Assembly: GCA_017942035.1 (NCBI GenBank)
Contig: JAGAVG010000043.1
Location: forward strand, 62,001-126,000
DNA length: 64,000 nt
Direction: 5' to 3'
From: a bacterium
GTDB taxonomy: Bacteria; Cyanobacteriota; Vampirovibrionia; Gastranaerophilales; Gastranaerophilaceae
Positions 1 through 64,000 of the stretch are shown piece after piece. Each line of letters starts with the position of its first letter. Positions within the stretch are counted from its first letter, which is position 1. The translations under genes and the position numbers were made by a program. Below the pieces are notes generated by a model. The model made no database searches, was not told the DNA's origin, and was given only the letters and a program-made list of their open reading frames with translations.

Positions 1-154
1 CGGCTTATTAATAAATAATAACCGCAACAAAAGACCAATAATAAGAATTATATATATTCCTAAATTCCCCAATACACTATCCTAACAATTGTAAAATTCG
101 CATTTTAATTATATAATGGAAAAAAAATAAAATCAAGAAAAGGATTTTTTAGAC

Positions 155-1093
155 ATGAAGCTAATTATACAAATACCGTGTTACAATGAGGAAGAATGTC
201 TCGCTGAAACTTTGAAAGCACTTCCCAAGTCAATAGATGGGATTGACGAGATAGAAGTTCTTATAATAAATGACGGTTCAACGGATAAAACAGTTGAGGT
301 TGCTAAAAGTTTCGGGGTTAATCATATTGTTAACTTGAATAAGAATTCCGGACTTGCCCGAGCTTTCACAGCCGGATTAGACAAAGCACTTAATGAAAGG
401 GCAGATATTATTGTAAATACTGATGCGGATAATCAATATTGCGCTGATGATATCGAAAAGTTAGTAAAACCGATAATTGAAGGAAAGGCCGATATCGTAA
501 TCGGCTCAAGACCGGTTTCTTCGATTAAAGAATTTTCGCTTTTGAAAAAACTTTTGCAAAAATTAGGTTCCAAAGTTATGAGAATAATTTCGTCGACAAA
601 GGTTGAAGATGCGCCGAGCGGATTTAGAGCATTTTCAAGAAACGCGGCTATCCAGATGAATATTTTTGACAAATACACTTATACAATGGAAACAATTATA
701 CAAGCTCAGGCTAAAGGACTTGCAATTGAATGTGTTCCGATAAGGGTCAATCCGGAACTTAGAAAGTCAAAACTTATGAAAAGTATGTTCGAATATATAA
801 AACGTTCTGCACTGACTATGATTAGAATGTTTATTATATATAAACCATTTAAATTTTTTTCAATAATTTCAAGTATTTTTATATTTTTAGGACTTCTTTT
901 GGGTGCCAGATTTTTGTGGTTTTATAATAGCGGAGAAGGCGCCGGACATGTTCAATCGCTTATTCTTACGGCAATATGCTTGATTATCGGTTTTCAAGTT
1001 GCCCTGATTGCGGTTCTGGCTGAACTCTTGTCCATAAACCGCAAATTGCTTGAAGATATTCAAAAAAGATTAAAAATAAAAAATTATAGATAG
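155..1093 (+). CDS. Membrane-anchored GT2 family glycosyltransferase (dolichol-phosphate-mannose-synthase-like)
   Basis: 312 aa. The N-terminal GT-A domain (about residues 1-220) has the family-2 opening IIQIPCYNEEE, the NDGSTD nucleotide-binding motif near residue 40 and a DADNQ metal-binding motif near residue 90. The C-terminal third has two hydrophobic segments (about 232-255 and 272-295), the layout of enzymes that move a sugar from a nucleotide donor to a polyprenyl phosphate at the inner membrane. Start ATG follows an AAGGA-type ribosome site. It converges with the PFOR gene across repeats and a terminator. The exact sugar cannot be read from sequence. Confidence 0.85.
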   Translation: MKLIIQIPCYNEEECLAETLKALPKSIDGIDEIEVLIINDGSTDKTVEVAKSFGVNHIVNLNKNSGLARAFTAGLDKALNERADIIVNTDADNQYCADDIEKLVKPIIEGKADIVIGSRPVSSIKEFSLLKKLLQKLGSKVMRIISSTKVEDAPSGFRAFSRNAAIQMNIFDKYTYTMETIIQAQAKGLAIECVPIRVNPELRKSKLMKSMFEYIKRSALTMIRMFIIYKPFKFFSIISSIFIFLGLLLGARFLWFYNSGEGAGHVQSLILTAICLIIGFQVALIAVLAELLSINRKLLEDIQKRLKIKNYR

Positions 1094-1130
1094 GATTTCA
1101 AATCTGATTTAAACGGTAGATTAACATGGG

Positions 1131-1170
1131 CTCCCTCGCCCCTTGTGGGAGAGGGTTGGGGTGAGGGGTT
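1131..1170. repeat. Intergenic GC-rich repeat, CCCTCGCCCC type
   Basis: A GC-rich block in AT-rich surroundings. The same core (CCCTCGCCCCTTGTGGGAG) recurs at 16524-16561, 57281-57308 and 62280-62319, and inverted at 49541-49580. CCCTC and GAGGG segments allow foldback. Confidence 0.8.
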
Positions 1171-1193
1171 AAATAAAAGGGCACTAAGCAAAC

Positions 1194-1273
1194 ATGTCAT
1201 GCTGAATTTATTTCAGCTCTCGTGATGAAGAGATCCCGAAACACGAAGGTCAATCCGACGTTCAGCATGACAT
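1194..1273. repeat. Intergenic palindrome with ATGTCATGCTGAA ends
   Basis: The ends ATGTCATGCTGAA and TTCAGCATGACAT are inverted complements about 55 bp apart. Related motifs occur at 16470-16505, 25161-25226 and 46579-46605. No coding capacity is seen. Confidence 0.75.
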
Positions 1274-1310
1274 AAAAAATGAGGGATAAATTTTATCCCT
1301 CATTTTTTTA
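1274..1310. terminator. Bidirectional rho-independent terminator
   Basis: Stem ATGAGGGATAAA / TTTATCCCTCAT flanked by an A run on the left and a T run on the right. It can end transcription of both the glycosyltransferase (+) and PFOR (-). Confidence 0.9.
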
Positions 1311-1322
1311 TGATATTGACGA

Positions 1323-4300
1323 TTATTTCATCAATTCGCCAACAGCTTTGTAAACTGCCATACGTTTTGCGGCGTCAGATTCAGCCTGAGCATAAAGTTC
1401 TTCGGCTGCATCAGGATTTGTTTTAAGAAGTGATTTGTAACGTCCTTCACTTCTAATGAAGTCCTGATAGCTTCCTTTAGGTTCTTTAGCATCCCAAGTG
1501 AATGGCTGTTCGTTTGCCGGGTTGTATCTGTAAAGCGGGAAGTATCCAGCTTCAACTGCACGTTTTTGTTCTGTCTGAGTCTTAGACATATCAATACCGT
1601 GAGCGATACAAGGTGCGTAAGCAAAGATGATTGATGGGCCGTCGTAAGCTTCTGCTTCCTGGAATGCTTTTAGAGTTTGGTTTCTATCAGCACCCAATGC
1701 AACAGATGCAACGTAAACATAGCCGTAAGACATGCTCATCAAGCCCATGTTTTTCTTGTATGTTCTCTTACCGCCTGTAGCAAATTTAGCAACAGCACCG
1801 GTTGGAGTTGATTTAGATGCCTGACCGCCGGTATTTGAGTAAACTTCTGTGTCAAGAACAAGGATATTTACATTTTTACCTTGTGCTAATACGTGGTCAA
1901 TACCGCCGTATCCGATGTCGTTAGCCCATCCGTCACCACCGATAATCCAGATTGATTTATCAGTGAAGTAATCTTGAAGTTCACGAACTTTTGCAAGGTC
2001 GGCGCAATCTACATCAGCGTATTTTGCAAGAACTTCTTTAGCTTTTTCTTGAGCTTTAACTGCTTCATCATTTTTTGAATTATCGAAGTGAGCCATAGCG
2101 CCTTCTAATGCTTCTTTCAAGTCTGCCGGAGTTTTTTCGTTAGAAAGAACTTTTTCAACGTAAGATTTCAAAGTTGATCTGTTTTGATCAACGGCCAATC
2201 TCATACCGTAACCGAATTCAGCGTTATCTTCGAACAATGAATTTGCCCAAGCCGGACCTCTTCCTTCTTTGTTTGTTGTGTAAGGAATAGTCGGGAATGT
2301 ACCAGAGTAGATTGATGAACATCCGGTTGCGTTAGCAACGATTGTGTTTTCACCGAATAACTGAGATACTAATTTAACGTAAGGAGTTTCACCGCATCCT
2401 GCGCAAGCGCCAGAGAATTCAAACAATGGTTTTCTAAGCATTGCACCTTTAACGGTTTTGATTGTATTTTTACCCATTACGTTATCAGGTAATTCGTCGA
2501 AGAATTTTTCGTTTTCAAGTTCGCAATTTTCAACTTCTTTTTCAATAGTTGACCAAGTTAAAGCCGGAGCTTTGCCCATTTGGTTTGCAGGACATTGATC
2601 CAAGCAAACTCCGCATCCTGTACAATCTTCGCAATAAACCTGAACTTTGAATTTTTCATCAGCCACTGCAGGTCTTGCATTGATTGTATTGAATGATTTT
2701 GGAGCATTTTCAAGGTCTTTAGATTCAATCAATTTAGTTCTGATTGCAGCATGCGGACAAGCAGATGCACAAACACCGCACTGTAGACATGCTTCACTAT
2801 TCCAGTGAGGAACACGAGGAGCGATTCCACGTTTTTCAAGACAAGCAGTACCTGTCGGGATTACACCGTCAACGCTCATTGCTGATACCGGAATATCGTC
2901 GCCTTTTTGTCTCATTGATGGTTCAATGATTTTCTTAGCGAAATCAGATGCATCATCAGAAATCAATTTAACGTCATCAACGCATCCAACACCATCCAAT
3001 GTTGCTGGAACCGGAACTTCTTCTGTAGCGTTTACAGCCGCATCAATAAGAGCTAAGTTCATGTTAACAACATCATCGCCTTTTTTCTTGAAGGTTTTCT
3101 TAGTCATTTCTTTCATACCTTCAAGAGCTTGTTCAAACGGAATAATTCCTGAAACTTTGAAGTATGCAACCATCATAACTGTGTTAGCACCTTTTCCGCG
3201 CAATCCAGGCTGTTCCTTGATAAGTTTTTCAGCATCTACGTTGTAGAATTTGATTTTCTTATCAATGATAGTTTTTTGTAAATCGCGAGTAAGATGTGCA
3301 AATGCTTCATCTTTTGAATAAGGGCTGTTAAGAAGGAATGTTCCGCCTTCTTTAATACCTTTCAACAAATCGTATCTTCCAACGTAAGCGTGAGCTGAGC
3401 AAGATACGAAATCCGGTGCAGTAATCAAATAAGTTGATTTGATAGGTTTGTCGCCAAATCTAAGGTGAGAAACTGTTACACCGAAAGATTTTTTAGAGTC
3501 ATAAGCAAAGTATGCCTGAGCATCTTTGTCTGTATATTGACCGATAATCTTGATTGAGTTTTTGTTAGCACCAACGGTACCGTCTGAACCTAAGCCCCAG
3601 AACATACAGTTTGTAGTTCCTTCAGGTTCAGTAACAATGTGTTCTTCAATTTTCAAAGAGAGATTTGTTACGTCATCTTCAATACCAACTGTAAATCCGT
3701 GGAATCCGTTGTTTGCAAGGTGTTTGTATACAGCGTAAACCATTGATGGAGTGAATTCTTTAGAAGACAAACCGTAACGTCCGCCGATAACTTTAATATC
3801 TTTGTTACCCAAAGCTGCAACAACATCCAAGTATAAAGGTTCACCGATTGAACCAGGTTCTTTAGTTCTGTCAAGAACTGCGATACGTTTAACTGATGCC
3901 GGTAGAGCTTCGTTAAATCTCTTAACGTCAAAAGGTCTATACAATCTAACTTTAACAAGACCGTATTTAGTACCTTTGTTTTTGTTAAGGTATTCAATAG
4001 TTTCTTCAATAGTTTCGCATCCAGATCCGATTGCTACTATAACATCAGTTGCATCAGGAGCGCCGACATAATCGAATGGATGATACTGACGACCGGTTAC
4101 TTTTGCAACTTTGTCCATATATTCTTGAACAATATCCGGAACTGCATCATAATATTTGTTAACAGTTTCACGTCCTTGGAAGTAAACATCGGTGTTTTGA
4201 GCACCAACTTTACAAACAGGAGCTTCCGGACGAAGTGCACGTTTTCTGAATTCTTCAATGTATTTCGGTTCAACTAATTTTGCAATATCGTCGTAAGAAA

Positions 4301-4856
4301 TTTCTTCGATTTTGTGAACTTCATGAGATGTTCTAAATCCATCAAAGAACTGCAAGAAAGGAACTTTAGCTTTGTAAGTTGCAAGGTGTGCAATTAAAGC
4401 CATATCCATTTCTTCCTGAACTGAGTTTGCCGCTAACATTGCAAATCCTGTGTTACGGCATCCCATAACGTCTGTGTGATCGCCGAAAATTGCCAATGAT
4501 TGAGCCGCAAGAGCTCTGGCTGCAACGTGGAATACTGTAGGAAGCATTTCACCTGCGATTTTATGCATTACAGGTATCATCAACAACAAACCTTGTGAAG
4601 CAGTGTATGTTGAAGTTAAAGAACCAGCGGCAAGTGAACCGTGTACAGCACCTGCTGCACCTGCTTCAGATTGCATTTCGGCAACGTTAACTTCTTTGCC
4701 CCAAATGTTTTTCTTGTGTTGAGATGCCCATTCATCAATCCATTCACCCATAGTAGATGAAGGAGTGATAGGGTAGATTGCGGATACTTCGCTCAATGCG
4801 TACGCAACATGCGCCGCAGCGTAGTTACCGTCAACCGTAATAGTTTTTCCTGACAT
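1323..4856 (-). CDS. nifJ: Pyruvate:ferredoxin (flavodoxin) oxidoreductase
   Basis: 1177 aa, the full length of single-chain PFOR. It oxidises pyruvate with CoA to acetyl-CoA and CO2 and reduces ferredoxin, using thiamine diphosphate and three 4Fe-4S clusters. Visible in order: the N-terminal domain with YPITPSSTMGEW (about residue 30), the GVKVRLYRP-type central domain, two ferredoxin clusters with CLQCGVCASACP and CTGCGVCLDQCP (about 690-770), a proximal-cluster segment CAGCGETPY (about 830), and the ThDP domain GGDGWANDIGYGG with SNTGGQ. GGAGGT lies before the ATG. It indicates anaerobic pyruvate metabolism. It is flanked by a bidirectional terminator downstream and a divergent unknown gene upstream. 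Confidence 0.97.
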   Translation of the reverse strand: MSGKTITVDGNYAAAHVAYALSEVSAIYPITPSSTMGEWIDEWASQHKKNIWGKEVNVAEMQSEAGAAGAVHGSLAAGSLTSTYTASQGLLLMIPVMHKIAGEMLPTVFHVAARALAAQSLAIFGDHTDVMGCRNTGFAMLAANSVQEEMDMALIAHLATYKAKVPFLQFFDGFRTSHEVHKIEEISYDDIAKLVEPKYIEEFRKRALRPEAPVCKVGAQNTDVYFQGRETVNKYYDAVPDIVQEYMDKVAKVTGRQYHPFDYVGAPDATDVIVAIGSGCETIEETIEYLNKNKGTKYGLVKVRLYRPFDVKRFNEALPASVKRIAVLDRTKEPGSIGEPLYLDVVAALGNKDIKVIGGRYGLSSKEFTPSMVYAVYKHLANNGFHGFTVGIEDDVTNLSLKIEEHIVTEPEGTTNCMFWGLGSDGTVGANKNSIKIIGQYTDKDAQAYFAYDSKKSFGVTVSHLRFGDKPIKSTYLITAPDFVSCSAHAYVGRYDLLKGIKEGGTFLLNSPYSKDEAFAHLTRDLQKTIIDKKIKFYNVDAEKLIKEQPGLRGKGANTVMMVAYFKVSGIIPFEQALEGMKEMTKKTFKKKGDDVVNMNLALIDAAVNATEEVPVPATLDGVGCVDDVKLISDDASDFAKKIIEPSMRQKGDDIPVSAMSVDGVIPTGTACLEKRGIAPRVPHWNSEACLQCGVCASACPHAAIRTKLIESKDLENAPKSFNTINARPAVADEKFKVQVYCEDCTGCGVCLDQCPANQMGKAPALTWSTIEKEVENCELENEKFFDELPDNVMGKNTIKTVKGAMLRKPLFEFSGACAGCGETPYVKLVSQLFGENTIVANATGCSSIYSGTFPTIPYTTNKEGRGPAWANSLFEDNAEFGYGMRLAVDQNRSTLKSYVEKVLSNEKTPADLKEALEGAMAHFDNSKNDEAVKAQEKAKEVLAKYADVDCADLAKVRELQDYFTDKSIWIIGGDGWANDIGYGGIDHVLAQGKNVNILVLDTEVYSNTGGQASKSTPTGAVAKFATGGKRTYKKNMGLMSMSYGYVYVASVALGADRNQTLKAFQEAEAYDGPSIIFAYAPCIAHGIDMSKTQTEQKRAVEAGYFPLYRYNPANEQPFTWDAKEPKGSYQDFIRSEGRYKSLLKTNPDAAEELYAQAESDAAKRMAVYKAVGELMK

Positions 4857-5036
4857 ATTAACTAACCTCCTTATTTATCGAAATGCTATTACTTAATGTC
4901 TATACCATATAATTTTAATACAAACATGTTTTTTCTTCCATATTAATTTATGTTACAATTTATATTTAATTTTTAATTAATAGTAAAATTTATTCGTTCA
5001 GATGTTTTTAATAGCATGTGTGAAAGGTAGAAATTT

Positions 5037-6260
5037 ATGAATATACAATTGCTTACTCCAAAATTTAATGTGTCTAATAATGTTGAGCCGTCCTCTAATA
5101 GTACTATTAGAGGTTCAAACCATACTGGTTTGAACCTAAATAATTCATCAATGCCGAATTTACAGCCGCTTGCAAAAGATACGGTAAGTTTTGGTGCAGC
5201 TACAAATAAAATTTCTGATATTGTGGCTAATAAGGTAGAGAAAGATTTGCCAAGATTAAACCGTATTGCAACTACTTATCTTGATGTATTAGAGGCTGTT
5301 GCTGGGAAATTAAAAAACGAGGGTGTTTCGTTTGATAGAGAATATTGTGAATTAAATTCTGTAAAATCTCCGGATTCTTATACTTCAAAGATTATGCGTT
5401 CCGGAACTTTCACTGTGCCGGATGCAATCCGCGGAACTATGTATTTAAAAGATCCTTATGATTTATCAATTCTTAATGATAAAATTTTGCCGGAGATGAA
5501 GAAACGTGGATACATTCTTGCTAATGTTGAAGTGCCGGTTGGAGATTTGTTAGGCCGCGGATATATACCAAACGCCGCAGAAAGCAAAAATTTGAATATA
5601 ACAAAAAAAATTCCGGATTTAGATATCAGACTTCAAGATGCATCTGAGAATATAAATGCACTGTCTCCTGAATTAAGATACAGTATAGGCAAACCTCAAA
5701 AGTCCGGATATGAAGATATTCAAATGCGCTTTGTACGAGAATTTGATAAAAGTTCTAATCCTATGCAGCATGAATTAATTATTCTTTTCGGGCCAAATTA
5801 CTCAATGGCTAAACACATTGAGTCAGAGAAGGTTTACGGGAATTTGAGGCAATTTAATGAATTGCGCCTTGATTTTCATGAACTTGCTGATAATCCTCAT
5901 GCTAAAAAGGCAAACAGATATCTTGATCTAATTCAGCAAATGTTCAGAGGTAAAATTTCAGAAAAATTATTTTTAAATGCGAAAAACAAAGATTTATACG
6001 ATTTAACAGAAGAAATTCCTATTAATTTCTCAAAATCGGATATTCAATTGTTTGATTCGTATTTCGGTGGATTACGTGACAGGTTGAATTCTTGCTATAA
6101 AGATGTTGCAGCAAAAGCTAAATCAAGCGGCCTGGCAACAAAACAAATTAATTCAGATGCAAGACATGATAGAAATTTGCTAACTAAAATTAAAGATAAC
6201 TTATCAGAGACGATTGAATACTTCAATTATAATGATTCACTTAAGACTGTGGCAGAGTAA
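5037..6260 (+). CDS. Unknown protein with a RelA/SpoT-like nucleotidyltransferase fold (putative)
   Basis: 407 aa. The first 50 residues are low-complexity (MNIQLLTPKF, then Asn/Ser-rich) and end in the motif TVSFGA. Residues about 90-270 follow the order of RelA/SpoT synthetase motifs: VKSPDSYTSKI (like RxKxxxSxxxK), VPDAIRGTMYL (like DxxGxR), KSGYEDIQMRF (like NGYxSxH) and HELIILFGPNYSMAKH (like EIQIRTxxxHxxAE). The last motif lacks the usual R-T, so activity is doubtful. The gene stands alone and overlaps the convergent rlmD-like gene by 20 bp. The fold assignment is my inference from motif order. It could be an effector, a (p)ppGpp-type enzyme or a degenerate relative. Confidence 0.5.
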   Translation: MNIQLLTPKFNVSNNVEPSSNSTIRGSNHTGLNLNNSSMPNLQPLAKDTVSFGAATNKISDIVANKVEKDLPRLNRIATTYLDVLEAVAGKLKNEGVSFDREYCELNSVKSPDSYTSKIMRSGTFTVPDAIRGTMYLKDPYDLSILNDKILPEMKKRGYILANVEVPVGDLLGRGYIPNAAESKNLNITKKIPDLDIRLQDASENINALSPELRYSIGKPQKSGYEDIQMRFVREFDKSSNPMQHELIILFGPNYSMAKHIESEKVYGNLRQFNELRLDFHELADNPHAKKANRYLDLIQQMFRGKISEKLFLNAKNKDLYDLTEEIPINFSKSDIQLFDSYFGGLRDRLNSCYKDVAAKAKSSGLATKQINSDARHDRNLLTKIKDNLSETIEYFNYNDSLKTVAE

Positions 6261-7599
6261 TAATCGCCACATTTTCAACATGATAAGTGTGAGGAAACAT
6301 GTCGAAAGGTTGTATGGATTTTACTGTACAGCCTTTTTCGCACAAATATTTTAAATCGCGCGCTAAGGTTGCCGGATTACAGCTCACGTAAATTAATTCT
6401 TTTTTTCCAAGTCTTAAAAATTCGTCTAAAGCCTCTTTTGTCGAACCTTTTCTCGGCGGATCGGTAATTATTATATCAAATTTTCTTTTTGTGTGTTTTA
6501 AATATTGCGCGGTGTCAAAATTATGGATTTCAATATTCTCAATACTGTTTGTTTTAAGGCATTGGCGCGCTTTTTCGCAGGACTGCTTGTTTAATTCAAC
6601 ACTGACAACTTTTTTCGCGCAATCGCTTACACAAATCCCGATTGTTGCCATTCCTGCGTAAGCGTCAAGAATTACCGGCTCTTCAAAGTTGTCGGTTATA
6701 TAATCTTTGACATATTTAAAGATATTCTCTGCACTTTTCGGGTTCACCTGAAAGAATGTGTCGGCGCCGATTTTAAAAGTTTTGTTGAGGAGTTTTTCTT
6801 CCACAAAATCTTCACCGGCTAAAAGAACGGTTTCATCGCCGAAAATTACGTTTGTTTTTTTAGGGTTAAGGTTTACACAAACCCCTGAAACTTTCTCAAA
6901 TTCTTCATATATACATTTTGCAAAATCTTCAAGTCTTTCAAAAACTTTTTTAGAGTTCGTTACAAGCGTTACGAGAACCTTGCCGGTGCTTTTGCTTACA
7001 CGCATGACTACGTGTCTCAAATCTCCGGCATGAGTTTTTTCAATGTAGCCTGAAATTCCAAAGTCAAACGCTTTATTTCTTATAAATTCTATGATTTCGT
7101 CGCAAATTGACGGCTGAATAGGACAGTGCTTAATATTAACAACTTCGTGCGTCTGCGGCTTGTAGTATCCGGCAAGAATTCTTCCTGAGACTTTTGTCTG
7201 CGATATCGGATATTGAATTTTACAGCGGTATTCTTTCGTTTCCGGACTAGGAACAACGTCTTTAACCTCAATATCAAGCCCGCCGATTTTGTTTATCGCA
7301 TCCTGAACAATTTGTTTTTTGAGCTTTAGCTGGTAATCGTAATCAATGAATTGCATCTGGCATGCTCCGCAAACCTTTTGCATTGCGCAAAATGGCTGAA
7401 TGCGGTTCGGTGACGGAAAAAGTACTTCTTTTATAATTGCGTTTGCATAATTTTTGTTTACCTTCGTAATTTTTGCAGTTACTTTATCTTGCGGACAAGC
7501 GCCCTCAACAAATACTACAATTCCGTCATTGCGGGCAATTCCGTAACCTAAATTTGAAAAATTTTCTATATCAAGTTCAACTAAATCATTCTCATTCAT
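6241..7599 (-). CDS. rlmD: 23S rRNA (uracil-C5)-methyltransferase, RlmD/RumA family
   Basis: 452 aa. An N-terminal TRAM RNA-binding domain (about 1-58) is followed by the iron-sulfur cysteines in CAMQKVCGAC and HCPIQ. The C-terminal Rossmann domain has FFQVNP, LDAYAGMATIG, the TDPPRKG motif and the catalytic CNPATLARD with the nucleophilic cysteine. These identify an m5U methyltransferase using SAM. RlmD versus RlmCD or TrmA specificity is not resolvable. A TATAAT box lies 6 nt before the ATG with no Shine-Dalgarno, so the mRNA is probably leaderless. The 3' end overlaps the convergent neighbour. Confidence 0.9.
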   Translation of the reverse strand: MNENDLVELDIENFSNLGYGIARNDGIVVFVEGACPQDKVTAKITKVNKNYANAIIKEVLFPSPNRIQPFCAMQKVCGACQMQFIDYDYQLKLKKQIVQDAINKIGGLDIEVKDVVPSPETKEYRCKIQYPISQTKVSGRILAGYYKPQTHEVVNIKHCPIQPSICDEIIEFIRNKAFDFGISGYIEKTHAGDLRHVVMRVSKSTGKVLVTLVTNSKKVFERLEDFAKCIYEEFEKVSGVCVNLNPKKTNVIFGDETVLLAGEDFVEEKLLNKTFKIGADTFFQVNPKSAENIFKYVKDYITDNFEEPVILDAYAGMATIGICVSDCAKKVVSVELNKQSCEKARQCLKTNSIENIEIHNFDTAQYLKHTKRKFDIIITDPPRKGSTKEALDEFLRLGKKELIYVSCNPATLARDLKYLCEKGCTVKSIQPFDMFPHTYHVENVAIITLPQS

Positions 7600-7605
7600 A
7601 AATAA

Positions 7606-7611
7606 ATTATA
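7606..7611 (-). promoter_or_regulatory. Extended -10 box 6 nt upstream of the rlmD start (leaderless candidate)
   Basis: On the minus strand the sequence reads TGATATAAT, an extended -10, followed by six bases and the ATG. No purine-rich ribosome site is present. A start at the ATG itself is predicted. Confidence 0.6.
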
Positions 7612-7647
7612 TCATAAGATAAATTTCGTGAATTGGTAAAAAGCTGA

Positions 7648-8331
7648 TTAAGTCAAATCTTTATATGCGTTATAAGCTCTTATTAATTTTGAATTATTCT
7701 GTATTTGATAAATTTTGACAAGCGCCCATTCCGCAGTGGAATTAAGTTCATCGTCGGTAATATATCCGGCTTTTGCAGAATTTCTTAGGCTTGTGTCGAT
7801 AGTTTTGTAAAGTTTCGCAAGAGTCCTATTATCCATTCTGTGTATTGGTCTTGAAAAGTAATCTGCAAGTCCGCCGGAATTGAGTTCCAGAGTTTTATAC
7901 AATTTAGTAAGCGTTGTTTTTACGTCCGAAAGTTCATATTGCAAAAAAGATGCAACCTGATCTTTTGTTCCGTGCCTGTAAACGTAAGTTTTTATTTTTT
8001 CGATGTTATCAGGGTGTTGATTTTCAAAATTTGTATCTATCGTTGAATTTATAAACTGTTTAATATCTTTTTTCGCAATACCTAATGCTTGAGCAAGAAT
8101 TAAATCATCACCTTGTTTAGTAAAAGAATTTTTTAGCGGACGAAATCTTATAAGCGGTCGGTGAGACATTATTTCTTTTAGCTCCGCCTTTGATATTTCA
8201 GATTTCATAATATCTTTTATCGCAATATTGTTTTGCTTCAGAAATTCAACTTTTTGCTTATTAGAAAGTTTTTGCGATTCAAGAGTTCTGTAAATATCTA
8301 AATTACTAATATGTTTAACCGGTTCAATCAT
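7648..8331 (-). CDS. Unknown helical protein, 227 aa
   Basis: I do not recognise a family. The protein is charged and predicted largely helical, with a repeated LYKT element at about residues 142 and 170 (TLTKLYKTLE, TLAKLYKTID). No signal peptide or membrane segment is seen. It is transcribed from its own promoter: TATAAT at 8338-8343 lies 6 nt before the ATG. Neighbours are an rRNA methylase and a SAM methyltransferase on the same strand, but spacing of 48 and 66 bp plus the separate -10 boxes argue against one operon. Confidence 0.7.
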   Translation of the reverse strand: MIEPVKHISNLDIYRTLESQKLSNKQKVEFLKQNNIAIKDIMKSEISKAELKEIMSHRPLIRFRPLKNSFTKQGDDLILAQALGIAKKDIKQFINSTIDTNFENQHPDNIEKIKTYVYRHGTKDQVASFLQYELSDVKTTLTKLYKTLELNSGGLADYFSRPIHRMDNRTLAKLYKTIDTSLRNSAKAGYITDDELNSTAEWALVKIYQIQNNSKLIRAYNAYKDLT

Positions 8332-8337
8332 AGTTTG

Positions 8338-8343
8338 ATTATA
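8338..8343 (-). promoter_or_regulatory. -10 box 6 nt upstream of the 227-aa gene (leaderless candidate)
   Basis: Minus-strand TATAAT, six bases, then ATG. No Shine-Dalgarno fits in the gap. Confidence 0.55.
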
Positions 8344-8397
8344 GTGTATTTTGCATTATAAATACCAGTGTTATTAAGTTTTATTAAAATTTCAAAA

Positions 8398-9081
8398 CTA
8401 CTTTTTTCTGAAAATAATTGAACCAGGAACGGTGATTGCCATATCTATAGATTTTTCAATTTTTTGGATATGTTCCGGCAGATGGTGAAAAAATGGTCTG
8501 TAATTTTCTTGTCCGCGATTTTCAGAAACTCTTAAAATTTTCATTCTATCCATTGCATAATCCCAGAAAACTTGAGCATCAAGTACTTTCGGCGGATAAG
8601 AAGGATAGGCTCCCATTGCACCGCATTCAAGATCTTCTATAATATAATAACCGCCCGATTTTAAAATAGGGAAAAGCATTTCAAATGAACGCCTTTGATC
8701 TCCCCAGGCATGCGAACAGTCATCAATTATACACATAATATTATTATTGCAATACAAAAGTTTTTGAGGCAAATCTTCTGCTACGGCATCAGAACATACA
8801 AATGATATTCTATCTTCTTCTAAACTTGACAATTTTTCATTCAAATCAACCCCAATAATGTGAGCTTTGGGAAAATATTCTTTCCACATCTTAAGTGATG
8901 CTCCAGTAAAACATCCGAGTTCAACAAGTGCAAATTCTTCATCCAGTAATGTCGATAAAAAAAGTTCGTAATATTTTAAATAATCGTGGCCTTTAATTAC
9001 GGTATCGCGTAATTTGTACAAGGAAGCTTTATCCGTATTATATTTTAATCCCAAATCATCTAAATATCTAAATTTAGCCAT
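8398..9081 (-). CDS. Class I SAM-dependent methyltransferase
   Basis: 227 aa. It opens with LGLKYNTDKAS and HDYLKYYELF, resembling the GTDK...HxY entry of sugar or macrolide O-methyltransferases (MycE-like). Motif I is VELGCFTGASLKMW (about 54-67), motif II GVDLNEK, and IIDDCSHAWGD gives an acidic metal/substrate site. It starts 21 bp after mnmG on the same strand with GGAGG before the ATG, so the two may be co-transcribed. The substrate is unknown; a saccharide is plausible. Confidence 0.75.
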   Translation of the reverse strand: MAKFRYLDDLGLKYNTDKASLYKLRDTVIKGHDYLKYYELFLSTLLDEEFALVELGCFTGASLKMWKEYFPKAHIIGVDLNEKLSSLEEDRISFVCSDAVAEDLPQKLLYCNNNIMCIIDDCSHAWGDQRRSFEMLFPILKSGGYYIIEDLECGAMGAYPSYPPKVLDAQVFWDYAMDRMKILRVSENRGQENYRPFFHHLPEHIQKIEKSIDMAITVPGSIIFRKK

Positions 9082-9102
9082 TTGTCCTCCAATTTCTATT
9101 TG

Positions 9103-11004
9103 TTACACATCTATATTTGAGCAATGCGCCGCGATTTTATGTTTTTCAAGCATTATCATCAAAACCGAAATGTCTGCCGGTTTTACCCCGCCTATGCGTG
9201 AAGCCTGCGCCAGAGTTTTCGGCCTTATTTTGTTTAATTTTTCTTTTGTTTCTGAGGAGATATGTTCTATTTTGAAATAGTCAATATCTTCAGGGATTTT
9301 GAACTTTTCAAGCTTACTTCCCTGCTCAACCTGAATTTGCTGACGTTTTAAATAACCGTCATACTTCAATAAAATTTCCACCTGTTCTGCAACATCATCA
9401 GATATGTTTAAACTTTTCGTTTCGGCGTCAATTTCTCTAAGAACTTTATAATTAATATTCGGGCGTTTCAAAAGTTCAGAAATCTTCATTCCGCGATCAA
9501 TATGCTCGCCATATTTTGCAAGGATTGTGTTAATCTCTTCCCCTGCCGGAATTTTGGCATCCTTAACCCTGTCGAGTTCTTTAGAAATATTTTGCTGTTT
9601 TTCCTTGAATATATTATACTGAGTCTCATCTACAAGTCCGACACGATGACCGATTTCCGTCAATCTTTGATCCGCATTATCCTGACGCAATAAAAGCCTG
9701 TATTCTGAGCGCGAAGTGAGCATTCTATACGGATCATCAATATCTTTTGTAACCAAATCGTCCACAAGCGTTCCAAGGTATGACGAGCTTCTCGGAAGTT
9801 CCAGCATTTCACGGTTTTGAATATAATTAAACGCATTTATACCTGCCAGAAGCCCCTGAGCTGCGGCCTCTTCATACCCGCTGGTGCCGTTAATCTGCCC
9901 GCCGAAGAATAATCCCTTAACCGTTTTTGACATAAGGCTGTGCAAAGTTTGAACCGCCGGAACGTAATCGTATTCAACAGCATAAGCAGGTTTTATAACG
10001 TAAGCATTTTCAAGTCCCGGTAATGTCCTCAGCATTTTTACCTGAACATCGGCAGGAAGTGAACTTGAAAATCCCTGAATATACACTTCATACGTTCCTA
10101 ATCCTTCAGGTTCGATAAATATATGGTGTGATGGGTTTTCGGAGAATCTCACAACTTTATCTTCTATAGATGGGCAATATCTCGGTCCGACTCCATGGAT
10201 TAAGCCTCTATACATCGGCGATTTGTCTAAATTTTCTTTTATTATGCGGTGAGTTTCCTCATTTGTTCTTGTCAAATAGCAAGGAACCTGCGGCCTTACC
10301 GGTCTGTTTGGCTTAAAAGAGAAGAAACTTAAATTGCTGTCTCCGGGTTGAATATCCATTTTTGAATAGTCGATAGTTCTTTTATCGACGCGCGGAGGAG
10401 TTCCGGTTTTTAATTTTTTAAGATTAATCCCGTGTTTCATTAAGCTCTCAGAAAGTCCCGTTGCAGCTTTTTCCCCTAATCTTCCGGCGCTGTAGGATTG
10501 AAGTCCTACAAAAATTCTTCCCTCCAGTGAAGTTCCTGTTGTAAGCACAACTGCCGGTGCGGAATACTCAATTCCGAATTCATCAATTGCACCTGTAATT
10601 TTTCCGTTTTCAACTTTTATTTCAGTAATACATGCTTGTCTTAAATAAATATTTTCGTAACTTTCAATAATATTTCGCATATAAGTCATGTATTCTTTTT
10701 TGTCGGATTGCGCTCTTAAGGCTCTGACGGCAGGGCCTTTTGAAGAATTAAGCATTTTCATCTGGATGTAAGTTGCGTCGGTAACTTCTCCCATGACTCC
10801 GCCTAATGCATCAATTTCTCTTACCAGAGTTGACTTGGCAGGACCTCCCACTGCCGGATTGCATGGCATTAATGCTATGTTATCAATATTAAGGGTTGAC
10901 AAAAGAACTTTTGCCCCCATTTTTGCGCATGCTATTGCGGCCTCACAGCCGGCATGGCCTGCGCCTACTACGATTACGTCATATTTGTTATTTAAGTATT
11001 CCAT
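9103..11004 (-). CDS. mnmG: tRNA uridine-5-carboxymethylaminomethyl modification enzyme MnmG (GidA)
   Basis: 633 aa, full length. MnmG with MnmE installs the cmnm5 group on U34 of certain tRNAs using FAD, NADH and methylene-THF. The FAD-binding VGAGHAGCEAA is at the N-terminus. Also present are the family motifs MPCNPAVGG, SKGPAVRALRAQ and INGTSGYEEAAAQG, and a C-terminal helical domain ending in TLAQASRIGGVKPAD that contacts MnmE/tRNA. A TATAAT box lies 7 nt before the ATG and no ribosome site is visible, so a leaderless mRNA is likely. Confidence 0.97.
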   Translation of the reverse strand: MEYLNNKYDVIVVGAGHAGCEAAIACAKMGAKVLLSTLNIDNIALMPCNPAVGGPAKSTLVREIDALGGVMGEVTDATYIQMKMLNSSKGPAVRALRAQSDKKEYMTYMRNIIESYENIYLRQACITEIKVENGKITGAIDEFGIEYSAPAVVLTTGTSLEGRIFVGLQSYSAGRLGEKAATGLSESLMKHGINLKKLKTGTPPRVDKRTIDYSKMDIQPGDSNLSFFSFKPNRPVRPQVPCYLTRTNEETHRIIKENLDKSPMYRGLIHGVGPRYCPSIEDKVVRFSENPSHHIFIEPEGLGTYEVYIQGFSSSLPADVQVKMLRTLPGLENAYVIKPAYAVEYDYVPAVQTLHSLMSKTVKGLFFGGQINGTSGYEEAAAQGLLAGINAFNYIQNREMLELPRSSSYLGTLVDDLVTKDIDDPYRMLTSRSEYRLLLRQDNADQRLTEIGHRVGLVDETQYNIFKEKQQNISKELDRVKDAKIPAGEEINTILAKYGEHIDRGMKISELLKRPNINYKVLREIDAETKSLNISDDVAEQVEILLKYDGYLKRQQIQVEQGSKLEKFKIPEDIDYFKIEHISSETKEKLNKIRPKTLAQASRIGGVKPADISVLMIMLEKHKIAAHCSNIDV

Positions 11005-11011
11005 ATTTACA

Positions 11012-11017
11012 ATTATA
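11012..11017 (-). promoter_or_regulatory. -10 box 7 nt upstream of mnmG (leaderless candidate)
   Basis: Minus-strand TATAAT, seven bases, ATG. The -35 region is weak. Confidence 0.5.
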
Positions 11018-11050
11018 TTACAGAAATAATTTCTACTCTATCTGGATGAT

Positions 11051-11078
11051 TTTATATTAAGTTTGTAAAGTTTATAAT
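11051..11078 (+). promoter_or_regulatory. Putative promoter of the TPR gene
   Basis: TTTATA, 16-bp spacer, perfect TATAAT, then about 46 bp to the ATG with a GGAG ribosome site. Confidence 0.5.
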
Positions 11079-11124
11079 AAGCAGGTACGTTAGAAAATAC
11101 ATACATCTTATTTGGAGCTCACAA

Positions 11125-12786
11125 ATGTCAGAACAGATTTTGTTACCATCAATAAATGCCGCAAGGAATAACAATGTGCGGGAGGTTTTGGAAAAAGCCC
11201 GCCTCGCTCATGAAAGATATCTTATTCGCCAGCATGACACAGATTTGCAAGATGCGATTACTAATTATATTGATGCAGTTAAGATGGATCCGACCTTGCC
11301 GGAAGCTTATTATCGTCTGGCTGCTTTAATGTGGGAACAGGGCCAAATAAGTCTTGAAACAGCTATTGAACAGTGTAAAACGGCGGTATCTTTAGCTCCT
11401 GCAAATACTGATGCGCATCTTTATACCGGATTTTTCATGAAAATGGCTGAAGATTTTCAGGCAGCCGAAAATGAATTCAAATCCGCAATAAAAGATAGTA
11501 AATTGAAATCAGCAAGGCCTCGTCTGCTTTTGTCGCAGTCGATTTTACAGAAAATTAATTCCAAAGAAGGAAAATTTGCCGACTATTTGAATTTTGTTTA
11601 CTATTTTATTTCCGGAAGTATCATGCTTGCATGGGATAAGCCTTCGATGAAAATGTTCTATAAGAACATGTCAGACGATTTTTCCGTTTTTTCTTATAAT
11701 GCAGCAGGTAAATTTCTTGAAAAATGCAAAATGTATTCAAAGGCTGAAGATGTTTATAAAAAAGCTGTAGAAGACACCTGCCACGGCGAAATTTTTTATA
11801 ACAAAATGGGTGACATTGCTCTCAAAAATAAAGAGACTGAAACTTGCCTATCTTGTTACAGAAAAGTTCTTGAGCTAAACCCTTTAAATAGAGAAGTTTT
11901 GGTTAAACTTGCAACAGTTCTTCAAACGTATTTCCCGGAAAATTCAGATGAGACAATTGACTGCTATGAAAAACTTTTACAATTTGATATTGATACAGCC
12001 GCAATATACTATGAACTCGGGCATTTGTATCTAAAAAAAGAGGATAAAATAAATTCAGTCAGCGCATTTAAACTTGCGCTCGAACGGGATAGCGAAAATC
12101 CTTTCTATAACAATTCATTGGCCTATGCATATTCAAAGGCTGAACTTTATGATGATGCAATAGAATGTTACCAAAAAGCAATTTCAATTAATCCTGATAA
12201 TGAATGGACATCCATTGTTTGTCAGGCTCTTGGCTCAATTTATGCCGAAATTAAAGGAAATGTAGAGGCCGCAGTATCTACCTATCAGGCCGGAATAATT
12301 CTTGATCCGAAAAATTACGAATTGTATCTTTCGCTCGGTGATATCCACATGGCAGAATACGATTTGGATAAGGCAATTAAAGCTTACTGTGACGCTATTT
12401 TATTGAACCCGGATGATTACAGAGCATATTCAAAAGCCGGAGTTGCATTATGGGAAAAAGATTATATTGAAGAGGCACTTGTGGCTTATCATAAAGCTGT
12501 TGAGTTAAATCCGTCAAACGAATTTGCACAAAATAATCTCGGAATTCTCTATCTCGACGGACTGGGAAATGCCGAAGAGGCGCTTGAATATTTTGAAGAG
12601 GCAATATCTTTAAATTCCAGCTATACTCTTGCTTATTTTAACGCAGGCCGTGCAAGTCAAGAGATGGGCTTCACAAACGACGCCGCTAATTATTATCAAA
12701 TGGCAATCGATTTGAACAGGTTGACCGATGAACTTGATGAAGATGACATCCAAAAAAGATTGCACAAACTTTTTGATGTTGAATAG
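11125..12786 (+). CDS. Tetratricopeptide-repeat protein, 553 aa
   Basis: About a dozen TPR units run from residue 35 to the end, with recurring A-x-x-x-Y-x-x-A and LNP/NPDN turns (for example YHKAVELNPSNEFAQNNLG). There is no signal peptide or membrane segment, so a cytoplasmic scaffold or regulator is likely. GGAG precedes the ATG. It is followed 76 bp later by tig, which has its own promoter. Partner and role are unknown. Confidence 0.85.
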   Translation: MSEQILLPSINAARNNNVREVLEKARLAHERYLIRQHDTDLQDAITNYIDAVKMDPTLPEAYYRLAALMWEQGQISLETAIEQCKTAVSLAPANTDAHLYTGFFMKMAEDFQAAENEFKSAIKDSKLKSARPRLLLSQSILQKINSKEGKFADYLNFVYYFISGSIMLAWDKPSMKMFYKNMSDDFSVFSYNAAGKFLEKCKMYSKAEDVYKKAVEDTCHGEIFYNKMGDIALKNKETETCLSCYRKVLELNPLNREVLVKLATVLQTYFPENSDETIDCYEKLLQFDIDTAAIYYELGHLYLKKEDKINSVSAFKLALERDSENPFYNNSLAYAYSKAELYDDAIECYQKAISINPDNEWTSIVCQALGSIYAEIKGNVEAAVSTYQAGIILDPKNYELYLSLGDIHMAEYDLDKAIKAYCDAILLNPDDYRAYSKAGVALWEKDYIEEALVAYHKAVELNPSNEFAQNNLGILYLDGLGNAEEALEYFEEAISLNSSYTLAYFNAGRASQEMGFTNDAANYYQMAIDLNRLTDELDEDDIQKRLHKLFDVE

Positions 12787-12799
12787 ATTATAAGGCCTG

Positions 12800-12827
12800 T
12801 TGCGTAAATTCTTTTTTGCGGTACAAT
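12800..12827 (+). promoter_or_regulatory. Promoter of tig
   Basis: TTGCGT, 16-bp spacer containing TTCTTTTTT, TACAAT. Same build as the rpmB, accD and 46743 promoters. About 35 bp precedes the ATG. Confidence 0.7.
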
Positions 12828-12862
12828 TGTTACAGCGAAGTAGAAATATAAAGGAAAAAACA

Positions 12863-14164
12863 ATGAACGTAACAATTGAAAATGAAAAAGAAAATTTGGT
12901 AAAAATGGATATCACTATTCCTGCAGATGAAGCTCAAAAAGCTTATGAATCAGCAGTGAAGAGAATTTCTCAGTATGTAAACATTGACGGATTCAGAAAA
13001 GGTAAAGCTCCAAAAGCTGTTGTTGAACGTCATGTAGGTACCGAAAGAATTAAACAAGAGGCAATTGAATATTTGGCACCGCGTGCTATTTCTGATGCCG
13101 TTAGAGAAAATGAATTGGATTTGATTACTCAGCCATATATCACTGATTATACTTTCAATATCGGTGAAGATCTTAAAGTTGTTGCGAAAGCTGAAAAAAG
13201 ACCGGAAGTTACTTTAGGCGATTACAAAAATTTGACAGTAAAAGTTGAAGAAGATGTTATTCCGGAAGGTGCATTTGATCAGGCTTTGAATAATCTTTTG
13301 ATGCAGCATTCGCAAACTGTTGATATAACAGATAGACCAACAAAAGATACAGATATTGCTGTTATCGACTTTGACGGATATTCAAACGGTGAAAAAATTA
13401 AAGGCGGCGAAGCTAAAAATTATCCGCTTGATTTGGCTCATTCAAACTTCATCCCTGGGTTTGCTGAACAATTAGTAGGCAAAAACTTGAATGAAGAATT
13501 TGATATCGAAGTTAAATTCCCTGAAGAATACCATGATGAAAAATTGAAAGGCCAGCCGGCAACTTTCAAAATTAAAATCAACAAAATTCAGGAAAAACAA
13601 CTTCCTGAGCTTAACGACGAATTTGCATCTAAAGTCGGATTTAAAACTGTTGATGAGCTAAAAGCTGATATTCAAAGCTATCTTGATAAACAGCACAAAC
13701 AAAATAACAAAATTAACTCTGAAAACGAAGTTTTCAAAACTGTTGTAAACTCCGCAAAAGTTGATATTCCGGAATCAATGGTTTCAAGAGAAGCTGCATC
13801 TTTAAAAGCTGATTATGAAAGAAGACTTCAAGCTCAAGGTTTAAACTGGGATGCTGTAGTAAAAGTTCAAGGCGAAGATGAAATAATGAAAACTATTAAA
13901 GAAGATGCACTGAATAGAATTAAAAATTCTCTCGTAATTGATAAAATTGCTAAAATTGAAGAAATTAAACTTGAACAAAAAGATATGGAATTGAAGTTTA
14001 GTCAGTTAGGTGCCGCTTATGGACTTAAACCTCAAGATTTGATTAAACAATTAGGCTCAAATCCGGAAGCTTTGACTTCACTTTCACAGCAGGCAATTAA
14101 CGATAAGGTAAGAGATTATCTTATGGCTAATAACAAAGTAGAATTTGTTAAAAAATCAAAATAG
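12863..14164 (+). CDS. tig: Trigger factor, ribosome-associated chaperone and peptidyl-prolyl isomerase
   Basis: 433 aa from the ATG at 12863, chosen because AAAGGAAAAAAC lies just before it and the family N-terminus begins there. The upstream in-frame extension covers the promoter. The ribosome-binding signature GFRKGKAPK is near residue 40. An FKBP-type isomerase domain follows (about 150-245, IAVIDFDGYSNGE ... FIPGFAEQLVG). The helical C-terminal chaperone arms make up the rest. The tig-clpP-clpX order is the classic bacterial arrangement linking folding and degradation. Confidence 0.96.
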   Translation: MNVTIENEKENLVKMDITIPADEAQKAYESAVKRISQYVNIDGFRKGKAPKAVVERHVGTERIKQEAIEYLAPRAISDAVRENELDLITQPYITDYTFNIGEDLKVVAKAEKRPEVTLGDYKNLTVKVEEDVIPEGAFDQALNNLLMQHSQTVDITDRPTKDTDIAVIDFDGYSNGEKIKGGEAKNYPLDLAHSNFIPGFAEQLVGKNLNEEFDIEVKFPEEYHDEKLKGQPATFKIKINKIQEKQLPELNDEFASKVGFKTVDELKADIQSYLDKQHKQNNKINSENEVFKTVVNSAKVDIPESMVSREAASLKADYERRLQAQGLNWDAVVKVQGEDEIMKTIKEDALNRIKNSLVIDKIAKIEEIKLEQKDMELKFSQLGAAYGLKPQDLIKQLGSNPEALTSLSQQAINDKVRDYLMANNKVEFVKKSK

Positions 14165-14225
14165 TGGATTTTTTAATTAAAAAGGTATACAATATCAATT
14201 AGTTTATATAAGAAAGGAAATTATT

Positions 14226-14816
14226 ATGAGTTTTGTACCGGTAGTAATTGAACAGTCAAGCCGCGGAGAACGCTCTTTCGACATCTTTTCAAGATTGTTG
14301 AGAGAAAGAATTATCTTCCTGGGAACTCCGATTGACGATATGGTAGCAAATTTGATTGTTGCGCAATTGTTATTGTTAGACAGCGAAAATCCGGAAAAAG
14401 ATATTATGTTGTATATCAATTCTCCGGGAGGTTCCGTAACCGCAGGTTTTGCAATTTACGATACAATGCAGCATATCAGAGCTGATGTTTCTACAATCTG
14501 TCTCGGTCAGGCTGCTTCAATGGGTGCGTTCCTATTGTCAAGCGGAACAAAAGGTAAGAGAATGGCTCTTCCTCACTCAAGAGTTCTTATTCACCAGCCA
14601 TTAGGCGGTGCTCAAGGTCAGGCTACCGATATCGAAATTCAGGCTGCTGAAATCATACGTATTAAAAAGTCTTTGAACGAAATTCTAGCCTCTAACACAG
14701 GCCAGTCAATCAAAAAGATTGAAAAAGATACCGACAGAGACTATATTATGACTCCGGAAGAAGCTCTTGAATACGGTATGATTGATAAAGTTATATCAAG
14801 AGATATAATTAAATAA
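14226..14816 (+). CDS. clpP: ATP-dependent Clp protease proteolytic subunit
   Basis: 196 aa. A serine protease that forms a tetradecameric chamber and degrades substrates unfolded by ClpX. The catalytic triad is visible: Ser in [11 protein letters not shown], His in [11 protein letters not shown] and Asp in [22 protein letters not shown] precedes the ATG. A short hairpin separates it from clpX. Confidence 0.97.
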
Positions 14817-14824
14817 ATGTATAG

Positions 14825-14852
14825 AGGGAAACAGGCTCCTTGCTTGTTTCCC
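14825..14852 (+). terminator. Weak hairpin between clpP and clpX
   Basis: AGGGAAACA pairs with TGTTTCCC around an 11-base loop, followed by G then TTT. The U run is poor, so it may act as a partial terminator or mRNA-stability element. Confidence 0.45.
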
Positions 14853-14880
14853 GTTTATCCCAACATAGGAGAAATTCTAA

Positions 14881-16188
14881 ATGCCAAAACACGATGATAG
14901 CAGATTGAAATGTTCTTTTTGCGGTAAATCTCAGGATCAGGTAAAAAAATTGATTGCCGGCCCTGAGGTATATATTTGTGATGAATGCGTTGAACTTTGT
15001 AATGAAATCCTTGATGAAGAATTTTTTGAAGGTAAAGACAAAGAAAACGGCGAGGATGCTGAAAATTCTCAAAAAGATGAAAAAGCAATCCCAAAACCTC
15101 ACGAAATAAAAGCTTATCTTGACGAATACATTGTAGGTCAGGATGATGCTAAAAAAGTGCTTTCTGTTGCTGTATATAACCATTATAAACGTCTAAAACA
15201 CAATAAGAGTACGGATTTAAAAGAAAATGTTGAAATCCAAAAATCAAACATACTTCTTGTCGGCCCGACCGGATCCGGTAAAACTCTATTAGCGCAAACT
15301 CTCGCCAAAATGCTTGACGTTCCGTTTGCAGTTGCAGACGCTACAACATTAACCGAAGCCGGTTATGTTGGTGATGATGTTGAAAATATTCTCCTCAGAC
15401 TTTACCAGAATGCGGAATTCGACAGCGCTAAAGCTGAAAAAGGTATTATTTATATAGATGAAATCGACAAAATTTCAAGAAAAAGCGAAAACACATCAAT
15501 TACACGTGATGTTTCAGGTGAAGGTGTTCAGTAGGCCTTGTTGAAAATGATTGAAGGTACAGTAGCGCAAGTTCCTCCTCAGGGTGGAAGAAAACATCCT
15601 CATCATGAGTTTATCGAAATTGATACAAGTAATATTTTGTTTATTGTCGGCGGTGCGTTTGTTGGTTTGGAAAAAATCATTGAACGCCGTGCAAGTGATG
15701 GTACATCTGTTGGATTCGGTGCAAAAGCACCATTAACAGAGGCTGAAAAAGAAGCAAACGCTGTTAAGATGCTCAAAAAACTCCAACCGGAAGATTTGAT
15801 GAAATTCGGTTTGATACCTGAATTTATCGGCCGTGTACCGATTTATGCCGTGCTTGACCAATTGAATGAAAAAACATTGAAAATGATTTTGACTGAACCA
15901 AAGAATGCAGTTCTCAAACAGTATCAGTGCTTGCTGAAAATGGACGGTGTTGAATTGGAATTCGAACCGGAAGCAGTTGATTTAATTGCTCAAGAGGCTA
16001 TTAAGCGTAAAACCGGAGCAAGAGCATTACGTTCAATTGTTGAAGAAATTATGCTGGATGTAATGTACGATGTTCCGACCAAAGCGGATATTGATAAATT
16101 TGTAATAACTGCAGATATGGTTAGAAATCGTAATAAAGCAGAAATAGTCAAACTTCCTACCGTAAAAGATAAAGGTATTACAGCATAA
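14881..16188 (+). pseudogene. clpX: clpX, Clp protease ATPase, interrupted by an in-frame TAG at 15532-15534
   Basis: Together the two parts give a full ClpX, the AAA+ unfoldase of ClpXP. Part 1 (217 aa) has the C4 zinc domain (CSFCGK ... CDEC), Walker [13 protein letters not shown], the pore loop GYVGDD and Walker [10 protein letters not shown]. It ends at GEGVQ then TAG, where the family has GEGVQQALLKM. Part 2 continues in the same frame with ALLKMIEGT, the GGRKHP loop, an arginine-finger region and sensor-2 GARALRS. A single C-to-T change from CAG would create the stop. Neighbouring genes (tig, the GT2 gene, clpX's own remainder region) use TAG or TAA as normal stops, so recoding is unlikely. 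A real null, a low-level readthrough gene and an assembly error all remain possible. Confidence 0.85.
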
Positions 16189-16235
16189 AATTATGTAAAA
16201 AATAATATAATTTAAAGTCAAAACTCGCACCAAAC

Positions 16236-16384
16236 TTTATATTTTGGTGCGAGTTTTTTATAGCCTTATTATACAATGTTTTCCACCACATTTCAAGTGG
16301 TATTTTGTCGTTTTTTGATGATTTTTTGAATTTTGAAAGGGTATGTTTTAGTGAGTTTCAAGCCGACTCGCACCAAAATATAAA
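16236..16384. repeat. 149-bp inverted-repeat element, copy 1 (pilin leader)
   Basis: The ends TTTATATTTTGGTGCGAG and CTCGCACCAAAATATAAA are perfect 18-bp inverted complements. Outside them CTCGCACCAAAC (left) and ATGGTGC (right) form a second nested, imperfect pair. Inside is a small CCACATTTCAAGTGG foldback. The left arm with the preceding CTCGCACCAAA and following TTTTTT also resembles a terminator for clpX. Copies at 19477-19625 and 62020-62168 have exactly the same length. Confidence 0.9.
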
Positions 16385-16436
16385 TTATGGTGCATGAATT
16401 TAAAGGATAATTTAAGAAAAAATGGAGGATAAAAGT

Positions 16437-16862
16437 ATGATAAATGAAGGCAAACTAGAAACAACATGTCATGATGCTGAGACCCTGAAACGAGTTCAGG
16501 GTGACATGGAATCTTGTTATAATACCCTCGCCCCTTGTGGGAGAGGGCAGGGTGAGGGGTCAAAATCATTACATAAAACCCTCTCCCGAATTTGTAAGTT
16601 CGCATTCTGCTCACTAACAAATTCAACCCTCTCACAAAGAGAGAGGGTAAAAAGTAGGGTAGACTTTAGTCTACCGGGAAAATCGGATTGCCACGCTCAC
16701 TCCGTTCCGCTCGAAATGACGAAGAAAAAACAATCCCCCCTTCTCTTCCCCCCTTTGACAAGGGGGGTAAAGACCACTGCGTTTACTTTGGCTGAAGTTT
16801 TAATCACTCTCGGTATCATCGGCACTGTTGCGGCTCTTACCATGCCGGCTCTTATGCATTAG
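16437..16862 (+). pseudogene. Truncated type IV pilin-like gene with in-frame repeats
   Basis: 141 codons from the ATG at 16437, which follows GGAGGATAAAAGT; the first ATG at 16422 overlaps that ribosome site. The ORF ends right after the N-terminal pilin helix (FTLAEVLITLGIIG ... MPALMH then TAG). Its relatives at 19675 and 62221 continue for about 190 residues more. About 105 residues lie before the FTLAEV motif and are largely translated intergenic repeats: the CCCTCGCCCC repeat at 16524-16561, a CTGAAACGAGTTCAGG palindrome and a GGTAGACTTTAGTCTACC palindrome. Probably non-functional. Confidence 0.75.
16524..16561 (+). repeat. CCCTCGCCCC repeat inside a pilin-like ORF
   Basis: Same core as 1131-1170 and 62280-62319. 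Read in frame it gives TLAPCGRGQGEGS. Confidence 0.85.
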
Positions 16863-16966
16863 GTTAAACTTTAGAATTTTGTTACAAATTATTAATGCTT
16901 AAATTTTTTTAAGCAAATATATTCTTTCACGTACGTTGAATTTTAATAAAAAAGAAGGAAATTCTT

Positions 16967-17800
16967 ATGAATATTACCCTCCAAACAAACAAACCAGGAA
17001 ATTTACAATCTTTTGGCAATTGCGGAAAAATGTATAAATCTGCCGAAACAGTTTACAGTGGAATATTATCAAAAGATCAGGTTTATACAACAACCTCTTT
17101 ATTCAGGCCGCATCTGGATTGGAATAAATTTATAAATTATGTAATTGAAAACTTTAAAAACAAAGAAAAAGTTAATATTTATTCTCTCGGGTGTTCTGAT
17201 GGTTCTGAGGCATACTCTTATGCCATAGCACTAACCGAAAAACTGCCAAAATCTCAGCACCAAAAATATTTGCCGATAATGGCATTTGATATTGATTCTG
17301 AGGTAATACAAGCTGCGCAAAGCGGTAAAATTAACCTTACTAATGATGATTTTAACGCAATAACAAAAAATATTGATATTGATAAATACGGAATTGGAGA
17401 TAACTGGCATAAGAAGTTTTTTCAAAAAGCCGGTTCTGCGCTAAAAATAGGAAATGATATTTCCCGAGAAGATTTTCAATCTATATATAACCCCAGATAT
17501 TCATATACTCCGGCGGGAAACATAAAAGATTCTGTCAAATTTTATGAATCGGATGTTCTTTCAGCAATAAACAGAATAAATGATGATGGAAATTCAATTG
17601 TAAATACCTGCCATGTTTTATCTTACTGTGAAGATTTTTATGTCGAAAAAGTTTTAAATGCACTTGGAGAGAAGTTAAAACCCGGAAGTATTTATGTTTT
17701 TGATAAGTTCTATCTGGAACCTTCTTTCATCGAAAAAATACAAAATCGCGGATTTATATTACCTGATAAAAATATGTGTTTTGCTAAAAAGTTATCTTAA
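16967..17800 (+). CDS. CheR-like SAM-dependent methyltransferase with a lineage-type N-terminus
   Basis: 277 aa. The N-terminus MNITLQTNKPGNLQSFGN resembles that of other unknown proteins in this window. The core follows CheR: TTTSLFRPHLDW (CheR: STxFFRdxxxw), YSLGCSDGSEAYSYAIAL (SAM motif I) and PIMAFDIDSEVIQAAQSG (motif II). CheR methylates receptor glutamates, but no chemotaxis gene is nearby, and the C-terminus with NTCHVLSYCEDFY is divergent. The target is therefore unknown. AAGAAGGAAATTCTT precedes the ATG. It sits between the pilin fragment and a bidirectional terminator. Confidence 0.7.
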   Translation: MNITLQTNKPGNLQSFGNCGKMYKSAETVYSGILSKDQVYTTTSLFRPHLDWNKFINYVIENFKNKEKVNIYSLGCSDGSEAYSYAIALTEKLPKSQHQKYLPIMAFDIDSEVIQAAQSGKINLTNDDFNAITKNIDIDKYGIGDNWHKKFFQKAGSALKIGNDISREDFQSIYNPRYSYTPAGNIKDSVKFYESDVLSAINRINDDGNSIVNTCHVLSYCEDFYVEKVLNALGEKLKPGSIYVFDKFYLEPSFIEKIQNRGFILPDKNMCFAKKLS

Positions 17801-17806
17801 ATAACT

Positions 17807-17847
17807 AAAAAAGCAGACCTCAAGTTATACAAGAGATCTGCTTTTAT
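17807..17847. terminator. Bidirectional terminator
   Basis: AAAAGCAGA ... TCTGCTTTT with inner CTC/GAG pairing, A run left and T run right, between convergent genes. Confidence 0.85.
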
Positions 17848-17860
17848 TTATTGTTAATAA

Positions 17861-18619
17861 CTAAACTAATTCAACAACTTTTTGAGTATTTTTTTCTGCA
17901 ATTTCAACAAGATTTCTTGCTGTAGCGATCATTGATATTGTTGAATCCATTTTGTTTATGCAAGATCCGCATCCGATAGCAGAAGCGCCGGCAGCGAACG
18001 CAAACGGTGCTGTTGTCGGGTTGATACCTGTAGCTGTCATAATCGGAAGATCAATGTTTCTTGAAAGTTCGATTGTATTAGACAATGTTAATTCCGCTCT
18101 TTCCATCAATCCTCTAACACCTGAAACTTGAGAATCAGAAGAGAAGTGGCCTTCTGTTTGAATTAGGTCAACACCCAAAATTTCTAATTGTCTTGCAAGT
18201 TCAATTTGTTCATTGATTGAAATTTCTCCAGGGATTGTTACACAGAAAAATACTCTGTTGTCACCCATCATAGAAATTGTTTCTTTTGTTAATCTCAAAA
18301 CATCTTCTGCTGAGAATGTTTGGCCTGATTTGTATAATGCATCAAAGTTTCCGAGTTCAATAGCGTCAGCGCCGAGTTCGATTGCTCTAACAAGTTCTGA
18401 TGGAACAACTGAAGATACGAAAATCGGCATGTCTGTCATTTCTCTAACCATTTTTACGATTTCTTCTTTAGCGCAAATATCAACAGCAGAGGCTCCTGAT
18501 TCTTGTGCTGACATAACAACTTTTTTAACGCTTTCTACATCAAAGTTATCAATACCTGCGATAACTTTTACAGCTCTTTTTTCTGTTAAATGTTGTCTAA
18601 ATAATTCAATTCTGCTCAT
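17861..18619 (-). CDS. ycf23: Ycf23 / DUF561 family TIM-barrel-like protein
   Basis: 252 aa. Family features: KVIAGIDNFDVESVKKVV at the N-terminus, GASAVDICA, MPIFVSSV, ADAIELGNFDALY, LTKETISM, IQTEGH and a C-terminal GASAIGCGSCINKM. This family is conserved in cyanobacteria and plastid genomes. Function is not established; the barrel resembles phosphate-binding enzymes. GGAGAAAAAA precedes the ATG. It is a strong lineage marker for the window. Confidence 0.88.
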   Translation of the reverse strand: MSRIELFRQHLTEKRAVKVIAGIDNFDVESVKKVVMSAQESGASAVDICAKEEIVKMVREMTDMPIFVSSVVPSELVRAIELGADAIELGNFDALYKSGQTFSAEDVLRLTKETISMMGDNRVFFCVTIPGEISINEQIELARQLEILGVDLIQTEGHFSSDSQVSGVRGLMERAELTLSNTIELSRNIDLPIMTATGINPTTAPFAFAAGASAIGCGSCINKMDSTISMIATARNLVEIAEKNTQKVVELV

Positions 18620-18780
18620 TTTTTTCTCCTTGATAAATATTTATTATTGTTGTAAATAAAATCTCTTTTCTGAATTATACATTAAAATTATAATAATTTC
18701 AATAACTATCCGATATCTATTTCTTTTTGATAATGAAAAATTTTCAGTGTTCAGGATAATTTATGATAGAGAGGTATCGT

Positions 18781-19437
18781 ATGTTAAGAAAATTGATAGT
18801 AATTCTTTTTAGCTTAATGTTATCATTTACAAATATAGTGCAGGCGTATGAACCTGACGAGTTGATAAATATTTCAGTTTATGAACGTATAAATCCATCC
18901 ATTGTATCCATTGATGCTCAGGTTACTGACGGGTTTTCAACCGGAACGGGATGTGTAATAAAGGCGGACGGTCTTATTTTGACGGGATCGCATGTAATAG
19001 AAGATGCAAAATATATTGAGGTTACAACTTTTGATGGAAAAGTTTATCCGGCAAAAGTTATTGCAAAAATGGGGAAAAATAAAGACCTTGCACTGTTGAA
19101 AATTTCTACTAAAACAGCATTAAAACCGATTTCTTTCGGGAATTCAAATGATGTAAAAGTTGGCCAAAAAGTTTTATCAATCGGCAATCCGTTCGGATTT
19201 TCGGGAACCTTAACTCAAGGAATTGTGTCTAGAATAGATTATACAAAACACCGAATACAAACTGATGCGGCAATTAATCCCGGATGTTCCGGCGGGCCGT
19301 TGCTGAATTCAAAGGGAGAAGTTATAGGTATAAGCCAATCAATTTACAATCCGGATAATAACATCTCAAATATTGGAATAGGTTTCGCAATTCCGGTGGA
19401 TGACGCCAAACAATTTATCTCATCTGTCAGATATTAA
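18781..19437 (+). CDS. Secreted trypsin-like (HtrA-type, S1C) serine protease without PDZ domain
   Basis: 218 aa from the ATG at 18781, chosen because GAGAGG lies 7 nt before it; an upstream in-frame ATG is at 18763. A signal peptide (LRKLIVILFSLMLSFTNIVQA) precedes the protease fold. Triad: His in LTGSHVIED, Asp in NKDLALLKI and Ser in NPGCSGGPLL (family usually GNSGGP, here C before S). The length covers only the protease domain, so no PDZ. It probably acts in the periplasm. Confidence 0.88.
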   Translation: MLRKLIVILFSLMLSFTNIVQAYEPDELINISVYERINPSIVSIDAQVTDGFSTGTGCVIKADGLILTGSHVIEDAKYIEVTTFDGKVYPAKVIAKMGKNKDLALLKISTKTALKPISFGNSNDVKVGQKVLSIGNPFGFSGTLTQGIVSRIDYTKHRIQTDAAINPGCSGGPLLNSKGEVIGISQSIYNPDNNISNIGIGFAIPVDDAKQFISSVRY

Positions 19438-19476
19438 TTAAATATTTGTAAATATGTAATAAAACTCGCACCAAAC

Positions 19477-19625
19477 TTTATATTTTGATGCGAGTTTTTT
19501 ATAGCCTTATTATACAATATTTTTAGACACTTTTCAAGTGGTGTTTTGTCGTTTTTTGATAATTTTTTGAATTTTGAAAAGGTATGTTTTAGTGGATTTC
19601 AGGCCTACTCGCATCAAAATATAAA
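19477..19625. repeat. 149-bp inverted-repeat element, copy 2 (pilin leader)
   Basis: Ends TTTATATTTTGATGCGAG and CTCGCATCAAAATATAAA are again perfectly complementary, although each carries one change from copies 1 and 3 (G to A left, C to T right). The outer pair is better here (TCGCACC / GGTGCGA). It lies between the protease gene and the pilin-like gene. Confidence 0.9.
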
Positions 19626-19674
19626 AAATGGTGCGAAAATTTAAACGTCAGTTTATGGCTGGAAAGGAGATAGA

Positions 19675-20436
19675 ATGCTAAAATATAAAATTATGGAAGG
19701 AAGAAATTTGAAAGAGGATATTATGATAAAAAATAGTAGTAAGATAGGCTTTAGTCTACCAGAAAAACTTCCGTTTACTTTGGCTGAAGTTTTTTCATCA
19801 CACTTTGCCGGTCGCCATAAAACCGCCTTTACATTGGCGGAAGTTCTTATCACCCTCGGAATAATCGGTATTGTTGCAGCTCTTACCATGCCGGCGCTGA
19901 TTACCAAACATCAGAAACATGTTGTTGAGACGCGATTGAAAAAATTCTACTCTTCGATTAATCAGGCAATTTTAAGGTCTGAAATAGTTAATGGCGACAG
20001 AAGCGATTGGTTTGATGATCAAGCCAATGGCTATGAACGTGTTACACCTCAAAGAAAAAAGCTCTGGTTTGACACGTATCTCAAACCTTATATGAATGTT
20101 TTAGACGAAAAAACAGATGATACCACTTTTTTCGTTTATTTTTCAGATGGAAGTGTATTAACAAGCAGTCATATTTCTTTACGCGATTGGATGTTTTACA
20201 CGGAAGAGCCTGAAAAATGTAAAAAAAATGCTAATTTTTATCATAAATGCGCATTTTATTTTACTTATGCCCCAAAATTTAGTGAAAATATTAACAGAAT
20301 TTTTGCACCTTACTACTACCTATGGGATGGGACAGAGGAAGGATTGTATAGTGGATGTAACAGCAGCTCTTCAATGTATTGCGGAATGTTAATTCAATAC
20401 AATGGCTGGAAAATTCCTAAAGATTATCCATGGTAA
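19675..20436 (+). CDS. Type IV pilin-like protein (prepilin-type N-terminus)
   Basis: 253 aa from the ATG at 19675 (AAAGGAGATAGA before it). By alignment with the other two copies the start may instead be 19723, after GAGGATATT. The prepilin helix is TAFTLAEVLITLGIIGIVAA, with E5 of the mature form. A second FTLAEV lies 18 residues earlier, giving a doubled cleavage motif. The mature part has LKKFYSSINQAI, WFDTYLKPYMNVLDE, VYFSDGS and the terminal WKIPKDYP, shared with the 62221 gene. Paired cysteines in the C-terminal half suggest a disulfide-held head. It probably forms a minor pilin or pseudopilin. No assembly genes are nearby. Confidence 0.82.
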   Translation: MLKYKIMEGRNLKEDIMIKNSSKIGFSLPEKLPFTLAEVFSSHFAGRHKTAFTLAEVLITLGIIGIVAALTMPALITKHQKHVVETRLKKFYSSINQAILRSEIVNGDRSDWFDDQANGYERVTPQRKKLWFDTYLKPYMNVLDEKTDDTTFFVYFSDGSVLTSSHISLRDWMFYTEEPEKCKKNANFYHKCAFYFTYAPKFSENINRIFAPYYYLWDGTEEGLYSGCNSSSSMYCGMLIQYNGWKIPKDYPW

Positions 20437-20532
20437 ATAACGTGTAGAAATTAATTTTCCAGCCATTCTATTCAAGAAAAATTGATAAGATTTAACCATA
20501 ACCGGCAACACGTAAGACCGGACTGTGTCCGG

Positions 20533-20568
20533 TGGAAAATTCCTGATGATTATCCGATAAAATTTTAA
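20533..20568 (+). pseudogene. 3'-terminal remnant of another pilin-like gene
   Basis: Eleven codons read WKIPDDYPIKF then TAA, matching the ends of the pilin-like genes at 19675 (WKIPKDYPW) and 62221 (WKIPKDYPRKILY). A CCGGAC TGT GTCCGG palindrome sits just before it. No start or helix remains. Confidence 0.7.
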
Positions 20569-20602
20569 AATTGTTTCAATTGTAAACGTGATTTTGTGTT
20601 TC

Positions 20603-20630
20603 TTGCCCTTAATTATTTTTTGTGTATAAT
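20603..20630 (+). promoter_or_regulatory. Promoter of the accD operon
   Basis: TTGCCC, 16-bp T-rich spacer with TTTTTT, perfect TATAAT. About 42 bp to the accD ATG. Confidence 0.75.
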
Positions 20631-20672
20631 GATAGGGTGATTAGATAAGTTTATTGATAGGGATATAAAATT

Positions 20673-21539
20673 ATGTCAATTCAAGAATGGTTTGAACAGC
20701 GCAAGGTCGCACAAATTCAGCGCAGGGAGCTTGAAGCACGTGCAGAGATTGAGCCAAATCCTGATTTGTGGACGAAGTGCGTTCATTGCGAAACTCAGCT
20801 TTTGAAAAAGGATATTGCAGAAAATCAAATGGTTTGTCCGGTGTGTGATTACCACTACCGCATAAATGCCAGAAAAAGGATTGAACTTTTGTTTGATGAA
20901 AATTCTTTTGAGGAGTTGAATGGCGAGATTGTTCCGACCGATCCTTTGGAGTTCGTTGACACGGAAAGTTACAAGGATAGAATTGAAAAAGCCCGCAAAA
21001 AAACTAATCTAAATGATGCTGTAATCACCGGTATCGGAGAGATTGAGGGTCATAAAGTTGCAGCTGCAGTTATGGATTTTGACTTTATGGGCGGTTCAAT
21101 GGGCTCTGTTGTGGGTGAAAAAGTTACGAGAATTATCGAAAAGGCAATTGAACTCAGACTTCCGGTTATTGCAATAACCTCCTCCGGCGGTGCCAGAATG
21201 CAGGAAAGCGCATTGAGCTTAATGCAGATGGCTAAGACTTCTTGTGCGGTTTCAAGACTTGATGATGAAGGTTTATTATATATTAACCTTTTGACAGAGC
21301 CGACATTCGGCGGTGTCACTGCAAGTTTCGGTATGCTCGGTGACATTATTGTAGCTGAACAAGGCGCAAGAATCGGCTTTGCAGGTAGAAGGGTTATTGA
21401 ACAGACTATCAGGCAAAAATTGCCGTCTGATTTCCAGACTGCTGAATATTTGATGAAGTATGGACAGGTTGACGTTGTATCAGCCAGAAAAGATTTGAGA
21501 AAAACACTTTCAAAACTTTTGGAAATGCACAATTTGTAA
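20673..21539 (+). CDS. accD: Acetyl-CoA carboxylase carboxyltransferase subunit beta
   Basis: 288 aa. The zinc ribbon WTKCVHCETQL ... MVCPVCDYH (about residues 31-57) precedes a crotonase-fold carboxyltransferase domain with FMGGSMGSVVGEK, TSSGGARMQES and FGGVTASFGMLGD. With AccA it transfers carboxyl from carboxybiotin to acetyl-CoA, the first step of fatty-acid synthesis. First gene of accD-accA-prmA-kdsB; accA follows after 43 bp. Confidence 0.97.
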   Translation: MSIQEWFEQRKVAQIQRRELEARAEIEPNPDLWTKCVHCETQLLKKDIAENQMVCPVCDYHYRINARKRIELLFDENSFEELNGEIVPTDPLEFVDTESYKDRIEKARKKTNLNDAVITGIGEIEGHKVAAAVMDFDFMGGSMGSVVGEKVTRIIEKAIELRLPVIAITSSGGARMQESALSLMQMAKTSCAVSRLDDEGLLYINLLTEPTFGGVTASFGMLGDIIVAEQGARIGFAGRRVIEQTIRQKLPSDFQTAEYLMKYGQVDVVSARKDLRKTLSKLLEMHNL

Positions 21540-21582
21540 TCTGATTGTGTAATTGAAATTTATATTGTAAAGGGATATAAAA

Positions 21583-22536
21583 ATGACAGTTTTAGATTTT
21601 GAAAAACCTATTACGGAAATTCACGAAAAAATAGAAGAACTAAAAAAAATAAGTATGGAGTCAGGTATGGACTTATCAAAGGAAATAGAAACATTTGAAC
21701 AGCAAGCAGACGATTACAAAAAAGAATTGTATGAGAATTTGAAACCATGCCAAAAACTTCAGATTGCCCGTCATCCGGAACGTCCGAATTTTATTGATTA
21801 TGTTAACCATATTTGCGAAGATTTTATTGAACTTCACGGGGATCATACCGGAATGGATGATAGAGCCATAATAGGCGGATTGGCAAAAATTGATGGTCGT
21901 CCGGTTATGATTATCGGGACTATGAAAGGTAAATCGACTAAAGAAAATTTGGAATATAATTTTGGAATGCCTCAGCCGCAAGGATATAGAAAGGCTTTAA
22001 GATTGTTTAAACATGCCGATAAGTTTAATATTCCGATTGTAACATTGATTGACACCCCTGGAGCTTACCCTGGTATTTCGGCTGAAGAAACAAATCAGGG
22101 CGGAGCAATCGCTGTCAACTTGCGTGATATGGCAAAATTAAAAGTTCCGGTAATTGCAATTGTTACAGGTGAGGGCTGTTCCGGCGGTGCGTTAGGACTT
22201 GCCGTGGCTAATAAAGTGTTCTTATTAGAGCATGCTTATTATACTGTAATTTCTCCGGAAGGTTGTGCTTCAATTTTATGGCGTGATGCCGCAAAAGCCG
22301 CAACGGCTGCTGAAGCGTTAAAAATTACCGCAAAAGATTTGATGAAATTTGATATCATTGATGGCGAAATCAAGGAGCCTGTCGGTGGTGCTCACAAAGA
22401 TTACGATTTGGTATCAGAAAATATGAAAAAAATAATCCTTGACAGTCTTGATGAACTTTCAAAATTGTCAGGTGATGAATTGAAATCTCAAAGATATGAC
22501 AAGTTCCGTAAAATGGGCGCATTCCTTGAAAATTAG
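21583..22536 (+). CDS. accA: Acetyl-CoA carboxylase carboxyltransferase subunit alpha
   Basis: 317 aa, usual length. Family motifs: ARHPERPNFIDYV, FIELHGDH, MGTMKG-like IGTMKGKSTKEN, NFGMPQPQGYRKALR, TLIDTPGAYPG and GEGCSGGALG, the oxyanion-type site for carboxybiotin. Partner of AccD. AAAGGGATATAAAA precedes the ATG; prmA follows after 9 bp. Confidence 0.97.
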   Translation: MTVLDFEKPITEIHEKIEELKKISMESGMDLSKEIETFEQQADDYKKELYENLKPCQKLQIARHPERPNFIDYVNHICEDFIELHGDHTGMDDRAIIGGLAKIDGRPVMIIGTMKGKSTKENLEYNFGMPQPQGYRKALRLFKHADKFNIPIVTLIDTPGAYPGISAEETNQGGAIAVNLRDMAKLKVPVIAIVTGEGCSGGALGLAVANKVFLLEHAYYTVISPEGCASILWRDAAKAATAAEALKITAKDLMKFDIIDGEIKEPVGGAHKDYDLVSENMKKIILDSLDELSKLSGDELKSQRYDKFRKMGAFLEN

Positions 22537-22545
22537 GAGGTTTGT

Positions 22546-23454
22546 ATGACAACAGCGGCCGATTTTTATTATGAACTTGATATTCAGATTAATCCAGAGA
22601 TGGAGGATGTTATTTCTGAAATCTTTTTTGAAAATCTTGATTGCGAAGGAATTGTTCTGGCTGAAGAAACTTACAAAGATTTGGAGATGATTGCTACAAC
22701 CGAAGGTACGCTGAGAGTTTTCTTGAAGTCGGTTGATTTTGTGGGTTTGGATAAATTTTTAACAGATTCGAAAAATCTTCTTCTTGAGCGTGGCTTAGCT
22801 GAAGCAGAGCTTGGAAGCTGGAACTACACAATTCAGGAAAAGCCTAACGAAGACTGGTCTAAAAAATGGAAGGAAAAATGGGATGTAACCCATGTTACAG
22901 ATAAAATAACTGTAGTTCCCGATTGGATTGAATACTCACAAAAACGTGATGATGAAGTTATAATAAGGCTTGAACCGGGCTGTGCGTTCGGTACCGGAAC
23001 TCATCAAACGACGCAATTGTGCATGAAAGCTATTGAAAAACACATGCAAAAAGGTGCAAAGGTTGCGGATATTGGCATGGGTTCCGGAATTCTTTCGATC
23101 TGTGCGAAAAAGTTCGGCGCCTCTTACGTTTATGGTTGCGATAATGATGAAACTGTAATAGATGTTGCAAAAGAAAATGCTCTTAAAAATTCTTCTGAAT
23201 GTGCTTTTGAGCTTGGAACGGCCGATAAGATTACCGAAAAGTTTGATTTTGTTTGTGCAAATATTTTGCATAACGTGCTTGATGAAATTATGGGCGATTT
23301 GAAAAATATTATGAACGATGGCGCAATACTTTCTCTTTCGGGAATTTTGAAGGAGAAGAAAAGTATTGTTCTTAATGCAGTTGAGCGCGAAGGTTTGAAT
23401 TTGATTGAAGAAATGCATCAGGATCAATGGGTTGGTCTTGTTGTTAGAAAGTAG
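22546..23454 (+). CDS. prmA: Ribosomal protein L11 methyltransferase
   Basis: 302 aa. An N-terminal substrate-recognition domain (about 1-100) leads to the SAM domain with the diagnostic EPGCAFGTGTHQTTQ, then VADIGMGSGILSI and CANILHNVLDE. It trimethylates ribosomal protein L11. AGGAGGTTTGT precedes the ATG. Ends 5 bp before kdsB. Confidence 0.95.
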   Translation: MTTAADFYYELDIQINPEMEDVISEIFFENLDCEGIVLAEETYKDLEMIATTEGTLRVFLKSVDFVGLDKFLTDSKNLLLERGLAEAELGSWNYTIQEKPNEDWSKKWKEKWDVTHVTDKITVVPDWIEYSQKRDDEVIIRLEPGCAFGTGTHQTTQLCMKAIEKHMQKGAKVADIGMGSGILSICAKKFGASYVYGCDNDETVIDVAKENALKNSSECAFELGTADKITEKFDFVCANILHNVLDEIMGDLKNIMNDGAILSLSGILKEKKSIVLNAVEREGLNLIEEMHQDQWVGLVVRK

Positions 23455-23459
23455 GATTT

Positions 23460-24203
23460 ATGGGAAAAACAGCGATTATAATTCCGGCAAGATACGGTTC
23501 TAGCAGACTGGAAGGAAAACCTTTATTGAAAGTTTTGGATAAACCGGTTATTCAATGGGTTTATGAAAAAGCGCAGATGGCGAAGCTTGCCGATATGATT
23601 ATTGTGGCGACTGATGATGAGAGAATTTTTGACTGTGTAAAATCTTTTGGCGGAAATGTCGAAATGACTTCTGTGAACCATAAATGCGGCTCAGATAGAA
23701 TCAGAGAGGTTGTAGAGCGTCATCCTGAAATTGATTTTATAGTTAATCTTCAAGGTGACGAGCCTTTGATTGAACCCGAAAGCATTGATGCGGTTGCAAG
23801 AAATGTTCAGATGGATGAAATGGCTGATATTTCGACTCTTATCAGACGTTTAGAGGCCGAAGAAGAAATTAATAACCCGAACCTTGTAAAATGTGTTATT
23901 GATAAAAACGGTTTTGCCCTCTATTTTTCCCGCTCGAAAATTCCTTATGAAAGAAATATTAATGAATATGATTTTTACGGACACCTCGGAATTTACGGCT
24001 ATAAGCGTGATGCGCTGATAAAAATGACCTCTATGCCTCAAACTCCTCTGGAAAAAACGGAAAGCCTTGAGCAATTAAGAGCATTGGAAAATGGCATGAA
24101 AATAAAAACTTCTGTAGTGAATTTTGTGCCCGTAGGTATTGATACTAAGGACGATTTGGAGAAATTCAGAGAAATAGTTTCCAAAAAACTTTCTAAAATT
24201 TAA
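23460..24203 (+). CDS. kdsB: 3-deoxy-manno-octulosonate cytidylyltransferase (CMP-Kdo synthetase)
   Basis: 247 aa. Activates Kdo with CTP for lipopolysaccharide inner core. Motifs: IIPARYGSSRLEGKPL at the N-terminus, CGSDRIREV, NLQGDEPLIEPE, YFSRSKIPYER and HLGIYGYK. Last gene of the acc operon. It implies a Gram-negative outer membrane with Kdo-containing LPS. Confidence 0.96.
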   Translation: MGKTAIIIPARYGSSRLEGKPLLKVLDKPVIQWVYEKAQMAKLADMIIVATDDERIFDCVKSFGGNVEMTSVNHKCGSDRIREVVERHPEIDFIVNLQGDEPLIEPESIDAVARNVQMDEMADISTLIRRLEAEEEINNPNLVKCVIDKNGFALYFSRSKIPYERNINEYDFYGHLGIYGYKRDALIKMTSMPQTPLEKTESLEQLRALENGMKIKTSVVNFVPVGIDTKDDLEKFREIVSKKLSKI

Positions 24204-24282
24204 AAAAAACACTTGCTTTTTTTACAAAAATACATTAAGATAAAATTACAAATGTTCAAAAAAGTTAAAAATTTGAAATCTT

Positions 24283-24311
24283 TTGTAACAAAAATATCAT
24301 TGTGATATAAA
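24283..24311 (+). promoter_or_regulatory. Promoter of rpaB
   Basis: TTGTAA, 17-bp spacer, TATAAA with an extended TGA in front. A second possible promoter with a T-tract (TTGCTT at 24214) lies upstream. Confidence 0.6.
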
Positions 24312-24350
24312 AAGTGTTAGATTGTTTAATGTGAAGGAAATGAAAAGACT

Positions 24351-25100
24351 ATGACTGAGAATGTAGATATGCCAAACGAAACAGAAGATCGTCCTAGAAT
24401 CCTTTTGGCCGATGATGAAGCAAGTATCAGACGTATTTTGGAAACTCGTTTAAAAATGGCCGGATACGATGTTTATACTGCCGCTGATGGTGAAGAAGCT
24501 GTTAATGCTTTTAATAAACATAACCCTGATCTTGTTGTATTGGATGTAATGATGCCAAAAATGGATGGTTATGGTGTTACAAGAGAAATCAGAAGAACTT
24601 CAGATGTGCCGGTTATAATTTTAACGGCCCTGGGTGATGTCTCAGAAAGAATCACAGGTTTGGAATTGGGTGCAGATGACTATGTAATAAAACCATTCAG
24701 CCCGAAAGAGTTAGAAGCTCGTGTAAAAGCAGTTTTGAGAAGAACTAATAATCGTGAAATTACAACTCCGGCTGGAAAAGTTACAAAAAATGTAATCACA
24801 ACAGGAAATATCAAAATTGATACAGCTCGTCGTCAGGTGTTCAGAAAGAATGAACGTATCAGATTGACAGGCATGGAATTCAGTTTGCTAGAACTTCTTG
24901 TTAACAATTCAGGCCAGGCATTCTCAAGAAATGAAATATTGCAGCATGTTTGGGCTTACCCACCAGATCACAGAATTGATACAAGAGTTGTGGACGTTCA
25001 TATTTCAAGATTGCGTTCAAAACTTGAAGCTGATCCGGCAAACCCTGAATTAATCCTTACCGCTCGTGGTATCGGATACATGTTCCAGAGAATAAGCTAG
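24351..25100 (+). CDS. rpaB: OmpR-family response regulator, RpaB (Ycf27) type
   Basis: 249 aa. The receiver domain (about 16-130) has acidic ADDEAS, phosphoacceptor Asp in LVVLDVMMPKMDGYG, LTALGD and KPFSPKELEARV. The winged-helix DNA-binding domain (about 150-248) has RIRLTGMEFSLLELLV, DTRVVDVHISRLRSKLE and LTARGIGYMFQR. The sequence is strikingly like cyanobacterial RpaB. No histidine kinase is adjacent, as is also usual for rpaB. A four-codon ORF (24340-24354, MKRL) overlaps its start as ATGA. Confidence 0.9.
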   Translation: MTENVDMPNETEDRPRILLADDEASIRRILETRLKMAGYDVYTAADGEEAVNAFNKHNPDLVVLDVMMPKMDGYGVTREIRRTSDVPVIILTALGDVSERITGLELGADDYVIKPFSPKELEARVKAVLRRTNNREITTPAGKVTKNVITTGNIKIDTARRQVFRKNERIRLTGMEFSLLELLVNNSGQAFSRNEILQHVWAYPPDHRIDTRVVDVHISRLRSKLEADPANPELILTARGIGYMFQRIS

Positions 25101-25120
25101 GTTTAAGATAATATATTTTT

Positions 25121-25152
25121 AAAAGAGGAACTGATTTCAGTTCCTCTTTTTT
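25121..25152 (+). terminator. Rho-independent terminator after rpaB
   Basis: AAGAGGAACTGA / TCAGTTCCTCTT stem with a short loop and a TTTTTT tail. Confidence 0.92.
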
Positions 25153-25160
25153 GACGACCC

Positions 25161-25226
25161 ATGTCACCCTGAACTTGTTTCAGGGTCTTATAACCATGAG
25201 ATGCTGAAACGAGTTCAGCATGACAG
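25161..25226. repeat. Intergenic palindromes of the CTGAAC-TTGTTTCAG type
   Basis: Two hairpins: CCCTGAACTTGTTTCAGGG and ATGCTGAAACGAGTTCAGCAT. Related to 1194-1273, 16470-16505 and 46579-46605. Confidence 0.75.
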
Positions 25227-25275
25227 ATTTGGACTATTCCTGTGCAAACTTGTAAATAAGTCCAAAAAAATGTAC

Positions 25276-25303
25276 TGGACAAAAAATATTTACATGATAA
25301 TAT
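25276..25303 (+). promoter_or_regulatory. Promoter of tRNA-His
   Basis: TGGACA, 16-bp spacer, TGATAATAT extended -10. About 46 bp to the tRNA. Confidence 0.6.
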
Positions 25304-25349
25304 AGAACTTGCGGATGATGATTTAATCAGACGTGAGCAGTAAGAAAAT

Positions 25350-25426
25350 GGCGGATATCGTCAAGTGGTCAAGACCTCGGATTGTGGTTCCGATATGCGT
25401 GGGTTCGAATCCCACTATCCGCCCCA
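25350..25426 (+). tRNA. tRNA-His (anticodon GTG)
   Basis: The cloverleaf closes. The acceptor is GCGGATA/TATCCGC with the extra 5' G at 25350 opposite C73, the hallmark of tRNA-His. The anticodon stem is TCGGA/TCCGA with loop TTGTGGT (GTG at 25384-25386). The T arm is GTGGGTTCGAATCCCAC. The CCA end is encoded (25424-25426). Confidence 0.97.
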
Positions 25427-25442
25427 TTTTTATTAGGGTGTT

Positions 25443-26717
25443 ATGAGTATTTTTTCTATTAATAAGTTGTTTAAGGATGGTTATAAGCGATTTATTATCT
25501 CTTTTTTGAATATGCGCTTTAGTTTTAAAGTTAAAGTTTCTTATAAAGATAAATTTCAATATTATGATTACATAGAAAATTATGGTAACTATGCTAAAAA
25601 GGATTGCGTTCCAATAACTGAGAGTTTTTATGATAATTCTTCTTCAATAAAGCCTATTGCATTTTATTTGCCGCAATTTCATTCTATTCCGTTAAATGAT
25701 AAGAATTTTGGAAAAGGTTTTACTGAATGGACAAATGTATCAAAGGCTCTCCCGCAGTTTCCAGGACATCATCAGCCTCAAATTCCTATTGATGTTGGTT
25801 TTTATGACTTAACGCATGATGACGTCATGTATCGTCAAATTGAACTTGCAAAGATGTATGGCATTTATGGCTTTTGTTTTTATTATTACTGGTTTTCGGG
25901 AAAACGACTTTTGGAAAAACCTTTGTTTAACTGGTTAAACAATAAAGATTTAAATTTACCGTTTTGTCTCTGCTGGGCTAATGAAAATTGGTCAAAACTT
26001 TGGGATGGCGGTAATAAAGAGGTCGTCATGGAACAAAAACTTCAAGACGACGATGATGAAAAGTTTTTCTATGATATTCTTCCATTTTTGAAGGATGAAC
26101 GCTATATCAAAGTTGATAATAAGCCGGTACTATTAATATACAGATTGAATTTGTTTGAAAAAGAACGGGTTAATAAATTTATAAAAAATATTCGAGCACT
26201 GGCTGAAAAAGAAGGGCTTTTTGGAATTCATCTTGTTGGCGTAAAATCATTTGAGCTAAGAGATTTTGAAGAATACGATGTTGATGCTTCTGTTGAATTT
26301 CCGCCATTTGGGATTAATCCAAATTTGTTTGATGAAGGATATGTTAATAAGAATTTTGTTGGTGAAATTTATGATATGACTTCTTATGTGGAAAAAGCCG
26401 ATTATATTAATGAAAATAATACAAAATTATATAAGAGTGTCTTTTGTGGTTGGGATAATACCGCAAGAAAGGTAAGGAGCGGAGCTGCAATTTTTCTGCT
26501 AGAGCCGGATTTGTATAAAAAATGGTTGTATAATATAATGAAATGGACTAGAAAAAATCATAAGGAAAATGACAGATTGGTGTTCATAAATGCCTGGAAC
26601 GAGTGGGGTGAAGGAGCTCATCTAGAGCCTTCATTAAGATACGGTTATGCATATTTACAGGCGACAAAAGAAGCATTGGAAGAAGTTTCTTTAACTAATG
26701 AAAAAAATGTGGAGTAG
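25443..26717 (+). CDS. WbsX-family glycosyltransferase / glycoside-hydrolase-99-like protein
   Basis: 424 aa. The core has the WbsX signature: AFYLPQFHSIPLND, GKGFTEWTNV, YGIYGFCFYYYWFSGKRLLEKP, LCWANENWSKLWDGG and a C-terminal FINAWNEWGEGAHLEPS. Such proteins occur in O-antigen and rhamnan-type clusters as presumed glycosyltransferases on a GH99-like barrel. It begins 17 bp after the tRNA-His CCA and is the first gene of the sugar operon; rfbF follows after 3 bp. The acceptor is unknown. Confidence 0.82.
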   Translation: MSIFSINKLFKDGYKRFIISFLNMRFSFKVKVSYKDKFQYYDYIENYGNYAKKDCVPITESFYDNSSSIKPIAFYLPQFHSIPLNDKNFGKGFTEWTNVSKALPQFPGHHQPQIPIDVGFYDLTHDDVMYRQIELAKMYGIYGFCFYYYWFSGKRLLEKPLFNWLNNKDLNLPFCLCWANENWSKLWDGGNKEVVMEQKLQDDDDEKFFYDILPFLKDERYIKVDNKPVLLIYRLNLFEKERVNKFIKNIRALAEKEGLFGIHLVGVKSFELRDFEEYDVDASVEFPPFGINPNLFDEGYVNKNFVGEIYDMTSYVEKADYINENNTKLYKSVFCGWDNTARKVRSGAAIFLLEPDLYKKWLYNIMKWTRKNHKENDRLVFINAWNEWGEGAHLEPSLRYGYAYLQATKEALEEVSLTNEKNVE

Positions 26718-26720
26718 TTT

Positions 26721-27497
26721 ATGAAAGTAGTTATTCTTGCGGGCGGATTAGGAACACGATTATCAGAAGAAACAAGACTTATTCCAAAACCAATGGTTGA
26801 AATCGGCGGAAGACCTATACTGTGGCATATTATGAAAATATATTCATATTATGGATATAATGATTTTGTAATTTTGACAGGATATAAGTCTCATATTATT
26901 AAAGACTATTTTATAAATTATTACACACGCTATTCTGATATTACTGTTGATATGGAAAACAATTCAGTTGAAATTCACAAAAACCGCTATGAGCCATGGA
27001 GAGTAACGATGCTTTATACAGGACAGGATACTATGACTGGTGGAAGAGTAAAAAAAGCTCAGGATTATATCGGTGATGAACAGTTTTTATTAACCTATGG
27101 TGATGGTGTAAGTGATATAAATATTAAAGATGTTGTTGATTTTCATAATAAAAAAGGACAATATCTCACAATGACCGCAGTTCAGCCTTGCGGAAGATTT
27201 GGAGCTATTGATATTGCTTCTGACGGTTTGATAAATAATTTTAAGGAAAAACCTCAAGGAGATGGCGGCTGGATAAATGGCGGTTTTATGGTTTGTGAAC
27301 CTCAAGTGTTTGATTATATAAAAGATGACGAAAGTGTTATATTTGAAAGGGAACCATTAGAAAATCTTGCAAAAGACGGCCAATTAAATGCATATAAACA
27401 TAACGGCTTTTGGCGCCCGATGGATACTCTTAAAGATAAAAATGATTTAACAGAAATGTGGTTAAGGATGGATGCACCATGGGCGAAATGGATGTAG
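26721..27497 (+). CDS. rfbF: Glucose-1-phosphate cytidylyltransferase
   Basis: 258 aa. Forms CDP-glucose from CTP and glucose-1-phosphate. Motifs: VVILAGGLGTRLSEET with KPMVEIGGRPILWHIM, LTYGDGVSDI (metal site), WINGGFMV and GFWRPMDTLKDK. First enzyme of the CDP-3,6-dideoxyhexose pathway with RfbG and RfbH downstream. GTGGAG precedes the ATG. Confidence 0.95.
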   Translation: MKVVILAGGLGTRLSEETRLIPKPMVEIGGRPILWHIMKIYSYYGYNDFVILTGYKSHIIKDYFINYYTRYSDITVDMENNSVEIHKNRYEPWRVTMLYTGQDTMTGGRVKKAQDYIGDEQFLLTYGDGVSDINIKDVVDFHNKKGQYLTMTAVQPCGRFGAIDIASDGLINNFKEKPQGDGGWINGGFMVCEPQVFDYIKDDESVIFEREPLENLAKDGQLNAYKHNGFWRPMDTLKDKNDLTEMWLRMDAPWAKWM

Positions 27498-29056
27498 TTG
27501 AAGATGAAATATTATTGTCAATATGTATTCCTACTTATAACAGGTGTCCGTATCTGGCAAAAACGTTATATGAATTTACGCAAGATAAAACATTTTTGAA
27601 TACAAACTATATAGAAGTAGTTATTTGTGATAACTGCTCTACGGATGAGACACAAAGTTTGTGTGAAATGTATGCTGAAAAATTCCCGGGTAAAATAAAA
27701 TATGTAAGACGGGATGTTCCGGTTTTCCCAGATGAAAATATTAATAAATCTTTGGATTTCGGGCGCGGAAAATATTTGAAATTAAATAATGATACCTGTT
27801 ATTTTAAAAGGGGGTGCCTTGAACAGGTAATCAATTTCCTAAAATCTAATACTGATGTTGATATAGTTTTTTTCGCGATAGCATGTGCATTTTCTGATTT
27901 AAAAATAAAATATGTAAATACAGTTGATGAGTTTGTAAGTTTTTTGGGTTATTTTTCAACATGGATAGGTGGCTTTTGTGTAAAAGCTGAGACTTACAGA
28001 GCTCTCGAGAATCCGTTAAGATATGTGAAGACAAAGCTTCCTCAGGTCGACATCTTATTAAGAATGATAAATAACGGAGCAAAGGTTTGTATAAATAATG
28101 AAAAAATTTTATTTGTTCAAGATGTAAAAAATAAGCCGCTCGATTACCGGATTGCAAAAATTTTCGGGAAGAATTATCTGGATATTCTGCGAGAATATCT
28201 GCCGGAAGGTGAACTATCCAGACTTACATACGAACTTGAAAAGAAAAGAGTGCTTCTCGGACAGATTAATTTATTTTGTTTTCAAGTTGAAAATCCATAC
28301 CCGGGTTCTAATAAAGAGTATATCCGATTTTTACTTTCATATTACTGGTATAATTTTTATTTTTGGAAAAAATATCTTGGTTACCATTTCCATCGTGTGT
28401 TCAGAATTCAAAAATATAATGAGTTCAGGGTAATAAAAATATTTGGCATAAAAGTAAAATATAGAATGAAAAATAGAAAAAACTCTAAACCTGTTGAAAA
28501 AGATTATACAATATGCAGTGAACGTCCTGAATGTGTTCATGTAGGCAATTACACATATGGAAGAGTCAATGCTCTGGCGTTTGCCGGCAGCTCTATTCTT
28601 GATATTGGGAATTTTTGTTCTATAGGACCTGATGTTACCTTTCTTTTGTCTGCAGAACATCCTTATGAAGGATTTTCAACGTACCCTTATAAAGTTAAAA
28701 TTTTAGGAGAACAATATGAGGCTGTCTCAAGAGGAAACATTATTGTTAAAGATGATGTATGGATTGGTCAAAGTGCGATTATACTTTCGGGTGTAACTAT
28801 CGGTCAAGGTGCTGTTATTGGTGCAGGAGCTATTGTGACAAAAGATGTCCCGCCTTATGCAATTGTAGCCGGAAATCCTGCAAAAATAATTAAATACAGA
28901 TTTGAGCAAGAAATTATTGATGAAATGTTAAAATTTGATTTTTCAAAATTAACGCCGGAGATGATTAAAAATGCTAAGGATGTTCTTTATACAAAACTTA
29001 CAAAAGATAATGTAAAAGAGGTTTTAGCAAAAATAAGAGAATGTGAAAATGTTTGA
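27479..29056 (+). CDS. Bifunctional GT2 glycosyltransferase fused to a CatB-like hexapeptide acyltransferase
   Basis: 525 aa from the ATG at 27479, which overlaps rfbF by 19 bp and has AAGGA 10 nt before it; a GTG at 27458 is also in frame. The N-terminal GT-A domain (about 5-290) has LSICIPTYNRCPYL and CDNCSTDETQ. The C-terminal part (about 360-500) is a left-handed beta helix with LDIGNFCSIGPDV, DDVWIGQSAIILSGVTIG and AIVAGNPAKIIK, typical of CatB/WbbJ-type O-acetyltransferases, with the catalytic His likely in SAEHPYEG. It would add a sugar and acetylate it, or act on two linked steps. Confidence 0.85.
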   Translation: MGEMDVVEDEILLSICIPTYNRCPYLAKTLYEFTQDKTFLNTNYIEVVICDNCSTDETQSLCEMYAEKFPGKIKYVRRDVPVFPDENINKSLDFGRGKYLKLNNDTCYFKRGCLEQVINFLKSNTDVDIVFFAIACAFSDLKIKYVNTVDEFVSFLGYFSTWIGGFCVKAETYRALENPLRYVKTKLPQVDILLRMINNGAKVCINNEKILFVQDVKNKPLDYRIAKIFGKNYLDILREYLPEGELSRLTYELEKKRVLLGQINLFCFQVENPYPGSNKEYIRFLLSYYWYNFYFWKKYLGYHFHRVFRIQKYNEFRVIKIFGIKVKYRMKNRKNSKPVEKDYTICSERPECVHVGNYTYGRVNALAFAGSSILDIGNFCSIGPDVTFLLSAEHPYEGFSTYPYKVKILGEQYEAVSRGNIIVKDDVWIGQSAIILSGVTIGQGAVIGAGAIVTKDVPPYAIVAGNPAKIIKYRFEQEIIDEMLKFDFSKLTPEMIKNAKDVLYTKLTKDNVKEVLAKIRECENV

Positions 29057-30104
29057 TAATATATATAAAGATAGAAAAGTATTTTTAACAGGTCATACAG
29101 GCTTTAAAGGAAGCTGGATGACTTTGTGGCTGAAAACTTTAGGGGCAGAGGTTTTGGGTTATTCTTTGGAACCGGAAACTAGTCCTTCGATGTTTGAAGA
29201 GCTTAGAATCTACGGCCAATGTCGTAATGAGTTTGGAAATATTCTTAATAGCAGACATTTAGAAGAAACAATGGCGGATTTTGCTCCGGATATTGTCTTT
29301 CATCTTGCCGCACAGCCTTTAGTAAGACTTTCTTATAAGGAACCTAAGTTGACTTATGAAACAAATGTTATCGGAACTTTAAATGTTTTAGAGGCTGCAA
29401 GAAAGTGTAATTCTGTAAAAGCTTTTGTAAACGTTACTACTGATAAATGTTATGAGAATAAAGAAGTATCCCGCGGTTATATTGAAGATGATCCAATGGG
29501 CGGATATGATATGTATTCATCTTCAAAAGGATGTGCGGAAATTTTATCTTCTTCTTATCGTCGTTCATTTTTATCAGGCGATGAAGGATTTGCTCTTGCT
29601 ACAGCTCGTGCAGGAAATGTAATAGGCGGAGGTGACTGGGCTTTAGATAGATTAGTTCCGGATTGCATCAGAGCGATTAATTCTGATAATGATATAGAAA
29701 TTAGAAATCCTGTTGCAATAAGACCATGGCAGCATGTTTTGGAACCTCTTTCCGGATACCTTCTATTAGGACAAAAATTGTTGCAAGAAGGTAGAAAATA
29801 TGCGCAAGGTTTTAATTTCGGGCCGGAAGAATCCAGTGTTTTGACAGTAGCAGATGTTGCTCAAAAAGTTGTAAACGCTTACGGAAAAGGAAATGTTGTA
29901 GTCGGAGAAAAGAGTTCTTTGCATGAAGCCGGACTTTTGATGCTAAATATTGATAAGGCTTTTAATATTTTAGGCTGGAAGCCTTCATATAATGCTGATG
30001 AAGCAATATTGAAAACGGTTGATTGGTATAAACATTTTTATGCAAAAGATGTTGATATGTTAGATTTTACGTTAACACAGATAAAAGAATATGGGAGAAT
30101 TTAA
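29049..30104 (+). CDS. rfbG: CDP-glucose 4,6-dehydratase
   Basis: 351 aa from the ATG at 29049 (GTG at 29043 is also in frame). It overlaps the preceding stop as ATGTTTGA. SDR fold with VFLTGHTGFKGSW (NAD site), LAAQPLVRLSY, TTDKCYEN, the catalytic YSSSKGCAE and IRPWQHVLEPLSGYL. Makes CDP-4-keto-6-deoxyglucose for RfbH. The typical order rfbF-rfbG-rfbH is kept except for the fusion gene inserted between F and G. Confidence 0.95.
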   Translation: MFDNIYKDRKVFLTGHTGFKGSWMTLWLKTLGAEVLGYSLEPETSPSMFEELRIYGQCRNEFGNILNSRHLEETMADFAPDIVFHLAAQPLVRLSYKEPKLTYETNVIGTLNVLEAARKCNSVKAFVNVTTDKCYENKEVSRGYIEDDPMGGYDMYSSSKGCAEILSSSYRRSFLSGDEGFALATARAGNVIGGGDWALDRLVPDCIRAINSDNDIEIRNPVAIRPWQHVLEPLSGYLLLGQKLLQEGRKYAQGFNFGPEESSVLTVADVAQKVVNAYGKGNVVVGEKSSLHEAGLLMLNIDKAFNILGWKPSYNADEAILKTVDWYKHFYAKDVDMLDFTLTQIKEYGRI

Positions 30105-31458
30105 ATTGGAACAAGAGTTGCGTAACAAAGTAAAAGATGCTGCAAGATTATATTATAGAGAAGTTTTTAAATCAAAAAAGAATTTCGATTATATTCCACC
30201 TTCTGGAAAGTTGTTGGGAGAAGAAGAATTATTGAATATGATTGATGCTTCTCTTGATATGTGGCTTACATCTGGAAGGTTTAATAAAGAGTTTGAAACA
30301 AAATTTGCTAATTATTTGAATGTAAAATATGCTCTTTCTGTAAATTCCGGTTCAAGTGCAAATTTGCTTGCATTATCAGCTTTGACATCATATAAATTAG
30401 GAGAAAGACGTTTAAAAAAAGGTGATGAAGTAATATCTGTAGCTGCAGGATTTCCAACAACAATTAACCCTATAATACAGCAAGGGCTAATTCCGGTATT
30501 TGTCGATAGTGAAGTTGGAACTTATAATATTAATGCCGATAAAATAGAAGAAGCAATTTCTCCCAAAACGAAAGCAATATTTCTAGCTCATACGCTTGGA
30601 AACAGCTATGATTTAGATAAAATTATGACACTGGCCGAAAAGTATAATTTATGGGTTATAGAAGATGCCTGTGATGCGCTGGGTGGAGAGTATAAAGGTA
30701 AAAAAATCGGAACTGTCGGTCATATTGGAACATTTAGCTTTTATCCAGCCCATCATTTAACAATGGGAGAAGGTGGGGCGGTAATTACAAATGACCCTCA
30801 ATTATACAAAATTCTTATGTCTTTCCGTGACTGGGGCAGAGACTGTTGCTGTCCTCCTGGTAAAGATGGAATTTGTAATAAACGATTTTCACAACAGTTA
30901 GGGAATTTGCCTTATGGGTATGATCATAAATACACTTATTCTCATATCGGATTTAATTTAAAAATTACCGATTGGCAAGCTGCTCTGGGGTGTTCTCAAA
31001 TTGATAAATTAGATGAATTTCTAAAAATCAGACGGGAAAATGCCGAACTTTTGACGAAATTGCTCGCAGGTATGGATGAATACTTAATTCTTCCAAAAAT
31101 AAATGATGGAGTGAAACCCTCATGGTTTGGATATTTGATTTCTGTTAAGGCAGATGCGCCTTTTACAAAACAGCAGTTGGTTGAATATTTAGAAAATCAT
31201 GGAGTTGGAACACGTCAGTTATTTGCCGGAAATATTTTGAGGCAGCCTATGATAGTTGATAACGATGTTGATTTTAGAATCGGAAATTCACAACTTATTA
31301 ATTCAAAAGACTTGAATGAAGAATATTATAAACTTCTTCCAATAACTGATTTTATAATGAATTCTACATTCTGGGTTGGAACATTTCCGGCTCTCGGAGA
31401 AATAGAAATTACAAGAATTGCTAATACTATAATTGATTTCATAAAAAAATATAAGTGA
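30091..31458 (+). CDS. rfbH: CDP-6-deoxy-4-hexulose 3-dehydrase (E1, RfbH)
   Basis: 455 aa from ATG at 30091; a TTG at 30106 with GGGAGA 7 nt before it is an alternative start. Aminotransferase-fold PMP enzyme. The usual PLP lysine is replaced by His in FSFYPAHHLTMGEGG, the E1 hallmark, and an iron-sulfur cysteine set lies in DWGRDCCCPPGKDGIC. It removes the C3 hydroxyl to give CDP-4-keto-3,6-dideoxyglucose, together with an E3-type reductase not seen in this window. Overlaps rfbG by 14 bp. Confidence 0.95.
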   Translation: MGEFKLEQELRNKVKDAARLYYREVFKSKKNFDYIPPSGKLLGEEELLNMIDASLDMWLTSGRFNKEFETKFANYLNVKYALSVNSGSSANLLALSALTSYKLGERRLKKGDEVISVAAGFPTTINPIIQQGLIPVFVDSEVGTYNINADKIEEAISPKTKAIFLAHTLGNSYDLDKIMTLAEKYNLWVIEDACDALGGEYKGKKIGTVGHIGTFSFYPAHHLTMGEGGAVITNDPQLYKILMSFRDWGRDCCCPPGKDGICNKRFSQQLGNLPYGYDHKYTYSHIGFNLKITDWQAALGCSQIDKLDEFLKIRRENAELLTKLLAGMDEYLILPKINDGVKPSWFGYLISVKADAPFTKQQLVEYLENHGVGTRQLFAGNILRQPMIVDNDVDFRIGNSQLINSKDLNEEYYKLLPITDFIMNSTFWVGTFPALGEIEITRIANTIIDFIKKYK

Positions 31459-31483
31459 TTGTTTGCTAGTTAAGGAAAAACGA

Positions 31484-32383
31484 ATGAAAAAGAAAATATT
31501 ATTAACCGGTTCGGGCGGTTTTATAGGACGTAATATTAAAGAAAGTTATCTCGCTGAAAAATATGAGATAATTTCACCCCGTTCTTTTGAATTGGATTTG
31601 TTAGATTCTGATGCTGTGAGTGAGTATTTTAAGGATAAATATTTTGACGCAATCTGGCATGCCGGGTGTAAGCCAGGACATAGAAATGCAAAAGATACGT
31701 CCGCTCTTTTTTATTCCAATGTAAGAATGTTTGAAAATCTTGTCAGACAAAACGCACATTTTAAAAAGTTTATAAATTTTGGCTCCGGCGCTATTTATGA
31801 TATGTGTTCTGATATCACTGATGCTAACGAAAATAATATTTATAAAAAAATAGGAAAAGATGAGCATAGTTTTTGTAAATACGTTGTTGGGAAAAGAATT
31901 GACGCGCTTTTTAAAGAGGGTAAAAAGTTTGTCGATATGAATATTTTCGGGATTTTCGGAAAATATGAAGACTGGGAAATAAGATTTCTTTCTAATGCAA
32001 TTTGTAAGGCAATTTATGATTTGCCAATCACATTAAGACAAAATAGAAGATTTTCATATCTGGACGTGAATGATTTAATGCCTGTATTGGAATTTTTTAC
32101 TGAAAATGATACAAAATATTCTCATTATAATGTTTGTCCTGATGTTTCAACAAGTTTGATTGAAGCTGCAAGAATTGTAAAGAAAATAAGCGGAAAAGAT
32201 ATCCCAATTATTGCGGCGCAAGAAGGATTTGGATATGATTATACTGGTGATAATGCGAGATTACATGAAGAATTTAGCGGTCTAAAATTTACGCCGTTGG
32301 AGAAATCTTTGGAAAATTTGTATAAATATTATGAAAATATAAAAAATAATATAGATGTAAAATTATTAATGGAGGATAAATAA
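31484..32383 (+). CDS. NAD-dependent epimerase/reductase of the SDR superfamily
   Basis: 299 aa from the ATG at 31484 (AAGGAAAAACG before it). Rossmann start KILLTGSGGFIGRNI, catalytic Ser region FGSGAIYD and YVVGK (YxxxK). By position it is the candidate C4 reductase or epimerase acting on the CDP-4-keto-dideoxy sugar from RfbH. Which stereoisomer results (abequose, paratose, ascarylose or a branched product) cannot be read from sequence. The stop is immediately followed by the next gene's GTG. Confidence 0.8.
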   Translation: MKKKILLTGSGGFIGRNIKESYLAEKYEIISPRSFELDLLDSDAVSEYFKDKYFDAIWHAGCKPGHRNAKDTSALFYSNVRMFENLVRQNAHFKKFINFGSGAIYDMCSDITDANENNIYKKIGKDEHSFCKYVVGKRIDALFKEGKKFVDMNIFGIFGKYEDWEIRFLSNAICKAIYDLPITLRQNRRFSYLDVNDLMPVLEFFTENDTKYSHYNVCPDVSTSLIEAARIVKKISGKDIPIIAAQEGFGYDYTGDNARLHEEFSGLKFTPLEKSLENLYKYYENIKNNIDVKLLMEDK

Positions 32384-33202
32384 GTGAACGATTTAGAAAA
32401 GAAAATGGTTGATGCTCTTTCAGATTTAAAAGAAAAACATCATGTTGTAGGTGTAAAAGCTGAATTTGAGGCTGAAGGCACAAGACTTGAAGAGGCAATG
32501 CGTTTAAAAGAAGTAGTTACAAAAGCCGGATTGGAGTTAACAATGAAAATCGGCGGATGTGAAGCTTTAAAAGATATGTATGATGCTAGAATTATTGGTG
32601 TTAATGCAATTGTTGCACCTATGATAGAATCAGCTTATGCCCTGAAAAAATATATAAAGTCAACAAAATTAGCATTCCCTGAATGTGAATGGAAGGATAC
32701 AAAATTTTTAATAAATATTGAAACAATTTCAGGCTATAATTGTTTGGATGAAATTCTTTCTTCAGAGGAATCGGAGTCTCTTGCCGGTATTGTTATGGGA
32801 AGAGTAGATATGACAGGTTCGCTAGGCTTAACAAGAGAAGATATTAATGACGATAGAATTCTTGAAATTGCCAAAAATATTGCCCGTAAAGCTCAAGAAC
32901 ATAAAAAAGAAATGGTAATAGGCGGAGGTGTTTCAAAATATTCAATCCCATTTTTTGCAAGTTTGCCTGAAGGCAGCCTTACAAGGTTTGAAACAAGAAA
33001 GATTATATTTGATGCACCAAAAGCAATTGCAGATTCAAATACAGATAAAGGTTTGATGAAAGCGGTTGGATTTGAATTGTTATGGTTAAAAAATAAACGT
33101 AACTTCTACAAAAATATTTTTGAAGAAGATACCCAACGCCTTCAAATGCTTGAATGCAGATATAAAGAGTTAATAGCTGAAGCAGGCGGACATTATGAAT
33201 AA
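32384..33202 (+). CDS. HpcH/HpaI-like aldolase / citrate-lyase family protein
   Basis: 272 aa, GTG start with GGAGG 8 nt upstream. TIM-barrel features: VGVKAEFEAEGTRLEE (start), KIGGCEALKDM, IVAPMIESAY, FLINIETISGY (metal Glu) and VMGRVDMTGSLGL. Members cleave or form bonds between pyruvate (or acetyl-CoA) and aldehydes. In this operon it may supply or extend a keto-acid-derived sugar unit. This is inference; no characterised close relative is known to me. Confidence 0.75.
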   Translation: MNDLEKKMVDALSDLKEKHHVVGVKAEFEAEGTRLEEAMRLKEVVTKAGLELTMKIGGCEALKDMYDARIIGVNAIVAPMIESAYALKKYIKSTKLAFPECEWKDTKFLINIETISGYNCLDEILSSEESESLAGIVMGRVDMTGSLGLTREDINDDRILEIAKNIARKAQEHKKEMVIGGGVSKYSIPFFASLPEGSLTRFETRKIIFDAPKAIADSNTDKGLMKAVGFELLWLKNKRNFYKNIFEEDTQRLQMLECRYKELIAEAGGHYE

Positions 33203-33854
33203 AGCATTAATAACAGGTGCATCCCGAGGAATTGGTAAAGCTATAAAAGAACTTTTTGAGGCAAGGGGCATATTTGTATATGCTCCTACCCGTTCAGAAA
33301 TGGATTTATCATCTGCTGAAAGTATAAAATCCTATATATCTACAGTTAAGGATGTGGATATTTTGATTAATTGTGCAGGAGTAAATAATCTGGCGTCAAT
33401 TGATGAATTAACAGATGAAAAATTTGAAGAAATGCTTAAGGTTAATCTCATTGCTCAGACTCTTCTTATAAAATATTTGACACCATATATGAAAGAAAAA
33501 AGATACGGCAGAATTGTAAATTTTTCGTCTATATGGAGTGAATTTTCAAAAGAGCGCCGGATAATGTATTCAATAGCAAAATCCGGTGTAAACGGGCTTA
33601 CGACAGCCGCAGCGGTTGAGCTTTCGAAATATAATATTCTTACGAATGCTGTTGCGCCCGGATTTGTTAATACAGAAATGACCTCAAAAAATAATACGCC
33701 CGAACAAATAAAAGCTCTTTCCGATGCACTTCCTATAAAGAGAATGGCTGAACCGTGTGAGATTGCAGAATTAGTATATTTTCTTGCGAGTGAAAAAAAT
33801 ACATTCATAACCGGCCAGACAATATTTGCCGATGGAGGTTTTTCATGTGTGTAG
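33195..33854 (+). CDS. Short-chain dehydrogenase/reductase
   Basis: 219 aa classical SDR: LITGASRGIGKAI, INCAGVNN, catalytic Ser in VNFSSIWS, YSIAKSG (YxxxK), APGFVNTEM and the terminal FADGGFSCV. NAD(P)H-dependent reduction of a keto group is expected. Overlaps the aldolase by 8 bp and the cyclase gene by 10 bp, so translation is coupled across the three. Confidence 0.88.
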   Translation: MNKALITGASRGIGKAIKELFEARGIFVYAPTRSEMDLSSAESIKSYISTVKDVDILINCAGVNNLASIDELTDEKFEEMLKVNLIAQTLLIKYLTPYMKEKRYGRIVNFSSIWSEFSKERRIMYSIAKSGVNGLTTAAAVELSKYNILTNAVAPGFVNTEMTSKNNTPEQIKALSDALPIKRMAEPCEIAELVYFLASEKNTFITGQTIFADGGFSCV

Positions 33855-35002
33855 ATAAGATAACGATTAAATCAAATATAAAAAATTATAATGTTGTCTT
33901 TGAAAGTGAAGATAATTTCCTGAAAGAACTTTCAAATCTTGAAAATTCAATATTTATTGTTGATGAAAATGTGTATAATTTGCACAAAGGCGGATGTTTA
34001 GATGTTCTTCCAAAAGAAAGGTTGATTATTCTTAAAATTTCAGAGGATAAAAAAACAATTCAAACCGTGTGCGAATTATATGAAATGATAATGAAATTTG
34101 CACCGCGAAAGAATTTGAATTTAATCTCTATAGGTGGCGGGATTACTCAGGATGTAACGGGTTTTGTTGCATCAACCTTGTACCGCGGTGTTAATTGGAT
34201 ATTTGTTCCTACAACCCTTTTAGCTCAAGTTGACAGTTGTATCGGAGCTAAAACATCATTGAATTTTAATCATTACAAAAATCTTGTCGGAACTTTTTAT
34301 CCCCCGTCAGAAATTCACATATATCCAGAGTTTCTTAGAACTCTTAGCAGAGGAGATTTTTATTCAGGTGTTGGTGAAATGGCAAAACTCCATATTATGA
34401 ACGGAGAAAATGATACAAAAGCTTTTATAGAAGATTTGCCATTGATAGACAAATGCGATTTTGATGTACTTTTAAAAAGAACACGAAATTGTTTAAATAT
34501 CAAAAAATCATACATAGAAAACGATGAATTTGATACTGGACGCCGAAATTTATTGAATTACGGACACTGTTTCGGGCATGCAATAGAAAGCTCCACTGAT
34601 TTTGGAATTTCACACGGTCAGGCGGTTGTACTGGGCATGATTTTAGCAAATAAATATGCAAAACAGATAGGGATTTTGTCTGCTGAAAATGAAAAATTTG
34701 TGAGAGAAAAAGTTCTTGAACCAATATTGGTTGCGCAAATCCCTGAAATTGATGTTGAAAAAACAATAAAGGCTATGGGACAAGATAAGAAAAATCTAGG
34801 AAAAGGTCTTGCGCTTGTAATGCTGAAAGATAATTATGAACTAGTAAAAATAACAGATTTGACAGAGAAAAATGCTGGTGTGATTTTGAAGTCTTATATG
34901 AGCTCAAATTGCCAAAACCCTTGTCGTACGGATGTTTTCGGGGGGGGGGGGCTCCTAGAATACATTAAGCTTTTCCTATTTAGCGGGGTCAGATATGCAT
35001 AA
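33845..35002 (+). CDS. 3-dehydroquinate-synthase-like sugar-phosphate cyclase with a poly-G tail
   Basis: 385 aa. Two-domain DHQS fold: SIGGGITQDVTGFVAST (NAD), FVPTTLLAQVDSCIGAKTS, GVGEMAKLH (metal Glu) and NYGHCFGHAIES (metal His). Its place in a sugar operon and the AKTSLNFNHYKNL variant argue against housekeeping aroB and for a dedicated cyclitol or deoxy-sugar role. The last codons after KSYMSSN run through twelve G (34940-34951). At this length the frame ends as ATGCATAA, overlapping the HAD start. One G fewer or more brings a stop within about 15 bp, before the HAD gene. Confidence 0.82.
   Translation: MCVDKITIKSNIKNYNVVFESEDNFLKELSNLENSIFIVDENVYNLHKGGCLDVLPKERLIILKISEDKKTIQTVCELYEMIMKFAPRKNLNLISIGGGITQDVTGFVASTLYRGVNWIFVPTTLLAQVDSCIGAKTSLNFNHYKNLVGTFYPPSEIHIYPEFLRTLSRGDFYSGVGEMAKLHIMNGENDTKAFIEDLPLIDKCDFDVLLKRTRNCLNIKKSYIENDEFDTGRRNLLNYGHCFGHAIESSTDFGISHGQAVVLGMILANKYAKQIGILSAENEKFVREKVLEPILVAQIPEIDVEKTIKAMGQDKKNLGKGLALVMLKDNYELVKITDLTEKNAGVILKSYMSSNCQNPCRTDVFGGGGLLEYIKLFLFSGVRYA
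34940..34951 (+). repeat. Poly-G tract (12 G), candidate phase-variable site
   Basis: Twelve consecutive G inside the 3' end of the cyclase gene in AT-rich DNA. Such tracts are prone to slipped-strand length change. Confidence 0.8.
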
Positions 35003-35642
35003 TTACATTTTTGATCTCGACGGAACAATAATTAATTCAGCGGATGAAGTGCTAAAGTGTCTAAAACAATCCTTTTTGCAGGCAGGGTATAATATTAATG
35101 AATATGAATTTTCATCAGATTTAATCGGCCCGCCTTTAAAACAAATTATAAAAAATATTGATAAAAATCTTAACGAGGAAACAAAAATAAAAGAAATAAT
35201 GCAAAACTTCCGAACAATATATGATAATGAAAAAAATGATATAAGCAGACTTTACGATGGTATTTTTGACTATTTGCAAAAGCTTAAAAGAGAGGGGAAA
35301 AAACTTTTTATAGCAACATTTAAACCGGAATTGCCAACACAAAGAATTCTAAAACAATATAAGCTTGATATGTTTGATGATGTGTATACAATAGATAAAT
35401 TCGGCGTTCAAATAACAAAAACAGAAATGATTTGTGATATAATAAATAAGTATAAGTTAGAAAGAGCAAAAACAATTATGATAGGGGATTCTTCAAGTGA
35501 TATGACAGCGGCAAAAGAGGCTGGCATAAGCTCGGTTGGAGTATTATGGGGATATGGCAGAGATAAAACAGAATTGCTTAAAAATGCGGATTTTGTCATA
35601 AATAGAATTGAAGAACTGGAACAATTAAAAATTTGTTTATAA
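34995..35642 (+). CDS. HAD-family hydrolase (phosphoglycolate-phosphatase-like)
   Basis: 215 aa. Motif I YIFDLDGTIINS, motif II IATFKPE, motif III lysine region and motif IV IMIGDSSSDMTAAKEAG; an inserted cap domain follows motif I. Expected to remove phosphate from a pathway intermediate, fitting its place after the cyclase. Start overlaps the cyclase stop, so expression may depend on the poly-G frame. Confidence 0.87.
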   Translation: MHNYIFDLDGTIINSADEVLKCLKQSFLQAGYNINEYEFSSDLIGPPLKQIIKNIDKNLNEETKIKEIMQNFRTIYDNEKNDISRLYDGIFDYLQKLKREGKKLFIATFKPELPTQRILKQYKLDMFDDVYTIDKFGVQITKTEMICDIINKYKLERAKTIMIGDSSSDMTAAKEAGISSVGVLWGYGRDKTELLKNADFVINRIEELEQLKICL

Positions 35643-35657
35643 GAAAGGAAAATAAAA

Positions 35658-37451
35658 ATGGCAAAGATAAAGTTGTCTGATTATGTTATAAAACGTTTAC
35701 GTGATTATTACAAAATTCCTCGAATATATCTTATTCCTGGCGGAGGCGCAATGCATCTGAATGACAGCATCGGGCAGAATATTGATTTTGTATGTAATCA
35801 TCACGAGCAGGGATGTGCTTTTGCCGCAGAAGGCCAGGCAAGATATTCAAATGAACTTGCCGTTGTTAATACAACATCCGGTCCTGGAGCATTGAATGCT
35901 GTGACTGGTGTTTTCGGACAATGGACAGATAGTGTTCCTGTATTGTATATTTCAGGGCAGATTAAGCGTGCAACTCTTATGGCATCTTATCCGGATTTAA
36001 ATATTAGACAAATCGGTGATCAGGAAGTTGATATTGTATCTGTTGTAAAATCAATTACAAAATATGCGGTTTGTGTAACAAAACCTGACGAAATAAAATA
36101 TCATCTCGATAGAGCTATTTATGAAGCCTTAAATGGAAGACGCGGACCTGTTTGGCTGGATATTCCACTGGATGTTCAGGGTGGATTTATTGAAGAAGAT
36201 GAGCTTATTGATTTTGTTCCGCCTGAAAAAAATCATTCAGATTTAAAAATTTCAGAAGTTATTCAAAAGTTGATAGCCGCAAAAAATCCTTTAATTGTTG
36301 CGGGTTATGGTATTAGAATTTCAGGTCAAATTGAATGTTTTAAAAAACTTGCTGCTGATTTAAAAATCCCTGTTGTTACGACATTTAATGGGGTAGATTT
36401 GATGGAAGACGATAATCCATATTATATTGGCCGTATTGGAACAATAGGTCAGAGGGCCGGAAATTTTGCTCTACAGAATTCAGACTGCGTTCTGTTTTTA
36501 GGAACGAGAAATAATATCCGTCAGGCAAGTTATAACTGGGAAACCTTTGCGGATAAAGCTTTTAAAATTGTAGTTGATATAGACGAGGCTGAACTCAAAA
36601 AGCCTACAGTAAAACCGGACCTTGCAGTATGTGCAGACTTAGCCGAATTTTTGCCAGCTTTAGAAAAAAATATTTCAGTATTGAAAGAAAAAGATAATTC
36701 TTTATGGCTTGATTTTTGCAGAACATTAAAGGATAAATATTCATTTAAAAATACACCTTCATACCAGCAAAAAGGAGAAATTTTAAATCCATATTACTTT
36801 GTTCATACATTGTTTGAGAATTTAGAAGAAAATGACACGGTTGTAGCAGGAAATGGCAGTGCTTGCGTTTGTGCTTTTCAGTGCGGGATAATAAAGAAAG
36901 GTACAAGATTGTTTTATAATTCCGGTAGTGCAACAATGGGATATGATCTTCCGGCTGCAATAGGTGCTTGTTTTGCAAGAGGTAAGAAACGTGTTGTTGC
37001 TCTTGCCGGTGATGGTTCGATTATGATGAATATTCAAGAACTTCAAACAATTAAGCATCATAATTTGCCGGTGAAAATTTTTGTCATTAATAATGATGGA
37101 TATATTTCAATGAAACAAACTCAGGGAAATTTCTTTAACGGACGTTTAACAGCTGCGGATAGTACTTCCGGTGTTACCTTCCCAAATTTTGTTGAACTTG
37201 CAAAAGGATTTGGCATAAAAGGTGTAAGCGTTAAGGAGCCTGAAAAACTTAATGAAACAATAAAAGAAGTTTTAGATTTTGAAGGGCCTGTGATTTGTGA
37301 AGTTTTTGTTGAAAAACATTATATATTCGAACCTAAACTTTCATCAAGAAAATTAGAAGATGGAACCATGATATCTTCACGATTAGAGGATATGTATCCG
37401 TTTTTGGATAGAGATGAATTCAATAAAAATATGCTTATGATTTTAAAATAG
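35658..37451 (+). CDS. Thiamine-diphosphate enzyme, acetolactate-synthase-like
   Basis: 597 aa. N-terminal PYR domain with catalytic Glu in CNHHEQGCAFAAEG and TTSGPGALNAV, a central domain (about 190-330) and C-terminal PP domain with AGDGSIMMNIQELQT ... NNDGYISM. The context beside RfbF-G-H suggests a YerE-type role. YerE transfers a two-carbon unit from pyruvate to CDP-4-keto-3,6-dideoxyglucose to make the branched sugar yersiniose. A decarboxylase or an iolD-like role is also possible. AAGAAAGGAAAATAAAA precedes the ATG. Last gene of the operon before a terminator. Confidence 0.82.
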   Translation: MAKIKLSDYVIKRLRDYYKIPRIYLIPGGGAMHLNDSIGQNIDFVCNHHEQGCAFAAEGQARYSNELAVVNTTSGPGALNAVTGVFGQWTDSVPVLYISGQIKRATLMASYPDLNIRQIGDQEVDIVSVVKSITKYAVCVTKPDEIKYHLDRAIYEALNGRRGPVWLDIPLDVQGGFIEEDELIDFVPPEKNHSDLKISEVIQKLIAAKNPLIVAGYGIRISGQIECFKKLAADLKIPVVTTFNGVDLMEDDNPYYIGRIGTIGQRAGNFALQNSDCVLFLGTRNNIRQASYNWETFADKAFKIVVDIDEAELKKPTVKPDLAVCADLAEFLPALEKNISVLKEKDNSLWLDFCRTLKDKYSFKNTPSYQQKGEILNPYYFVHTLFENLEENDTVVAGNGSACVCAFQCGIIKKGTRLFYNSGSATMGYDLPAAIGACFARGKKRVVALAGDGSIMMNIQELQTIKHHNLPVKIFVINNDGYISMKQTQGNFFNGRLTAADSTSGVTFPNFVELAKGFGIKGVSVKEPEKLNETIKEVLDFEGPVICEVFVEKHYIFEPKLSSRKLEDGTMISSRLEDMYPFLDRDEFNKNMLMILK

Positions 37452-37460
37452 TGAGTGATA

Positions 37461-37494
37461 AAAAGAGGGATTAAATAATTGATCCCTCTTTTTT
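37461..37494 (+). terminator. Terminator ending the sugar operon
   Basis: AAGAGGGAT ... ATCCCTCTT stem with a TTTTTT tail. Confidence 0.93.
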
Positions 37495-37542
37495 GAATTC
37501 GATTTTTCCTGTCTGTTCATTCATTTTGTTTCCTTTTTGACT

Positions 37543-38292
37543 TTATAATAAGTTTGTCAAACTAAGCCACAGGCTTTTAAAAAATGATACTTTACCCCAT
37601 GGATTAAAATAAATACTTTCAGTTAAACCGTTTTCGTCACGTGATACAACACTTTCTCTGGAACCGTTGAAAGCATAAAAGTTTGTAGTTTTTGTACGAG
37701 TTTGTCTTTCTTGTACCGCTTTACATCCGGCTTTTTTGTTCATTGAGACCATAAAAGATATGTCTGTATTGGCAGAATCGAAAAATTTGATCTCTATATC
37801 ATTTGGAGCTTTTTTTGAGTTTGTTAATTTGTTGATTAGTCCCTGCCGTCCCATTGAAGAGATTTTCATAACTGGAATGCCACCTTTTTTTGCCAGTACC
37901 AGTGAATGTAAATTAGCCTTTTCTATTAACTTTCTTGCATCTTGAGAAGGTTTTGGGTTCCGTAAATCTCCAAGAAGTGCATAAAATCCTTTTTTTTCGT
38001 ATAGGTTATGCAAAGTTAAAAAATCTTCACTTTTTGTTATAGTTTCATCATTTTGTATTGATGTAATCAGCTTTTTAAAACAATTTCCAACCTCAGATTC
38101 TTTACGTAGATTTTTTAAAATTGCGGACAAAATTAATTTCGGATATTTTTCACATTGCTGGCTGGTGCCGGTGAAATTTACCCTATCAAACTGTGGGCTG
38201 AATGTTTTTGGTGTTGTAGTTTTTTGTGTTGTTGAGGATATGTTGTGATTTTCATATCTGCTTTTAATTTTTGGGGTGATAGTTAATGACAA
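37543..38292 (-). CDS. Unknown protein with lineage-type N-terminus
   Basis: About 249 aa from a TTG at 38292 with AAAAGGAG 7 nt before it; an ATG at 38328 is also in frame but overlaps the ribosome site. From the TTG it begins SLTITPKIK, like MNITLQTNK (16967) and MNIQLLTPK (5037), then reaches VNFTG near residue 40. The rest has no recognised domain: Lys/Asn-rich, with PVMKISSMGRQGLINKL and a C-terminal hydrophobic stretch. It separates two sugar gene blocks on the opposite strand. Confidence 0.6.
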   Translation of the reverse strand: MSLTITPKIKSRYENHNISSTTQKTTTPKTFSPQFDRVNFTGTSQQCEKYPKLILSAILKNLRKESEVGNCFKKLITSIQNDETITKSEDFLTLHNLYEKKGFYALLGDLRNPKPSQDARKLIEKANLHSLVLAKKGGIPVMKISSMGRQGLINKLTNSKKAPNDIEIKFFDSANTDISFMVSMNKKAGCKAVQERQTRTKTTNFYAFNGSRESVVSRDENGLTESIYFNPWGKVSFFKSLWLSLTNLL

Positions 38293-38495
38293 TTGATTAC
38301 TCCTTTTATTATATGCCAAGTTTATCATGTGTTTTTTTTATGTCAATTAAATGGTAATGTTTTTATTTTATTTTGATAAGTATCTTAATAAATTGCCTGA
38401 ATTGTATATATAATTGTTTGTTTCTGCTATCATAAAATAAATTGTATTTAATTAAATATTTTTATTATGTACTAATATTTAACTGGAGGGATAAA

Positions 38496-40100
38496 TTGGG
38501 TTCGCATAAGAAGGATAGTGTGTTAAATGGTGATAATAATGCTAAATTAGAGATTTTTGCAAAGACTTCAAAATATGTTAGAAAATATAATAATATCGCA
38601 GTTATTTATTTCAAACTTCTTATTTCTCTTATTATAAATATTTTTCATGTCCCTGTTTATTTTGGAAAAGAAAAAGTCCAACCGTTAGATAAAAAGTTCT
38701 TAAGGATAGCAGTCCGTATGGATGGCGGATTGGGGGATATGCTAGTTTATTCGGTTTGGATTAAGGAATTTTCTAAAATTGTTGGGGGTGATTTCTTAAT
38801 TGATGTTTTTGGACATAAAAATTCTCAAATTTCTTATGCAGTATCTAAAGATAATACTTATGTAAATAAAGTATATGATCGCCGCCTGTTGTCCGATAAT
38901 CTTAAAAAATATGATATAGCAATTACTTTTAGACGTTTCCCGCTGCTGCTTTGGGCAAATTTAAAAAGAGTGAAAAAGTTTTCGCCTAATTTATTGAATT
39001 TTTTAGAACAGTATAATCGCTTTAAGAATGATTATGCAAAGTTCTTTTATTTTAATTCTTCTGCCGATACACAAGTTGATTTGTATACTATATGCCGCGG
39101 CGAAAAGAGAATTCAGCAGCCGGATATAAATAATTTGCTTGGTATTTCTGAAGCAACAAAATATTATCTTCATCTTGATGAGGATGCCTTTGATGTGTTA
39201 AAGAAAAATGGTTTGAATAACCAAAAGTACATAACCGTGACACGCTCTGTTGAGCTTACCCAGAAGCATAAAGCAAATATCAGGTTGTGGCCGTTGGAAT
39301 ATTATGAAAGTCTTATCGTTAAATTGAAACAACGTTATCCGGATGTAAAAATTGTTCAACTTGGTGCTGACAGATGTGAAAGTATAAAAGGTGTAGATGT
39401 TGATTTATTAGGCAAAACCACGCTGGAAGAGGTTAAGGTTCTTTTGAAATATTCGCTTTTGCATATTGATGGTGAATGCGGAATGGTGCATGCAAAACAT
39501 TTTCTAGGCGGTAAATCTGCGGTATTTTTCGGACAAACGGCCATTGAGTATTTGGGATATGATAATAATATCAATTTAAAAAGCGATGCTTGTCCGCATT
39601 GGTGTGAATGGATTGCGGATGATTGGCAAACTCATTGCATCAGAGGATTTGAAGTTCCGCCTTGTATGACAGAGTTGAAACCGAAATATGCGTTTGAGAA
39701 TATTGTTCCTTATCTTGATAAAGTTGTGAATAGACTAGAAAAAAACATTGAGATTGTCAAGATTGAGGATGTCGATACATTCTTAGCGGAAAAGAATTTG
39801 AAAAATTTAAAAGTAATGTTTTACGGAATGGAATTTTACAATTTGGCAAAAGAGCTTTGCGCATCAAATTCTGTTACCTTGTACGATTCAAAGCTTAAAA
39901 ATAAGGATATAAATGAAGCTAAGGCACTTGGAATAGAGTTGGATTATGGCGATATCTATAATATTCCGGATGTTGAGGGAACTTTTGATGTTGTTTGTGT
40001 ATCATCAGAAAGACAATTCAACAATGAATTTATGATGAAGGAGCTTAAAAGAGTTTCTAAAAAAATGATTTTGATAGTGGGAGAAAAACATGAATATTGA
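38496..40100 (+). CDS. GT9-like glycosyltransferase with a C-terminal methyltransferase-like domain
   Basis: 534 aa from TTG at 38496, chosen for GGAGGG 5 nt before it. The N-terminal part resembles heptosyltransferases: AVRMDGGLGDMLVYSVW, RLWPLEYYESLIVKL, LHIDGECGMVHAKH and FFGQT. An unusual Cys/Trp-rich block (CPHWCEWIADDW) follows near residue 380. The last 110 residues (KVMFYGMEFYNLAKEL ... TFDVVCVSSERQF) resemble half of a SAM methyltransferase. It overlaps the next gene by 11 bp. Confidence 0.72.
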   Translation: MGSHKKDSVLNGDNNAKLEIFAKTSKYVRKYNNIAVIYFKLLISLIINIFHVPVYFGKEKVQPLDKKFLRIAVRMDGGLGDMLVYSVWIKEFSKIVGGDFLIDVFGHKNSQISYAVSKDNTYVNKVYDRRLLSDNLKKYDIAITFRRFPLLLWANLKRVKKFSPNLLNFLEQYNRFKNDYAKFFYFNSSADTQVDLYTICRGEKRIQQPDINNLLGISEATKYYLHLDEDAFDVLKKNGLNNQKYITVTRSVELTQKHKANIRLWPLEYYESLIVKLKQRYPDVKIVQLGADRCESIKGVDVDLLGKTTLEEVKVLLKYSLLHIDGECGMVHAKHFLGGKSAVFFGQTAIEYLGYDNNINLKSDACPHWCEWIADDWQTHCIRGFEVPPCMTELKPKYAFENIVPYLDKVVNRLEKNIEIVKIEDVDTFLAEKNLKNLKVMFYGMEFYNLAKELCASNSVTLYDSKLKNKDINEAKALGIELDYGDIYNIPDVEGTFDVVCVSSERQFNNEFMMKELKRVSKKMILIVGEKHEY

Positions 40101-41346
40101 TGCTTATTTTGCTGATTTAGTTTCTAAATTTGACAACTATAAAGAGAGATATAAAAATCCAAAGACAGTGGCTTCGAAATTGCTTTATTATGGTTTGAAA
40201 AAAATCCCTAAACTTGATAGTAAAAAAAGTATCTCAAATACCTGGTATAAGGTTAGAGAACCTTTTAATAGCGATGATAATATTGATTATACACTAAAAT
40301 CCGGTTGGAATATTCCTGATGTAAATCTAAAAGATATTGGAGAACACCTGTATTTCTCAATTGATAGAGCTTTGAAAATGAAACCGGATTTAAAAGGTGT
40401 TTGGCTAGTCTTTTTTATGGGGATAGGTGATTATTTTAACGCTTCCGGATTTATTGAGCAGTTAAAAAATACTTATCCTGAGCTTGAATTTAATGCGTTT
40501 GTGTCGAAGAATTTTGATGGAAACAATTCACCTTTAGTTGGAGAAATTTTAAAAACAAATCCAAATATTTCTAGAATTGAATTTTTTGACGGAAAACCTA
40601 ATGCAATAAATTGGCGTAACTATGATTATACAGAATGTTACAGCAAAATTCCGGATGATTATATTCTTATTCCGGTTGTGTACGAATATAACTCTTACAC
40701 GAGTAGCCGGCACAAATCTTTGTGTGAAACTTTTGGCTTAGAAGTGCCGGTTAATATTCCATTGCCAAAAGTTTATCCGAGTTCTATCTCAACTGACTTG
40801 GAGGAGTTTTGTTCTTCTATAAAAAATTCCTGTAATTGTTCAAAAGGTGTAGTATTCTTACAAATGTCTTGCCGAAGCTGTGCTTGTACCTATTCGTATG
40901 CTGAAGAGCTTCTGAATAAACTTTTAGATGATAATTATACCGTTATATCAGTTGATAAATACTCGGTAAAACATAAAAATTATTTTGAAATTGATACTAA
41001 AAAATTTAGTATCAATGACTCTGTTCAGCTTTTATCCCAAATAAAAACTTATTGTAATACATATTGCATAACAATGAATAGCTGTTTCTGGGCAATATCA
41101 GCTGCACTCAATATTCCGAATTTAGGTATGCAGTTCAAACATAATCCGTCAATGATAAGTGAATATTTCCCTAATATATTTGTAATATCAGATAGGTTGA
41201 TTGGCTTTATTAGTTGTTTTAATCAGTATATAGCAAGCCGTTCGGATTATGAGGTAACAAATACGGGAAATTATGATTTATATCTTTACAAGTCTGAATT
41301 TGTATATTCCTGTTTTAAATCAATGATAGAAAGGGTATCTCAATAA
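40090..41346 (+). CDS. GT9-fold-like putative glycosyltransferase
   Basis: 418 aa. GVWLVFFMGIGDYFNASGFIEQLK resembles the heptosyltransferase N-domain GxGD site, followed by a VVFLQMSCRSCACTYSYAEEL segment and ITMNSCFWAISAALNIPNLGMQF like the donor site of GT9. Family assignment is by layout only. Overlaps its upstream neighbour; the next gene begins one base after its stop. Confidence 0.6.
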   Translation: MNIDAYFADLVSKFDNYKERYKNPKTVASKLLYYGLKKIPKLDSKKSISNTWYKVREPFNSDDNIDYTLKSGWNIPDVNLKDIGEHLYFSIDRALKMKPDLKGVWLVFFMGIGDYFNASGFIEQLKNTYPELEFNAFVSKNFDGNNSPLVGEILKTNPNISRIEFFDGKPNAINWRNYDYTECYSKIPDDYILIPVVYEYNSYTSSRHKSLCETFGLEVPVNIPLPKVYPSSISTDLEEFCSSIKNSCNCSKGVVFLQMSCRSCACTYSYAEELLNKLLDDNYTVISVDKYSVKHKNYFEIDTKKFSINDSVQLLSQIKTYCNTYCITMNSCFWAISAALNIPNLGMQFKHNPSMISEYFPNIFVISDRLIGFISCFNQYIASRSDYEVTNTGNYDLYLYKSEFVYSCFKSMIERVSQ

Positions 41347-41347
41347 T

Positions 41348-42649
41348 ATGAAACAAAAACTGAACATATTATTTTATGCTGATGTTTTGTGCTATGGTTT
41401 AGAGCCGAATGCCTATAGGAGCGGTGTATTTTTTGTTGCGCTAAATATATTGAAATGTCTTGCAGAAAAAGATTTTATAAAAATTACTTTTGATACTAGT
41501 TATTCAAATTTTGATAAGTTGCGTAAGTTTTTGGAAATTTATTTTCCGGATAAGTGTTTTAATATTGTAGATTTAAATTGTTCTGATAGTTATATCAGCA
41601 AGTTGTATTTAGATTTGAAAAATGCGAAGTCAAGAGCAAAAAAAGAGAAAAAAAATGTAAAGAAATTCTTTTATCAAGTATTATTGTGGTGCATTTATTT
41701 GATTCACGGAGTGGATTATATTTGCGCTTGCATGCGTTATTCTAAACTTTATGATGCGTATTTTACACCGGCATATAATATGTCGAAAACTGTTAGAAAA
41801 TGTACCGGAATAAAGAAATTTGTGTTTTTGCATGATTTTATACCGTTTATTTTGCCGGATTTACATCCGGATTCAGGTAAAGACAGCTGGTTTAATAAGA
41901 TGGTAAGAGGACTTTCTCCTGATTGGTATTATTTTACAAATTCAGAATGTACACGGAATGATTGTTTGAAATATTGCCCGCAGATTGATAAAAATAAGAT
42001 TTTTACTGCTTTGTTAGCTTGTGATGAACATTTCAAGCCGGCTGATGATAAAATGCAGCAATATGTAAAAAATAAATATAATATTCCTATGGATAAAAAG
42101 TATGTATTTAGTTTATGTACTCTTGAACCTCGGAAAAATTTGATAAGAGCGGTTAAAACTTTTGTCGAATTTATTAAGAAAGATAATATTGATGATATGG
42201 TGTTTGTTCTTGGCGGAGGACATTGGGATATGTTTATTGACAAGTTAAATTCAGAAATTGAAGATTTAGGAGATTATAAAGATAAGATTATAAAAGCCGG
42301 TTATATAGAAGATGAAGATTTGCCGGCATTGTATTCAGGGGCTCATTGGGTTGTTTATACTTCTGTATATGAAGGTTTTGGACTTCCGCCTTTAGAGGCT
42401 ATGGCTTCGGGATGCCCGGTTATCACTTCAAATAATTCTTCTTTGCCGGAGGTTGTCGGGGATGCCGGTTTGACGGTTAATCCATATAGTGATGAAGAAC
42501 ATATTATGGCCTATGAAAAATATTATTATGATTCTAATTTGAGACAGGAAAATAAAATTAAAGGTTTAGAAAGAGCTAAGCTATTTTCATGGCAAAAATG
42601 TACAGATATAATAGTTAATCAAATGTTTAATGCTGTGTCAAAGGAGTAG
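41348..42649 (+). CDS. GT4 family glycosyltransferase
   Basis: 433 aa GT-B enzyme. The C-terminal donor domain has [25 protein letters not shown], and [21 protein letters not shown] with the EX7E motif, then [11 protein letters not shown]. Retaining mechanism expected, nucleotide-sugar donor unknown. It lies in a four-gene glycosyltransferase block read as one unit. Confidence 0.88.
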
Positions 42650-42652
42650 ATT

Positions 42653-43564
42653 ATGAAAGTAAAGAGCAGAAAAAGAATAATAAAGTTTTTTTGTAATTTG
42701 ATTCCGATAACAAGTTTGAGACGTAAAATAAGAAAGCGTCTTGAGCGAGTCGAAATGGTGTTTCCTTATAAACTGAAACCTCACTTTAATAATGTGGAAA
42801 ATCCAGTGATTTCGATTATTATGCCGGTGTATAACCAGTATAAGGTTACGTATGAATGTTTGAAATCAATTGCTTATTATATGCCAGAAGTGTCTTTTGA
42901 AATTATAATTGCTGATGATGGTTCAACTGACGAAACCGTCAATATGGAAAAAAATGTTCCCGGAGTTAAGGTTGTAAAAACTTCAGGTGGATTAGGATTT
43001 TTAAAGAATGTTCAAAACGCTGTTCCTTACGCAAAAGGAAAATATATTTTTCTTATGAATAATGATATGATGGTTACAGAAAACTGGCTGGATTCTTCTT
43101 ATAATTTAATTAGTGAAGATGAAACAATAGGTATTGTCGGAAGTTTAAATCTGGGGCCGGATGGTGATGTTCAGGAATATGGTGCATCTATTAGTGATAC
43201 CGGAAATGCTTACATGAATTGTATGCATAAAAAGAAATTTAATATTGACGATTTAAAACCCGTAGAGTGTGATTATTGTTCCGGATGTTCAATTTTATTT
43301 TTAAAGTCAGATTGGGATAATTTGAATGGATTTGATGAAAAATTTTCACCTGCATATTATGAGGATACGGATTTTAATTTTAGAGTAAGATATGTTTTAA
43401 ATAAAAAAGTTATCTGTGACCCGAAATCAAGAATTTATCATTATCGAAACATGACATATTCGGAAAATGCATCAATACTAAGCGAGAAAAATCGCGCTTA
43501 TTTCTTGCAAAAATGGGGAAAACAACTTGAAGAACTAAACGAAGGAAGAACATTTAATTTTTAG
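42653..43564 (+). CDS. GT2 family glycosyltransferase (rhamnosyltransferase-like)
   Basis: 303 aa. GT-A motifs ISIIMPVYNQYKVTYECL, ADDGSTDET, LMNNDMMV (DxD equivalent), SGCSILF and AYYEDTDFNFRVRY. A basic N-terminus (about residues 1-35) may bind the membrane. AAAGGAGTAGATT precedes the ATG. Last gene of the block; it converges with the M48 peptidase with 8 bp between. Confidence 0.87.
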   Translation: MKVKSRKRIIKFFCNLIPITSLRRKIRKRLERVEMVFPYKLKPHFNNVENPVISIIMPVYNQYKVTYECLKSIAYYMPEVSFEIIIADDGSTDETVNMEKNVPGVKVVKTSGGLGFLKNVQNAVPYAKGKYIFLMNNDMMVTENWLDSSYNLISEDETIGIVGSLNLGPDGDVQEYGASISDTGNAYMNCMHKKKFNIDDLKPVECDYCSGCSILFLKSDWDNLNGFDEKFSPAYYEDTDFNFRVRYVLNKKVICDPKSRIYHYRNMTYSENASILSEKNRAYFLQKWGKQLEELNEGRTFNF

Positions 43565-43572
43565 CAGGGTAA

Positions 43573-44379
43573 TTATTGAGTTATTTTTTGAATTCTTTGT
43601 TCCGGAGACGGATGAGTAGAAAGATAATGAACAAATTCAGGCATGTCGTATTTTTTATCCAGATATTTGAAAAAATCGACTGCGGCTTTATTTGATCCAT
43701 ATCGTAGTTTTATATATCTGTTTGCGTACCTGTCAGCGGCATATTCTTGATTTTTTGAATATTTGAGTTCTGTCAAACTGCCGGTGCTGTATGTTATTTG
43801 ACCGACGCCGGAGGAAGAATTTCCACCAGTTAAGATTGTTGTAATTGTATGCCAGATAATTTGCCGGCCAAAACTTTTCAGATGGTCTTTGTGTTTGTAA
43901 TGCCCGAGTTCATGAGCGAGTATAAACGCGTATGTCTGCTCGTTTTTTAACTCCTTAAGCAGACCGGAAGTTATGAAAATCGAACCGTCAGGTGCAATTG
44001 CGGCATTAACCTCTCTCTCATTTATAACATGCAGCGGAAAATCGTTTTTTATCTGTAAACTCTTATCACTTCGGATTATTTCATTTTTAATTTTATTAAG
44101 TTGAACTAATTCAGTTTCATACTTTTTATCTTCGTTTTCCTGCTGTTGGAACTTGAAAATTTGTTCTATTGCAAGACGATTTTTTACAGACAAATTGTTA
44201 ACGATAATTCCTGAAATTACATCTGAGAAAATGTATACACCCAGAAGTATTACCAAAATCGCAGAAACCAAATACAGAAATTCTTTACCGTCTGAGGTTT
44301 TAGAAATATTCACATTATCATCAAGCATTTCAATGAATTTTGCTTTTTGAGAATTATAATCTGAGCTATTTCTTTGCAT
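43573..44379 (-). CDS. Membrane-anchored M48-family zinc metallopeptidase
   Basis: 268 aa. One N-terminal membrane helix (about 27-52, LYLVSAILVILLGVYIFSDV) precedes a peptidase domain with the zinc site LAHELGHYKHKDH and downstream Glu in QEYAADRYAN. The terminal HYLSTHPSPEQRI is typical of M48 (YggG/LoiP, BepA-like). Likely role in envelope quality control. Start overlaps the upstream gene by 14 bp. Confidence 0.88.
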   Translation of the reverse strand: MQRNSSDYNSQKAKFIEMLDDNVNISKTSDGKEFLYLVSAILVILLGVYIFSDVISGIIVNNLSVKNRLAIEQIFKFQQQENEDKKYETELVQLNKIKNEIIRSDKSLQIKNDFPLHVINEREVNAAIAPDGSIFITSGLLKELKNEQTYAFILAHELGHYKHKDHLKSFGRQIIWHTITTILTGGNSSSGVGQITYSTGSLTELKYSKNQEYAADRYANRYIKLRYGSNKAAVDFFKYLDKKYDMPEFVHYLSTHPSPEQRIQKITQ

Positions 44380-44824
44380 AAGTTATCGCTGTTCCGTAAG
44401 CTATTACTGCCACTCCCGGTAAACTTCCCTGCTTGCCGGAGTTGATATCATTAATCATCATAGTTTCTAATTTTACGTTGATAATCATATTCGCGTTTAA
44501 TGCTTTTTCGCGCATCCTTAAAATCGCTTCACGTCTTGCTCTGTCCATAATTGATTCAAAAGATGTGAGACGTCCGCCAAACAGGTTCTTTAAGCCGGCA
44601 ATGAATGTCTTGAAATAATCTCCGCTGATTACAACTTCACCGGTTACAAGCTCAGCCGATGCAACCTTTCTGGAAGATGACCATTTTTTTATCTGAAAAT
44701 TCACATAGGGTCTGTTGTATAGAGCTATTTCGCGCTTTTTGATTTTTTTGAAATGTTTCTTTTCTATAATACTTCCGGTATAATAAGTCACGAGAAGTAT
44801 TATTATAATCGTTAATAAATCCAT
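44366..44824 (-). CDS. YbjQ/UPF0145-like protein with membrane anchor
   Basis: 152 aa from the ATG at 44824, preceded by GAGGG. An N-terminal hydrophobic helix (LLTIIIILLVTYYTGSII) is followed by a YbjQ-type domain: FIAGLKNLFGG, SFESIMDRARREAILRMREKA, NMIINVK and AYGTAITY. It is a diverged paralogue of the next gene, 15 bp upstream. Function of the family is unknown. Confidence 0.75.
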   Translation of the reverse strand: MDLLTIIIILLVTYYTGSIIEKKHFKKIKKREIALYNRPYVNFQIKKWSSSRKVASAELVTGEVVISGDYFKTFIAGLKNLFGGRLTSFESIMDRARREAILRMREKALNANMIINVKLETMMINDINSGKQGSLPGVAVIAYGTAITYAKK

Positions 44825-44839
44825 TTTTACCCTCAAAAA

Positions 44840-45178
44840 TTATACTGTTTCAGGAACCTGAACGGGTTCAACTTTAACAGCCGTTCCGTATGCATAAACC
44901 TCTGCGGCTCCGGCAGTGATTGCTGAAGTTGCAAACCTTACGTTAATAACAGCGTTTGCGCCAAGCCTTTGTGCTTGTGCCTGCATTCTTTGAATGGCTT
45001 CTTTTCTTGCTTCTTCAAGAAGTTCAGTGTAACTTTTTAATTCTCCGCCAACCATATTTTTTAATCCGGCACCAATATCTTTAATTGCGTTTTTAGCTCT
45101 TACCGTGCTTCCTGATACAACACCGTACTGGTTGGTAATTTTCATCCCCGGAACGGATTCAATATTTGTTAAATACAT
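44840..45178 (-). CDS. YbjQ/UPF0145 family protein
   Basis: 112 aa from the ATG at 45178, chosen for GGAGGT 8 nt before it. Motifs VSGSTVRAKNAIKDIGAG, YTELLEEARKEAIQRM, GANAVINVRFATS and VYAYGTAVKV. Soluble relative of the anchored neighbour; the family forms pentamers but its role is not established. Confidence 0.88.
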   Translation of the reverse strand: MYLTNIESVPGMKITNQYGVVSGSTVRAKNAIKDIGAGLKNMVGGELKSYTELLEEARKEAIQRMQAQAQRLGANAVINVRFATSAITAGAAEVYAYGTAVKVEPVQVPETV

Positions 45179-45233
45179 AAACATAACCTCCAATTATTCT
45201 TGTGGACAATTTTAACAAATTTTTCAGCAGATG

Positions 45234-45923
45234 TCAATTATTTACTTTTATTTTAAAAATATTTCTGTCTATATCGTCAAAATTTGAAATAATTTGCTGA
45301 ACGGCCGGAATTTTTTTGTAAAAATCTTCATTTTCCATTGATGTAATTGCAATAATTTTACCTATGCCGGCGTTTTGTGCTGCTTCAATCCCTGAAATTG
45401 CATCTTCAATAACGATACAATTTTTCGGGTCGAGATTTAAATTTTTTGCGGCAATCTGGAAAATATCCGGTGCTGGTTTGCCGGGAATAGTTCCGTCAGA
45501 ATAAACAATTTTATCGATATCAAACCATTTTGCGAGATTAAAAACTTCAATGTAAAAATCAACATTAGGTTTTTCAGACATAGTCGCGATAGTCATCGGA
45601 ATATTGTTTGCTTTTAAAAAATCTAAAAGCTCGACAGCACCTTTTGCAAGATGAAGGTTTTCCTTGTCTTCAAGACACATTTGGCGGTAAATTCCTTCTT
45701 TTTCGTTTGCATATTCTTCAACCATTTCTGCTGTAGGTTTTTCCCCTATTGCATAAGCTATGATATCTTCATTAGTGCGCCCGAACATATATTTTGCCAT
45801 TTCCTCATCAGAAAAAGCCTTGCCGCGCAGACGTTTTGAGTATACTCTCCAAGTCTCAAGATGTTTTTCGGAATCCCAGAAAAGTGTTCCGTTAAAGTCA
45901 AAAATTATTCCTTCGTATGTCAT
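45234..45923 (-). CDS. HAD-superfamily hydrolase, beta-phosphoglucomutase-like
   Basis: 229 aa. Motif I reads IIFDFNGTLF: the second acid (D+2) is Asn where phosphatases and mutases normally have Asp. Cap domain about 18-90; motif II IATMSEK, Lys in PGKPAPDIF, motif IV VIEDAISGIEAAQNAG. The Asn change may alter phosphoryl chemistry. Eight bp downstream of the TPR gene on the same strand. Confidence 0.83.
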   Translation of the reverse strand: MTYEGIIFDFNGTLFWDSEKHLETWRVYSKRLRGKAFSDEEMAKYMFGRTNEDIIAYAIGEKPTAEMVEEYANEKEGIYRQMCLEDKENLHLAKGAVELLDFLKANNIPMTIATMSEKPNVDFYIEVFNLAKWFDIDKIVYSDGTIPGKPAPDIFQIAAKNLNLDPKNCIVIEDAISGIEAAQNAGIGKIIAITSMENEDFYKKIPAVQQIISNFDDIDRNIFKIKVNN

Positions 45924-45931
45924 GATGTTCC

Positions 45932-46516
45932 CTATTTAATTCTGTTTAGTTCTAGTTCGTTGTAATATTTTAGATACAATCCTGCATTTTTCTCGTTTTT
46001 TAATTGTTTATAGGTGTAAGCAAGATTGTAGTGAAATTCCGGAATGGTATTTTTTAGTGCAATTGCGTTCAAAAATTCCCGTCTGGCCTTTTTGTATTCT
46101 TTTAATTGTAAATAAGCGCATCCGGTGTTGTAAAAAGCGTACGGATAATCTTTTTTTAGTTTTTTTACTTTTTCAAACTGTTCAATTGCAAGATTAGGGC
46201 GATTTTCTTCCAGATATAAAACCCCGAGATTATAGTAACCTTTGTAATAATTTTCATCTTTTAGAACTGCTTTGTTATACATAAATATAGCTTCGTCATT
46301 TTTGCCTTTGTCGTGAAGAATATTGCCGATAAGAAGCCAGTTTTGAGCGGTTCTGTCGTCTTCCGGTATTGTAAGTGCCGTGTTAAAAGCATTATCTATG
46401 TCGTTTTCTGCATAATAAAGATTAACCGTGTCGCTTACGGCCGTATAATCCTGAGCTTTTACTGCGGACGCTGATAATGTACAAATTATAAATAAAAATA
46501 AACCTAATCTTTTCAT
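45932..46516 (-). CDS. Exported TPR protein, 194 aa
   Basis: Signal peptide MKRLGLFLFIICTLSASAVKA, then four to five TPR units (for example YYNLGVLYLEENRPNLAIEQF). Probably periplasmic. TATAAT at 46523-46528 lies 6 nt before the ATG and no ribosome site is seen, so this operon's mRNA may be leaderless. Confidence 0.82.
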   Translation of the reverse strand: MKRLGLFLFIICTLSASAVKAQDYTAVSDTVNLYYAENDIDNAFNTALTIPEDDRTAQNWLLIGNILHDKGKNDEAIFMYNKAVLKDENYYKGYYNLGVLYLEENRPNLAIEQFEKVKKLKKDYPYAFYNTGCAYLQLKEYKKARREFLNAIALKNTIPEFHYNLAYTYKQLKNEKNAGLYLKYYNELELNRIK

Positions 46517-46522
46517 AGTAAC

Positions 46523-46552
46523 ATTATACTTTGAAATTATCTAAAAAGGCAA
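46523..46552 (-). promoter_or_regulatory. Promoter of the TPR-HAD operon (leaderless candidate)
   Basis: Minus-strand TTGCCT (46547-46552), 18-bp spacer starting TTTT, TATAAT (46523-46528), six bases, ATG. Confidence 0.6.
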
Positions 46553-46578
46553 GATTTTTATTTGCTCCGGAAACACAT

Positions 46579-46685
46579 ATATGTCATTCTGAACTTGTTT
46601 CAGAATCTAAGTAGCTGGTAGACTAAAGTCTACCCTACGTTTCTTATCCAGACCCCCCATTCAAAGGGGGGAAGTAAAGGGGGGA
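46579..46685. repeat. Mixed intergenic repeats
   Basis: TCATTCTGAACTTGTTTCAGAATCT palindrome region, then GGTAGACTAAAGTCTACC, then a CCCCCC/GGGGGG foldback (CCCCCCATTCAAAGGGGGG). The same three kinds recur at 16470-16505, 16655-16680, 16736-16770, 57313-57335. No gene lies in 46517-46777. Confidence 0.75.
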
Positions 46686-46742
46686 TTATTATTCAAACTT
46701 GCCAGTAAAAGTAGCAAAGTATATTGGTGATTAGAGCTGCTA

Positions 46743-46771
46743 TTGCCATAGCTTTTTTACTTTGATATAAT
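46743..46771 (+). promoter_or_regulatory. Promoter of the thioesterase operon (leaderless candidate)
   Basis: TTGCCA, 17-bp spacer with TTTTTT, TGATATAAT extended -10, six bases, ATG at 46778. Confidence 0.75.
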
Positions 46772-46777
46772 CGAGCT

Positions 46778-47194
46778 ATGAAAAATATTATTGAATCAAA
46801 AGTTTATTATGCTGATACGGACGCTTATGGTGTAGTCTGGCATGGTTCTTATCTGAAATGGCTTGAACAGGGACGTGTTGAATGGTGCGAACAGGCCGGA
46901 CACAATTTGTGTGAACTTTCTGACAACGGAATCGTTCTTCCTGTTGTAAATCTGAATGTAAAATATAAAACTTCAGCCCGCCTAAATGATAAAATTATTG
47001 TTGAGACTGAAATCGAGAAATTTAACGGGCTTTCTGTAACTTTCAAACAAAAAATCTTGTCAAAAGATACGGGTAAAACATTTATTAAAGCATCAGTTGA
47101 GGTTGTCGCGATAGATAATGACGGCAAATTATATCGCAGAATGCCAGAAATACTTGCAAATGTTTTTAAAACGGAGTTATTAAAAGATGGCTAA
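46778..47194 (+). CDS. YbgC-like acyl-CoA thioesterase
   Basis: 138 aa hot-dog fold. VYYADTDAYGVVWHGSYLKWLEQGRVEW has the catalytic Asp of the 4-hydroxybenzoyl-CoA thioesterase / YbgC family (residues about 10-37). Cleaves acyl-CoA. First gene of a three-gene operon whose members overlap by 8 bp each; the mRNA probably starts at the ATG. Confidence 0.9.
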   Translation: MKNIIESKVYYADTDAYGVVWHGSYLKWLEQGRVEWCEQAGHNLCELSDNGIVLPVVNLNVKYKTSARLNDKIIVETEIEKFNGLSVTFKQKILSKDTGKTFIKASVEVVAIDNDGKLYRRMPEILANVFKTELLKDG

Positions 47195-47924
47195 AACACG
47201 TATAAATAAATATATTGCAGCTTCCGGAATTTGTTCAAGACGCAAGGCTGATGAATTGATTGAAAACGGCGAAGTTTTTGTAAACGGCAAAAAAGTTACG
47301 GAATTAGGCTATCTTGTGGATGATAAGGACAAAGTTTTTGTAAACCAAAAGCTGATAAGGCCTGTAAAACATTTGTATTATAGATTCTATAAACCTGCAG
47401 GATATATAACAACTGCAGAAGATGAAAAAGACAGAAAAACTATTTATGATATATTGCCGGAGAATTTGAGAAATCTTAAACCTGTCGGTCGTTTGGATAG
47501 AGAATCTACAGGGCTTTTGATTATGACAAATGACGGCGATTTAATCAATCAGTTGACTCATCCGTCTGTTAAAATCCCTAAAGTTTATCTTGTGCAGATT
47601 AATTCGCTTTTGCATGTGCATGAAGCTCAGCAGATGGCTGCCGGAATTGAGATTGAAAAAGGAAAAATTGCTTACGCAAATATTTCGGTACTGGAGACAA
47701 CAAAAAATTCTACAACAATGCAAATTACCCTCTATCAGGGCATGAATAGGCAAATAAGAAAAATGTTTGAATATTTCGGGCATGAGGTTAAATCGCTGAA
47801 AAGAATTCAGCACGCAACGATTTCACTTGCAGGTCTGAAAAGAGGAGAGGTTAAGCCTCTAAAACCTGCTCAGATTAAAGAATTAAAACAGTTTTTAAAT
47901 AAGGCGATGAAGAAAAATGCTTAA
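47187..47924 (+). CDS. rRNA pseudouridine synthase, RluB/RsuA family
   Basis: 245 aa. N-terminal S4 RNA-binding domain (RINKYIAASGICSRRKADELI) and a catalytic domain with GRLDRESTGLLI, the catalytic Asp. YRFYKPAGYITT and GMNRQIRKMFEYFGH are family motifs. Modifies one uridine in ribosomal RNA; RluB is most likely. Start overlaps the upstream stop as ATGGCTAA. Confidence 0.93.
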   Translation: MAKTRINKYIAASGICSRRKADELIENGEVFVNGKKVTELGYLVDDKDKVFVNQKLIRPVKHLYYRFYKPAGYITTAEDEKDRKTIYDILPENLRNLKPVGRLDRESTGLLIMTNDGDLINQLTHPSVKIPKVYLVQINSLLHVHEAQQMAAGIEIEKGKIAYANISVLETTKNSTTMQITLYQGMNRQIRKMFEYFGHEVKSLKRIQHATISLAGLKRGEVKPLKPAQIKELKQFLNKAMKKNA

Positions 47925-48495
47925 AATTGCTATTTCGGGAAATATTGCCTCGGGTAAATCAGCGGTTCAAAACATTCTTGAAAAACTCGGGTATAGTGTC
48001 GCAGATACGGATTTTATTGCTGAAAATCTTCGTCATAAATGCCGTGATGAAATCGTCAGGCTTTTTGAAGAATTTAACATTACAAATGAAAACGGTCAAA
48101 TTTCAAAGGAAAAACTTGCCAAAATCATTTTCAATGATAAAAAACAAAAAGAAAAGCTTGAAAAATTTATTCACCCTAAAATAAGAGAAGAAATTTTTCA
48201 TTTTTTTAAAGCTCATTCGGATGAGAAGTTTGTTTTTGTCGGAATTCCGCTACTTTTTGAAGCCGGCATGGAAAAAGATTATGACAAAATAATTTTTGTG
48301 CACACTGATGATAAAATAAGACTGGAAAGGCTTATAAAAAGAAACGGATACACAAAAGAATATGCGCAAAAACGTATTAATAGCCAACAGCCGCAGGAAG
48401 AAAAAGAACAAAAATCCGATTTTATCATAAATAATAACGGTTCAATTGAAAAGCTGCGCCCTCAAATATTGGAAATACTGTCTAAGCTAAGTTAG
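47917..48495 (+). CDS. coaE: Dephospho-CoA kinase
   Basis: 192 aa. P-loop ISGNIASGKSAVQ at the N-terminus, ADTDFIAENL, HPKIREE and GIPLLFEAGME. Last step of coenzyme A synthesis. Start overlaps the upstream stop as ATGCTTAA. Converges with the next gene with a 14-bp 3' overlap. Confidence 0.95.
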   Translation: MLKIAISGNIASGKSAVQNILEKLGYSVADTDFIAENLRHKCRDEIVRLFEEFNITNENGQISKEKLAKIIFNDKKQKEKLEKFIHPKIREEIFHFFKAHSDEKFVFVGIPLLFEAGMEKDYDKIIFVHTDDKIRLERLIKRNGYTKEYAQKRINSQQPQEEKEQKSDFIINNNGSIEKLRPQILEILSKLS

Positions 48496-49405
48496 ATACC
48501 GGAACGAAAACTCTTGCGTTATCGGAAGGTTTTATTCTTGTGTTTATAAAATCGCTGACTGCTGTGTTATCTTTCCCTGTCGCAATCTCAAGATGGCCGT
48601 ATTCCTTGCTGTATCCGCAATCACCCTGTGGATAAACAATTACACATCCGGCCGGTAGATTTTTAAAATCTCTTCCGCTGGCATTTATTTCTTTAAAATT
48701 AGGGTTTTGTGCAAGAATATCGGCACAAGCGTAGGCATGTCCTTTTTTATATTTACCCAATCCTACTCTTTCAATTGATTCTTTCACATATTGTGCACAT
48801 TGATGAATTGAGTTTTTGTGCGCATGATTCAATGCATCACTTGCAAGTTCACTGCCTTTTTTTTCATCATAATTTATATCTTCTAACTGCGGAAGGTTTG
48901 ATTTTGTATTAATTCTTGAAGAATTGTCTACTCTTTCTGTTGATGTGATTTTTTTGCAATTTTCAAAAAGCTTAGAGAAGTCCGGCAAAGCAAAGAATGA
49001 CGGCATTCTAAATGTATTAATCATAGGCGTTGAAAAATTAAATGGAGACATAAAATTCATCGACATTGGAGAATAGAAATTAGGCATGTAATAGTTCGAT
49101 GATGGATATGTTATATTTGAAGTTGTATTGTTGTCGTTATTTAATGAACTGAAAATATTATTGATCATATTCAGTGCAATCCCTGTTCTTATAAATCTTG
49201 AAGTACAGCAGGAAGGCATCATGAAATTTCCGTATCCATAAGAATATCCACCATTAAGAGGCAGACCGCAGAAAGGTGAAAATACCGGTGGCATAAACAT
49301 TCCCGGATTTTGGGCTAAATTCATAAATCCGACAAATTCCGGAGTTACCGACGGCATTGACGGTCTGATATTAAATGAACATACATTATAGCCAAAACTG
49401 TACAA
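48482..49405 (-). CDS. Unknown protein with a CHAP/NlpC-like C-terminal domain
   Basis: 307 aa. The first 155 residues are rich in Met, Phe, Pro, Tyr, Asn and Ser (MYSFGYNVCSFNI at the start; many FxSPM-like repeats). The C-terminal 120 residues look like a papain-fold amidase: Cys in HQCAQYVKESIERVG (about residue 205), then LPAGCVIVYPQ and YGHLEIATG with the His. This would cut peptidoglycan or another peptide. The assignment is by motif only. Confidence 0.6.
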   Translation of the reverse strand: MYSFGYNVCSFNIRPSMPSVTPEFVGFMNLAQNPGMFMPPVFSPFCGLPLNGGYSYGYGNFMMPSCCTSRFIRTGIALNMINNIFSSLNNDNNTTSNITYPSSNYYMPNFYSPMSMNFMSPFNFSTPMINTFRMPSFFALPDFSKLFENCKKITSTERVDNSSRINTKSNLPQLEDINYDEKKGSELASDALNHAHKNSIHQCAQYVKESIERVGLGKYKKGHAYACADILAQNPNFKEINASGRDFKNLPAGCVIVYPQGDCGYSKEYGHLEIATGKDNTAVSDFINTRIKPSDNARVFVPVSNLA

Positions 49406-49540
49406 AGTATTCCCCTTAATTTTTCCTCTTATATATATAAAGGATATCGGATATAAATAATTGCTTTTTATTTGATTAATTGTAAATTTTTGTAACGTTC
49501 TCGTAATGAGCTTGTCTTTTTGCTTTCGTACATTTATTTT

Positions 49541-49580
49541 GACCCCTCACCCTAACCCTCTCCCACAAGGGGCGAGGGAA
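49541..49580 (-). repeat. CCCTCGCCCC repeat, inverted copy
   Basis: Reverse complement of the 1131-1170 type. The interval 49406-49706 holds no other supported gene; a CTCGAATTCGAG palindrome lies at 49596-49610. Confidence 0.8.
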
Positions 49581-49706
49581 CAAAGCAAACATGTTACCTC
49601 GAATTCGAGTGTAAACTTGTATATAGATTACTAAAAAATGAATTTACCGGAAAATTTCAGCATGGTAAAATCGGACACAGTGAAAAATAAAAGAGGGAAT
49701 AGAAAT

Positions 49707-51431
49707 ATGAAAATGTCAAAATTATTTGTGCAGACTTTGAGAGAATTTCCGTCGGATGCGGAAGTTGTATCGCACAAAATGCTTGCAAGAGCCGGATATA
49801 TAAGAAAATTAACATCAGGGGTTTACAATTATCTGCCTTTGATGTGGAGAGTTTTGAAAAAAGTTGAAAACATCGTAAGAGAAGAGATGGATAGAGCTGG
49901 TGCTCAGGAACTTTTGATGCCGTTTGTTCAGCCGAAAGAATTGTGGGAACAATCCGGAAGATGGGAAGTTTACGGCCGTGAACTTATGCGTTTGAAAGAT
50001 AGGCACAACCGTGAAATGTGTCTTGGCCCGACGCATGAAGAAATTATCACATCAATTGCCCGTGATGGATTGAAATCATATAAACAATTGCCGGTGAATT
50101 TATATCAGATTCAGTCAAAATTCCGTGATGAAGTTCGTCCGAGATTTGGGCTATTGAGAGGCAGAGAATTCATTATGAAAGATGCCTACAGCTTTGACAC
50201 TGATGAGGCCGGTTTGGATAAAGAATATCAGAACATGGCTCAGGCCTACAAAAGAATATTTGAACGCTGTGGACTGGATACAAAAATGGTGCAATCAGAT
50301 TCCGGTGCCATTGGCGGAAGTGTTTCGCATGAATTTATGGTAATCACGGACACTGATGCCGGTGAAAACGATGTATTCTACTGTGAAGATTGCGATTATT
50401 CCGCAAATTCAAACCATGCAATTTCAACTCTTGTGGAAGCTGTGACAGATGGCGGATACGAAAAAGCTGAAATCGTTGACACACCTAACACAAAAACAAT
50501 CGAAGAGTTATGCGAATTTTTGAAAATCCCATCAACAGTTATCCTGAAATCGCTTGTATATATTGTGGATAAAAAGCCTGTTATTGCGCTCATAAGAGCA
50601 GATAAAGAGGTTGAAGAAACAAAATTAATGAATGCCGTTGGCGGAATTGATATAAGAATTGCAACCGCACCGGAAATCGAAGAATTGATGATAGAAAAGG
50701 GTTTCAATGCGGCAAAAGGATTTATCGGCCCTAAAGGAATGGACGGCATAAGAATTATCGCCGATAACACGGTTAAAGATATGAAAAACTTTGTTGTTGG
50801 AATAAATGAGGCTGACAAACACCTTGTAGGTGCAAATTTAGGTAAAGATGTTATCGTTGAAGAATATGCCGATATCCGTCTTGTTCAAGCCGGAGAACTC
50901 TGTCCGCAGTGCGGAAAGCCGCTTAAGGTTACAAGAGGAATTGAGGTCGGAAATATTTTCAAGCTCGGTACAAAATATTCAAAACCGATGAATGCTGTTT
51001 ACCTTGACAAAAACGGAAAAACTCAGCCGTTTGTGATGGGCTGCTATGGAATCGGTATTTCGAGAACTGCTGCTGCTGCTGTTGAAGCTCATCATGATGA
51101 ATTCGGTATCAAATGGCCGCTTGCAATCGCGCCATATCATGTTGTTATTGTTCCGGTTAATATTCAGGACGAAAAACAGATGGAAGTCGCCCAAAGTTTA
51201 TACGAAAAACTTCTTGCAAATGGTGTTGAGGCCGTATTAGACGACAGAGACGAAAGAGCCGGTGTGAAATTTAAAGATGCTGATTTAATCGGTTTCCCTT
51301 ATCGAATTACCGTTGGTAAAACGATTTCGGAAGGGCTTGTTGAATACAAAGTCAGAGAAAGCGGAGTTCAAGAAAAAGTTACTCCGGAAGTTGCCGCTCA
51401 ACACGTTATTGATGCAGTTAAAGCTTTGTAA
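49707..51431 (+). CDS. proS: Prolyl-tRNA synthetase
   Basis: 574 aa from the ATG at 49707, after GAGGGAATAGAAAT; in-frame ATG at 49638 would add 23 unrelated residues. Class II motifs: LASGVYNYLPLM-type LTSGVYNYLPL, motif 2 FRDEVRPRFGLLRGREFIMKD, the inserted editing (YbaK-like) domain about 230-385, motif 3 GCYGIGISRTAAAAVE, and the C-terminal anticodon domain. Bacterial-type ProRS. Confidence 0.97.
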   Translation: MKMSKLFVQTLREFPSDAEVVSHKMLARAGYIRKLTSGVYNYLPLMWRVLKKVENIVREEMDRAGAQELLMPFVQPKELWEQSGRWEVYGRELMRLKDRHNREMCLGPTHEEIITSIARDGLKSYKQLPVNLYQIQSKFRDEVRPRFGLLRGREFIMKDAYSFDTDEAGLDKEYQNMAQAYKRIFERCGLDTKMVQSDSGAIGGSVSHEFMVITDTDAGENDVFYCEDCDYSANSNHAISTLVEAVTDGGYEKAEIVDTPNTKTIEELCEFLKIPSTVILKSLVYIVDKKPVIALIRADKEVEETKLMNAVGGIDIRIATAPEIEELMIEKGFNAAKGFIGPKGMDGIRIIADNTVKDMKNFVVGINEADKHLVGANLGKDVIVEEYADIRLVQAGELCPQCGKPLKVTRGIEVGNIFKLGTKYSKPMNAVYLDKNGKTQPFVMGCYGIGISRTAAAAVEAHHDEFGIKWPLAIAPYHVVIVPVNIQDEKQMEVAQSLYEKLLANGVEAVLDDRDERAGVKFKDADLIGFPYRITVGKTISEGLVEYKVRESGVQEKVTPEVAAQHVIDAVKAL

Positions 51432-51460
51432 TTGACTTTGAAATTTATGAACTAAATACA

Positions 51461-51500
51461 AAATCGCCATGACTTAAAATTATCATGGCGATTTAATTTA
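51461..51500. terminator. Bidirectional terminator
   Basis: AAATCGCCATGA / TCATGGCGATTT stem between proS (+) and the ROK gene (-), with A and T runs. Confidence 0.88.
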
Positions 51501-51520
51501 TTCTTTTAAATTTTTGTATT

Positions 51521-52471
51521 TTAACTTTCAATTAAGAGGCTGGCTCCGATTACTCCGGCGGTATTTCCGAGTTCGGCATGTACAACTTGAACAGTTTCGC
51601 CTGCAATTTTCATTGCACGTTTTTTTATAGTTTCCCTAACCGGCTCAAGAAGAAGTTCGCCGCATTCTGCAACACCGCCGCCTACGATGATTTTTTCTGG
51701 ATTTAAAAGATTGACAACACTTGCCATTCCTATTCCTATATATTCTCCGATTATTGTGAAAATTCTTCTGGCAACCGGATCTCCCATTTTAGCGGCTTCT
51801 GCAACGATATACGGCGTAATATCAGGATTGGCCATTTCTCTGAATTTTGTTGACTTGCCGCCTTTAATGTATTCTTCAGCCATTGCAACGATTGCAGGCC
51901 CAGATGCAAAAGCTTCCATACAGCCTGTGTCTCCGCAGCCGCATATCGGGCCGTCATGGATTTGTAATTTGATATGGCCGATTTCTCCAGCAACATTGCT
52001 TGCTCCGCGGACAAGCTTCCCGTTTATTACAAGGCCGGAACCTATTCCAGTTCCAACTGTTATACAAATCAAATTCTGGCATCCTTTGCCGGCACCGTAA
52101 TTAAGTTCACCTAAAGCGGCGCATCTTACGTCATTATCAACACGGGTCGGAATATTAAATTCTTCTTCGATAAGTTTTGCAATCGGAATATCAACCCAGC
52201 CAGGAAGATTCGGCGCAAGTCTTACTATTCCTTTTTCATAATCTACCTGACCAGGAAAACCAAATCCTATCCCTTCAATATCAGAAGCTGTGGATTGTGT
52301 TTCTTTTAACAAGTCATAGATAGCCTGTTTTATATTGTTAATTGTATATTCATATCCCATCTCTGTGTAAGTCGGGACTTTGCTTGAATATATAATTCTT
52401 CCTTCGGTGTCAACGAGTGCTATTTTTACATTCGTTCCGCCGACATCTATCCCAATTCTGTTTTTTGTCAT
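51521..52471 (-). CDS. ROK-family kinase, probable glucokinase
   Basis: 316 aa. ATP site RIGIDVGGTNVKIALV, catalytic region VDNDVRCAALGE, ITVGTGIGSGLV, the zinc motif CGCGDTGCMEAFASG with preceding EIGHIKL. Phosphorylates glucose or a related hexose. The Cys-rich zinc motif is typical of ROK glucokinases and repressors; no DNA-binding domain is present, so it is a kinase. Confidence 0.92.
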   Translation of the reverse strand: MTKNRIGIDVGGTNVKIALVDTEGRIIYSSKVPTYTEMGYEYTINNIKQAIYDLLKETQSTASDIEGIGFGFPGQVDYEKGIVRLAPNLPGWVDIPIAKLIEEEFNIPTRVDNDVRCAALGELNYGAGKGCQNLICITVGTGIGSGLVINGKLVRGASNVAGEIGHIKLQIHDGPICGCGDTGCMEAFASGPAIVAMAEEYIKGGKSTKFREMANPDITPYIVAEAAKMGDPVARRIFTIIGEYIGIGMASVVNLLNPEKIIVGGGVAECGELLLEPVRETIKKRAMKIAGETVQVVHAELGNTAGVIGASLLIES

Positions 52472-52576
52472 AGTTTTATCCCCATTTATCTCTCAACGCT
52501 TATTTATAATACCATAAAAAGACTTTATATTGGAGTTCCGTATTTTATTGATTCTTAATTAATTTTAACATGCCGC

Positions 52577-52604
52577 TTGCAAAAATTCTTTTTTAAGCTA
52601 TGAT
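52577..52604 (+). promoter_or_regulatory. Promoter of rpmB
   Basis: TTGCAA, 16-bp spacer with TTCTTTTTT, TATGAT; about 42 bp to the ATG. Confidence 0.72.
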
Positions 52605-52646
52605 ATAGGTAAAGTAAGGAAACTAGCTAGAAAAGGAATAATAGAA

Positions 52647-52838
52647 ATGTCTAAAAAATGTGATGTATGCGGTAAAGAACCGATTAAAGCTGCGAAATTG
52701 ACTTTTTCGCATAAACAAATTGTTCACCGTCAAATGCCAAACTTGCAGTCTGTAAAAGTTTGCGTAAACGGTACGGTAAAAAGAATTAAAGTTTGTACTT
52801 CATGCTTAAGAGCAGGTAAAGTTAAAAGAGCTGTTTAA
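52647..52838 (+). CDS. rpmB: 50S ribosomal protein L28
   Basis: 63 aa, the usual size. CDVCGK and CTSCLRAGKV give a four-cysteine zinc form; HRQMPNLQSVKV is the family core. AAAAGGAATAATAGA precedes the ATG. Single-gene unit between its own promoter and terminator. Confidence 0.96.
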   Translation: MSKKCDVCGKEPIKAAKLTFSHKQIVHRQMPNLQSVKVCVNGTVKRIKVCTSCLRAGKVKRAV

Positions 52839-52862
52839 TTCAGTTTGTCGAAAATTTGTAAG

Positions 52863-52893
52863 AAAAAGAGAACTTAAAAGGTTCTCTTTTTTT
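52863..52893 (+). terminator. Terminator after rpmB
   Basis: AAAGAGAAC TTAAAA GGTTCTCTTT stem-loop with TTTTTTT. Confidence 0.92.
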
Positions 52894-53097
52894 ATTTAAA
52901 ATCTTATATGTTTTTTTATAATCGGTTGTTTTATTACAAAAATTCATTGACATTATTGTTTTTATGCTGTATCGTTAGCATGTAAATATTATACAAGTTA
53001 AATTTAACCCCTAAAATACGTCATAGTAACAATGCATTAGTGATAATGCTGATTGGTAATGTTTGTTATTAGATTTTTAATTAATAAGGAGATACTA

Positions 53098-53352
53098 ATG
53101 AATATGCTGCCGTTATTAAATATGCAAACTCATAGAAGAGCAATAATTAATAAATATGTGAAACCTACGGGTATTGAAACGGAAATAATCCCGAATAAGG
53201 GTACTTTTTTAGATAATGTTGGTGTTGAAAAAATAGTAAAAGATTCCAATGATATATTTGTAAAAGTGTATAATCATGCTGATGAAGCAATTTTGTATGA
53301 CACAGAAGATAATATTAGACAGATACTTAAACTGATGCGTCATAACGTTTAA
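53098..53352 (+). CDS. Unknown 84-aa protein
   Basis: Start ATG at 53098 follows AAGGAGATACTA; an upstream in-frame ATG at 53053 lacks a ribosome site. Sequence has IETEIIPNKGTFLDNVG and VKVYNHADEAILYDTEDN and ends LKLMRHNV. No family recognised. It has its own terminator. The 52894-53097 interval is AT-rich with nothing else seen. Confidence 0.7.
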   Translation: MNMLPLLNMQTHRRAIINKYVKPTGIETEIIPNKGTFLDNVGVEKIVKDSNDIFVKVYNHADEAILYDTEDNIRQILKLMRHNV

Positions 53353-53375
53353 TATGGCAAAGAATTATTAGTTAT

Positions 53376-53408
53376 AAAAAAGGGCTGTATTATAACAGCC
53401 CTTTTTAA
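53376..53408. terminator. Bidirectional terminator
   Basis: AAAAAGGGCTGT / ACAGCCCTTTTT between convergent small genes. Confidence 0.9.
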
Positions 53409-53410
53409 AT

Positions 53411-53782
53411 TTATTCATCATTGTCATCTTCGTTTGTTTTTATTTTGTCGACAACCATTTTTGCCATTTCTTTTGCGATAATTTTTTGAGTTGTCTCCGG
53501 ACAGTTTTGAAGCATGTTCATTGCAGTTCTAAGGGTTGAATCTATGTCGTACCAGCGGCCTTTTCTATTTTCGTCAATTCCGGAACCGACGGCATTGATG
53601 ATATCTTCTACTGCTTCATATTTTTCATCTTCAATGTTGTGTTCAATAATAATTTTAATCAAATTTAACGATATTTTGATTTGAGTTTCATCGTCAGAAT
53701 GTTCAAGCGTATTTATTGCACCTGATAATACCGGATCTTTGTCATACCAGCGTCTGTAGTGATTTTTGTACTCTTCTTTCAT
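53411..53782 (-). CDS. Unknown 123-aa acidic protein with two tandem repeats
   Basis: Two related halves: RRWYDKDPVLSGAINTLEHS (about 10-29) and GRWYDIDSTLRTAMNMLQNC (about 75-94), each followed by a Lys/Ile-rich helix. No signal or membrane segment. GGAGATTACG precedes the ATG. It lies 26 bp downstream of fixX on the same strand and may be in that operon. Function unknown. Confidence 0.72.
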   Translation of the reverse strand: MKEEYKNHYRRWYDKDPVLSGAINTLEHSDDETQIKISLNLIKIIIEHNIEDEKYEAVEDIINAVGSGIDENRKGRWYDIDSTLRTAMNMLQNCPETTQKIIAKEMAKMVVDKIKTNEDDNDE

Positions 53783-53808
53783 CGTAATCTCCTTTATTTT
53801 TATATGTT

Positions 53809-54093
53809 TTATCCTTGTTTAAAAGTTACTCCTTTAGTTCCTTTTGGGTATTCCCACATCAAAGTTTTAGAAGGGCATGAAATTCTGCATGCACCGCACT
53901 CGAGACAGTTTTCAAAGTTTACGTTAAGTTTCTGTTCTTCTTCATTCCATTCATAAACCTTTGCAGGACATATTATTGTGCAGATTTTTTCTGTGCATTT
54001 TTTGCAGCAATTCTGATCCGGATTTAGATGGGAATATATATCCGGATTGAATTTAAGCGTATATAATTTTTCTTCTAAGGATTGTTTTTTCAT
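53809..54093 (-). CDS. fixX: FixX-like ferredoxin
   Basis: 94 aa from the ATG at 54093, which shares ATGA with the fixC stop; this overlap decides the start over an ATG at 54111. Cysteine sets CCKKCTEKICTIICP and CLECGACRISCP, with one set incomplete relative to a bacterial-type 2x[4Fe-4S] ferredoxin, as in FixX, and the typical end WEYPKGTKGVTFKQG. Partner of FixC in electron transfer to quinone. Confidence 0.9.
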   Translation of the reverse strand: MKKQSLEEKLYTLKFNPDIYSHLNPDQNCCKKCTEKICTIICPAKVYEWNEEEQKLNVNFENCLECGACRISCPSKTLMWEYPKGTKGVTFKQG

Positions 54094-55397
54094 TTTATTA
54101 ATATACTCCATAATAATTTTATGCCGGAAATTGCGTCTTGGAAGAGCTCTTTAATCGGCCGGTCTTTAAAAAAGCTTTTTATAAATTTTCTGTATAAATC
54201 TTTTTTAGGAATACCGTTTGCGGATGTGAACATTTCGAAAAACTTATTAATTTTGCAAATGTAATAGCCTAAGAAAGATTCTGAACGACCCTCCATCTCA
54301 TCCATAAGATTTCTATAGGTGTGTAAATCCTTTAGAATGAAGGAGTTTTCGAGCCTTGTCTGGTAATTTGCGAGTTCTTTTTCGCTGTAATCCTGTTTGC
54401 CGAGAGCAACAATAGCAGTTTCACCGGCCAGTTTACCGCTTAACATTGCGAGGTTTGAACCTTCCCAGTGAATATTGTTAACAAGACTCGCCGCATCTCC
54501 GCAAACCATTACTCCGGCACCGTAAAGTATCGGAATTTTTTTGTATCCGCCTTCCGGTATTAGGTGGGCGGAATATTCCAGCAAATCACCATCTTTCAAT
54601 AATGGAGCGATTGCCGGATGTTTTTTTATTTTATCTAAAAGTTCATAAGGTTTTATTTTGTTTTTTATAAGCTCTGATAATGTTACGCCGAGACCTATGC
54701 TGATTGAATTCTGGAAGGTATAAATAAATCCCAGTCCGAGCATCCCTTTCATTGCTCCTCCGAATAGCTCGTAAACACAACCTTCGTCGTCATTTAGTAA
54801 AAAACTGTCATTAATTTTTGATTTATCTAATTTGTAAACTTCTTTAACGCTTAATGCGACATCTTTGGGTTCAATATTTTTTCTAAAACCTATTTTTTTA
54901 GCAAGAAGAGAATTTACGCCGTCCGCAAGCACAACGATATTTGAATAATAATCCTCAACTTCTGTTTTAACGCCGACAACCTGCCCGTTTTCAACGATTA
55001 AATCTTTAACGACAGTTTCTTCAACGAGAATAACGCCGGCTTTTTTTGCTTCTTCTGCCATCCAGCGGTCAAACTTCCCTCTGATTACGGAGTAGCTAAC
55101 AATATCGGAAGGATTGTTTCTGTAGCTGATTGTTGTTGCGTCATTGTCGTTTAGAAGAACATATTTGTGTTCAATATTTCGTCTTTCAATCGGTGCAGAT
55201 TGCTCAAAATCAGGGAAAATTTCGCGTGTTGTATCAGCATAAATTGCTCCTCCGAACATGTTTTTCGAGCCAGCAAAGTTTCCTCGCTCAATCAACACAA
55301 CCTCTTTTCCTGCGCGTGCAAGTGTTATTGCGCATGAAATTCCGGCAGGGCCCGCGCCGACCACTATTACTTCTGTTTTATTTTGTCCTTCTGTCAT
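54090..55397 (-). CDS. fixC: FixC-like FAD-dependent ETF:quinone oxidoreductase
   Basis: 435 aa. FAD site VIVVGAGPAGISCAITLARAG, LIERGNFAGSKNMFGG (family motif), VVLADGVNSLLAKKIG and GVMVCGDAASLVNNIHWEG. Works with FixX to pass electrons from an electron-transfer flavoprotein to quinone, or in FixABCX bifurcation. No fixA or fixB is in this window, so the flavoprotein partner must lie elsewhere. Confidence 0.9.
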   Translation of the reverse strand: MTEGQNKTEVIVVGAGPAGISCAITLARAGKEVVLIERGNFAGSKNMFGGAIYADTTREIFPDFEQSAPIERRNIEHKYVLLNDNDATTISYRNNPSDIVSYSVIRGKFDRWMAEEAKKAGVILVEETVVKDLIVENGQVVGVKTEVEDYYSNIVVLADGVNSLLAKKIGFRKNIEPKDVALSVKEVYKLDKSKINDSFLLNDDEGCVYELFGGAMKGMLGLGFIYTFQNSISIGLGVTLSELIKNKIKPYELLDKIKKHPAIAPLLKDGDLLEYSAHLIPEGGYKKIPILYGAGVMVCGDAASLVNNIHWEGSNLAMLSGKLAGETAIVALGKQDYSEKELANYQTRLENSFILKDLHTYRNLMDEMEGRSESFLGYYICKINKFFEMFTSANGIPKKDLYRKFIKSFFKDRPIKELFQDAISGIKLLWSILIK

Positions 55398-55454
55398 TAT
55401 AATTTGTACCTTTTTTCTTTCTCATCCTAATTATACACTATTTTCTTTTTTGTG

Positions 55455-55460
55455 TAAAAT
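55455..55460 (+). promoter_or_regulatory. -10 box 7 nt upstream of rsmD (leaderless candidate)
   Basis: TAAAAT, seven bases, ATG at 55468. No ribosome site is seen. Confidence 0.45.
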
Positions 55461-55467
55461 AGTTTGT

Positions 55468-55989
55468 ATGATTATTACAGCAGGTAAATTTAAAGGCATA
55501 AATATTAAAGCGCCGGATGAAAAGATTACCCGCCCGACTCTCTCTAAAGTGCGGATGAGTGTTTTTAATACTTTGCAATCAATGATTGATTTTGAGAATA
55601 AATCTTTTCTTGATATGTTTTCCGGCTCCGGAATAATGGGGATGGAGGCTTATTCAAGAGGGTTTTCAAATGTTGTAATGATTGAAAAAAACAAAAAAGT
55701 TATTCCGGTAATAAAATCAAACTTAAAGAATTTGAAATCTACGGAAGAAATAAAAGTTTTAAACGGTGACAGTTTGAAGCTTGTGCCGGCATTTTATGGA
55801 AAATTTGATGTTATATATATAGATCCCCCGTATTTTTCCGGAATTTACGAAAAAAGTCTGGAGGCTGTGAAATCAATATCAGAAGGTATAGTTATCTTAG
55901 AACACGTTACGGATGTTGATTTTTGCGGATATGAACTTGTTAAACAAAAAAAATACGGCGATAAATTTATAAGTTTTTTAACTTTGTAA
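55468..55989 (+). CDS. rsmD: 16S rRNA (guanine966-N2)-methyltransferase
   Basis: 173 aa from the ATG at 55468; the longer in-frame region upstream overlaps fixC in antisense and is not family sequence. Motifs: ITAGKFKGINIKAP, TRPTLSKVRMSVFN, LDMFSGSGIMGMEAYSRG, and the catalytic IDPPYFSG (DPPY). Divergent from fixC. Confidence 0.93.
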   Translation: MIITAGKFKGINIKAPDEKITRPTLSKVRMSVFNTLQSMIDFENKSFLDMFSGSGIMGMEAYSRGFSNVVMIEKNKKVIPVIKSNLKNLKSTEEIKVLNGDSLKLVPAFYGKFDVIYIDPPYFSGIYEKSLEAVKSISEGIVILEHVTDVDFCGYELVKQKKYGDKFISFLTL

Positions 55990-56000
55990 TTTTATAATAA

Positions 56001-56034
56001 AAAAGGCCGGAATTTATAAATTCCGGCCTTATAA
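56001..56034. terminator. Bidirectional terminator
   Basis: AAGGCCGGAATTTATAAATTCCGGCCTT, a long perfect palindrome flanked by A and T runs, between convergent genes. Confidence 0.9.
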
Positions 56035-56037
56035 TAT

Positions 56038-57102
56038 TTATGTATTATACATTGAAGTATCTTCATCTTGCAGGTTTTCAGGATTAGCCGTTATTAAATC
56101 TTCATTTTTAGGTTGCACCTGTTCTTGTGCGGCCTGCATATAGTTATTTACGTTTTGTAAAGGTGCAGGTTTTGCTTCCGGTGCCGGATTGGCCTTTTGA
56201 GTCATAAGTTTTTTGGCAGATTCAGCATCAATTTCCATTTTGCCGAGAACAACTGTTTTTTGCGGGGCTGCCTGTTCTTTCGGAGCTTCTGTATTTTTAG
56301 CAAGCAAATCTTTTATTGCATTGCTGTCTAATCTGTTACCATTAGCATCATTTAATACTAATTGAGGATTTCCATTGGTGTCTTGTTCGTATTTCGGATT
56401 GATTCCTTCCGGTATGCTTTGACCATCCTTAAGTCCCAGCATTGTACGGACTTGAGCGTCAACTTTTGATTTGGTAACATAAGTTGACTTTCCAAATAGT
56501 GAACCGCCTGTTTGTTTAATAAGTTCTTCACCTAATGTTCCGTCGTCATTTACAAGGTGCATTTTCTTTGTCCCGTCCTCGCCTTTAATTTCAATGATGT
56601 TCTGTTTTTCACCGTCAACACTTCTTTTTTGTGAATGTTTAATTTGATCGGTTGTCAATTTGATTGGAGTTGATTGATTTAGTTTTGTTTTTGAAGTATC
56701 TGCAGCTTTTATTCCGTTTGTCAATGTTTGATTCATTTGTTGTGAAACATCTTTTATCGTTGGACGTTTTAGTAAAGGGTCTATGATTGCCTTACTTTGA
56801 AGTATACCCTCAAATGCATAATTTGCTTCAAGGTCGCTAAGTGTGATATCTTTTCCGTCTACTACAAAGTTTTTAGCTCCAGAGCCTCCGTAATTAGAGC
56901 CGCCCTTGAAGATGGAAACATTATTATTGGGATCGCTATCGGTAAATCTCTTGTTATTAAGCTCTGAGAGGCGTCCCAGAATAGTCGTTAATTCTTTTTG
57001 ATTAATTTCTTTTCCGCCTTGTTGCCTTACGTGATTTCTAATCATTGTTTCAAGGTTGCGTCCGCCTTGAATTGTTACTTTGTTGTTGATTGGTGGTGTC
57101 AT
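56038..57102 (-). CDS. Unknown low-complexity protein behind a poly-G tract
   Basis: 354 aa, rich in Asn, Lys, Gln and Pro, with no signal peptide. N-terminus TPPINNKVTIQGGRNLE and a VSIFKGG motif near residue 62, like the FxG motifs of other unknown proteins here. The C-terminal third is Ala/Pro/Glu-rich (APKEQAAPQK ... NPAPEAKPAP). AAGGAGAGTACATT precedes the ATG. A run of 11 G lies 75-85 bp upstream, in the promoter region. Surface or regulated protein is a guess. Confidence 0.65.
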   Translation of the reverse strand: MTPPINNKVTIQGGRNLETMIRNHVRQQGGKEINQKELTTILGRLSELNNKRFTDSDPNNNVSIFKGGSNYGGSGAKNFVVDGKDITLSDLEANYAFEGILQSKAIIDPLLKRPTIKDVSQQMNQTLTNGIKAADTSKTKLNQSTPIKLTTDQIKHSQKRSVDGEKQNIIEIKGEDGTKKMHLVNDDGTLGEELIKQTGGSLFGKSTYVTKSKVDAQVRTMLGLKDGQSIPEGINPKYEQDTNGNPQLVLNDANGNRLDSNAIKDLLAKNTEAPKEQAAPQKTVVLGKMEIDAESAKKLMTQKANPAPEAKPAPLQNVNNYMQAAQEQVQPKNEDLITANPENLQDEDTSMYNT

Positions 57103-57176
57103 AATGTACTCTCCTTATCTTTTAATTTATACTTTATAAACTACTGTTTATATCTTATGTATATATAAAGTATATC

Positions 57177-57187
57177 GGGGGGGGGGG
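57177..57187. repeat. Poly-G tract (11 G), intergenic
   Basis: Eleven G in AT-rich DNA, upstream of the 56038-57102 gene (as poly-C on its strand) next to TATA-rich promoter-like sequence. Confidence 0.75.
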
Positions 57188-57280
57188 CAAATTTACTCTT
57201 TAGGCCAAAATCGTTACAAATATTTACAAACTCTGGTCGAACGCGAGCTGGAAATAAAGGCCACCAGAGCATAACGTATT

Positions 57281-57380
57281 GCTCCCTCGCCCCTTGTGGG
57301 AGAGGGTAAGGAGTAGGGTAGACTTTAGTCTACCAGAAAAATTGGATTGCCGCGCTTCGCTCGCAATGACGTAAGTATAA
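57281..57380. repeat. Composite intergenic repeats
   Basis: CCCTCGCCCC repeat (57281-57308), GGTAGACTTTAGTCTACC palindrome (57318-57335) and an ATTGGATTGCCGCGCTTCGC-type segment. A further CTCTGGT ... ACCAGAG hairpin lies at 57231-57270. The 57103-57432 interval holds no other supported gene. Confidence 0.75.
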
Positions 57381-57420
57381 AGTATAGTTATATATCATAC
57401 CTACCCAACAAGTTTTATGC

Positions 57421-57426
57421 TACAAT
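57421..57426 (+). promoter_or_regulatory. Extended -10 box 6 nt upstream of the GT4 gene (leaderless candidate)
   Basis: TGCTACAAT, six bases, ATG at 57433; no ribosome site. Confidence 0.55.
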
Positions 57427-57432
57427 ACTATT

Positions 57433-58521
57433 ATGGAAATAGTGATGATAACCGATTTATATCCGGTTTGTGAAAATGAAAAGAACACGCCTCGAACTCT
57501 TTGGGATTTTGTTGAAAGTTGGAGAAATTCAGGGCATAGGGTTTCTGTTATAAAACCTAATTTTATTCTGAATTCTTTTGTCAGGAAGAAACCGTTTTAT
57601 AAGTCCGGAGAATATGAAGATGTTTTGAATTTGAATTTCTGGCTTCCGTTTATGGGGAATTTTTCTCGTTACAAAAAATCCGACGATGCAATTTATATCG
57701 CTCACATGCCAAGTGGAATTTTGTTTGCTGACAGGATGGGAGTTCCTTTTGTTGCAGGAATTCATCAGTCTGATATTGACGTTTTGACAAAGCCTTTGTA
57801 CAAATTTTATTTCGGGAAAAGACTTTTGAAAGCTTTGAGAAATTCGCGCGCAATCGCTTGCCGCTCATTCGTTTTGAAGAAAAAACTTTTAGGGCTTTAT
57901 CCTGAGTTTGAAAGTAAAACTTTTGTCTGCCCGAGCGGGATTGATGAAGAGAAAATTATTCAAAAAGAATTTAAACCTTTGAGTGAAAAAATAAAAGTTT
58001 TGACTGTTGCGCGTTTTAAAAAACGCAAAAATATTGATAAGGTTATTGAGGCTGTAAAAAGTCTGGAAAGTTTTGAGTTGACTGTTGTCGGGGATGGCGA
58101 GAATAAAAAATATTTGGAAAATCTTGCCTCTAATTGCAAGAAAATTACTTTTACCGGCACACTTTCTAATGATGAAGTTTTAGAGAAAATGCGAAGCTCC
58201 GATATTTTTATTCTGCCAAGTGTTAACGAAACCTTTGGAATGGTTTACTTAGAGGCTATGGCATCCGGTTGTGTTACCGTTGGGACAATAGATGACGGGG
58301 TGGATGGAATTATTAAAAACGGAGAGAATGGATTTCTTATAAAATCTGAAACTGACGAAATTAAAAATATTTTGAATTATATAAAAAATGCGGATGAAGA
58401 TAGCTTGAAAGCATTGCACGAGAAAAGTTTTAGTACAATTTGTAATTACACAAAACAGAAATGTTGTGAAGAATATTTGCAACAAATTTTAAGATTTTGT
58501 AAAGATTTGACAACATCATAA
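57433..58521 (+). CDS. GT4 family glycosyltransferase
   Basis: 362 aa GT-B enzyme. MITDLYPVCENEKNTPRTLWDFV in the acceptor domain, LTVARFKKRKNIDKVIEAV, FTGTLSNDEVLEKM and the donor-site [20 protein letters not shown] with EX7E. Stands alone, away from the main sugar cluster. Donor and acceptor unknown. Confidence 0.88.
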   Translation: MEIVMITDLYPVCENEKNTPRTLWDFVESWRNSGHRVSVIKPNFILNSFVRKKPFYKSGEYEDVLNLNFWLPFMGNFSRYKKSDDAIYIAHMPSGILFADRMGVPFVAGIHQSDIDVLTKPLYKFYFGKRLLKALRNSRAIACRSFVLKKKLLGLYPEFESKTFVCPSGIDEEKIIQKEFKPLSEKIKVLTVARFKKRKNIDKVIEAVKSLESFELTVVGDGENKKYLENLASNCKKITFTGTLSNDEVLEKMRSSDIFILPSVNETFGMVYLEAMASGCVTVGTIDDGVDGIIKNGENGFLIKSETDEIKNILNYIKNADEDSLKALHEKSFSTICNYTKQKCCEEYLQQILRFCKDLTTS

Positions 58522-58621
58522 CATGTTTTTGGTAGTATAAAAAAGGTTCAAATTTACCCTTGATTAAAATCTTGGCATTGGAGAGAAGAGCCGAAATATA
58601 ACTAGAAGGAATAAGAAATTA

Positions 58622-60211
58622 ATGAAGAAAATTTTAATCGCACTTTTTACAGTTTTATTAGGAATTCAACAGGCAAACGCAATGAATGTGGATGCGTTTA
58701 TGGATAAACATATCGCGCCGGTTTCAGATGCAGTCGCGAATATTATATTTTATCCTATAACAATTTGCGGCGCCGAAATTCCATTGATTATATTCTGGAT
58801 TTTAATTGCAGGATTATTCTTCACTATATATTTGAGAGGAATTCCTATTTGGGGATTTGCACACTCAATTCATAATTTGATTAAACCAAACAAAGAGCAA
58901 GGTTCTGACGATTCTGACAGCGGTGAAGTTTCATCATTTCAGGCCTTGATGACCGCATTGTCCGGAACAATCGGACTTGGTTCTATCGCAGGTGTTGCCA
59001 TTGCAATTTCAATGGGCGGTCCTGGTGCTGCGTTTTGGGTTATAATCGGGTCAATTCTCGGCATGTCTTTAAAATTTGTTGAGGCAGCTCTTGCCGTAAA
59101 ATACAGAAGATTTAACCTTGACGGCTCTATATCAGGCGGCCCGATGCATTATATGGCACACGGTTTGACAAGAAAAAAACTCAGATGGCTTGGTCAGCCT
59201 CTTGCTGTTGTGTTTGCGGTTTTGTGTATTTGCGGTGGTATCACCGGCGGAAACATGATTCAGATTAATCAGGCCACAAATCAGTTTGTTAACGTAACCG
59301 GCGGAGAGCATAGTATTTTGCATAATTTCCACTGGATAATCGGACTTTTGATGGCGATTGTTGTTGGTATGATTATAATCGGCGGTATTAAAAGTATCGT
59401 TAAGGTTACTGAAAAAATCGTTCCGTTGAAGATTTTCGTATACCTTATATCCGCAATGGCAGTAATTCTTGTTAATATAAAATTTCTTCCGCATGCTTTT
59501 GCCATAATCGTTAAAGAGGCTTTCCATCCTGAATCAATCTATGGCGGAATGTTTGTTGCTATGATTATGGGCTTGCGCCGTTCTGTTCAGACAAATGAGG
59601 CCGGAACGGGTTCTGCTCCGATTGCTTATGCAACCGTAAAAACTAAAGAACCGATTTCACAAGGGTTTGTGTCTTTGCTTGAACCGTTTTTGACCGGTTT
59701 TATGTGCACCTTAACCGCTGTGACTATTGTTATTACAGGTGCTTATGCAAACTTTACCGGCGAAACTTCAGGTATTGAAATGACTTCAAGCGCTATTCAG
59801 ACCGTTATTCCGTTTTTCCCTGAAATGCTCGCTGCAATAGTTCTTTTATATGCGCTTTCAACTTTGATTTCTTGGGCTTATTACGGACAAAAATCTTGGA
59901 ACTTCCTATTCGGTGAAGGCAAGAAAAGAACTCTTACATTCCAGTTTATATACTGTTCATTTATTGTAATCGGTTCTGTTATGAATGTTACATCAGTAAT
60001 CAATATTACAGATGCAATGATGATTGCGATGTCTGTTCCAAATATTATTGCAATGTATATTCTAGCTCCTGAAATTAAATCAGACTTGAAAGATTATTGC
60101 GTGAAATTCGGTGTGGGTAAATGGCTTCATAAAGACTGGTTCAGAAATGCTCAACCGGCTCTTGCTGTCGCTGAAAATGACGGAGAAAAAGTTGTATGTC
60201 AGAACAAATAA
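58622..60211 (+). CDS. Alanine/glycine:cation symporter (AGCS) family transporter
   Basis: 529 aa, about 11 membrane helices. Signal-peptide-like start MKKILIALFTVLLGIQQANA, which is an addition to the usual family N-terminus. Motifs: ALSGTIGLGSIAGVAIAISMGGPGA, ISGGPMHYMAHG and RRSVQTNEAGTGSAPIA, the sodium/amino-acid site. Takes up alanine or glycine with Na+ or H+. The ACT protein gene overlaps its end by 16 bp, suggesting amino-acid sensing of the transport. Confidence 0.92.
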   Translation: MKKILIALFTVLLGIQQANAMNVDAFMDKHIAPVSDAVANIIFYPITICGAEIPLIIFWILIAGLFFTIYLRGIPIWGFAHSIHNLIKPNKEQGSDDSDSGEVSSFQALMTALSGTIGLGSIAGVAIAISMGGPGAAFWVIIGSILGMSLKFVEAALAVKYRRFNLDGSISGGPMHYMAHGLTRKKLRWLGQPLAVVFAVLCICGGITGGNMIQINQATNQFVNVTGGEHSILHNFHWIIGLLMAIVVGMIIIGGIKSIVKVTEKIVPLKIFVYLISAMAVILVNIKFLPHAFAIIVKEAFHPESIYGGMFVAMIMGLRRSVQTNEAGTGSAPIAYATVKTKEPISQGFVSLLEPFLTGFMCTLTAVTIVITGAYANFTGETSGIEMTSSAIQTVIPFFPEMLAAIVLLYALSTLISWAYYGQKSWNFLFGEGKKRTLTFQFIYCSFIVIGSVMNVTSVINITDAMMIAMSVPNIIAMYILAPEIKSDLKDYCVKFGVGKWLHKDWFRNAQPALAVAENDGEKVVCQNK

Positions 60212-60471
60212 TTGTTACTGTTTCAGGTGTTGACAAAGTTGGTATTGTTGCCGCGGTTTCAACATTGCTTTCAAAATATGAAGTTAATATTGAAGATATA
60301 AAACAAACTTTAATGCAGGGGCATTTCGTAATGTTTATGCTTTGCGATATCGAAAAATCAAAATATTCATTCAGTGAAATTAAAGAGGCCTTAACAAATC
60401 TAGGCTCTGAACTTTCAATGGAAATCTGGGTTCAGAAACGCGAAATAGTAGATAATATGCATAATATTTAA
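60196..60471 (+). CDS. ACT-domain regulatory protein (UPF0237-like)
   Basis: 91 aa, a single ACT domain: VTVSGVDKVGIVAAVSTLLSKYEVNIEDIKQT. Family members bind amino acids and regulate. It overlaps the end of the AGCS gene, so the two are translated together. Ligand probably glycine or alanine by context (inference). Confidence 0.9.
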   Translation: MSEQIIVTVSGVDKVGIVAAVSTLLSKYEVNIEDIKQTLMQGHFVMFMLCDIEKSKYSFSEIKEALTNLGSELSMEIWVQKREIVDNMHNI

Positions 60472-60525
60472 AGACGCTAAGGCATTAAGAAATCATCATT
60501 GCGAGGCGAATCATGGCAATTCGTC

Positions 60526-60605
60526 AGGTCTGCTCTCTCTCGTTGTGAGAGGGCAGAATTTCAACGTAAGGCGAAGCCGAATGTTAGAAATTCGGGAGAG
60601 GGTAT
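60526..60605. repeat. Degenerate intergenic repeat
   Basis: CTCTCTCGTTGTGAGAG hairpin and GGGAGAGGG ends, related to 62330-62403. Between convergent genes. Confidence 0.6.
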
Positions 60606-60609
60606 TTTC

Positions 60610-61611
60610 TTACAACTCCCAACGTCCGCAAGTTCCGCCCCAGCGAGCGATAATGTTGCCTTTTATGTCTTTAATCTTGTCATAATGCGTTTGTTCAAGT
60701 TCGCCCTCAACAATCGTAATAACTTCACAATTGTTAGAACATCCGTTACATTCACAGGTAATCGAATGGAATTGCATATCACCGACTTCCCAGCCTTTGA
60801 AAGTTGTTTTAGCATCAGTGTACTGGTGGTTTTCCATTGCAAGAAGCGCTGCACCTATTGCACCCATTGTCTGGTGGTGATCAGGAACAACAACTTTGTG
60901 TCCCAGAGCTTCTTCAAAAGCCTTAACCATACCTGAATTCGTTGCAACTCCGCCCTGGAAAGATATTGTCGGAAGAAGTTCTTTACCTAAAGCCAGATTG
61001 CTCAAATAATTTCTAACAAGCGCCTGACAAAGTCCGTAAAGCAAGTCTTCAACAGGATAACCTAATTGCTGTTTGTGGATAAGGTCACTTTCTGCAAAAA
61101 CACCGCATCTTCCGGCAATACGTGCAGGATTAGTTGATTTTAAAGCGGTTTCTCCAAATTTTTCAATCGGAACATTAAGTCTTTGAGCTTGATGGTCAAG
61201 AAAACTTCCTGTTCCGGCTGCACAAACTGTGTTCATCGCAAAGTCTGTAACGATTCCGTCGCGCAGGATAATGATTTTGCTATCCTGTCCGCCGATTTCA
61301 AGAATAGTCTGAACCCCCGGAATATTAATACTTGCAGCAACGGCATGAGCTGTGATTTCGTTTTTTATAACATCAGCCCCAACTAATGCTCCGGCAAGGT
61401 TACGTCCGGAACCGGTTGTTCCGACTCCCATTACGTCATAATCCGTAATCCTTTGTGCATATAATTTTTTCAAACCTGTTTGTACAGCTGCAACCGGTGT
61501 GCCTGCTGTTTTTAACATAATTGAATCTACATACTTGCCTTTTTCATCTACAAGCGCAAGTTTTGTTGTTACAGATCCTACGTCTATTCCTAAATATACT
61601 GTTAAACTCAT
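60610..61611 (-). CDS. Acyl-CoA dehydratase activase (BcrAD/BadFG family, HgdC-like)
   Basis: 333 aa ASKHA ATPase. ATP-binding LGIDVGSVTTKLALV, GTTGSGR, IGGQDSK and the iron-sulfur site CAAGTGSFLDHQ with CGVFAESD. These proteins use ATP to inject an electron into 2-hydroxyacyl-CoA dehydratases or related reductases. A C-terminal Cys group (CECNGCSNNC) extends beyond the basic fold. No dehydratase genes are adjacent. AGGAAAAAT precedes the ATG. Confidence 0.88.
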   Translation of the reverse strand: MSLTVYLGIDVGSVTTKLALVDEKGKYVDSIMLKTAGTPVAAVQTGLKKLYAQRITDYDVMGVGTTGSGRNLAGALVGADVIKNEITAHAVAASINIPGVQTILEIGGQDSKIIILRDGIVTDFAMNTVCAAGTGSFLDHQAQRLNVPIEKFGETALKSTNPARIAGRCGVFAESDLIHKQQLGYPVEDLLYGLCQALVRNYLSNLALGKELLPTISFQGGVATNSGMVKAFEEALGHKVVVPDHHQTMGAIGAALLAMENHQYTDAKTTFKGWEVGDMQFHSITCECNGCSNNCEVITIVEGELEQTHYDKIKDIKGNIIARWGGTCGRWEL

Positions 61612-61771
61612 ATTTTTCCTACCTCTAGCTAAACTTTACTTATCATTTTAGCACAAACAAAATTTTAATTAAATGTAAACAATTGTAAAAAAGGAAGAAA
61701 AAATTCTAAAGTCTATTACCCAAGTTGCCGATAACATATTTGTAATCAGAATTTAATGGAGATTTAAATAT

Positions 61772-61927
61772 ATGTTGAAGAAATTATTAACACCCTCGTG
61801 CAATGTAGCAGAAAGTGTTGAATTAATATTAAGAGGAGCAAAAAGGCGCCGTTCAATGGCGATGGCTAATGCGAAAATGATTAACGCAGATGCCGGTATT
61901 CAAGCAAGACTGCACGCAGTCAAGTAA
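61772..61927 (+). CDS. Small basic protein, 51 aa, unknown
   Basis: Begins MLKKLLTPSC, has a basic stretch ILRGAKRRRSMAMANAKM and ends GIQARLHAVK. GGAGA lies 9 nt before the ATG and a strong terminator follows 42 bp after the stop, so it looks like a real single-gene transcript. No family recognised. Confidence 0.6.
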   Translation: MLKKLLTPSCNVAESVELILRGAKRRRSMAMANAKMINADAGIQARLHAVK

Positions 61928-61969
61928 GCAGTTGCTTATCTCGTGATAAGAAGAGATTTTTTCCCCTAT

Positions 61970-62000
61970 CCGAATTTTCCTAAAAATTCGGTTTTTTTTT
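61970..62000 (+). terminator. Terminator of the 51-aa gene
   Basis: CCGAATTTT / AAAATTCGG stem, short loop, nine T. Confidence 0.92.
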
Positions 62001-62019
62001 GCTTAAAAACGCACCAAAT

Positions 62020-62168
62020 TTTATATTTTGGTGCGAGTTTTTTATAGCCTTATTATACAATATTTTTAGACACTTTTCAAGTGGTGTTTTGTCGTTTTTT
62101 GATGATTTTTTGAATTTTAAGAAGGTATGTTTTAGTGAGTTTCAGCCCCACTCGCACCAAAATATAAA
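62020..62168. repeat. 149-bp inverted-repeat element, copy 3 (pilin leader)
   Basis: Ends TTTATATTTTGGTGCGAG and CTCGCACCAAAATATAAA, identical to copy 1. Sequence after it, up to the pilin start, is nearly identical to copy 1 as well (AAAGGATAATTTAAGAAA). Confidence 0.9.
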
Positions 62169-62220
62169 TTATGATGCATGAATTTAAAGGATAATTTAAG
62201 AAAATATGGAGGATAAAAGT

Positions 62221-63090
62221 ATGATAAATGAGGAACAGAAGGCAAGAGGTCAAGAAGGCAAGCGAGTTACGTCATTAAATACCCTCGCCCCTTGTGGGAG
62301 AGGGCAGGGTGAGGGGTCAAAGTCAATACATAAAACCCTCTCCCGAATTTGTAAGTTCGCATTTTGCTCACTAACAAATTCAACCCTCTCACAAAGAGAG
62401 AGGATAAGTAGTAAGGCTGCGTTCACCCTTGCCGAGGTTTTGATCACTCTCGGCATAATCGGGGTTGTGGCGGCGATGACGTTGCCGGCACTTATTCAAA
62501 ATCATAGAAATCATGTGGCGGAAACAAGACTTAAAAAATTCTATTCAGCTATCAATCAGGCGATTACTGCATCTGAAGCTGTTAACGGTGACAGGACAGA
62601 ATGGCATAATGCTAGTGGTTATAATATCCCGGAAAGCGGACGTAATGAACAAGCTAAAGTTTGGTTTGACACTTATTTAAAACCTTACATGAATGTTATT
62701 GACGAGGGTTACAGCTCGGATAATCGTTTTATAGTTTACTTTTCTGATGGCTCCGCAATGAAGTTTCACCACTATGATAGTTTGAGAGATTATCTTTTTT
62801 ATATTGGTAATCCGGATAAGTGCGATAGAATGACTGAGCAATATGGAACTTGTAAATTCGCGTTTACATATGTTCCGCAATGGGTTAATGATCCATCTCG
62901 AAATATATTCTATGTAAGTCGAAACTTTGAACCTTATAAATTTGAATGGGATGGTAGTGAAAATTCACTATATACGAAAAATTACTATGGGTGCAGCGGA
63001 CAAAATAAATTAGGTTACTATTGTACTGCGCTAATTCAATATAACAACTGGAAAATACCAAAGGATTATCCGAGAAAAATTTTATATTAA
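62221..63090 (+). CDS. Type IV pilin-like protein with repeat-encoded leader
   Basis: 289 aa from the ATG at 62221, after GGAGGATAAAAGT; ATG at 62206 overlaps that site. About 67 residues precede the prepilin motif AAFTLAEVLITLGIIGVVAA; they include the in-frame CCCTCGCCCC repeat (TLAPCGRGQGEGS) and a second repeat pair. The mature part has LKKFYSAINQAI, WFDTYLKPYMNVIDEG, VYFSDGS, paired cysteines and a WKIPKDYP end. A leader this long is odd for a prepilin; a start nearer the motif cannot be excluded. Converges with the BioD-like gene. Confidence 0.8.
   Translation: MINEEQKARGQEGKRVTSLNTLAPCGRGQGEGSKSIHKTLSRICKFAFCSLTNSTLSQRERISSKAAFTLAEVLITLGIIGVVAAMTLPALIQNHRNHVAETRLKKFYSAINQAITASEAVNGDRTEWHNASGYNIPESGRNEQAKVWFDTYLKPYMNVIDEGYSSDNRFIVYFSDGSAMKFHHYDSLRDYLFYIGNPDKCDRMTEQYGTCKFAFTYVPQWVNDPSRNIFYVSRNFEPYKFEWDGSENSLYTKNYYGCSGQNKLGYYCTALIQYNNWKIPKDYPRKILY
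62280..62319 (+). repeat. CCCTCGCCCC repeat inside the pilin-like ORF
   Basis: Same core as 1131-1170 and 16524-16561; translated in frame as in the 16437 gene. A partner block CTCTCCCGAATTTGTAAG ... GAGAGAGG follows at 62339-62403. Confidence 0.85.
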
Positions 63091-63094
63091 AAGT

Positions 63095-63808
63095 TTATTT
63101 TTCAAGCTTTTCTATTTCAACATCAAATACAGCTTCCACATCCACACTATTTAAAATCAATTCAATTAATTCCTGTGGAGGTGTATTTTTGTCCAAGGTT
63201 CCTAAGATTCCCAAAACTCTGGCGCCGGTATATTCTTCAATAAGGCGAGGCATGAGCCTTATGTTTTCATCCTCCGTAGAATCCGGATAATCATGGATTA
63301 TAACACCGCGTATCGGAATTTGCGCATCTTCACATTTTTTTAGGGTTGATAAAATGTTACTCATTGAATTTTTGCCGGCCGAGACTAAAAACAGTGCCGG
63401 AAGATTTAAGTCTTTCATCATATCAAACTCAAGGTAATCTACATTTAAAGGGGTTCCCGGACCAAATATTCCGCCCGATATCAGACAGTCATATTTGTCG
63501 GTAAGACTTAAGAAGTCTTCCCTTATCTGCTTTCTGTCAATCAAACGTCCCGATTTTGCGGATGCAATAAGCGGGTTTGAAGAATTTTCAAAAAGATATG
63601 AACATTTTATATCAATAAATTCATCAGTTTTAGTAATATAATCAAATTCTTTTGAAAATAGTTTTCCATCGTCAAAATATCCGTCGATTTGTACGGGTTT
63701 GTATACGCATACGGAATACCCGAGACTTTGCATAATACTTGCAAGACCGGTTATTATGATTTGTTTTTCGTTGCTTTCTTCGATTGATGTTACGTACAAA
63801 TTCAGCAT
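63095..63808 (-). CDS. BioD-like (dethiobiotin-synthetase-fold) protein with degenerate P-loop
   Basis: 237 aa. The fold matches the BioD / phosphotransacetylase N-terminal ATPase type: LYVTSIEESNEKQIIITGLA ... YSVCVYKPVQIDG, LISGGIFGPGTPLN and VIIHDYPD. The Walker A (normally VTGTDTxVGKT) reads VTSIEESNEKQ, losing the glycines and the Thr after Lys, so ATP use is doubtful. No other biotin gene is nearby. Could be a regulatory or structural paralogue. Confidence 0.7.
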   Translation of the reverse strand: MLNLYVTSIEESNEKQIIITGLASIMQSLGYSVCVYKPVQIDGYFDDGKLFSKEFDYITKTDEFIDIKCSYLFENSSNPLIASAKSGRLIDRKQIREDFLSLTDKYDCLISGGIFGPGTPLNVDYLEFDMMKDLNLPALFLVSAGKNSMSNILSTLKKCEDAQIPIRGVIIHDYPDSTEDENIRLMPRLIEEYTGARVLGILGTLDKNTPPQELIELILNSVDVEAVFDVEIEKLEK

Positions 63809-63852
63809 AATGTCTCTCTTTTAATTTCTCTATTTATTAGGTTAAATTAATT

Positions 63853-64000
63853 TTAGCCTTTGTTTATAGCAAAATAAACCTCTTTGAGTCTTTTTTTACT
63901 AATATGTGTATAAAGTTGTGTGGTTGCTACATTGCTGTGTCCTAAAAGTTCCTGAACAACTCTTAAATCCGCACCGTTTTCCAGAAGATGGGTTGCAAAA
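63853..64000 (-). CDS. Tyrosine recombinase (XerC/XerD family), C-terminal part
   Basis: Only the last 48 codons are in the window; the 5' part lies beyond 64000. [20 protein letters not shown] and TTQLYTH contain the catalytic His and Tyr of the family. The shortness of the tail is typical of XerD-like chromosome-dimer recombinases rather than phage integrases, but this cannot be settled here. Confidence 0.88.

Follow-up and report, generated by a model that had tools for sequence, protein, structure and literature searches.

Random on/off switching of genes by poly-G tracts is known from Neisseria and Helicobacter. In Bordetella fim and in Neisseria porA and opc, a C or G homopolymer between the −35 and −10 elements alters promoter strength. 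The repeat of Neisseria meningitidis nadA is a tetranucleotide, and the promoter tract of Helicobacter pylori sabA is a T tract. In nadA, distal promoter elements are spaced differently depending on how many copies of the repeat are present (PMC2791445), and sabA has repetitive tracts both in its promoter region and at other sites in the gene (PMC2715451). Helicobacter canadensis has a phase-variable poly-G repertoire at promoters and at the 5′ and 3′ ends of coding sequences, with ranges of tract length seen in reads (PMC2823697), and the Campylobacter phasome contains many G/C homopolymers, both intragenic and intergenic (PMC6321876, PMC8355987). In the open-access literature, no earlier report of phase variation in Melainabacteria or Gastranaerophilales was found beyond an incidental mention.

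Here we analysed a window of 64,000 nt in a 1.99-Mb Gastranaerophilales genome, in which a tract of exactly 11 G on the plus strand lies 75–85 nt upstream of the ATG at position 57102 of a minus-strand gene, adjoined by TATA-rich sequence. The initial annotation had described the tract in this way, and its coordinates and description proved correct. The gene encodes a protein here called P0001 (Table 1), and its start codon is credible because a ribosome-binding site precedes it. On the coding strand, the sequence reads C11, then GATATACTTTATATATACATAAGATATAAACAGTAGTTTATAAAGTATAAATT. The possibility that the tract belongs to an upstream extension of P0001 was rejected, as, for each of three tract lengths, no long frame connects the tract with the gene. 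We consider it about 70% probable that this tract is a transcriptional contingency locus, where transcription of P0001 would depend on tract length.

Table 1 Features at the tract and elsewhere in the window
Feature	Position	Strand	Remark
Homopolymeric tract, proposed hypermutable promoter element	57177..57187	-	G11 on plus strand, C11 on coding strand
P0001, 354-aa protein, no Pfam family	56038..57102	-	N-terminal domain of ~100 aa, low-complexity tail
Ribosome-binding site AAGGAGA of P0001	57110..57116	-	from sequence
Candidate -35 TTGCCC, overlapping the tract edge (tract in spacer)	57185..57190	-	weak
Candidate -10 TATATA, 17 bp from TTGCCC at 11 C	57162..57167	-	weak
Alternative proximal -10 TATAAA (tract upstream of core promoter)	57133..57138	-	
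Dispersed genome repeat, between tract and glycosyltransferase gene	57277..57382	.	does not contain the tract
Divergent glycosyltransferase (Glycos_transf_1)	57433..58521	+	245 bp away, on the side of the tract opposite P0001
Second window tract, G12, close to the 3′ terminus of a 3-dehydroquinate synthase-like gene	34940..34951	+	

Long G runs are far too frequent to be left to composition. The window has ~36% G+C (64% AT), yet its A and T runs never exceed 9. Overlapping G9 matches number 7 in the window, in two runs, compared with a mean of 0.04 in dinucleotide shuffles, and the single other run of at least 9 is the 12-G tract of Table 1. When G runs of at least 9 and their gene neighbours were counted over the whole genome, seven runs of 10–12 G were obtained, the exact runs being G7 = 4, G8 = 3, G9 = 0, G10 = 1, G11 = 3, and G12 = 3. 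Markov chains of order 1–3, trained on sequence of the same genome with the tracts removed, give an expectation of 0.04–0.28 runs of at least 10 G for both strands. Because 7 were observed, long G runs occur well beyond chance. Composition favours poly-A, and runs of at least 10 A are found at about a dozen sites. A length gap at 9 with a cluster at 10–12 is the look of maintained hypermutable tracts. Loss of mismatch repair was rejected as a cause of the tracts, as mutS1 is present in the genome and mismatch repair is therefore probably not missing. The tract upstream of P0001 is much longer than composition predicts, as is expected of a contingency locus, and it stands at a site where length change could alter expression, as is expected too.

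This tract is the only promoter tract among the seven of the genome. The remaining six are all inside coding sequence, and at five of these the reading frame would switch with the gain or loss of a single base. Contig C40 has three near-identical genes (L025, L026, and L027), each with poly-G at codon 13 in the context ATGGCTGAAAGTATTGATATTATTGAATTTGCCCGTGC-G(n)-CAATCTAAG..., which encodes a prepilin-type leader, then GFTLAEMMVV; after the leader come arrays of NTTG-type repeats and a peptidase S74 C-terminus. Despite nearly identical flanks, n is 11, 11, and 10 in the three paralogues, and of these lengths 10 G keeps the frame open from the ATG, whereas 11 G does not. On C26, a frame of 1664 aa stops at a G12, beyond which 288 aa are open in another phase, and on C59, a G12 splits 303 aa from 806 aa. 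The 3-dehydroquinate synthase-like gene that holds the second window tract overlaps a HAD gene. This tract is perhaps a C-terminal type switch, in which tracts of different length would give different C-termini and might affect translational coupling.

With tracts in a promoter, at 5′ ends and at 3′ ends, all three Helicobacter canadensis classes are therefore present in this genome, and the tract lengths are similar as well (PMC2823697). Seven tracts, at least five of them at frame-switching positions, would make several SSR-switched genes in one genome, which is what a phasome means. The genome-wide contingency-locus strategy, which the initial annotation had suggested from the two tracts of the window, is strongly supported by the coding and frame-switching positions and by recurrence of the pattern in the family.

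Runs of exactly 12 G were found in 118 of 288 family genomes, with per-genome counts of up to 38 in some genera and zero in many sampled members of others. We classified 119 tracts of the relatives, a non-random sample mostly from tract-rich genomes; 96 of them, counted as coding, are spanned by a frame of at least 150 aa. The longest frame requires one G more or less in 68 of the 96 coding tracts, compared with 173 of 1824 random sites (9%). A position within 60 codons of the start is found for 70% of the coding tracts and for 19% of random sites, and the G is on the coding strand in 88 of the 96. Among the frames downstream of the relatives' tracts, prepilin-like ones are the commonest (N_methyl in 24 of 67), and others have flagellin C-terminal domains, S74, glycosyltransferases, and sugar epimerases. 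By analogy, this gene spectrum resembles that of known phasomes. It differs from Campylobacter, an unrelated phylum, where surface glycan modification dominates and not prepilins. It also differs from Helicobacter canadensis in that the lineage is Gastranaerophilales, the main class of the relatives is prepilin-like, and the tracts are known here from assembled sequences.

Two side observations were made among these relatives. In genus g18 (L138, L140, L149, L151, and L154), AAACCCTTG...TTTAC-G12-CAA...TAAGGC recurs around tracts that sit 140–165 nt before large frames, and it looks like a shared leader element. A run of 52 G near a contig end (L113:1404–1455) is probably a sequencing artefact.

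The P0001 family offers evidence specific to the tract. P0001 itself has neither a Pfam family nor a convincing NCBIfam family, and its function could not be taken from the fold, with a poor AlphaFold mean pLDDT of 60.6 and no PDB match at E ≤ 0.001. Homologues in Gastranaerophilales have in common an N-terminal block of ~100 residues and/or a central region, and their C-termini differ. Promoter pentanucleotide arrays are present in 4 of 23 other homologues (loci L063:1341–1377, L228, L066, and L089), compared with 2 of 1100 random 300-nt pieces of the relatives' loci. The four arrays are CATAG ×7, CATAG ×5, GATAG ×4, and TGATA ×4, starting 104–128 nt before the ATG. The two CATAG arrays, ×7 versus ×5, belong to a sister-species pair (G281 and G137), and the sequence surrounding them is alignable. 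Promoter repeats at roughly the distance of the tract are thus a recurrent feature of the P0001 family, which makes them the strongest specific evidence for the tract at 57177–57187.

Repeats occur elsewhere in genes of this family as well. The G281 homologue has C13 directly after the start codon and its assembled frame is off; the near-identical sister gene of G137 has CAACCG at the same place, with no tract and an open frame. The G206 homologue has two in-gene G10 tracts, of which the 3′ one is also in G292. In L227, an assembly gap (N run) at ~2600–2700 falls at about the place of the G10 of the L071 orthologue. With repeats both in the promoter and elsewhere in the gene, the family is like sabA, although sabA is an adhesin regulated by ArsRS (PMC2715451). 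On balance, we favour the view that Gastranaerophilales, relatives of cyanobacteria that live in the gut and are non-photosynthetic, have a large prepilin-centred poly-G phasome and that the accessory P0001 family has repeatedly gained SSR switches (in the promoter as C11 or pentanucleotides, at the start codon, in the middle, and at the 3′ end). Species would then differ in the means by which they phase-vary the same gene.

Similar C-tract promoters are found in genus g10, where other genes have C12–C14 tracts 47–60 nt before their ATGs, with TGTTAAGCAAT before the tracts and GCTACTTAATATGTATATAAGG after them, and the sequence downstream is similar to that of the window. In a search of 288 genomes, a pattern made from the g10 and window sequences hit three genomes of g10 plus the window, and its reversed form hit none. 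Because the pattern was built after its members had been seen, these matches are descriptive. In G048 and G100, the region is ~99% identical with tracts of 13 and 14, respectively. Clean slippage between the two was rejected, as the length difference comes from an edge substitution with no clean indel. Taken with the position of the tract and the promoter SSRs of the homologues, the g10 promoters suggest that a change in tract length would likely alter promoter strength, as the initial annotation had proposed.

In the contingency-locus reading, slipped-strand mispairing at replication would add or remove C in the P0001 promoter. Each such change would shift the distance and the helical phase of the promoter elements flanking the tract, and cells of one clone would then differ in the strength of P0001 expression. 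The tract would be one of a genome-wide set of poly-G switches, and across the family most tracts would shift the reading frame close to the start codon of a prepilin-like, surface, or glycan gene. That this tract is unstable, that it affects transcription, and that it does so through spacing are our inferences; the tract and its position, the genome-wide set, the recurrent SSRs of the P0001 family, and the differences in tract length or presence between near-identical genes are observed.

Two geometries are conceivable. First, the tract could lie in the spacer of TTGCCC-17-TATATA at 11 C, weak candidate hexamers that together match the consensus at 8 of 12 positions. This arrangement resembles Bordetella fim and Neisseria porA and opc, although the promoters of those genes are experimentally defined, whereas the hexamers here are weak guesses. 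Second, the tract could lie upstream of the proximal TATAAA and re-phase an element beyond it, in the way expected of the pentanucleotide repeats in the homologues. This arrangement and those repeats are like nadA (PMC2791445), but nadA is an adhesin controlled by NadR, whereas P0001 is not known to have a regulator. The homologues have a conserved promoter block, TTTGTAAC-N15-TGAAAT-N18-TTTATA, which is eye-catching as a frame around the tract, but its profile score is not significant, with 20% of shuffles scoring as high. As the match to this block is not significant, we make no firm choice between the two geometries. The element spacing changes with tract length in both.

The foremost alternative is that the genome is phase-variable but this particular tract is neutral, lying above the real promoter (TATAAA), where its length would be irrelevant. 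It agrees with the TATA boxes of the homologues, which lie ~35–50 nt before the ATG, nearer to the proximal TATAAA than to the tract, and with the finding of no strong sigma-70 promoter spanning the tract. On the other hand, long G runs are almost absent from the genome outside switch positions, and the homologues repeatedly have SSRs at the distances given above, making neutrality unlikely.

Post-transcriptional control, as exemplified by Helicobacter pylori tlpB with its tract in the 5′ leader, would require that the tract lie in a long 5′ leader of P0001 and that its length affect RNA structure or small-RNA binding. A transcription start upstream of 57190 would put C11 in the leader, and the distance to the ATG would be compatible. 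However, the AT-rich, TATA-like sequence between the tract and the ATG fits a downstream start, and the tract region has no Rfam match, on which ground an RNA element was rejected. We regard this explanation as quite improbable.

Even less credit is due to control of the divergent glycosyltransferase instead of P0001. The tract does lie in the shared intergenic region, and such genes are common among phase-variable genes and also among the tract genes of the relatives, but this one is on the far side of a repeat, the SSRs elsewhere belong to the P0001 family, and the glycosyltransferase of a congener (L121) has no tract upstream. Such control is probably not to be expected. A syntenic tract was sought in the congener and rejected, as the glycosyltransferase is present there with P0001 not adjoining. 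The repeat occurs at ~40 or more places in the genome, with modules CCCTCGCCCCTTGTGGGAGAGGG, GTAGGGTAGACTTTAGTCTACC, and TTGGATTGCCGCGCTTCGCTCGCAATGACG; its matches cover 57277–57382 only, and the tract was rejected as a part of it. The GTAGGGTAGACTTTAGTCTACC module is also found upstream of pilin-like genes on C40. Least probable of all, and already largely contradicted, is that the G run is a by-product of this repeat, which is 90 bp away, or a sequencing or assembly artefact like the implausible 52-G run of one relative (L113), because no other repeat copy reaches the tract and the seven runs of 10–12 G stand at switch positions and recur in relatives.

While the mechanism is already known, its occurrence in this lineage is apparently new. 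Multi-locus phase variation has been described for the most part in host-associated pathogens, and whether this pattern is biological or a result of biased sampling is a question raised in a 2025 review (PMC11868660). The question would become testable with a gut lineage close to cyanobacteria, mostly uncultured, in which some genera have dozens of poly-G tracts at switch positions and many members of other genera yielded none. Moreover, an apparently frameshifted or fragmented gene in one of these genomes may be a switch that happens to be off.
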